Shown here piece after piece: positions 1-25,442 of a stretch of DNA of 25,442 nt. The position numbers and the translations under genes are program-made. The notes under the pieces were generated by a model, which searched no databases, had not been told where the DNA came from, and saw only the letters and a list, made by a program, of their open reading frames with translations. Position 1 is the first letter of the stretch. Each line of letters opens with the position of its first letter. This stretch comes from a virus: the IMG/VR virus record IMGVR_UViG_3300014819_000063, positions 1-25,442 of that record. One strand, given 5' to 3'.

Positions 1-134
1 TCCTCAACCCGGCCACCAATAATCCGCGCGCCGCGCAGCGGCTCAAGCATCTCACTGATGATGTAATGAACTTCCCGATCCTCTGGCAGAAGCTTCTCGC
101 GCTCCTTCACCAGTGCGTCATGATTGACTGCCAT
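1..134 (-). CDS. Hypothetical protein, 3' end cut off by the window
   Basis: An ATG at 134 opens a frame of at least 44 codons that leaves the window without a stop. The visible N-terminus is charged and looks helical (begins MAVNHDALVKEREKLLPEDR). A purine-rich site (AGGGGG) lies about 6-10 bases upstream. It begins 9 bases after the stop of the preceding gene, so it belongs to the same leftward operon. No family is recognised and the function is unknown. Confidence 0.6.
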   Translation of the reverse strand, partial: MAVNHDALVKEREKLLPEDREVHYIISEMLEPLRGARIIGGRVE

Positions 135-143
135 ACCTACCCC

Positions 144-332
144 CTACTGCTGTGCTACCGGCACAACGATCTCGTCCTCGGGTGAGAACTGATCGACCGG
201 AGCGAGTTCTGCGGTATACACTACCTCGACGCCATACGGCGTGTCAAGTAGGGTAGGCCAATCCCAGTTTGCCGGATGATCTGCGCGCTCGTCCGCTTCG
301 ATAGACAAGCTCACCAAGTATGTTCGCGCCAT
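144..332 (-). CDS. Small acidic hypothetical protein (62 aa)
   Basis: The ATG at 332 follows a strong ribosome binding site (TAGGAGGAAGTT). The product is acidic with no Cys and no membrane segment. It starts with a beta-strand-like stretch (ARTYLVSLSIEADE), and the Trp/Pro-rich middle is followed by more strand-like sequence (VEVVYTAEL). This pattern suits a small beta-rich protein but no family is recognised. It sits in a leftward operon of small accessory phage genes, typically expressed early. Function unknown. Confidence 0.7.
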   Translation of the reverse strand: MARTYLVSLSIEADERADHPANWDWPTLLDTPYGVEVVYTAELAPVDQFSPEDEIVVPVAQQ

Positions 333-365
333 AACTTCCTCCTACACTACACGGCAACTGCCGTA

Positions 366-563
366 CTACTGAGTATCTCCCTCTGATGTCATCTTGTCAA
401 GTACGAACGCAAACCGGAATGGCGTCTTGCTCCTGGGCTTATGTGCGGCCTTACACTCCTCACATACCCACGCGCCGTTCGGGTCGGGTACAAGGCCGTG
501 CCTGATGTTGTTCGGACACTTTGGGCCTGGACCTGATTCCCACTCGCTAGTTTTTTTGGCCAC
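366..563 (-). CDS. Small Cys/His protein, possible zinc knuckle (65 aa)
   Basis: GTG start at 563 with a purine-rich site (GAGGAC) just upstream, overlapping the end of the preceding gene by 17 bases. C16 and H22 precede a C34-x2-C37 pair (CEEC), a spacing compatible with one zinc site. The rest is basic and polar. It resembles many short phage zinc-finger proteins of unknown role. Function is not known; zinc binding is inferred from the motif only. Confidence 0.65.
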   Translation of the reverse strand: MAKKTSEWESGPGPKCPNNIRHGLVPDPNGAWVCEECKAAHKPRSKTPFRFAFVLDKMTSEGDTQ

Positions 564-774
564 GCTCGTCCTCTTCGATTCGCTCGATTACTCGGCGCAT
601 AAAGTCGGCACCGGCTTCCTGAGCCTCAGCTACAAGGTCGCGGTATACGGTGTCAATAAAGTGCTCGCATTTTTCTACCGGCCAGTCCGGTCGAATCTGC
701 CGCACATTCTCTACCCCAAAGTTCACGGTGATCGAGACGACCTGGAGGTTGCGCTTTACTTCTTCTTCGCTCAT
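547..774 (-). CDS. Hypothetical helical protein (75 aa)
   Basis: The reading frame is open further upstream, but the start at 774 is preferred because its ATG lies one base past the TGA of the preceding gene (776-778), the usual arrangement for translational coupling. No strong ribosome binding site is visible. The product begins MSEEEVKRNLQVV and ends in a long charged helix (residues about 45-75). No known domain is recognised. Confidence 0.65.
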   Translation of the reverse strand: MSEEEVKRNLQVVSITVNFGVENVRQIRPDWPVEKCEHFIDTVYRDLVAEAQEAGADFMRRVIERIEEDERGQKN

Positions 775-775
775 C

Positions 776-1045
776 TCACTCACTTGGTACCACCAGTCGG
801 CAGTTATCGAACCCCCGGGAGCACATCCCCGGCTCATGCTGATATGGCTCGCTAATAGCTGCGCCGCATGAAAGGCACCAATCACCACACGGGCAGAACT
901 CGTCCGAGGCAAAGACCGCATAGGGCGCATTACCCTCGGAGTCTAGGGCCGTCGTAGTGAGCTCTTCGCCGAACCGGGACTCGGCACAAGGGACACAGTG
1001 AATCCCCGCCTCATAGGTATAGGCCTTGACTTCCCACGCCTTCAT
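776..1045 (-). CDS. Cys-rich protein, zinc-ribbon-like (89 aa)
   Basis: The chosen start is the ATG at 1045, which shares its A with the TAA of the 20-codon gene upstream (TAATG), indicating coupling. Cysteines fall in pairs: C17-x2-C20, C51-x-C53, C57-x2-C60, then C75 and C82. This suits two zinc sites. No family is recognised. It is one of many short Cys-rich proteins in this phage. Zinc binding is inferred; function unknown. Confidence 0.7.
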   Translation of the reverse strand: MKAWEVKAYTYEAGIHCVPCAESRFGEELTTTALDSEGNAPYAVFASDEFCPCGDWCLSCGAAISEPYQHEPGMCSRGFDNCRLVVPSE

Positions 1046-1107
1046 TAGAAAAACCATCCCAACACGATGAGGAAGAAAAAGAGTTTCATCCCAAAACCAA
1101 AATCCAT
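1045..1107 (-). CDS. Tiny hydrophobic membrane peptide (20 aa)
   Basis: A 21-codon frame from ATG 1107 to TAA 1045 reads MDFGFGMKLFFFLIVLGWFF. It is preceded by an excellent ribosome binding site (GTAGGAGGTAATC) that overlaps the stop of the gene upstream. Its TAA overlaps the next ATG. Residues 8-20 form one hydrophobic segment, so the product should insert in the membrane. It also serves to couple translation to the downstream gene. Function unknown. Confidence 0.6.
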   Translation of the reverse strand: MDFGFGMKLFFFLIVLGWFF

Positions 1108-1116
1108 GATTACCTC

Positions 1117-1437
1117 CTACGGCTGCTCAATAGTAGATTCGCAGTATACCAGACCATACGATTCGGGGTCGTGGCCAATCCGCGACTCAAGCGTGAGGGC
1201 CGGCATACTGACCTTCCGGACGCTCTCGCCGCAGTCGTGGCAGCGGATCTCCGTGATCTCTGGGTAGGCGTACTCCTCCGGGTTATGGACGACGCCAATC
1301 TGCGTCTTACTGCCTTCGCCCATAATCGAGCAGACGACCTCGAGCATCCCATAGAAGTAGACGCCATCCCACCATTCGTTCGACGCCCGGGTCTTCCCGG
1401 AGCACCCCTTATGGAGATAGGTCTTAAAGTTGCTCAT
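1117..1437 (-). CDS. Hypothetical protein with CxxC motif (106 aa)
   Basis: ATG 1437 overlaps the TGA of the upstream gene (ATGA), so the two are translationally coupled. The protein has a Trp/Tyr-rich segment (residues 20-33) and a C66-x2-C69 pair (CHDCG) after an early C12, C36 and before C99, which could hold a structural zinc. No family is recognised. Second gene of the leftward operon. Confidence 0.7.
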   Translation of the reverse strand: MSNFKTYLHKGCSGKTRASNEWWDGVYFYGMLEVVCSIMGEGSKTQIGVVHNPEEYAYPEITEIRCHDCGESVRKVSMPALTLESRIGHDPESYGLVYCESTIEQP

Positions 1438-1685
1438 GAGGCCCTCTCAAGCTCGTGCGCCTTGTCGGTCGCGTCCATGCCGACACCGGTAAGCCGCTGC
1501 ACTTCTGGGACATCGCCCTCTTCCTGGTAGATCCTGAGCGCATCCCCATAGGCAATACACGCATCAAGGTAGCTCCGCATCGCCTCTGGATTCTCGGTCT
1601 GCTGTGCCTGCGTAAACGCATAGGCACCCCGAGCGGCCAAGAACCCCTCGAGCATTCCATTTTCGTACTTCTGTCCGGTTGCCAT
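1434..1685 (-). CDS. Hypothetical helical protein, first gene of the leftward operon (83 aa)
   Basis: The frame stays open upstream of 1685, but this start is chosen because GTAGTAGGAGGTACTGGT lies directly before it and the promoter start site (about 1719) excludes most of the longer version. The product is largely helical and acidic, with a central segment typical of small TPR-like or coiled helices (residues 30-55), but no family is recognised. It is the first gene after the promoter at 1726-1754. Confidence 0.7.
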   Translation of the reverse strand: MATGQKYENGMLEGFLAARGAYAFTQAQQTENPEAMRSYLDACIAYGDALRIYQEEGDVPEVQRLTGVGMDATDKAHELERAS

Positions 1686-1705
1686 ACCAGTACCTCCTAC
1701 TACAC

Positions 1706-1719
1706 ACCCCAAGTGGGGT
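1706..1719 (-). promoter_or_regulatory. Hairpin at the predicted 5' end of the leftward transcript
   Basis: ACCCC-AAGT-GGGGT is a 5-bp inverted repeat with a 4-base loop. It begins 7 bases past the -10 hexamer, where transcription should start, and ends 6 bases before the ribosome binding site. Such 5'-terminal stems are known to protect phage mRNAs from decay, and a repressor site is the alternative. The rightward operon at 4109-4123 has the same layout. Confidence 0.5.
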
Positions 1720-1725
1720 GGTGAT

Positions 1726-1754
1726 ACCATAGGGGATAGAGAGCCGGCCGTCAA
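1726..1754 (-). promoter_or_regulatory. Sigma70-type promoter for the leftward operon
   Basis: On the minus strand TTGACG (1754-1749) and TATGGT (1731-1726) are separated by exactly 17 bases. It drives the operon 1685-1. The match to consensus and the spacing are good. Confidence 0.7.
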
Positions 1755-1841
1755 ACCTGGCGATGGTTAAGACTCCTTAACCTGCCCAGCGTGCTGCCTG
1801 CGGGTCGATTTGGTGAAGAAACCTGAACAATCCCCCTGGCT

Positions 1842-1977
1842 GGTAAAGAGCTGGAATAAAAGGCCGGAATAACTGCCTGAAATAACTTGCCGGCATAATA
1901 ACTTGTGCGGTAAAGGGCTGGAATAACACGATTATCCCCACTTTTCAAGCAAGGCACAAACGGCCTGGAATAACTCC
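1842..1977. repeat. Degenerate 13-bp tandem repeats with a DnaA-box-like site (candidate origin)
   Basis: Four consecutive 13-bp units of the form CYGGAATAAnnnn start at 1851, 1864, 1877 and 1890 (the last two are degenerate). Two more copies start at 1918 and 1965. Two copies share the longer form GGTAAAGRGCTGGAATAA (1842-1859 and 1909-1926). TTATCCCCA at 1932-1940 matches the DnaA box TTATCCACA at 8 of 9 positions. AT-containing 13-mers and iterons next to DnaA boxes are typical of replication origins. A protein-binding control array is the alternative. Confidence 0.45.
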
Positions 1978-2371
1978 CCACGTGCGACCACCACAAAACC
2001 CCACCTTCACCCACCACCCGAATATCATCTTTACGATTTCTTAACCAAACCACCGCCCAACCCCCAGCTCCCTCAAGAAAACTACCAGCCCCGGTCATAG
2101 CTGGTCATAGCGCAGAGGGGAGATACCAGTCCCCAGCACGAGAACAACCAGCCATGAATGAAGGTGTTCTTCCCTACTAGAAGTCCTTAGTCCTTTCTCT
2201 ATCCCTATGGAGCTTGTACGGCGCCTGCCTCACGGCACCGTGACCCTCATCTCACGACTCAGCCGCCTTCGGCGTCTTCGGGCCGAGCCTGAGGCTCACT
2301 GGCGTAAAAGTCCCCAATAGCAAAATGTAATAACTGCGTGGTACAGTAATTGGTCGGAGGGAGACGCAATC
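1978..2371. other. Non-coding intergenic region
   Basis: No convincing gene was seen on either strand. The left part is C-rich (1980-2080). A 9-bp direct repeat GGTCATAG(C) occurs twice at about 2093-2110. Small hairpins CGCC-TTC-GGCG (2264-2274) and GAGCC-TGA-GGCTC (2285-2297) lie before the next gene, but neither is followed by a T run, so they are not clear terminators. Confidence 0.5.
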
Positions 2372-2491
2372 ATGAAGGAGACTACTATGGGCGATTTTGC
2401 TTGGGCATTTGCAATAGCGATGGGCGTACTGATCCTCATCGAGCAAGCTCGGTACGAGATCAAAGAATCCCGTAAGAATAAGCGGCGCTGA
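2372..2491 (+). CDS. Small membrane protein (39 aa)
   Basis: A 40-codon frame with a ribosome binding site (GGAGGGAGA) 8 bases before ATG 2372. A second ATG at 2387 has its own AAGGAG and could be the true start (34 aa). After a short N-terminus there is one hydrophobic helix (FAWAFAIAMGVLILI) followed by a charged, strongly basic tail (ESRKNKRR). This is the layout of a single-pass membrane peptide with a cytoplasmic tail. Function unknown. Confidence 0.6.
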   Translation: MKETTMGDFAWAFAIAMGVLILIEQARYEIKESRKNKRR

Positions 2492-2499
2492 TCTTGGAT

Positions 2500-2528
2500 T
2501 TGACAGCAGAATATTAAGCGCGTACCAT
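2500..2528 (+). promoter_or_regulatory. Sigma70-type promoter
   Basis: TTGACA (2500-2505), 17 bases, then TACCAT (2523-2528). The -35 is perfect and the -10 matches 4 of 6. Predicted start about 2535, giving a leader of roughly 150 bases before the gene at 2686. Confidence 0.6.
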
Positions 2529-2534
2529 CCCCTT

Positions 2535-2685
2535 GTACCCACCGGGGAACATCAACAACCGGGGAAAAGGGAAGAGCAATCAACCCTCTGCCGGAAGTCG
2601 AACGGTTCGCCATAACCCGGTGGGGCATCATGCCGGTTGAAGCGGGACTCCTACCCCGCCTCCCGGCACCATAGCAGGAGGGTGT
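2535..2685 (+). promoter_or_regulatory. Long structured leader upstream of the 73-aa gene
   Basis: Between the promoter and ATG 2686 there are about 150 bases with strong pairing potential. GCCGGAA (2590-2596) can pair with TCCCGGC (2661-2667) with one mismatch. Inside it, AACC/GGTT-type pairing (2614-2638) and GCGGG/CCCGC (2642-2659) form two further stems. The segment ends ACCA at 2668-2671, 4 bases before GCAGGAGGGTGT. ATG 2630 opens a 14-codon frame ending just before that site. A tRNA was considered, but there is no canonical anticodon or T loop. Possible regulatory leader; identity unknown. Confidence 0.35.
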
Positions 2686-2907
2686 ATGAAGACACGAGAA
2701 CTTAGGAAGCAAGCACGACAGGCCACCAAGGTGCGTGGTCACCGGATTGGTAAGTTCAGCCACCTAAAGGGAACCGGCTGGAATGCTCATAGCGTTGCGG
2801 AGTGTGAGGTCTGCGGTCGTGATGTGGCCGTCTATCCCAACCCAGCTCCAAACGGCATCGACATTGCCGGCGAAGCTGTGGCTGTGAATTGCGGTATCCC
2901 GGCATGA
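2686..2907 (+). CDS. Small basic Cys-containing protein (73 aa)
   Basis: ATG 2686 follows a strong ribosome binding site (AGGAGGGTGT). The first 28 residues are very basic (many Lys/Arg), suggesting nucleic acid contact. A C40-x2-C43 pair and C69 could hold zinc. It is the first gene after the structured leader and overlaps the next gene by ATGA. No family is recognised. Confidence 0.75.
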   Translation: MKTRELRKQARQATKVRGHRIGKFSHLKGTGWNAHSVAECEVCGRDVAVYPNPAPNGIDIAGEAVAVNCGIPA

Positions 2908-3056
2908 ACCCGATGCTCATCCGCAAAGAAGAAACACCAACAAGCGCCATCGCCTGCAAGGACTGCAACGGAACCGCACGAGCCGTTTGGCTTGATGACA
3001 ATGGCGCAACCCCCCTTTGTGACCCTTGCGCTGAGGCGCGGCAGGAGAAGCCTTGA
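2904..3056 (+). CDS. Short zinc-ribbon-like protein (50 aa)
   Basis: ATG 2904 overlaps the previous TGA. The product has two CxxC pairs, C18-x2-C21 (CKDC) and C39-x2-C42 (CDPC), 17 residues apart, the classic spacing of a four-Cys zinc ribbon. Length fits a stand-alone ribbon. Likely binds zinc and possibly DNA or a host protein; the partner is unknown. Confidence 0.7.
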   Translation: MNPMLIRKEETPTSAIACKDCNGTARAVWLDDNGATPLCDPCAEARQEKP

Positions 3057-3457
3057 GCATGGTCCTAAAGATTGCGGCGTTTATTGGGTTGTGGATTGGC
3101 GTGGTAGCAGCCATTCTCATCAACACCCCGGCCAAGGGGACGGACTCATCCAGGTTCTCTGACCAGCTTGTGGCACTTCATGAAGAGGTCTTCTACTGGC
3201 ACGAAAGTATGTACATTGGCGAAGCCAGCACAAATTGGGAGCCGGACTGGCATTGGTACATGGACCTACAAGGCAAGGTTGAGAGGTTCCAGAAGGAGCT
3301 TGGCCGCGCACCTAATAGCCCCTGCGCTAACCAGGCAAGGGCGATTGTTGTTTCAGGCTGGCCGTGGCTTGCCACGAGCCCAGCGGATATTGCGGAGACC
3401 GAACGCCGTTGGAAAAAGGCGTTGTCTCAGTTACCGCTCAAGTGTGGAGAGTTTTAA
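3053..3457 (+). CDS. Membrane-anchored hypothetical protein (about 134 aa)
   Basis: The start is either TTG 3053 (overlaps the previous stop, 6 bases past AGGAGA) or ATG 3059 with a longer spacer; TTG is used here. Residues 4-24 form one hydrophobic helix (LKIAAFIGLWIGVVAAILI), followed by a polar, Trp-rich domain with two Cys near the end. This suits a signal anchor with the domain outside the membrane. No family is recognised. The stop overlaps the next ATG (TAATG). Confidence 0.75.
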   Translation: MSMVLKIAAFIGLWIGVVAAILINTPAKGTDSSRFSDQLVALHEEVFYWHESMYIGEASTNWEPDWHWYMDLQGKVERFQKELGRAPNSPCANQARAIVVSGWPWLATSPADIAETERRWKKALSQLPLKCGEF

Positions 3458-3615
3458 TGAAAGAAAAGCAGTGCAAGAAGTGCAAAGAGTTTTGGCCACC
3501 GGATTCGGAGTTTTTCTCGCCGGTAAAGAGCCTTGTTTGCCGAGCGTGCCGCTCGGAGCAGCGCAGGGAGTTCAAGCGAGCAGCCAAGGAAAGGAAGGCA
3601 GCAGGTGCGAGCTAA
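3457..3615 (+). CDS. Small zinc-finger protein (52 aa)
   Basis: The ATG at 3457 overlaps the previous TAA and is preferred over upstream in-frame ATGs. The product has C6-x2-C9 and C28-x2-C31 followed by a basic helix rich in Arg/Lys. CKKC...CRAC with 18 residues between resembles the small zinc knuckles fused to phage HNH and DNA-binding proteins. Likely nucleic acid binding. Confidence 0.75.
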   Translation: MKEKQCKKCKEFWPPDSEFFSPVKSLVCRACRSEQRREFKRAAKERKAAGAS

Positions 3616-3832
3616 TCGACCAGAAGGAGCGCCGAACAAAGATGAGGTCTTTGCGGCAATCCGGAACCACTTGAATGATTGGAACCAGGCTCCAACAATC
3701 ACCGAGCTGACCACCCAGTTAAACTGCGGCAGGGGCACGGTACAGCGGGCCATTGCCGCGCTAGAGCAGGAGCAGTGGATCATTCGAGACCGGCAGAAGA
3801 CAAGGGGGTTAAAAATTGGACGGATTCGATAA
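3605..3832 (+). CDS. LexA-like winged-helix DNA-binding protein (75 aa)
   Basis: GTG 3605 is chosen because AGGAAGG lies just upstream; the gene overlaps the previous one by 11 bases. Residues about 13-65 resemble the N-terminal DNA-binding domain of LexA: a first helix, then TITELTTQLNCGRGTVQRAI as the helix-turn-helix (compare the PTxxEIA...STVxRxLxxLE pattern), then a wing (WIIRDRQKTRGLKI). No protease or dimerisation domain follows, so it is a stand-alone DNA binder, perhaps a regulator of early genes. Confidence 0.75.
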   Translation: MRANRPEGAPNKDEVFAAIRNHLNDWNQAPTITELTTQLNCGRGTVQRAIAALEQEQWIIRDRQKTRGLKIGRIR

Positions 3833-4076
3833 ACCCAATATTATCCAGTGCGACTTTCGGCCATGGTGCTCCCATTGCAGGAAGCCCATGGACCATGAGC
3901 CACAGGGCAAGTACTGCAGTCCAGAATGTAAAGAGGCGGCAGCCGCCACTGAGCGTCGTTCCCTGGACGAGATTTTGGATGACCGGCTAGAGCAAGCTGC
4001 CCGTTTTAAATTCCTTCGGCCGATCAACCCCGACCCGGTGACCGAAATGGCCAAGGAGCTCAAGCGGAAGATTTGA
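3816..4076 (+). CDS. Zinc-finger hypothetical protein (86 aa)
   Basis: TTG 3816 with a GGGGG site 6-10 bases upstream, overlapping the previous gene by 17 bases. C18-x2-C21 (CSHC) and C34-x3-C38 (CSPEC) form a probable zinc site of the type KYCSPECKE, seen in small treble-clef or CxxC-type zinc proteins. A long charged helix follows (residues 40-86). Its stop lies inside the -35 of the next promoter. Confidence 0.7.
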   Translation: MDGFDKPNIIQCDFRPWCSHCRKPMDHEPQGKYCSPECKEAAAATERRSLDEILDDRLEQAARFKFLRPINPDPVTEMAKELKRKI

Positions 4077-4101
4077 CAAGCTAATATCTATACCCTAGGA
4101 T
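4073..4101 (+). promoter_or_regulatory. Sigma70-type promoter for the 4144-7652 block
   Basis: TTGACA (4073-4078), 17 bases, TAGGAT (4096-4101). The -35 hexamer is perfect and overlaps the stop codon of the upstream gene. Predicted start about 4108. Confidence 0.75.
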
Positions 4102-4108
4102 GCAGATA

Positions 4109-4123
4109 GCGGGGATGTCCCGC
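4109..4123 (+). promoter_or_regulatory. Hairpin at the predicted 5' end of the rightward transcript
   Basis: GCGGG-GATGT-CCCGC (5-6 bp stem) begins 8 bases past the -10, right where transcription should start. It is followed by AGTAGTAGGAGGTA and the ATG. The leftward operon has the same order and nearly the same ribosome-binding segment. Likely protects the mRNA 5' end or acts as an operator. Confidence 0.5.
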
Positions 4124-4143
4124 CTAGTAGTAGGAGGTAGTAA

Positions 4144-4566
4144 ATGAGCTGCACATATTGCGATCCGGCAACAAGCACAGAGATTAAGGTCACTCTTGGT
4201 GTAGGCACCATGGGCGTCTACACGGCCCGAGTCCGCACCGACTACCGGTGGAACGGCTGGCTCTGCCCAGCATTCGATTTCAAGACCGCCCTGCGTGTTG
4301 CGGCGGACACACACATCCTTGCCTCAGAGGTCACCGAAGAAGGCGACCATGGCGACATGGTGGAATTTGCTTCGTATAACGCCCGGTACGGTACGTTTAT
4401 CATGAGCGGCGGCGGTCGCTCGGTGGATGACGAACTTGTGGAGATTAACGCCACGAGCTGCTGTGGGCGCTATGATATTGGAGCAATGAACTGGACGTGG
4501 GTAGAAGATATGCCTGAGCTGGGAGATGAGCCGGAATTTACGGCCACAATCCCCGTGCCAGTCTGA
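4144..4566 (+). CDS. Hypothetical protein (140 aa)
   Basis: ATG 4144 follows AGGAGGTAGTAA, the strongest type of site in this phage. C3-x2-C6 at the N-terminus and a CC pair near residue 108 are the only Cys. The sequence alternates in a way that suggests beta strands (residues 12-35, 75-110), and the C-terminus is acidic. First gene after a strong promoter, so probably abundantly made early in infection. No family recognised. Confidence 0.75.
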   Translation: MSCTYCDPATSTEIKVTLGVGTMGVYTARVRTDYRWNGWLCPAFDFKTALRVAADTHILASEVTEEGDHGDMVEFASYNARYGTFIMSGGGRSVDDELVEINATSCCGRYDIGAMNWTWVEDMPELGDEPEFTATIPVPV

Positions 4567-4580
4567 TAGAAGGAGAAATC

Positions 4581-5135
4581 ATGGCTAAGAAGAAGAAAGT
4601 ACCTGCAACCATCACCGTTCGTAAGTACGACGAAGAGATGGGTGATTCTTACGACGTAGAAGTCAAGAAGGAGCCAGTAAGCAATTGTGAACTGTGCTCG
4701 TGCGCGGGATGCCTTGATAAGCGTTGCTGCGAACATCTGGCGTATTGGGATACCGAGCATGGTCAACCTGCGCGCTACCAGCTTGACCGGCTTGTTCAAG
4801 AAATTAAGAATCGAGATGCTGTAATTGCCAAGTTAAACAAGCACATTGAATACCTTGGGGCCGCTTGCGATCTTGCGCTTGACAGCCTGGAGAAGTCTCA
4901 CATTGGGCCGCACCCGGCAAAAGCATTCATTCACGTAATGAAGACTGCGCTTGAGCACGACGTTGCTCATGTTTGGCGACTGTTTGCAAAGGAAGCGTAC
5001 CTGTGCGAAGCGTGCCGGTGCGACAAGTGCCTGGCCGCCCTCAGGACTGTGTATAGCAATGAGACAAAGAGGCACGGCTACGAAAACGTACCGGAGTGCT
5101 GCGGACATAAGCATGTCTCTGCGCTGCCGTTCTAG
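4581..5135 (+). CDS. Cys-rich protein with two CxxCxCxxC clusters (184 aa)
   Basis: ATG 4581 follows AAGGAG. A basic N-terminus (MAKKKK) and a strand-rich stretch precede cluster 1, C36-x2-C39-S-C41-x2-C44-x4-CC-E-H52. A helical middle (residues 68-135) contains a possible coiled coil. Cluster 2 near the C-terminus reads CEACRCDKC and later CCGH. The first cluster recurs with identical spacing in the gene at 6126. Probably binds two or more zinc ions or another metal centre. No known family is recognised. Confidence 0.75.
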   Translation: MAKKKKVPATITVRKYDEEMGDSYDVEVKKEPVSNCELCSCAGCLDKRCCEHLAYWDTEHGQPARYQLDRLVQEIKNRDAVIAKLNKHIEYLGAACDLALDSLEKSHIGPHPAKAFIHVMKTALEHDVAHVWRLFAKEAYLCEACRCDKCLAALRTVYSNETKRHGYENVPECCGHKHVSALPF

Positions 5136-5144
5136 GGGGAAACG

Positions 5145-5321
5145 ATGATCGAAGTAACTTTTAACTCTTGTTACCAACATGACCCGAAAGTGTTTAGTAG
5201 TGAGTCATTTGCCTGGCACTGCAACGATTGTTTTAACAATGCGGTGCAAGAGCATAAGTGCAAAGACTTTTATTTTTCGGACACCAAAGATTGCGAGCTT
5301 TGCTGGCTCGCAGAAAAGTAG
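5145..5321 (+). CDS. Small Cys-rich protein (58 aa)
   Basis: A 59-codon frame with AGGGGGA 6 bases before ATG 5145, 10 bases after the previous stop. Cys pairs CNDC, CELC and single Cys/His residues (HKC) could form a zinc site. It is lower in GC than its neighbours, as are the following 300 bases. Function unknown. Confidence 0.65.
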   Translation: MIEVTFNSCYQHDPKVFSSESFAWHCNDCFNNAVQEHKCKDFYFSDTKDCELCWLAEK

Positions 5322-5356
5322 GGATACGATGTGTAGCAAATACAAGGGGGTAAGTA

Positions 5357-5635
5357 ATGGTAAGCGTTTGCATTGAAGATCTGTTGCAGCAGGTTACCGA
5401 AGGGTGGAAATTGCAGCACCGTGGAAAGCCAACTGTTAAACTTGTTTACAGCGGTGGCTGGATGCTAAAGATTAATCAGTATGGATTCAACGACAAGTGT
5501 GCAATATGGGGTAAGTCGGATCCTTCACTACAGGTAGCAATTAATTCATTTATGGATGCTTTTAATAAGATTGACAAGCTCTGTGATTGCGGCATGGAGA
5601 ATCCAATTAGGGTTCAATTTGAAAGGGTTTGGTAA
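5357..5635 (+). CDS. Hypothetical protein (92 aa)
   Basis: ATG 5357 follows AGGGGGTAAGTA. The middle reads as beta strands rich in Gly/Trp (VKLVYSGGWMLKINQYGF), then a helix. A CDCG sits near the C-terminus. The AT-rich composition differs from the flanking genes, hinting at separate acquisition. No family recognised. Confidence 0.7.
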   Translation: MVSVCIEDLLQQVTEGWKLQHRGKPTVKLVYSGGWMLKINQYGFNDKCAIWGKSDPSLQVAINSFMDAFNKIDKLCDCGMENPIRVQFERVW

Positions 5636-5641
5636 GTAGAA

Positions 5642-5968
5642 ATGTGCGAGAGGTACAACGGCTGGACTAACTGGGAGACCTGGAACATGGCGCTCTGGAT
5701 TGGTGAAGACCATGACGGGGAGCACATCTTGCTACAGGCCCGGGAAGAGATTGTTGACTTTACCGATGACGAAGTGGTCAATGTGCACGAAGCAACGTCG
5801 TCGCTGGCAAACTGGCTGCGCGACTTTGCCGAAGAGGTGTATCTTGGTCATCTCAATAAGGATGACATCAAGGGGCCCGTGGCGGATGCTATCTACCATA
5901 GCTACTTGCCAAAGATTGAGTGGTATGAGATCGCAAAGCATTATATCGAGGAGGCTGGACAAGAATGA
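5642..5968 (+). CDS. Conserved phage protein of the YNGWTNWETWN type (108 aa)
   Basis: ATG 5642, 6 bases after the previous stop, with only a weak ribosome binding site, so probably coupled. The N-terminal motif YNGWTNWETWNMALWI is the hallmark of a widespread small phage protein family (Pfam DUF7249, recalled, not searched). The rest is helical and acidic with scattered Trp. The role of the family is not known to me. The stop overlaps the next ATG (ATGA). Confidence 0.8.
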   Translation: MCERYNGWTNWETWNMALWIGEDHDGEHILLQAREEIVDFTDDEVVNVHEATSSLANWLRDFAEEVYLGHLNKDDIKGPVADAIYHSYLPKIEWYEIAKHYIEEAGQE

Positions 5969-6129
5969 AGTACGAGATTGCTCAAGACCTTGTAATTGTC
6001 GGAGGCGGCGGGTTCCTGTTTTTAGCCGGAATCATTTCCAAGGAGCCGATTAACACAGTATTGGCCGGAGCATTTTTCCTCTTTGGCCTTGTCGTGCTAT
6101 ATGCAGATGTCCGGAGGAGCATCCGGTGA
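5965..6129 (+). CDS. Two-helix membrane protein (54 aa)
   Basis: ATG 5965 overlaps the previous stop, and GGAGG lies upstream inside that gene. Residues about 8-24 and 31-47 are hydrophobic and separated by a short polar turn (SKEPIN); the C-terminus is basic (DVRRSIR). This predicts a small helical hairpin with both ends in the cytoplasm. Holin-like proteins have this shape, but the location among early genes gives no support for lysis. Function unknown. Confidence 0.65.
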   Translation: MKYEIAQDLVIVGGGGFLFLAGIISKEPINTVLAGAFFLFGLVVLYADVRRSIR

Positions 6130-6416
6130 TCGGCGAAGATATCGGCTGGACGCTTGAGCAGGCATGGAGCCGGTATCGCCTCGGGTTGCTAAGCCCTAGT
6201 AGTGCTTTATGGTTTTCGTCAAACGCTCCGTGCGAATGCGGAAATTCAGATGGGTTTAGTTGTTTCAACTCGGAGCATCACGAATGGCGAAGGGTTATGA
6301 GCTTGGCTTTTGACGAGGAGCCCCACCCAGTAGAGCCACCGGTATTCGATGCGTGTGATGTGTGTTCATGCAAAGGGTGCGTTCGAGGAAATTGCTGCGA
6401 GCATGAGGGAATTTGA
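6126..6416 (+). CDS. Cys-rich protein with a C-terminal CCEH cluster (96 aa)
   Basis: GTG 6126 overlaps the previous TGA; GGAGGAG lies 8 bases upstream. The first half carries CECG and a HH pair. Near the C-terminus the cluster C77-x2-C80-S-C82-x2-C85-x4-CC-E-H93 has the same spacing as in the gene at 4581. Probably a metal-binding domain shared by the two proteins. Function unknown. Confidence 0.7.
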   Translation: MIGEDIGWTLEQAWSRYRLGLLSPSSALWFSSNAPCECGNSDGFSCFNSEHHEWRRVMSLAFDEEPHPVEPPVFDACDVCSCKGCVRGNCCEHEGI

Positions 6417-6417
6417 T

Positions 6418-6765
6418 ATGTGGAATACGTTGGAATATATTTCTGAACTGCCGCCGGAGGCGTTCCGGACCGTAGAATTCAATGGAGACCGTATCGTGCT
6501 GAACCAGGTCGGAAGCAACTGCACCGGTGAGGTAGCGGTGACGCATGAACCGTATTGTCGGCTGAGCGTTGAACTCGATGTACAACCGCCGCGTGGATGG
6601 TTTTGGCTCAAGCATTGGAGCGAAAATGAGCCGTTTGTTCGGGCCCTCCTTGATCAGGGCATCCTTGAGCTTCATGAAAGCGCAATGGAGCCCACCGGGT
6701 ACGTAGTTTGCCGGGCGGCCAAGCTGAAGCCAAAGACATTCGCGGCGGAAATCCATGGCGCATAA
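6418..6765 (+). CDS. Hypothetical protein (115 aa)
   Basis: The start at 6418 is chosen since GAGGGA lies about 7 bases upstream and it follows the previous stop by one base; an upstream ATG at 6403 is possible. The product is a mixed alpha/beta protein with strand-like segments (FRTVEFNGDRIVL, AVTHEPYCRLSVEL) and then a helix. No family is recognised. It overlaps the next gene by 11 bases. Confidence 0.7.
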   Translation: MWNTLEYISELPPEAFRTVEFNGDRIVLNQVGSNCTGEVAVTHEPYCRLSVELDVQPPRGWFWLKHWSENEPFVRALLDQGILELHESAMEPTGYVVCRAAKLKPKTFAAEIHGA

Positions 6766-6967
6766 CGGCCATATTGACGGGCATATTCACGTTGACTGCG
6801 AAGACAGCGCCCAGGCGACGCAATATTCTGCTTGCGAATGCTGCAACGGGTTCCTTGACGAGGTTAAATCTAATGTGTATGAACTGCAGCAATCCGCCCG
6901 AGAGCAGGGTCTTTGCCCCGGGTGCGGCAGCGACTGGTGCTCCGGAGGGTGCGATGAGGACTGGTAG
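6755..6967 (+). CDS. Cys-rich small protein (70 aa)
   Basis: ATG 6755 inside the end of the previous gene. His-rich N-terminus (HNGHIDGHIHVDC), a central CECC, and a C-terminal CPGCGSDWCSGGC. Such density of Cys and His suggests one or two bound metals. No family is recognised. Confidence 0.65.
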   Translation: MAHNGHIDGHIHVDCEDSAQATQYSACECCNGFLDEVKSNVYELQQSAREQGLCPGCGSDWCSGGCDEDW

Positions 6968-7043
6968 GGTGTATGATCTGATTATCACCGCATTGGTCGG
7001 TGGGTTAATCTGGTTGCTGGCCAGTGCGGTCGGCCTAAGGTAG
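6954..7043 (+). CDS. Single-helix membrane peptide (29 aa)
   Basis: A 30-codon frame from ATG 6954, with GGAGGG 6 bases upstream and a 14-base overlap with the previous gene. A basic start (MRTGR) is followed by one hydrophobic helix (LIITALVGGLIWLLASAVGL). Function unknown. Confidence 0.55.
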   Translation: MRTGRVYDLIITALVGGLIWLLASAVGLR

Positions 7044-7055
7044 CAAGGAGAATAT

Positions 7056-7184
7056 ATGGGTACGATTTATCTTGGGATTGCGATTCTTGCCATTTTCATT
7101 AGCGGTCTTTCTGAATATCGCCGCTACCAGCGCAGCAAGCTTCCGGTAAAGACCTCATACGCAAAGACGGGCAAGAAGAAGTGA
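7056..7184 (+). CDS. Single-helix membrane peptide (42 aa)
   Basis: ATG 7056 after AAGGAGAATAT. Residues 3-18 are hydrophobic (TIYLGIAILAIFISGL), followed by a strongly basic tail ending KTGKKK. Same shape as the peptide at 2372. The stop overlaps the next GTG (GTGA). Function unknown. Confidence 0.6.
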   Translation: MGTIYLGIAILAIFISGLSEYRRYQRSKLPVKTSYAKTGKKK

Positions 7185-7477
7185 GCTACACGTACACGAA
7201 TAAAGACGTCCAGGACGCAATAGATGCGCTAAACCGGCGCGTGGGATTCCCGGACGGAACCAAGCTCTGGGAAGATGTCGATGGTAAACAAGTCTCCCAG
7301 GTTGGGTTTTATCACTCCTGGTATGACGACGGTCTTAAGTTGGTCTGCACAACCAACAACCGTGGCGGCCACCGGTTTGTTTTAAAGCTACGCGCAAAGA
7401 GCAAACGGGAGTTTTACAATTTAATTTGGGCGTATATTGCGGGACTAGATAATGCCACTCATGGCGAAGCACGGTAG
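7181..7477 (+). CDS. Hypothetical protein (98 aa)
   Basis: GTG 7181 overlaps the previous TGA. The product has a helical start (DVQDAIDALNRR) and then strands rich in Tyr/Trp (VGFYHSWYDDGLKLVCTT, HRFVLKLRAK), suggesting a small alpha/beta domain. No family is recognised. It overlaps the next gene by 26 bases. Confidence 0.65.
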   Translation: MSYTYTNKDVQDAIDALNRRVGFPDGTKLWEDVDGKQVSQVGFYHSWYDDGLKLVCTTNNRGGHRFVLKLRAKSKREFYNLIWAYIAGLDNATHGEAR

Positions 7478-7652
7478 GCCACACCGGCCCCTAGGTGTTT
7501 GCACACACTGCGGGGCGGTGTCTCGAGTATGGGAGTACGGCGCAGAAGAGCCTGGGTGCCAACACTACATCTGCGCTATGTGCATTGCGGTTGTCATAAA
7601 AATTAATGACTACGACAATCCGGTAGTAGACGGCTGGGAGTTTACCCTATAA
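7452..7652 (+). CDS. Zinc-ribbon-like protein (66 aa)
   Basis: ATG 7452 (or 7461). C17-x2-C20 (CTHC), C36, H38 and C41-x2-C44 (CAMC) give a plausible zinc-ribbon or treble-clef site, with a basic N-terminus. Last gene of the rightward block. Its final 11 bases overlap the convergent gene at 7642. Confidence 0.7.
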   Translation: MPLMAKHGRPHRPLGVCTHCGAVSRVWEYGAEEPGCQHYICAMCIAVVIKINDYDNPVVDGWEFTL

Positions 7653-8073
7653 TTCCGCGTTCTCGAGAGATCTTCCGAACTGACGGGTAGAACTGCGAAG
7701 CGTGCTTCATTGCATCCTTGACGTACTCTTCGTCCATGTAGTGGTCGGCAAGTTTAAAGTAAATCTTCGCCCACTTTGGCGTATGGTTCTCGTTGGACTT
7801 CACATGTGCAAGCTCATGGACGACCGTATCAACGTCGTTGGAGCAAAGAGTAATCTCCCCGTCCTCTGAAACTGTCTCCCCCATAGGATGCTTTTCGCCG
7901 AAGCGCTGTCGCGGAGGAACATGGTAATGCAGCCGGACAACCGTCACCCGGACATCAAACGTCTTTATTGCGTCCGCAATCACCTCTACCGCATCTCGCC
8001 ACTTTGACATTGCCCTTTTTGGCATCTCAATGGGGATGACCAGCTCAAAGGGAAGATTCTTATACCAGGTCAT
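7642..8073 (-). CDS. Small zinc metallopeptidase-like protein, HExxH (143 aa)
   Basis: ATG 8073 directly follows the previous TAA. Residues 86-90 are HELAH, the zinc and catalytic motif of zincins, followed by H97 and then a helix. The segment HELAHVKSNENHTPKWAKIY recalls the SprT and YgjP/WLM families, where a small HExxH fold is followed by NHxxxFW. Family assignment is by motif only. Such phage proteins may cut host or DNA-bound proteins, or may be inactive structural zinc folds. Paired with the ParB-like gene. Confidence 0.7.
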   Translation of the reverse strand: MTWYKNLPFELVIPIEMPKRAMSKWRDAVEVIADAIKTFDVRVTVVRLHYHVPPRQRFGEKHPMGETVSEDGEITLCSNDVDTVVHELAHVKSNENHTPKWAKIYFKLADHYMDEEYVKDAMKHASQFYPSVRKISRERGIIG

Positions 8074-8538
8074 TTATCGTCCCTTCTTTCGCTTCGAGCC
8101 GCAGGTTGGGCAGACATCCCCCTCCGGAGATTCGTCTGCGTTAAGTTTTGAGAGTAGCTTCTGAATGTCGTCCTGGTCAAACGCGGTATCAAGGAGATAG
8201 TTTCCAGAGTCGGCCTCTTGTAGCAACTCAAGTAGGGCGTGATCATTCCAGGTTGCCAGCTCAGCTGTTTTGTTGTCTGCCAGAAGGATCGCCTTAGCCC
8301 GCTCATTATCGCAATCGACCCAGAAAACCGGAACCTCTTTAATCCCGCAGATTTTTGCAGCCTGGAGTCGGTGATTGCCCGCCAAAACATAGCCGGTGGA
8401 TTTCTGTGCCACAACCGACCCGAACCAACCATTCTTCCGAATGCTTGTAACAATCGCGCCAATATCGCCCTCCCGTGGGTTATCCGGGTGGAGCGCCAGG
8501 TTGTCGACCGATTCTATGCTGATTGGAACGTTGACCAT
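8074..8538 (-). CDS. ParB-like nuclease-domain protein (154 aa)
   Basis: ATG 8538 with GGAGGA 4 bases upstream; the frame is longer but the promoter at 8585-8613 favours this start. The N-terminal 95 residues match the ParB/Srx fold: a VP.S.I..NPRE-like opening and GNHRLQAA (54-61), the GxxRxxA box that binds nucleotide in ParB (CTP) or Srx. A C-terminal CPTC (143-146) adds a possible zinc knuckle. Phage ParB-like proteins often work with DNA methylases or in DNA modification; the role here is unknown. Confidence 0.85.
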   Translation of the reverse strand: MVNVPISIESVDNLALHPDNPREGDIGAIVTSIRKNGWFGSVVAQKSTGYVLAGNHRLQAAKICGIKEVPVFWVDCDNERAKAILLADNKTAELATWNDHALLELLQEADSGNYLLDTAFDQDDIQKLLSKLNADESPEGDVCPTCGSKRKKGR

Positions 8539-8584
8539 GGGTCCTCCGTATGATACGCTCTTAGTAGGTGGTGCCCTATGTATG

Positions 8585-8613
8585 AGCATACCTGAGAGCA
8601 AACGAATCGCCAA
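8585..8613 (-). promoter_or_regulatory. Promoter for the ParB-like/metallopeptidase pair
   Basis: On the minus strand TTGGCG (8613-8608), 17 bases, TATGCT (8590-8585). Predicted start about 8578, giving a 40-base leader with GGAGGA. It lies 20 bases from the divergent rightward promoter. Confidence 0.5.
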
Positions 8614-8633
8614 CTGGCAAACCGGCTACGATG

Positions 8634-8661
8634 TAGACAAATCATGAAGGTGTAGTAAAAT
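8634..8661 (+). promoter_or_regulatory. Promoter for the rightward 8679 operon
   Basis: TAGACA (8634-8639), 16 bases, TAAAAT (8656-8661). Predicted start about 8668, so the leader is only about 11 bases and contains GAGGAGG before ATG 8679. Confidence 0.45.
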
Positions 8662-8678
8662 CGCATGAGGAGGCCCGG

Positions 8679-9380
8679 ATGCAGCTACAGGCACGACGAG
8701 CTCAAGCTTTGCTGAAATTACTCGGCGTGGTGGCCGTAGCGACGGTTCTCCTTGTCTCCCCATCGCCAACTGCGGTAGAGACATCCCCGGAGCCCGTAAT
8801 TTATGATCAGCCTCCGGTTCCATCAGTAAGCGTTGATTTTGATGTCTCCGCCTGGTCAGACGCCCATAAAGTTATTGGCTTTGGTACGACCTATGACGCC
8901 TATGACTACGCCCGTTCCTGGTATGACCACCCTAACACTTGGGTATCGGTTGACCCAGAGAACAAACCCCTCAACAAAAGTAAGTGCAAGAGCCACCCTG
9001 AATGGGGATGCTACTACCGCGACATGGGCAGCTGGAATAAGCTTGTTCGCCCGTGGGACGGCGTTGAACACGTTGACAATATGTATGCCGCTCTTGGGCC
9101 GTATTTGCGAAAAAGCATTGCCGAACAGATGCCTCTTTGGCATCAAATCCCAACCCACAAGTTGCTAATCACCTCACTCGTCACTCATAAATCGGTTGAG
9201 GTGTGGGTCGTAGACTACTGCGATTGCCGTCAGCGCCACCCGGATGGCCCGGCCTCTGCCTGGTCTCTGGTAGACTTGTCACCACAGGTATGGGCAGCCC
9301 TGGGGGCCTATAAAAACGGCCGTAATGGTCAGAATGTTAAGGGTTGGAAGAACACTATTGAAGTGCGGTTTTTGCCGTAG
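8679..9380 (+). CDS. Exported protein with RlpA-like double-psi beta-barrel features (233 aa)
   Basis: ATG 8679 with GAGGAGG upstream. Basic N-terminus then a hydrophobic segment (residues about 11-27) predicts export or a membrane anchor, followed by a Pro-rich linker. The C-terminal part (residues 160-231) has VVDYCDC (D179, C181, C183) and LVDLSPQVWAALGA (D199), matching the pattern of double-psi beta barrels such as RlpA and expansin-like proteins (Asp, then IDLS..AF..L). RlpA cleaves peptidoglycan, so a cell-wall role in entry, lysis or release is possible. A conserved catalytic set is not proven. Confidence 0.65.
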   Translation: MQLQARRAQALLKLLGVVAVATVLLVSPSPTAVETSPEPVIYDQPPVPSVSVDFDVSAWSDAHKVIGFGTTYDAYDYARSWYDHPNTWVSVDPENKPLNKSKCKSHPEWGCYYRDMGSWNKLVRPWDGVEHVDNMYAALGPYLRKSIAEQMPLWHQIPTHKLLITSLVTHKSVEVWVVDYCDCRQRHPDGPASAWSLVDLSPQVWAALGAYKNGRNGQNVKGWKNTIEVRFLP

Positions 9381-9388
9381 GAGGAATT

Positions 9389-9748
9389 ATGGGTCCAGAG
9401 TTAATTTATTTACTTTCGCAGATTCGTGTTGGTCGAGAAAACGCTATTACCTACAAAGAGCTGGCCAAGACTACCCGATGGAATAGCAGGGCAATTCAGC
9501 TTGCCGTCGAAGAGCTACGAAACGTCTGGGAGCAGCCGATCTGCTCTGCCTCTGACAGCCCTGCCGGCGTGTATATCGCCACAAGCTCAGAAGAGCTGGA
9601 ATCGTGGGCAAACATGCAGCGAGAACGCGCTAGGAGCCTTCTCCGCTCGTCGTGGGCGGTTCGAAAGATTGCCAAGCGATGGAAGGTCCAGGAAGACCAG
9701 GCGCGAAGGGACAATGCAGTACCGGGAGAGGTAACACTGGGGCTATAA
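9389..9748 (+). CDS. Winged-helix DNA-binding protein (119 aa)
   Basis: ATG 9389 after GTAGGAGGAATT. Residues about 5-60 read as a winged helix: AITYKELAKTTRWNSRAIQLAVEELRN is a helix-turn-helix of the replication-relaxation or LexA-like style, followed by a wing. A long basic helix (residues 72-105, Arg-rich) follows. Likely a transcription or replication regulator. No specific family is assigned. The end overlaps the promoter region of the next leader. Confidence 0.7.
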   Translation: MGPELIYLLSQIRVGRENAITYKELAKTTRWNSRAIQLAVEELRNVWEQPICSASDSPAGVYIATSSEELESWANMQRERARSLLRSSWAVRKIAKRWKVQEDQARRDNAVPGEVTLGL

Positions 9749-9759
9749 TCTGGTATAGT
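9731..9759 (+). promoter_or_regulatory. Extended -10 promoter before the structured leader
   Basis: GTAACA (9731-9736), 17 bases, TATAGT (9754-9759) with an upstream TGG giving an extended -10. Predicted start about 9765. A second -10-like TATAAT at 9744-9749 lacks a matching -35. Confidence 0.5.
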
Positions 9760-9764
9760 TTTGC

Positions 9765-9836
9765 GGGGCCGAGCATACGCCAAAGGTCATCATGCCAGAG
9801 GGTAACGGCGGGTGAAACTCCCGCCCGGCTCCACCA
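9765..9836 (+). ncRNA. tRNA-like structured leader ending in CCA, upstream of the FmdB-like gene
   Basis: GGGGCCG (9765-9771) pairs with CGGCTCC (9826-9832) in a 7-bp stem with one G-U, followed by ACCA. Next to it is a T-arm-like hairpin: GGCGGG, loop TGAAACT, CCCGCC (9807-9825). The predicted transcription start is the first base of the fold. The region between (9772-9806) can form GCAT/ATGC but no anticodon arm, and the loop is not the TTCRA of real tRNAs. At 72 bases it could be a degenerate tRNA, a tRNA mimic or a riboregulator. It ends next to AAAGGAGA of the next gene. Confidence 0.4.
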
Positions 9837-9847
9837 AAGGAGACATC

Positions 9848-10072
9848 ATGCCAACGTACGATTACAAATGCAAAAAGTGCGACATCGTTCGAGAAACAGT
9901 CCGCAAGATGACGGACGACTCGAAGGAGCTTTGCCTTGTCTGCAACGGGGAGATGCACGTTGTCTTCAACAGCCCGAAGATTACTTACAAAGGATCTGGC
10001 TGGGCGTGGCAGGAGAAAATCCCGCAGACCACCAATATTGTTATTGGCGCTGATCCTTCAAAGAAGAGCTAA
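9848..10072 (+). CDS. FmdB-family zinc-ribbon protein (74 aa)
   Basis: ATG 9848 with AAAGGAGA 6 bases upstream. MPTYDYKCKKC is the typical FmdB start (MPTYEYxCxxCG). C8-x2-C11 and C29-x2-C32 form the zinc ribbon, and the C-terminus has the usual GSGW segment. FmdB-type proteins are small putative regulators, common in bacteria and phages; targets are unknown. The last 32 bases overlap the convergent gene. Confidence 0.8.
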   Translation: MPTYDYKCKKCDIVRETVRKMTDDSKELCLVCNGEMHVVFNSPKITYKGSGWAWQEKIPQTTNIVIGADPSKKS

Positions 10073-10379
10073 TTGTTCGACTGAGTTCAAACATTGCCTG
10101 AGCGGGTGTTGCGCCCCGGCCGACCAGAGAAGTGACGCCATCAAGTAAGTCTTCCGGAAAGCATTCAACCACCCAATGCGGCCCCTGGTTTTCACTATGC
10201 GTCCAGTAGAAAATTTGCACTGACGGAAGCTCTACTCGTTTGCCGCAGGCCTGCTCGAAAGATCGCCAGGCGCACTGCAAACAATGATCCGCATCTGTCG
10301 GCAGCCCATACGTTCGCAGCCCATCCGGCCCCTGGATAATTGCTGCTGAGTGTAGGCATTCGGCATTTTCGCTTACCAT
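10041..10379 (-). CDS. HicB-like fold protein with N-terminal Cys/His motif (112 aa)
   Basis: ATG 10379 is chosen because AAGGAG lies 6 bases upstream; ATG 10400 is the alternative. The N-terminus holds C8, H10 and CLQC (about 34-37). The C-terminal part, WVVECFPEDL...GVTSLVGRGATPAQAMFELSRTI, follows the HicB pattern (VxCPEL..GxxSxGxTxxEAxxNLxxAI). HicB is an RNase-H-like fold antitoxin. No HicA toxin is adjacent, so toxin-antitoxin function is not supported. Convergent with, and overlapping, the FmdB-like gene. Confidence 0.6.
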   Translation of the reverse strand: MVSENAECLHSAAIIQGPDGLRTYGLPTDADHCLQCAWRSFEQACGKRVELPSVQIFYWTHSENQGPHWVVECFPEDLLDGVTSLVGRGATPAQAMFELSRTISSSLKDQRQ

Positions 10380-10689
10380 CTTCAACTCCTTAGAATCCAT
10401 TCCCCGTCCCCCTTCGCCCTTCGCCCCAATCCCCCCCCACGGTCTCGGATTGCGCATCCTACACCATTTGCCGGCAGAGTGCCAACTCTTTTTGTGTTCT
10501 GCAAAAAATAATTTACGCCCCGATTTCGAGCACAAAACACCCTTTCTCTCTCCTGGAAAGAACTAAGAATTACCACAAGAGTAGTTAGTAAAAAATATTA
10601 TTCCCCAGAACCCTGAGTCCCTGAGCCCCCATCCCCCCCCTTCCTTAAAGGTTTCCCCCCCCTTCCCCAAAACCGGTCACATTTGGCAG
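10380..10689. other. Divergent intergenic region, G/C-tract rich
   Basis: No gene was seen. Three runs of eight C (10431-10438, 10633-10640, 10655-10662) and several shorter C runs give the minus strand many G tracts, capable of G-quadruplex formation both in the leader of the leftward gene and upstream of the rightward one. An AT-rich stretch (10500-10605) lies between. CAATCC/GGATTG arms (10427-10452) can pair around the leftward start site. Confidence 0.5.
10456..10485 (-). promoter_or_regulatory. Promoter for the HicB-like gene
   Basis: On the minus strand TTGGCA (10485-10480), 18 bases, TAGGAT (10461-10456). The -10 is identical to that of the promoter at 4073-4101. Predicted leader about 70 bases, very G-rich. 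Confidence 0.55.
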
Positions 10690-10719
10690 TTGCACCGGGC
10701 GGATATCGTGCTGTATGAT
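10690..10719 (+). promoter_or_regulatory. Promoter for a leaderless glycosyltransferase transcript
   Basis: TTGCAC (10690-10695), 18 bases, TATGAT (10714-10719). The ATG at 10726 is exactly 6 bases past the -10 and has no ribosome binding site, so transcription should start at or next to the ATG. Confidence 0.5.
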
Positions 10720-10725
10720 CCCGGC

Positions 10726-11541
10726 ATGGGAAACAAGAAACAACGAAACAAAGCAGAGTCGGCAGGCCGGGCCCCCCAGGTCTCGCCGCTTTCACTTTGT
10801 TCAATCACACCAATCCTTGACGGAAACGTAAATCATGGATACGTGCACTCACTTTTGGGGATTCAGCAGGCTTGCTTGTTGGTCGGAGTGCCATTTTCCT
10901 GGTCCTTTGTTGTCGGCAACTCAATGCTTGTTGCGGCTCGAAACCGGTGCGTCGGGCAGTTCATGGATGAAACAAAAGCAACCCACATGCTCTTCCTGGA
11001 CGCCGATATTTCCGTCCGCTGGGAGGATGTGATGGTCGCGCTGGTCGCCGACAAGGACGTCGTGGCTATCCCCTGCCTGAAGCGTGCCATTGACTGGGAT
11101 CGAAGCGTGGAGATGGTACGAAAGCATCCAGAAGTTCCAGCCAGTGCGATTGAGGGTGTTCTAGGTTTGCCTAATTTTGTTCTTGACTCAACAGCACCAT
11201 CTCCAACAAAGCAAGACGAAGAGATGGGGCTTTTGGAGGCAACGCATGCCGGAACCGGGGCGATGATCATTGCCCGGCGAGCTTTTGAGAAATATCAAAA
11301 GGCTTTTCCGGATCGCTGGTATCTGGAGGATGTTCGTGGCGTAACGCATCGGACGGTTGAATATTTCCGATACGGCCGACGGGATAATCACTTCATCGGA
11401 GAGGACTACACGTTCTGTGACGATTGGCGATCTATCGGTGGTAAGATCTACGTCAAGCTAGACGCCCGATCAACGCACGTTGGTCAGGTGAATCTGAAAT
11501 ATGACCTAGCGGCTCTAAGGGCCCTAGCTCGGGAGGAGTAA
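10726..11541 (+). CDS. Glycosyltransferase, GT-A type (271 aa)
   Basis: The start at ATG 10726 is set by the promoter 6 bases upstream. A basic N-terminal tail (residues 1-18) precedes a GT-A fold: a first strand (LSLCSITPILDG), the donor-binding region and the metal-binding DAD (92-94) in THMLFLDADIS. A conserved C-terminal part has GTGAMIIARRAFE and GEDYTFC...THVGQ. It is clearly paralogous to the gene at 11755, matching in each of these blocks. It should transfer a sugar from a nucleotide-sugar donor; acceptor (virion protein, DNA base or host glycan) unknown. Confidence 0.8.
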   Translation: MGNKKQRNKAESAGRAPQVSPLSLCSITPILDGNVNHGYVHSLLGIQQACLLVGVPFSWSFVVGNSMLVAARNRCVGQFMDETKATHMLFLDADISVRWEDVMVALVADKDVVAIPCLKRAIDWDRSVEMVRKHPEVPASAIEGVLGLPNFVLDSTAPSPTKQDEEMGLLEATHAGTGAMIIARRAFEKYQKAFPDRWYLEDVRGVTHRTVEYFRYGRRDNHFIGEDYTFCDDWRSIGGKIYVKLDARSTHVGQVNLKYDLAALRALAREE

Positions 11542-11542
11542 G

Positions 11543-11755
11543 ATGGAAGTCGCACTATTTATCGGCGGAACACTTTTCGGGGTACTCATTGGCTCTGTGG
11601 CTGGTTTTGGCTCCGCCATGACAAAGATTGAGCAAGCTCGGCAGGAAGGTTTCATGATGGCATTTGCCAATTTTGCCGAAGTTGCGCAAAAGGCGATAGA
11701 CGAGCAGAAGGCAAAGACGCCAACGTATCCACAGGCCGGGAAGAAGACAAACTGA
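11543..11755 (+). CDS. Small membrane-anchored protein (70 aa)
   Basis: ATG 11543 after GGGAGGAGTAAG. Residues 2-24 are hydrophobic (VALFIGGTLFGVLIGSVAGFG), then a helical, charged domain of about 45 residues. Sits between the two glycosyltransferase paralogues; its TGA overlaps the next ATG (TGATG). Could anchor or localise the enzymes, which is inference from position only. Confidence 0.7.
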   Translation: MEVALFIGGTLFGVLIGSVAGFGSAMTKIEQARQEGFMMAFANFAEVAQKAIDEQKAKTPTYPQAGKKTN

Positions 11756-12552
11756 TGAGCAAGAAAAAATTTCCAAAGCTGCATCTTGTAACTCCAACGC
11801 TAGACGGAAAGGTTTCAGCCGAATACGTTCAGGCGTTGTCCGCCCTGCAAAAAGTTCTGTACCAAAACAGCATTAACCTTTCAATGAAATTTCAAATTGG
11901 CAACTCGCTCCTTGCTGCTGGCCGGAACTGGCTTGCCAATGACTTCCTGGAGGGCGACGCAGACTGGCTGCTAATGGTTGACTCGGATATTGCATACCGA
12001 CCGCAAGACGTCATTGCCGCCCTGCCACATCTCGAGGGAGCAATCATTGGTTTTCCATGCTCAAAGAAATTTGCAAAATGGGAGCGGGTCGCAAAAACAC
12101 TTCGAGACAATCCAGATTTTCCACACACAGGAATTCCGGCAATCCTTGGCGATGCAAATTTTCACCTGGGAGTCAGTGACTATCTATTCCCAAATGAATA
12201 TGGCCTAGCAAAAGTTAAGTGGATTGGAACAGGGGTAATGCTAGTTTCTCGATCATCACTTGAAAAGATCATTCAGAAAAACCCAGAAGATAAGATTGAA
12301 GTTGACGGCAAGATCATGCAAGAGTTTTTCAGGTACGACACGTTCCCCGAAGAAAAAGACGGCGTGGCATACAAGTCGATCACCGGAGAAGACGTGGCGT
12401 TTTGCCGTCTAGCCAAGAACTCGGGACTTGAGGTTTATGCAAAGATTGACGCGCTAACAACGCACATGGGCTTTAACTTGTATCAATTTGACGCTACGGT
12501 AGTAGCTCAGCTAAAGAATGTCCCAGACCAGATGGAATCGCAGAAAAAGTAA
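11755..12552 (+). CDS. Glycosyltransferase, GT-A type, paralogue of 10726 (265 aa)
   Basis: ATG 11755 overlaps the previous stop. Layout as in its paralogue: LHLVTPTLDG opening, DSD metal motif (76-78) in WLLMVDSDIAY, GTGVMLVSRSSLE, then GEDVAFC and TTHMGF near the end. The last 59 bases overlap a convergent gene. Substrates unknown. Two divergent paralogues in a row suggest two different linkages in one glycan. Confidence 0.8.
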   Translation: MSKKKFPKLHLVTPTLDGKVSAEYVQALSALQKVLYQNSINLSMKFQIGNSLLAAGRNWLANDFLEGDADWLLMVDSDIAYRPQDVIAALPHLEGAIIGFPCSKKFAKWERVAKTLRDNPDFPHTGIPAILGDANFHLGVSDYLFPNEYGLAKVKWIGTGVMLVSRSSLEKIIQKNPEDKIEVDGKIMQEFFRYDTFPEEKDGVAYKSITGEDVAFCRLAKNSGLEVYAKIDALTTHMGFNLYQFDATVVAQLKNVPDQMESQKK

Positions 12553-12988
12553 TCCTGGCCTCTTTGAGCGGATAGGCATAAACAAGCCAGTCGGCGCGGA
12601 TCTCTCGTCCGGGAAGATTTTCTCCTTCGAGAATTGGAACGTAAGCACATACATTTGGAAGCTTGGAAAGATCTCGAAGCGCTTCATGGGCCTTCTCTTT
12701 GGTTGTTTCAAGCACTTGGTCCGGCTTTGGGATAAGGCCAATCTTTGACCACCCAAGCATGTGCTCTGAGATTGCGTCACCAAAGTCAAGGGCAACAATC
12801 ATGGGTTCCGGTAAGATGACAGTTGTAAACTCCTCATCAGCCCGAATGCCAAGATTGTGCAGGATGAATGAAACGCGCTGCTTGCTGATGCCCATCATGC
12901 GGCCAATCTCATTGGCTGTGTACCCATCAAGGAAGAGTTCGCCAATTTGCAGATTGCGCTTGACCTTAATTCCCTTACGAGCACTCAC
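12494..12988 (-). CDS. Helix-turn-helix protein (164 aa)
   Basis: GTG 12988 with GTGGAGG 6 bases upstream, overlapping the previous gene by 14 bases. Near the N-terminus, IGELFLDGYTANEIGRMMG then SKQRVSFILHNLGI is a strong helix-turn-helix of the sigma-region-4 or resolvase style. The C-terminal 110 residues form an unrecognised alpha/beta domain (VALDFGDAISEHMLGW...). Likely a DNA-binding regulator. Its last 59 bases overlap the glycosyltransferase on the other strand. Confidence 0.7.
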   Translation of the reverse strand: MSARKGIKVKRNLQIGELFLDGYTANEIGRMMGISKQRVSFILHNLGIRADEEFTTVILPEPMIVALDFGDAISEHMLGWSKIGLIPKPDQVLETTKEKAHEALRDLSKLPNVCAYVPILEGENLPGREIRADWLVYAYPLKEARITFSAIPSGLGHSLAELLP

Positions 12989-13145
12989 TACAGGCCTCCA
13001 CAGACGCTTCGTGATCAGGGCAAACAAAAAACGGAGCTGAGCAAATTTCGCACAACCTGGAAATAAGCATCTCGGCGCAAAAATCGTTGCAACCGTCGTC
13101 TTCCCAGTCGAGAGCGTCAAACTCTTGTCCGGCGTTTGTGGTCAT
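12975..13145 (-). CDS. Small Cys-rich acidic protein (56 aa)
   Basis: A 57-codon frame; ATG 13145 overlaps the previous TGA (ATGA). An acidic N-terminus is followed by C19, C23, C32-x2-C35, C42, H45 and CSEC at the end, giving two likely zinc sites. No family recognised. The next gene starts inside its last codons. Confidence 0.65.
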   Translation of the reverse strand: MTTNAGQEFDALDWEDDGCNDFCAEMLISRLCEICSAPFFVCPDHEASVEACSECS

Positions 13146-13327
13146 GAGCACTTCTTATGCCTGTGGATAAAGCGAGACGAGGCCGACCCGCTCTCGTTAA
13201 TATTTATTGACAGGATGGTAGTAATATCGTTAGAAATCATAAAGTTGCTGCAAGACGAGCAGCGTCGACCGGTTAGGACCGGTGCCTTCTTTTCCTTGCT
13301 CACTGCTGTTTTGCCTTTTGGTGCCAT
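13142..13327 (-). CDS. Small basic Cys/His protein (61 aa)
   Basis: ATG 13327 after GGAGGATCT, chosen over longer options for that site. The basic N-terminus (APKGKTAVSKEKKA) is followed by C23-x2-C26 and a C-terminal HRHKKC, consistent with one zinc site. First gene of a three-gene leftward operon. Function unknown. Confidence 0.65.
   Translation of the reverse strand: MAPKGKTAVSKEKKAPVLTGRRCSSCSNFMISNDITTILSININESGSASSRFIHRHKKCS
13162..13170 (-). promoter_or_regulatory. Perfect DnaA-box match
   Basis: The minus strand reads TTATCCACA, identical to the strong E. coli DnaA box. It is a single copy inside the end of the 13142-13327 gene. Chance occurrence is possible. Confidence 0.3.
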
Positions 13328-13521
13328 AGATCCTCCAGTGTTGGCGGAGGGCGGCAATACGGCCCGGCAGCTCGTCCGTCGACGTGCCTTGGCCCACTGC
13401 CCACCCAACCGACTGGGCTAAACCCCCCGCCTCACCCCGGCAAAAACGTCCGAGGGCGTTGCATCGCGGTCGGAAGGCGATACTTATCAAAAGTAGCCAT
13501 ACCAGTAGGGCTGGTCAATGA
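13328..13521. other. Divergent intergenic region, no gene seen
   Basis: GC-rich, with a D-arm-like segment on the minus strand (AGCCCAGTCGGTTGGGT, about 13404-13421) but no complete tRNA. ACCAG-TAGGG-CTGGT (13500-13514) is a 5-bp dyad. No clear leftward promoter was found. Confidence 0.4.
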
Positions 13522-13536
13522 ACGTAGAATCTACGT
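13522..13536. promoter_or_regulatory. Perfect 7-bp palindrome at the -35 region (operator candidate)
   Basis: ACGTAGA-A-TCTACGT is a perfect inverted repeat with a one-base centre. It occupies the -35 position of the promoter whose -10 is at 13546-13551, exactly where a repressor or activator would act. No second copy was seen in the window. Confidence 0.5.
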
Positions 13537-13542
13537 CGGATG

Positions 13543-13551
13543 TGTTATAGT
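13543..13551 (+). promoter_or_regulatory. Extended -10 promoter for the 13558-19081 operon (leaderless)
   Basis: TGT followed by TATAGT (13546-13551) is an extended -10 without a good -35. ATG 13558 lies 6 bases downstream and lacks a ribosome binding site, so the first mRNA is probably leaderless. Confidence 0.5.
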
Positions 13552-13557
13552 GCCCGT

Positions 13558-13779
13558 ATGAACGAGAAAACTCCGCCAACGCCAAAAGCCGCCGCAATCT
13601 GGTACCTCTGGTCGTCGGCCTTCAACATGTCCATGAAGCTGGAGCCACGATGGGTCGGTGATGAAGAGCCGTATGCGGTACAATTCCCAACTAGTTATGA
13701 GTCGGGCGACTTTGTCCGGCTATCAGAGATAGAGGCCGAGTGGCTGATTGGCATGAAGACCAGGAGGGTCCGTGGATAG
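13558..13779 (+). CDS. Hypothetical protein (73 aa)
   Basis: The start at ATG 13558 is set by the -10 element 6 bases before it. The product begins MNEKTPPTPKAAAIWYLW, has a Trp-rich middle and a basic C-terminus (MKTRRVRG). No Cys pairs and no membrane helix. First gene of the long sugar/protease operon; overlaps the next gene by 8 bases. Confidence 0.65.
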   Translation: MNEKTPPTPKAAAIWYLWSSAFNMSMKLEPRWVGDEEPYAVQFPTSYESGDFVRLSEIEAEWLIGMKTRRVRG

Positions 13780-14446
13780 GCGAAACCTACTCATCGTTCC
13801 AACAAGGAATCGTCCGGAAAGCGCTTTAGAGCTGCTGAATGAATTCAAGAAAACCGCAGTCATGTCTGACATCGTGTTTGGTGTTGATGATGACGATACC
13901 AGCGTATATTCCGCAGAAGTTCTTGAACACGCAGAGCGGAATCCACGGCTGCGAATGGGTGGCACGTTGAACTTGCTGGCCGTTAAGTACGCGGACCAAT
14001 ACGACTACCTTTCATTTATGGGCGACGATCACCGGCCACGAACGGCAAGCTGGGATTTGCGCCTGGCAAACATGATCGACCAAGGCCCAGGACTTGCCTA
14101 TGGAAACGATCTGCTGCAGGGGGAAAATCTTCCAACTGCCGTAATGATGTCTGCTGAAATTGTAGAAGCAATTGGCTACATGGTTCCACCAGTGCTCGTT
14201 CACATGTACATGGACAATTTCTGGAAAGATCTTGGCAGCGCGCTTGGGGCGCTATCCTATCGGCACGATGTTGTAATTGAGCACATGCATTACCTTGCTG
14301 GAAAATCACAAATTGACGAGGGATACAAAGAGGTTAATCACGTTTCGGTTTACCAGAAAGACGCCGAGGCGTATGGCAAGTACGTTACAGAGTCATTACT
14401 TGCTGACGTAGCAAAGATTAACGCGTACGTGTCGGACGAAGAGTGA
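13772..14446 (+). CDS. Glycosyltransferase-like protein (224 aa)
   Basis: GTG 13772 with AGGAGGG upstream. Begins with RRNLLIVPTRNRPESALELL, a typical GT2-type first strand and loop (VPTRNRP). VDDDD follows the second strand (39-42), and YLSFMGDDHRPR (GDDH, 84-87) is the probable metal-binding motif. A central variable region and a helical C-terminus complete it. Its length suits a minimal GT-A domain. Donor and acceptor unknown. Coupled to the next gene by a GTGA overlap. Confidence 0.75.
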   Translation: MDRRNLLIVPTRNRPESALELLNEFKKTAVMSDIVFGVDDDDTSVYSAEVLEHAERNPRLRMGGTLNLLAVKYADQYDYLSFMGDDHRPRTASWDLRLANMIDQGPGLAYGNDLLQGENLPTAVMMSAEIVEAIGYMVPPVLVHMYMDNFWKDLGSALGALSYRHDVVIEHMHYLAGKSQIDEGYKEVNHVSVYQKDAEAYGKYVTESLLADVAKINAYVSDEE

Positions 14447-15189
14447 AGCAGGTAATCTCCTACAGCTTGTACGGTGAAAACAAACTGTTTATTGCTGGTG
14501 CGTTTAAAAACGTGGCCCTAGCGCAACAGATTTATCCTGACCACATTGTTTGGTTTTATGTCGCCGACGATGTGCCGGAATGGGTTACCAGCTCGTTGCG
14601 TCTGTTCCCGAACGTTGAAATCAAAGATGCGCCACAAAACAACAAATGGTTTGCATCTGCATGGCGAATGCTCGCGTTTGCTGATCGAAACGTTGATATC
14701 GTGCTTGTACGCGACGTAGATGCTCGGCTGACCGTTCGAGAAAAGAAGGCCTATGACGCTTGGCTAGAAAGCGGACGCGATTTTCACGTGATGAAAGACC
14801 ATCCTTCACACAACAAATGGCCGGTTTCTGCGGGGATGTGGGGTGGTTGGGCAGACAAAATGCGAAACATTGCCACGCACATGGGTATGTTTATGCAAGA
14901 GCACGGCCAGGTAGAGCAATACACTGCCGACCAGCGGTTTATTGCAGAAAAGATTGCTGAACGAATTCTTTCAAATTGTCTAATGCATGATTCTTATTTT
15001 GAGACTGAGCTAAAAAGGCCGAGCATTCGAAAGCCATTTCCAACCAAACTAGAAAATCCGGCAAACCATGTTGGGGCGGCTCTTGATGAGAATGACTTTT
15101 ACCGGTACCACGAAGACGAAGGGCTGTCGGTCTTAAACGGCGGCACTGGTCGGTTTGAATACGACCTAGAGCTATTGGAGGAGTACTAA
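14443..15189 (+). CDS. Glycosyltransferase-like protein (248 aa)
   Basis: GTG 14443 overlaps the previous TGA. An N-terminal ISYSLYGENKLFIAGAF is followed by a nucleotide-sugar-type fold with VLVRDVDARLTVREKKA (DVD, 91-93) as the likely metal site, then DFHVMKDHPSH and SAGMWGG. This combination is known from a family of phage and viral glycan proteins, not related to the 10726/11755 pair beyond the GT-A fold. Exact activity unknown. Confidence 0.7.
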   Translation: MKQVISYSLYGENKLFIAGAFKNVALAQQIYPDHIVWFYVADDVPEWVTSSLRLFPNVEIKDAPQNNKWFASAWRMLAFADRNVDIVLVRDVDARLTVREKKAYDAWLESGRDFHVMKDHPSHNKWPVSAGMWGGWADKMRNIATHMGMFMQEHGQVEQYTADQRFIAEKIAERILSNCLMHDSYFETELKRPSIRKPFPTKLENPANHVGAALDENDFYRYHEDEGLSVLNGGTGRFEYDLELLEEY

Positions 15190-16064
15190 TGAATATTTTA
15201 ATTACTGGTCATCGCGGATTTGTTGGGCGACACTTCCAGGAGTTTTATGAGCGTCAAGGGCATCAGATCCTTGGCGTAGATATTGTTGACAGCATGGACG
15301 TCCGAAAGTTTTTCCAAATGGCCAACCATACACAGTTCGATTTGGTGATCCACCTAGCTGCTGTAGTCGGAGGCCGGGCAAAGATTGAGGGAAATCCACT
15401 GTCCGTTGCCGTAGACCTTTCTATTGATGCGGAGATGTGGCAGTGGGCTATTCGAACCAAGCAGCCCAGGGTTGTGTATTTCTCATCATCGGCAGCCTAT
15501 CCAGTTAAGCTGCAAACAAAGCAGTCGCATAAGAAGCTCACTGAGTCAGACATTAATCTCAACGACATCAGCAATCCAGACCTGACCTATGGGTGGTCAA
15601 AGCTTACGGGAGAATACTTGGCACAATTTGCTGAAGCAGAGGGCGTGCGAACGCATGTCTTCCGGCCGTTCTCTGGATATGGCGAAGATCAGGCGCTAGA
15701 TTACCCATTCCCGTCCTTCATTGAGCGCGGACGCAACCGGGACAACCCATTCGTTATTTGGGGAGACGGCACGCAGACTCGTGATTTTGTGCACATCAGC
15801 GATGTAATTGGATGCGTTGACGCTGCAGTAAAGCAGGACTATCGCGGCCCACTCAACATTGGTACAGGTCATGCCACAAGCTTCCAGCAGCTTGGTGAGA
15901 TGGTTGCCAAGGCAGAGGGGTATTTCCCAAAGTTCCAGTTCCTTACGGATAAGCCGGAAGGCGTGAATTGGCGGGTCGCCGACATCTCGGCTATGCTACA
16001 GGTCTACACGCCAAAGATTGACCTTGAAACTGGCATCAAGCGAGCACTAAGCACACGGAGGTAG
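15189..16064 (+). CDS. NAD-dependent sugar epimerase/dehydratase (291 aa)
   Basis: ATG 15189 after TTGGAGGAG. Short-chain dehydrogenase, extended type: NAD-binding GHRGFVG (7-13), SSS before AAYP (99-101), catalytic Y134-x3-K138 (YGWSK), then WGDGTQTRDFVHISDV (191-206) and LNIGTGHATS, the signature of nucleotide-sugar epimerases such as GDP-fucose synthase and UDP-glucose 4-epimerase families. It should convert one nucleotide-sugar into another, supplying the donor for the neighbouring transferases. The exact substrate cannot be told. Confidence 0.9.
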   Translation: MNILITGHRGFVGRHFQEFYERQGHQILGVDIVDSMDVRKFFQMANHTQFDLVIHLAAVVGGRAKIEGNPLSVAVDLSIDAEMWQWAIRTKQPRVVYFSSSAAYPVKLQTKQSHKKLTESDINLNDISNPDLTYGWSKLTGEYLAQFAEAEGVRTHVFRPFSGYGEDQALDYPFPSFIERGRNRDNPFVIWGDGTQTRDFVHISDVIGCVDAAVKQDYRGPLNIGTGHATSFQQLGEMVAKAEGYFPKFQFLTDKPEGVNWRVADISAMLQVYTPKIDLETGIKRALSTRR

Positions 16065-16065
16065 C

Positions 16066-16464
16066 ATGAAGTTTGAAAACTACGAGTGGCCCGAGTTTTC
16101 CATCGACACGGGTCGCTATGCGGACGGTACCTTTGAGCAAGAATTTCATCGCATCTATGCAGAGGCCTTTGCGTTGTTGGTTGCCAAGCAGCGCCGGTAT
16201 GGAAATTCCAACATCGAGCAACTTGGCCTGCACGGCGTCATCAGCCGGATTTCTTTTGACAAGGTATCTCGGGCGCTCAAGTTTATGAACGGCCGGATTG
16301 TGAATGGGAAGGTTGAGCTAGACGGTATGGATGACTCAACAGAAGAGTCGCTTGAGGATACCTTGCTCGACATTGCCAACTACGCGCTGATTGCCGTCGC
16401 CCTTCGGCGCGGTGTTTGGGGCAAGCCACTCGAGGAGGAACTGATTACGCAGGAGGAAAAGTGA
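16066..16464 (+). CDS. DUF1599 / nucleotide modification associated domain 1 protein (132 aa)
   Basis: ATG 16066 after GGAGGTAGC, 1 base past the epimerase stop. The segment from about 28 to 118 fits DUF1599 (Nmad1): QRRYGNSN, LGLHGVISRISFDKVSRA, then ESLEDTLLDIANYALIA. The family is related in form to MazG-like all-alpha nucleotide hydrolases, and was linked in comparative studies to modified bases in phage DNA. It may act on nucleotides in DNA modification. Assignment by motif recognition, not by search. Confidence 0.8.
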   Translation: MKFENYEWPEFSIDTGRYADGTFEQEFHRIYAEAFALLVAKQRRYGNSNIEQLGLHGVISRISFDKVSRALKFMNGRIVNGKVELDGMDDSTEESLEDTLLDIANYALIAVALRRGVWGKPLEEELITQEEK

Positions 16465-16895
16465 GCTGCGTCATGACGTGGGAAGATCTTGAGCTGGAGC
16501 TTGAGATCATGTTCCCCGGAACCAGTCGCAAGGTGTCGGCAGATAAGCTGGCGGAGATCATGCCAACATTTACTGCCAGGACCATTCAGGCGTACGTCTA
16601 CGGGCACCGGAATATTGTTCCCAGGTTCGAACAAGAGTTTCTACAAGTCCTAGAGCTTAAATCTCCAACAAGGGCAAACATCCTCAGGAATAGGTTTATG
16701 GGTCGGCCGAAAGACGTTCAAGAAGTCGCCGCCAATGGCCGAGTACATAAACTTCAATCTGCTATTGATAAGATGTGCATCTCCTGCGCAGGAGACACCC
16801 CGGAAGAGGGCGGTTTTTGCTGGGATAAGACCTGCCCACTTGCGCAATTTACAAAAATGCCGCTACGGCACGAGGTGCAAGATGAAGATTTTTGA
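16461..16895 (+). CDS. Putative DNA-binding protein with zinc site (144 aa)
   Basis: GTG 16461 overlaps the previous stop; AGGAGG lies 6 bases upstream. Residues about 24-65 (VSADKLAEIMPTFTARTIQAYVYG) suggest a helix-turn-helix. C106-x2-C109 (CISC) and C120-x4-C125 provide a likely zinc site near the C-terminus. A regulator is plausible. It overlaps the next gene by 14 bases. Confidence 0.65.
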   Translation: MSCVMTWEDLELELEIMFPGTSRKVSADKLAEIMPTFTARTIQAYVYGHRNIVPRFEQEFLQVLELKSPTRANILRNRFMGRPKDVQEVAANGRVHKLQSAIDKMCISCAGDTPEEGGFCWDKTCPLAQFTKMPLRHEVQDEDF

Positions 16896-17082
16896 GACAG
16901 ATCTAGCGCATTTACACCTGATATTTGAGAAGGAGCCTAATACCGGATTGACCGTATGGGCCGTTTTTGATACAAATACACGCACATTCACGGCGTCTGG
17001 CTGCTCAGAGCGGTGGGACGACGCGGCAGTGGAAGCCCGAGAAGCAATGAAAGGGATTACCTATGAAACCAAGGACAGCTAG
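16882..17082 (+). CDS. Hypothetical small alpha/beta protein (66 aa)
   Basis: ATG 16882 with GAGGTGCAAG upstream. Three strand-like segments (LHLIFEKE, LTVWAVFDT, RTFTASGC) are followed by a helix (DDAAVEAREAMKGI). The order recalls small HicB-like folds, but no clear motif is present. Function unknown. Confidence 0.65.
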   Translation: MKIFETDLAHLHLIFEKEPNTGLTVWAVFDTNTRTFTASGCSERWDDAAVEAREAMKGITYETKDS

Positions 17083-17410
17083 GACCATGCAAGATGCCTT
17101 TGATATGTCTGGGCATTCAAGGCGGCCAGATACTACACAAGAAATTCACGAAACAAGCGATGAGATCTTGGAGTTCGTTGACATGATGGCGCATGTTATT
17201 TGCCTTAAAAACGACATCGGCGGCGGCGCTCAAGGCATGTGCACCATTCAAAAAAACAAGAAGACAGCTCGGCTGCATATGTACGTGGGCGTAACCCTTG
17301 GATCTGAGCATCGAGGGTACGCCGCCAAGCACGCAACCCTAGAAGACTGCGAGGCCGCCGCATACATGTGGATTAATCAGCTTGCTGCCTCATATCAGGT
17401 GAATGCATGA
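17063..17410 (+). CDS. Hypothetical protein (115 aa)
   Basis: ATG 17063 with AAAGGGATTACCT upstream, inside the end of the previous gene; ATG 17087 is an alternative. A polar N-terminal helix is followed by strand-like sequence with Gly (NDIGGGAQGMCTI, ARLHMYVGVTLG) and a final helix. No family recognised. ATGA overlap with the next gene. Confidence 0.65.
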   Translation: MKPRTARTMQDAFDMSGHSRRPDTTQEIHETSDEILEFVDMMAHVICLKNDIGGGAQGMCTIQKNKKTARLHMYVGVTLGSEHRGYAAKHATLEDCEAAAYMWINQLAASYQVNA

Positions 17411-17763
17411 GCGAAAGCGTAAAGAAGGCTGTTCTCAAAATTCTTAAAGACCGCGAAAACACGTGGGTCCCGCAAAACTTAATTCAAAAAATGCTCGACA
17501 AGGATGAGCGGTTTGCCCCGGCAATTGCAGAGCTCCGCAAGGAAGGTCACGAGATTGCCAATAAACACAACAGTGTTAACGGAAAACAGATGTGGGAATA
17601 CATGCTCGTCGTGCGAAAATCCGCGACAGCGCCGGGATGGTATTGTGGGTCTTGCAATAATAGGATTGCCACAACAGAAATGAAGTCTAATACATTGTCA
17701 GAGCGACACTCAAACAATTATTGTGTGTCGTGTGCGAAGAAGCGCATATTCACCTTGAGGTAA
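17407..17763 (+). CDS. Winged-helix plus zinc-ribbon protein (118 aa)
   Basis: ATG 17407 overlaps the previous stop. Residues 1-68 read as a winged helix (VKKAVLKILKDREN, then IAELRKEGHEIANK as the recognition part and a wing). C80-x2-C83 (CGSC) and C106-x2-C109 (CVSC) make a zinc ribbon. Likely a DNA-binding regulator. Confidence 0.7.
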   Translation: MSESVKKAVLKILKDRENTWVPQNLIQKMLDKDERFAPAIAELRKEGHEIANKHNSVNGKQMWEYMLVVRKSATAPGWYCGSCNNRIATTEMKSNTLSERHSNNYCVSCAKKRIFTLR

Positions 17764-17765
17764 CT

Positions 17766-18101
17766 ATGGTTGAAAAGATTGAAGAGGTTTTGTACGCCGA
17801 CGGATGGGATGACTGTCTTGTTGGTCACGGAAGCATTTTTCACGGTAGCGACGGACCAAAAGTTGTTGCTATTTATGACCGAGACAAGATGGTCAGGAAA
17901 ATGGCACAAGAAATTATTGAGCAGGAGCAAAGCCGAGACCAGGATGAGGAGGATGGGTTTGACCCATACCTTGAAGCTGATGAGTACATTTCATTCAACG
18001 TAGAGGGCGCATTCATGCAGGCGGGGATGCCGGTATTTGCAACGTTTGACCAGGCTGTCGATTTTGAGAAGGTTGCCTATTGCGGATGCAGCCAGTGCTA
18101 A
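17766..18101 (+). CDS. Acidic hypothetical protein with C-terminal Cys cluster (111 aa)
   Basis: ATG 17766, two bases after the previous stop, with GAGG upstream. Strongly acidic (residues 55-75 hold a run of Glu/Asp), with some similarity to a nucleotide-binding-like start but no motif. The C-terminus reads YCGCSQC. Overlaps the start of the protease gene by 22 bases. Confidence 0.65.
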   Translation: MVEKIEEVLYADGWDDCLVGHGSIFHGSDGPKVVAIYDRDKMVRKMAQEIIEQEQSRDQDEEDGFDPYLEADEYISFNVEGAFMQAGMPVFATFDQAVDFEKVAYCGCSQC

Positions 18102-19081
18102 GCCGCATTGCCTCGGTCCTTGTCGTGCTCGCCTGCGTATTCCCCCCGACCATTCCCGCTGACGTTGTATTTGCCGCAGAAGACAATTGGGCTCTAGATA
18201 GGATTTATCAGCCATACGGCGACGCATGGACTGGTGGGCGACTTTATCGTAGCGATGGGTTTGACTGGGATGGCAACACTTACGGGAGCGGTATTGTTGT
18301 TTATGTGGTCGACAGCGGAATCAACAACGATAATTTGTTTAACGACGTGCAGGCTGGTTTTACGGCCGTGACAAAAACAACTAATGATTGCGGCACCTTG
18401 CACGGAACAAAGGTTGCCTCGATCATCTCCGGGATTGGCTATGGGGTTGCAGAGCAGGCTTCTATTGTTCCAGTCCGGGTGCTTAAGTGTAACGGCGCAG
18501 GCACCCAAAGCGCCATTGTGGCCGGTCTGAAGTGGGTGCTTAACAACGCTGACCCCGCAGTGTCGGTAGTTAACCTTAGTATTGGCGGATCAAAAAATAA
18601 AGCTATTGATGCCGCCGTGACCAATCTCACAAACGCCGGAATCCCCGTAGTTATCGCCGCTGGAAATAACGGATCAAATGTCAACCGGTATAGCCCATCC
18701 CGTGTCAGCTGCACGGAGGATTTGGCAATTTCGGTGGGGGCATCAACAATGTACGACTTGCCATGGACCGGATCTAACTACGGAGACTGCCTTACGCTGT
18801 ATGCCCCAGGACGAATGGTTACGGCATCAGACGGTTCCGGAGACGCAATTGTGAACGGAACATCTTTTGCTGCCCCCTATGTGTCCGGGGCAATCGCGGC
18901 ATACGCTTCGGCGTTTCAGATCACAACCGAAGAAGCATTTTATGAGATAGCCAATTACTTTGATGCAGCGATTACTATTGGGGCACGAAAAGACACAACG
19001 ACATCTATCCTGCAGATGTTCCCCATCGAGGATGACTGGTCTGGGGACTATTGTTCTGAGTATTATGGTTGCTGGCCTTAG
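18080..19081 (+). CDS. Secreted subtilisin-family (S8) serine protease (333 aa)
   Basis: TTG 18080 has the better spacing from GAAGG; ATG 18086 is the alternative. A signal peptide (residues 1-33, ending VFAA) precedes an S8 domain with the catalytic triad D78 (VVDSGI), H108 (GTLHGTKVAS), S262 (NGTSFAAPYVSG) and oxyanion N196 (AAGNNG). The layout resembles the proteinase-K/kexin-like branch; no long propeptide is seen. Six or more Cys suit an extracellular protein. Such an enzyme in a phage could act on host surface proteins or mature virion parts after export. Confidence 0.9.
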   Translation: MRMQPVLSRIASVLVVLACVFPPTIPADVVFAAEDNWALDRIYQPYGDAWTGGRLYRSDGFDWDGNTYGSGIVVYVVDSGINNDNLFNDVQAGFTAVTKTTNDCGTLHGTKVASIISGIGYGVAEQASIVPVRVLKCNGAGTQSAIVAGLKWVLNNADPAVSVVNLSIGGSKNKAIDAAVTNLTNAGIPVVIAAGNNGSNVNRYSPSRVSCTEDLAISVGASTMYDLPWTGSNYGDCLTLYAPGRMVTASDGSGDAIVNGTSFAAPYVSGAIAAYASAFQITTEEAFYEIANYFDAAITIGARKDTTTSILQMFPIEDDWSGDYCSEYYGCWP

Positions 19082-20505
19082 TACCGGCGGGCGGAGGTAA
19101 AGTAAAAGCCGGAACCACCGAGATCTGAGGCATAGACAAGGGCGTCAACCATGTCGTCGTGCGAGCCATTCGGGAACGCCAGCATCTCAGATTCCAGCTC
19201 GTCAATACCTGGGGCGTTGTTTACATGGAAAACTTTTCCGCCCTCATATCGTGCCGCAAGGGCCCGGGATCGAGTTACCTTATCCCGGTCCGGGCGGACT
19301 GGGCGAGCCGGCAAGGTGGTAGTTGCCAGCATTTCTCGGACAAATGTGCTCTGATGTTGCACTGCCTCGATGTTCATTGACTCAAAAAATCGAGGGTCGT
19401 CAATCTCCGGATCAAGCCCTTTGATGGCTAGGAGTCGCTGGGGCCAGCCCATTCGTGGGCCACGGGCATCGTTAATGCTTCCGTCATTGTTAAACCCAGT
19501 CAGCCAGGCCCGGTGACCCTCAGTAAGACGGGCTTTCCATGCGCCAACGATATAGAGGTTGTGCTCAGAGTCTTCAACAATTTCAACAGCAGCCGTGTAG
19601 TCGCTGCGCTCGCTAGCGGATGACGCAAGGTCTACCCCAATCCTTCGGGCGCCCTCTGGAACTCGATCAACGCGTTTAAACCACTCGTACCGAAAGATAT
19701 TTCCGCCCATGGATGTCACATCGTTCTGGAATTGCAACATGAAGATTGGAGTGCCAAGCTCTTGTTTCTTTTGCTCCATATCGGCAACGGTGTACATCTC
19801 AGGCCAGAGCACTGAGTCGTCTTCTAGGGCGCGTCGCTGGTAGTGCGGAACACCCTTGTTAATGAGCTCTGCATAGAAGTCATCCTCATGCCATCGCGTG
19901 CCGATATACCATCGTTTTGCTTTTGGCACAAGCATTGGGTCAACAACCTGCCAATACGTCTCGCTAGCCTTTTGGCGCTGAACAGCAGTGGCATTCTCCT
20001 TCATGCCAACCATGTCGTCTGCAAAGAGGATGTCAAGACGAGCGCCGGGTTTGATTGATCCGAGACCATCAGCAAAGCAGGTCGAGTCTTTCCCCAGGTT
20101 TGCTCCTTTAACGGTCCAAACCTCGTCAGTCCACTTTGAACCGATGACCCCATCCTGGGCCCAAGGAAAAACCTCGGCAAAATACGGAGATTCAATAAGT
20201 GCCTTAATCGCCCTGGATCGAGCAAGTGCGTCAGACATTACGGCTGTCAAAATGCCAATACGCACTTTTCCGTGCGTTAGTCCAATCATACGTGCCGCAC
20301 GATGAATCAATTGGGTGGTTTTTGCATGGCCGCGAGGCATGAGGACCAGGCCACGATCACTTTGATCAAGGAACTGCTCCATGTCCCGTAAATGCCTGGG
20401 GAAGACTAGGCCGCTAACGTACTCAGCAAACGCCGCGTCAGAGGTCTGCGCTTTTACGCGTAGCCATTCCCTATAGTTGTTATTAACGCTCTTCGGCTGT
20501 TCCAT
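19078..20505 (-). CDS. terL: Terminase large subunit (475 aa)
   Basis: ATG 20505 (a TTG three bases earlier is possible) with AAGGTG upstream, overlapping the small subunit by 23 bases. N-terminal ATPase: a Walker A-like LMPRGHAKTT (about 56-65), Walker B ILFAD followed by D164/D165. C-terminal RuvC-like nuclease with GVDLASS (D about 292), and SHDDMVDAL (D about 450-454). These acidic residues bind the metals used for DNA cutting. The protein packages DNA and cuts it at headful or cohesive ends. The Walker A is atypical (no GxxGxGK). Confidence 0.95.
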   Translation of the reverse strand: MEQPKSVNNNYREWLRVKAQTSDAAFAEYVSGLVFPRHLRDMEQFLDQSDRGLVLMPRGHAKTTQLIHRAARMIGLTHGKVRIGILTAVMSDALARSRAIKALIESPYFAEVFPWAQDGVIGSKWTDEVWTVKGANLGKDSTCFADGLGSIKPGARLDILFADDMVGMKENATAVQRQKASETYWQVVDPMLVPKAKRWYIGTRWHEDDFYAELINKGVPHYQRRALEDDSVLWPEMYTVADMEQKKQELGTPIFMLQFQNDVTSMGGNIFRYEWFKRVDRVPEGARRIGVDLASSASERSDYTAAVEIVEDSEHNLYIVGAWKARLTEGHRAWLTGFNNDGSINDARGPRMGWPQRLLAIKGLDPEIDDPRFFESMNIEAVQHQSTFVREMLATTTLPARPVRPDRDKVTRSRALAARYEGGKVFHVNNAPGIDELESEMLAFPNGSHDDMVDALVYASDLGGSGFYFTSARRY

Positions 20506-20998
20506 CAATCACCTTAATCTGGTCGGTAAGCTCATTCGCCCACATTGTCAGGCGTTTTGCCAGATCCTCAGGCGGAAGCGTGTCAATTTCGTGTACGTTT
20601 TGATTAATTTGAATTGCCACGTTGGTGTTGCCGGTCCTAACCTGCGCAAGCTCATTGGTATACGCCCCGGTTAGTTTTGCCAAGCGGTCGATTACCTCAA
20701 GTTGAAGCTTAAGGAAAAGGGCTTCCTCTTTGGTCCCCCTAGCCCTAGCTGCTCCGCCGGCAGCCATTTTCCCTACCAAGTTTGCCCTCTGGATTAGCTC
20801 CATCCGGCTAGATGCCGCATCTGGGCCCTCTTCGGCCCATTGCTTCCTGATTACATAGATATGCTTCCGGACCGTTTCCGTTGAAAGCTGCATGGCCGTG
20901 GCAATTTCAGGCAAAGGCACACCCTGAAGGTGTAGCCCCTTGATCTTTTCCCGTAGAGCAGTAAGCTGCTCGGCGCCTACGCGCCCACGCTTTGCCAT
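20483..20998 (-). CDS. terS: Terminase small subunit (171 aa)
   Basis: ATG 20998 lies 6 bases from the minus-strand -10 TATACT, with no ribosome binding site. The N-terminal helix-turn-helix (LHLQGVPLPEIATAMQLSTETVRKHI) binds the packaging site on DNA, a helical middle forms the ring, and the C-terminus contacts the large subunit. Identification rests on this fold plus overlap with terL. Its position directly upstream of terL is the usual one. Confidence 0.85.
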   Translation of the reverse strand: MAKRGRVGAEQLTALREKIKGLHLQGVPLPEIATAMQLSTETVRKHIYVIRKQWAEEGPDAASSRMELIQRANLVGKMAAGGAARARGTKEEALFLKLQLEVIDRLAKLTGAYTNELAQVRTGNTNVAIQINQNVHEIDTLPPEDLAKRLTMWANELTDQIKVIDGTAEER

Positions 20999-21004
20999 AG
21001 CAGT

Positions 21005-21012
21005 AGTATACT
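21005..21012. promoter_or_regulatory. Symmetric bidirectional -10 element (AGTATACT)
   Basis: AGTATACT is a perfect palindrome that contains TATACT on both strands. ATG 21019 on the plus strand and ATG 20998 on the minus strand are each exactly 6 bases from their TATACT. Neither has a ribosome binding site. Good -35 elements are not evident on either side. One site can thus serve two divergent leaderless transcripts. Confidence 0.55.
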
Positions 21013-21018
21013 GGCCCA

Positions 21019-21264
21019 ATGAATGAAAACAGGCCCTGTAATTTCTGCGGTGGATCTTCCCCAGACGTTGCCTTTAAGTGTACAAAATGCAAAAAATACA
21101 GCCCGTCGTGCTCATCTCATAGCCAGCGATTGGCAATATGCTACGATTGCCGCACTGATGAGATGGTGCGCACCTGCCTAAATTGCGGGCAGGAGCTGCA
21201 AGACCAGAAGTGCAAGCTGGTATGTCAATGTGGCTACTTTGCTTCGTGCTCTGACTACTATTGA
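21019..21264 (+). CDS. Multi-CxxC zinc-ribbon protein (81 aa)
   Basis: The start at 21019 fits a leaderless transcript. Cys pairs at 7/10, 21/24, 41/44, 53/56 with further Cys at 31, 65, 69, 71 and 77, enough for three zinc sites. The pattern resembles tandem zinc ribbons found in RNA-polymerase-associated or regulatory phage proteins. Function unknown. Faces the terminase operon. Confidence 0.7.
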   Translation: MNENRPCNFCGGSSPDVAFKCTKCKKYSPSCSSHSQRLAICYDCRTDEMVRTCLNCGQELQDQKCKLVCQCGYFASCSDYY

Positions 21265-21271
21265 GGTGACC

Positions 21272-21613
21272 ATGATTCGAGCGGCAATCACTGGGGGAGA
21301 CCTGCAGCGCATCCTCGCAAGGGACTTTGCGCAATACCCAAGTATCAAAGAGGCTTGCGAACATGCCTGCAAAGAGTATGGCCTTACGGCAGAGACAATG
21401 CGATGCTACGCGTCCGGAGGGGTTCCAATGCGCAGCCGGGCATACCCAAAGATCCGCAAACGCCTGACCGAAATTGAGCAAGAAGAGGCAACTGCCATGG
21501 TCAGCGTCACGGTCGCCAGCAAGAAGTTGGTCGAATCACTCACGGCCCAGATTCGAGCATACGAGACAGCAGCCGATTCACTGCGTAAGATCAGGGACAC
21601 CATCTCTCGGTAG
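21272..21613 (+). CDS. Hypothetical basic helical protein (113 aa)
   Basis: ATG 21272 with GAGGTGACC upstream; the frame extends further upstream but this site decides the start. Helix-rich throughout with a helix-turn-helix-like segment (IKEACEHACKEYGLTAETMRCY) and a basic middle (RSRAYPKIRKRL), then a long helix. DNA binding is possible. No family recognised. Confidence 0.7.
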   Translation: MIRAAITGGDLQRILARDFAQYPSIKEACEHACKEYGLTAETMRCYASGGVPMRSRAYPKIRKRLTEIEQEEATAMVSVTVASKKLVESLTAQIRAYETAADSLRKIRDTISR

Positions 21614-21631
21614 TCCAAAAAGGGGTCCCAC

Positions 21632-21979
21632 ATGGCCGCATCGACATATGATATCGCCGCTGAGCAGGGCACAAATTATGCCGCCACGCTCACATACGCC
21701 AATTCCTCTGGAACAGCTATCAACATTACGGGGTATTCAGCCCGAATGCAGGTGCGTCGTTCGGCCGGTTCGTCCAGCGCCGTTCTCACGCTAACCAACG
21801 CAAGCGGAATTACGCTTGGCGGAGCAGCCGGAACCGTTGCCATTGCTATTCCTGCGGCAGCTCTGGCAGTTGTTGCTGCGGGAAATTATGTTTACGATCT
21901 TGAGCTTGTCTCTGGTGCTGGCGTCGTTACGAAGCTGATCTCCGGAGACTTCATTGTCACCGGAGAAGTTACCCGATGA
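21632..21979 (+). CDS. Virion-associated beta-sandwich protein (115 aa)
   Basis: ATG 21632 after AAGGGGTCCCAC. The sequence YDIAAEQGTNYAATLTYANS, INITGYSARMQVR, AVLTLT, and YVYDLELVSG..V..L..GDFIVTGEVTR follows a widespread phage structural family, with an Ig-like N-terminal fold similar to BppU-type baseplate or tail accessory proteins. It opens the tail-fibre gene cluster, so a role as a collar or baseplate attachment piece is likely (inference). Confidence 0.7.
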   Translation: MAASTYDIAAEQGTNYAATLTYANSSGTAINITGYSARMQVRRSAGSSSAVLTLTNASGITLGGAAGTVAIAIPAAALAVVAAGNYVYDLELVSGAGVVTKLISGDFIVTGEVTR

Positions 21980-22428
21980 GCCCCGATGTAAATATTGTCG
22001 ACATTAATTTAACGGTCACCGAGGGGGCAAATAACACGGTTACCGTCTCTCCGTCCGCCAACACCATCACAGCCAGTCAAACCACCAATAGCGTCACCGT
22101 AGCTTCTGTCGGTCTTCAGGGCCCAAAGGGAGATAAGGGAGACAATGGCTACGTTGGCTCAGACGGCCCGCAGGGGCCACAGGGACCCCAAGGAGAAACC
22201 GGGCCTCAGGGCCCGCAGGGTATTGCCGCATCGCATGCCACCTATACGCACAATCAAAACACATCCTCTGCGACCTGGACAATTACGCACAACCTGAACT
22301 GTTTTCCTTCCGTCATGGTTGTAGATTCAGGAGGTAGTGTGGTCTACGGAAACATTGAGTATCTTGACGCTAATAGCCTGCGGCTGACGTTCGTTGCCGC
22401 CTTTGGCGGAAAAGCCTACCTGAACTGA
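21976..22428 (+). CDS. Collagen-like tail-fibre/adhesin protein (150 aa)
   Basis: ATG 21976 overlaps the previous stop (ATGA). A Thr/Ser-rich beta N-terminus is followed by about 11 collagen G-x-y triplets (residues 49-82, GPKGDKGDNG then GPQ repeats), which form a trimeric stalk. The C-terminal tip (ATWTITHNLNCFPSVMVVDS to the end) is a compact fibre module found at the tips of phage fibres. Such a protein should bind the host surface. The tip resembles that of the next gene. Confidence 0.85.
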   Translation: MSPDVNIVDINLTVTEGANNTVTVSPSANTITASQTTNSVTVASVGLQGPKGDKGDNGYVGSDGPQGPQGPQGETGPQGPQGIAASHATYTHNQNTSSATWTITHNLNCFPSVMVVDSGGSVVYGNIEYLDANSLRLTFVAAFGGKAYLN

Positions 22429-22438
22429 GGGGGAAAAC

Positions 22439-24112
22439 ATGAAATTCCTAACCAACCTAGACCTCCAGAAAAATGAGTTGCAGAACGCGGCAATCCAGAA
22501 CCTTGCCACCGATCCTGCCTCTCCAGTTCAGGGGCAGATTTATTACAATACCGTCTCTGACGCCGTCAAGGTCTATGACGGGGCTGCGTGGGTTACGCTG
22601 GCTACCGGCGGCGGCACAGTTACTTCGGTAACCGCTTCTAGCCCCCTTGCTTCTTCTGGTGGCAACACCCCAAATATCACAATTCAGGATGCATCAACCG
22701 TTCAGAAAGGCGCTGTTCAGCTTACCGATTCAACGAGCAGCACCAGCACAAGCACCGCTGCCACACCAAATAGCGTTAAGACCGCCTACGACACGGCTGC
22801 TGCCAAGGCAAACCCGTCAGATGTTACGTACATTGGTACGACCAGCGTTGCTCTTAATCGATCATCTGCAAACCTTGCGCTTACCGGAATCTCCAGCGTT
22901 ACCATGCCCGGCTCGACCTCCGGAACCGCCCAGATTATTCCTTCTGCTGTTGCAGGAACTGGCACCGTTATCACGCTTCCGGCCACAACCGGCACCGTAG
23001 CGCTCACCGGAAATAAGCTGAGCGTATTTGCCGCAACTTCCTCGTCTGAGCTTGCTGGTGTTATCTCCGACGAGACCGGAACCGGCGCCTTGGTCTTCGC
23101 CAATAGCCCAACGCTTGTTACGCCGACCCTTGGGACGCCAGCCAGCGCCACGCTGACCAATGCTACCGGCCTGCCAATCAGCACTGGTGTATCCGGCCTT
23201 GGAACGGGTGTGGCTACGTTCCTCGCCACCCCATCGTCTGCAAACCTTGCCAGCGCCGTAACTGACGAGACAGGATCTGGTGCGCTGGTCTTCGCTAATA
23301 CACCAACGCTCGTCACGCCAAATATTGGCGCGGCCACCGGTACAAGCCTGACGCTTTCCGGCGATCTGACCGTCAACGGCACGACTACCACGATCAACTC
23401 AACAACGGTTTCGGTTGACGACAAGAACATTGAGCTTGGCTCAGTCGCTACGCCAACCGACCTGACGGCCGATGGTGGTGGTATTACCCTTAAGGGCACC
23501 ACGGACAAGACCTTTAACTGGGTTGATGCAACCGATGCTTGGACTTCGTCCGAGCACATCAACATTGCTACCGGAAAAGCGTATTACATTAATGGCACTT
23601 CCGTGCTCAACAGTACGACCCTCGGAAGCGGCGTAACCGGATCGAGTCTCACGTCGGTCGGGACAATTGGAACCGGCACATGGCAGGGCACAGCCGTTGG
23701 AATTTCCTACGGTGGTACGGGCGCAACCAGCGCCAGCGCAGCCCGCACGGCCCTTGGTCTTGCTATTGGCACAGACGTTCAGGCATACAACAGCACCCTT
23801 GCGGCAGTTGCTGGCGGTACATATACCGGCGACAACGATATTGCAACAGTCGGCACAATCACAAGCGGCACATGGCAGGGCACAGCAATCGCTTCTACGT
23901 ACGGCGGAGCGCTTCGTTACAACACAAGCGCAACCTGGACTGCTGGGGAGGCTAAGGCAATCACACACAGCCTCGGAACTAAGAGCGTAGTTGTTGCAAT
24001 CTACGACAGCTCCGACAACGCCGTCTTCGCTGACGTCGTCACCACAAGCACAAGCGTGGTTACGATCACAATTAGCCTTGCGGGGACGTACAGAGTCGTC
24101 GTTATCGGGTAA
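22439..24112 (+). CDS. Tail fibre protein, long repetitive shaft (557 aa)
   Basis: ATG 22439 after GAGGGGGAAAAC. N-terminal module (residues 1-55, LTNLDLQKNELQNAAIQNL ... VQGQIYYNTVSDAVKVYDG) attaches the fibre. A Phage_fiber_2-like repeat follows (GAVQLTDST..AATPNSVKTAYD), then repeated shaft units (LAGVISDETGTGALVFANSP, again as ASAVTDETGSGALVFANTP) and GTWQGTA repeats. The tip (residues 495-557) resembles that of the preceding collagen-like protein. Receptor binding is expected. Confidence 0.9.
   Translation: MKFLTNLDLQKNELQNAAIQNLATDPASPVQGQIYYNTVSDAVKVYDGAAWVTLATGGGTVTSVTASSPLASSGGNTPNITIQDASTVQKGAVQLTDSTSSTSTSTAATPNSVKTAYDTAAAKANPSDVTYIGTTSVALNRSSANLALTGISSVTMPGSTSGTAQIIPSAVAGTGTVITLPATTGTVALTGNKLSVFAATSSSELAGVISDETGTGALVFANSPTLVTPTLGTPASATLTNATGLPISTGVSGLGTGVATFLATPSSANLASAVTDETGSGALVFANTPTLVTPNIGAATGTSLTLSGDLTVNGTTTTINSTTVSVDDKNIELGSVATPTDLTADGGGITLKGTTDKTFNWVDATDAWTSSEHINIATGKAYYINGTSVLNSTTLGSGVTGSSLTSVGTIGTGTWQGTAVGISYGGTGATSASAARTALGLAIGTDVQAYNSTLAAVAGGTYTGDNDIATVGTITSGTWQGTAIASTYGGALRYNTSATWTAGEAKAITHSLGTKSVVVAIYDSSDNAVFADVVTTSTSVVTITISLAGTYRVVVIG
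23674..23886 (+). repeat. 21-bp exact direct repeat inside the tail fibre gene
   Basis: The same 21 bases occur at 23674-23694 and 23866-23886, encoding the two GTWQGTA units. It could support recombination or be recent duplication within the shaft. Confidence 0.6.
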
Positions 24113-24115
24113 GAT
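24110..24115 (+). promoter_or_regulatory. -10 element for a leaderless fibre gene
   Basis: TAAGAT ends 6 bases before ATG 24122, the same geometry as at 10714, 13546 and 21005. No ribosome binding site precedes the ATG. The -35 is weak. Confidence 0.35.
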
Positions 24116-24121
24116 ACGCTT

Positions 24122-25442
24122 ATGACAAAATTTGTAGGCAATACTATTACCCTTCCAACACTGGCAACGGCCCCGTCGTCGCCAGTAAACGGTGACGCTT
24201 ATTACGACACCACCGACAACAAGGTGTATGCGCGCATCAACGGCGCCTGGGTAGACCTTGCGGCCACTGGTGGTGGAGTTTCTAGCATCACTGGTACTGC
24301 AAATCAGGTGGTTGCCAGCGCAAGTACTGGAGCCGTAACGCTCAGCCTTCCGCAATCTATTGCCACAACCAGCACACCACAGTTCAAGCGCCTAAAACTT
24401 ACAGGAGAAGACCCTTTTGGAAGTGGTACGGTTGATGGAGAGATCGCCTATAGGCTGGATGAGTATTCCCGACTAGTGTTTAATATTGATGGAACAGAAA
24501 CAGAAATTCTTCCATTCCCACAGGCAAATACTTCAAACACAAAAGGCATTGTTTCACTCAGTGATCAAACCAATTTAACAAGCAGTGCCATCGCTGCAAC
24601 ATCAACTGCCGTAAAATCTGCGTATGATCTTGCAAATGCTGCAGTTCCAAAATCAACCGTTACAACAAAAGGCGATCTTATTGTCGCTTCTGGTAATGCC
24701 GCAGTTGCTCGGCTTGGCGTTGGAACCAACAACTATGTCTTGACGGCAGATTCAACTGCTACAAACGGTGTTAAGTGGGCTGCCCCAAGCGGCGGCGGTG
24801 TTTCCAGCGTCACTGGCACTGCGCCGATTGTCTCTAGTGGCGGAAGCACCCCAGCAATCAGCGTCACTGCTGCGACAACCTCAGACGCTGGCGTGGTGCA
24901 ACTGACGAACTCCGTCAGCAGTACCAGCACAACAACAGCGGCAACTCCAAACAGCGTCAAAACCGCGTATGACATTGCGACCGCAGGGTGGGAAGCATTC
25001 ACCTTCGGCACGACTGGTATTATTGCAACTATCCCGCGTTTTCTTGCGCAGAGCTCGGTTGGTGTTTCTTCAGGTGTGATTTGGCACAGCAAGATTATCC
25101 CTCATAAAACTTTCACGGTCACCAACATTGCTTTTGTTAGCACTACAACAGCGGCAGCGTCGGCAACACTGATCCGCTTTGGTATCTATACACGCAGCGG
25201 CACAACATTCACACTCGTCGCTCGTACCGCAAATGACACGACAATCTTCAACGCGGCCAATACGAAGTACACTCGTGCGCTTGATACCACAGGTGGCTAC
25301 CCTGCAACTTACACAATGACTGCAGGGGCTGAGTACTGGGTATCTGTCATCCAAGTTGCTACCACATCTGCGACGCTTCTCCAAGCATTAGCGCGTCAAA
25401 CTACCGCTGCAAATACAGCAACAGGTGTGCAGACATACTTTC
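24122..25442 (+). CDS. Second tail fibre protein, 3' end outside the window
   Basis: ATG 24122 opens a frame of at least 440 codons with no stop. The N-terminal module (LPTLATAPSSPVNGDAYYDT, KVYARINGAWVDLA) repeats the attachment module of the preceding fibre. Two Phage_fiber_2-like repeats follow (KGIVSLSDQTNLT..AATSTAVKSAYD and GVVQLTNSVSST..AATPNSVKTAYD). The remaining part (about residue 290 on) is a beta-rich domain. Another host-recognition fibre, probably a duplication of 22439. Confidence 0.85.
   Translation, partial: MTKFVGNTITLPTLATAPSSPVNGDAYYDTTDNKVYARINGAWVDLAATGGGVSSITGTANQVVASASTGAVTLSLPQSIATTSTPQFKRLKLTGEDPFGSGTVDGEIAYRLDEYSRLVFNIDGTETEILPFPQANTSNTKGIVSLSDQTNLTSSAIAATSTAVKSAYDLANAAVPKSTVTTKGDLIVASGNAAVARLGVGTNNYVLTADSTATNGVKWAAPSGGGVSSVTGTAPIVSSGGSTPAISVTAATTSDAGVVQLTNSVSSTSTTTAATPNSVKTAYDIATAGWEAFTFGTTGIIATIPRFLAQSSVGVSSGVIWHSKIIPHKTFTVTNIAFVSTTTAAASATLIRFGIYTRSGTTFTLVARTANDTTIFNAANTKYTRALDTTGGYPATYTMTAGAEYWVSVIQVATTSATLLQALARQTTAANTATGVQTYF

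Follow-up and report, generated by a model that had tools for sequence, protein, structure and literature searches.

A bidirectional promoter, in which one symmetric −10 element gives two leaderless mRNAs, is the best reading of the short gap between the terminase operon and a divergent zinc-ribbon gene in this phage DNA. We give this reading a probability of about 0.73. The initial annotation had proposed a symmetric −10 driving two leaderless genes in opposite directions, and the comparisons reported here support that proposal: the symmetry tracks the position of the divergent ATG, and the 6-nt distance between −10 and start codon belongs to a class of putative leaderless starts seen phage-wide.

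In the proposed mechanism, the octamer AGTATACT would act as a single symmetric −10 that RNA polymerase with a primary sigma factor could engage in either orientation, so that both strands would be transcribed. The leftward leaderless mRNA would carry terS and terL, and the rightward one would carry the zinc-ribbon gene and the tail module behind it. As each predicted +1 falls on the A of an ATG, the site would make two leaderless mRNAs, and translation of both would start without a leader. Occupancy by two polymerases at once would be impossible. Since the polymerases would thus be mutually exclusive, the two directions would be expected to compete when the promoter is strongly used.

Layout of the divergent site

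By the window we mean the whole 25,442-nt stretch of DNA that was analysed. The features needed below are:

19078–20508, minus strand: terL, terminase large subunit, 476 aa, second gene of the operon (PHROG 38, E 1.1e-67; Terminase_6C, E 2.6e-07)
20483–20998, minus strand: terS, putative terminase small subunit, 171 aa, with an HTH-like N-terminus, positioned just upstream of terL
20996–20998, minus strand: start codon of terS (CAT)
21005–21012, both strands: palindromic octamer AGTATACT, the candidate shared symmetric −10; the same octamer occurs in a second lineage
21005–21010, minus strand: predicted terS −10, TATACT, 6 nt from the start codon; kept in 24/24 related loci
21007–21012, plus strand: predicted −10 of the zinc-ribbon gene, TATACT, with 6 nt to the ATG; conservation limited to clades A and B
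21012, plus strand: the deciding base, T, position −7 of the zinc-gene −10; C on the plus strand in clades C, D and E
21019–21021, plus strand: start codon of the zinc-ribbon gene (ATG)
21019–21264, plus strand: zinc-ribbon protein, 81 aa, Cys-rich, predicted to be leaderless; its gene opens the plus-strand tail module

Positions 20996–21021 of the window read CAT-AGCAGT-AGTATACT-GGCCCA-ATG. The spacers, AGCAGT on the terS side and GGCCCA on the zinc side, have six bases each, and TATACT-N6-ATG is read from either strand. The two TATACT hexamers within AGTATACT overlap reciprocally on opposite strands through their common TATA. A palindrome with an ATG 6 bases away on each side had been described here, and both the coordinates and the spacing proved exact. 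The description of 26 bases of common control DNA holds for the layout but not for the length, as the 26 bases include both start codons; the non-coding gap between the divergent genes is 20 bp (20999–21018).

Start sites were predicted by counting the usual 7 bases on from the final T of the −10 (PMC12825309). The predicted +1 pair is the A of each ATG, at 20998 on the minus strand and 21019 on the plus strand, 21 bp apart. Bidirectional promoters have been defined by start sites 7–25 bp apart (PMC10268837), and the modal separations are 18, 10 and 23 bp, with variation around the modes (PMC12825309). The predicted separation therefore lies inside the defined range and is not one of the modes.

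No recognisable −35 or TGn extension was found in either direction in the window; the triplets at the TGn position are CAG on the terS strand and TAG on the zinc strand. Scanning the window with the sigma-70 consensus returned promoter-like sites at chance level and none at the octamer locus, which the scan misses because the −35 is absent. The absence of both elements on either strand suggests that basal activity may be low or that an activator may be needed.

Within the window, the octamer by itself is not rare (present in 17/100 shuffles) and TATACT-N6-ATG, with one mismatch permitted, occurs at chance level. Neither the octamer alone nor the one-sided motif is significant, and both were rejected as statistical evidence. 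With 2 mismatches or fewer permitted, the whole pattern on both sides occurs once in the window, where 0.05 would be expected. The main sequence evidence against chance is conservation and recurrence elsewhere.

Both flanking genes are real. The assignment of a terminase operon and a zinc-ribbon gene to the two sides was borne out by the PHROG 38 match of terL and by the zinc-ribbon ORF being kept in 24/24 loci, with its Cys pairs and an invariant CGYFASCSDYY tail (longer form CKLxCxCGYFASCSDYY). The 171-aa gene was called terS because the large terminase gene comes next; its protein is invariant from M1 onward among relatives and has weak HTH matches. No match to terS was found in named phage records or in bacterial genomes, and the terL matches in named phage records were all below 60% identity, so no cultured relative or host could be assigned. 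The zinc-ribbon gene was missed by a simple gene caller; its protein has no match in Pfam or PHROGs and its predicted structure (pLDDT 42) was too low in confidence for use.

The C-terminal module of the zinc-ribbon protein (21157–21264; VRTCxNCG...KCKLxCxCGYFASCSDYY), which belongs to no recognised Pfam family, was also found in numerous other contigs of phages, as well as in MAGs of Myxococcaceae and Chloroflexi. Scanning for the zinc ribbon gave 77 viral loci and two MAGs. No terS homologue divergent to the zinc ribbon was found in the scanned loci outside the terS family, and these loci are therefore uninformative on the promoter.

Conservation and recurrence of the octamer

When the terS protein was used as a query against IMG/VR, 23 relatives were found, which with the window makes 24 sequences. 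In 24/24 loci the terS side consists of a −10 (TATACT or TATATT), exactly 6 bases and ATG; the first T of TANNNT is about 12 bp upstream and there is no Shine–Dalgarno (SD) sequence. On the zinc side, this leaderless arrangement was found in clades A and B (6 or 7 nt), and the zinc-ribbon genes of clades C and E are SD-led:

Clade A (window, L002–L005): zinc ATG 6 nt from AGTATACT, without SD
Clade B (L007–L009): zinc ATG 7 nt from AGTATACT, without SD
Clade C (L006, L010–L021): octamer GGTATACT, zinc strand TATACC; the gene starts 13 nt away behind AAAGGAAA (SD)
Clade D (L022, L023): zinc ATG far off, with its own TATAAT 8 nt upstream
Clade E (L024): zinc gene SD-led, with GGGAG ahead of the start

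The symmetric octamer is limited in the terS family to the clades with an SD-less zinc start 6–7 nt away, and in clades A and B it is invariant although the spacers vary. In a tree of terS and terL, A and B form one clade (99/98 support), with C adjacent and D and E outside under midpoint rooting. A single origin of the symmetric form is thus the simplest explanation.

The terS −10 is preceded by TGG or TGC in clades C, D and E, and by CAG or AAG in clades A and B. Extended −10 promoters carry TGn. In the symmetric form, A takes the place of the G in the terS extended −10, and this A is read on the opposite strand as the T at −7 of the zinc-gene −10. Judging from these sequences, the symmetric form appears to have arisen from a one-way extended −10 form. 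The G (TGGTATACT) would have been replaced by A (CAGTATACT), at the cost of the terS extended −10 and with the gain of the −7T for the neighbour's −10; the neighbour's start codon would then lie 6–7 nt away, without SD.

The terS promoter alone would keep 6/8 octamer bases, and C21011 and T21012 are the only two in the octamer that argue for the zinc direction. Beyond the first 25 codons of terS, four-fold sites are invariant at 6/44 positions within A and B and at 0/30 over all clades. With four-fold sites near saturation, the octamer bases have not been kept through lack of time to change.

The start of terS is also unusually conserved. Seven of the nine codons 2–10 (20969–20995, minus strand) are identical in all members of A and B, compared to 24/128 over the whole gene, and other gene starts in the terS-family phages have no such excess of synonymous freezing (30% versus 27%). 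The frozen codons may mark a site for packaging or for a regulator, or may belong to the promoter region. Together with adjacent codons they contain GGCGC-GTNG-GCGCC, which was rejected as a hairpin since its folding was no better than that of shuffles.

Another leaderless/SD-led switch was seen at 21620–21640, for the 115-aa gene downstream (PHROG 1084). It has its own putative promoter, TAnnAT-N5/6-ATG, in clades B, C, D and E, and an SD-like sequence in clade A (window, G003).

To place the 6-nt spacing in its genomic setting, starts were predicted by a simple gene caller on five related genomes and the window (519 starts). TAnnnT at spacing 6 was present at 23/519 starts, compared to a mean of 5.5 at other spacings (Poisson P 2e-8; orthologues are not independent). 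In the second lineage described below, the corresponding values were 19 and 3.0 (210 genes, P 5e-10; orthologues are again not independent). Spacing 6 is kept by four gene families in at least three genomes, versus at most one family at any other spacing; these families include terS, a 73-aa gene (TGnTATAGT-N6-ATG) and a 102–104-aa gene (TACACT-N6-ATG). SD-like motifs were found at 298/519 starts. With such motifs at over half of starts, these phages would appear to mix SD-led and leaderless modes, as many bacteria do (PMC3160421).

At 13513–13560, the motif of the 73-aa gene (IWYLWSSAF) is a conserved predicted extended −10 leaderless promoter. Conserved in six genomes, AATCTAC lies 11 nt upstream of its −10 and is possibly an activator site. 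A plus-strand cluster at 13862–16064 holds a glycosyltransferase-like gene (PHROG 14945) and a nucleotide-sugar epimerase (PHROG 540), with one unidentified gene between them.

We then scanned IMG/VR for CAT-N6-AGTATACT-N6-ATG, and both ATGs were tested for ORFs of at least 60 aa. Control sites were AGTATACT at 9/9 spacing and the control palindrome AGATATCT at 6/6 spacing. Among the matches listed, 9/90 distinct 6/6 sites had such ORFs on two sides, versus 1/153 controls (Fisher 7e-4), and 62/90 versus 43/153 had an ORF on at least one side (8e-10). Several of the nine two-sided sites, among the matches listed, are relatives from one family (L168, L193, L203). Three further unrelated viral contigs with the same pattern and ORFs on both sides (L265:272–297, L268:307–332 and L175:3488–3513), with GC contents from 34% to 59%, are possible further cases of this architecture.

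The family of L168, L193 and L203 constitutes the second lineage, with 51 members. A 267-aa gene lies just before its terL (PHROG 38, 1.3e-32), and BLAST found no similarity between its terminase proteins and the terS and terL of the window. In this lineage the divergent gene encodes a DUF3310 protein rather than a zinc ribbon. The site reads CAT-N6-AGTATACT-N6/7-ATG, with the octamer kept and the spacers diverged (pairs GGTGCC/TGCAGT, CGGTCC/TGCAAGT and GCAGGT/TGCGTG). In three sites the divergent ATG is 9 nt away, which implies a 2-nt leader. Members L400–L413 and L421–L425 have no DUF3310 gene at the site, and there the sequence is TGTATACT or GGTAT(C/T)AT, the latter preceded by T and thus an extended −10.

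Over both lineages, a divergent ATG lies within 9 nt at 16/16 distinct symmetric sites, compared to 0/12 asymmetric ones, an association that by the tree reflects about three independent changes and not 28 independent cases. Related phages had been named as a place to check the symmetry, and in two lineages the site is symmetric where the divergent ATG is 6–9 nt away and otherwise not.

The evidence is evenly poised as to whether at least two phage lineages independently reached the same minimal device at the head of the terminase operon, i.e. an 8-bp symmetric −10, two leaderless mRNAs and a 20–21 bp gap, with one-base conversion to or from a one-way extended −10 as the divergent partner gains or loses dependence on it.

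Alternative readings of the site

The most serious rival, which has a minor but real chance of being correct, is a one-way promoter that drives only terS as a leaderless gene. The zinc-ribbon gene would then be transcribed from within terS or by long read-through, and the symmetry would be a by-product of TATA. TATACT already holds the palindromic TATA, and a single added A creates the decisive −7T of the opposite strand. Conservation is also far stronger on the terS side than on the zinc side, and the zinc-ribbon gene of clade C lives without symmetry. A one-way promoter leaves unexplained, however, that symmetry and the position of the neighbour's start change together in both lineages. Loss of the extended −10 G is confined to sites with a nearby neighbour. 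Furthermore, the zinc-ribbon gene in clades A and B has no SD and a predicted start without a leader, and scanning the plus strand within terS gave no sigma-70-like promoter.

It is improbable that the promoter is bidirectional but serves the zinc direction through the overlapping hexamer TAGTAT (21004–21009), so that transcription would begin near 21016 and leave a 3-nt leader. This hexamer is a poorer −10 than TATACT, would put its +1 on a C of the window and is missing from most second-lineage sites (CCAGTATACT). TAGTATA is kept in clades A, B and C; in clade C it would give a short leader opening with the SD, and so would explain the short SD-bearing leader there. The resulting 18 bp is the commonest known separation, the E. 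coli mode (PMC12825309). Why octamer symmetry tracks the leaderless start is nevertheless left unexplained by this hexamer.

Very unlikely, in our estimate, is a palindrome that is primarily an operator for a dimeric regulator (e.g. terS itself, through its HTH) with promoter activity secondary. Palindromes are typical of operators, and the weak HTH matches of terS and its frozen first codons would fit. Against this, eight bases without an extended dyad are short for an operator, the identical octamer and spacing occur in phages with unrelated terS, and the distance to the start codons matches that of the putative leaderless class found across these phage genomes. Coincidence without function, for which the presence of the octamer in shuffled sequence could be cited, is scarcely credible given its invariance at saturating divergence, its recurrence in the second lineage and the control scans.

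Relation to known promoters

Symmetric −10 elements are established sources of divergent transcription in bacteria (PMC12825309, PMC10268837), as the initial annotation had said in stating that such elements fire both ways. Competition between the directions was found only when one direction was strongly activated (Grainger, Wade and colleagues; PMC12825309, PMC10268837). Leaderless 'TA-led' genes have TANNNT about 12 bp upstream of the start codon, and relatives switch between SD-led and leaderless starts in bacteria (PMC3160421). Both ingredients, the bidirectional promoter and the leaderless start, are already known; their combination in phages was not found in the literature searched, of which coverage was incomplete. 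Within that literature, the new elements are the union of both in one 8-bp element, its recurrence at the terminase operons of two lineages and the one-base exchange with an extended −10.

Most of what is known about bidirectional promoters comes from the mapping of start sites in model bacteria, where a promoter in use is not easily distinguished from transcriptional noise. Evolution offers an independent readout here, in that the second direction comes and goes with the neighbour's start codon. If the two-way reading is correct, a divergent control region could hardly be smaller than this one, at 20 bp with the promoter included; terminase supply would be tied to a partner gene; and the site would provide a clean test of the trade-off between extended −10 and symmetric −10. 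Phage annotation can miss genes started at such promoters, as happened with the zinc-ribbon gene here.

The site resembles the bacterial bidirectional promoters described by Warman, Grainger, Wade and colleagues in having a symmetric common −10, read both ways, between divergent genes, a predicted start pair within 7–25 bp and an expectation of mutually exclusive polymerase binding. It differs in being a phage site at terminase operons, in its predicted 21-bp separation, which is no reported mode, and in that both RNAs are predicted to have no 5′ leader, with the −10 sitting 6 nt from both start codons. As in TA-led genes (PMC3160421), the first T of TATACT is 12 nt upstream of each ATG, there is no SD, and relatives switch between SD-led and leaderless starts; unlike in those genes, one phage element would serve two divergent leaderless genes. 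Finally, TGn precedes the terS −10 in clades C, D and E, and also in part of the second lineage, as it does in extended −10 promoters, whereas the clade of the window has A in place of that G and is symmetric instead.
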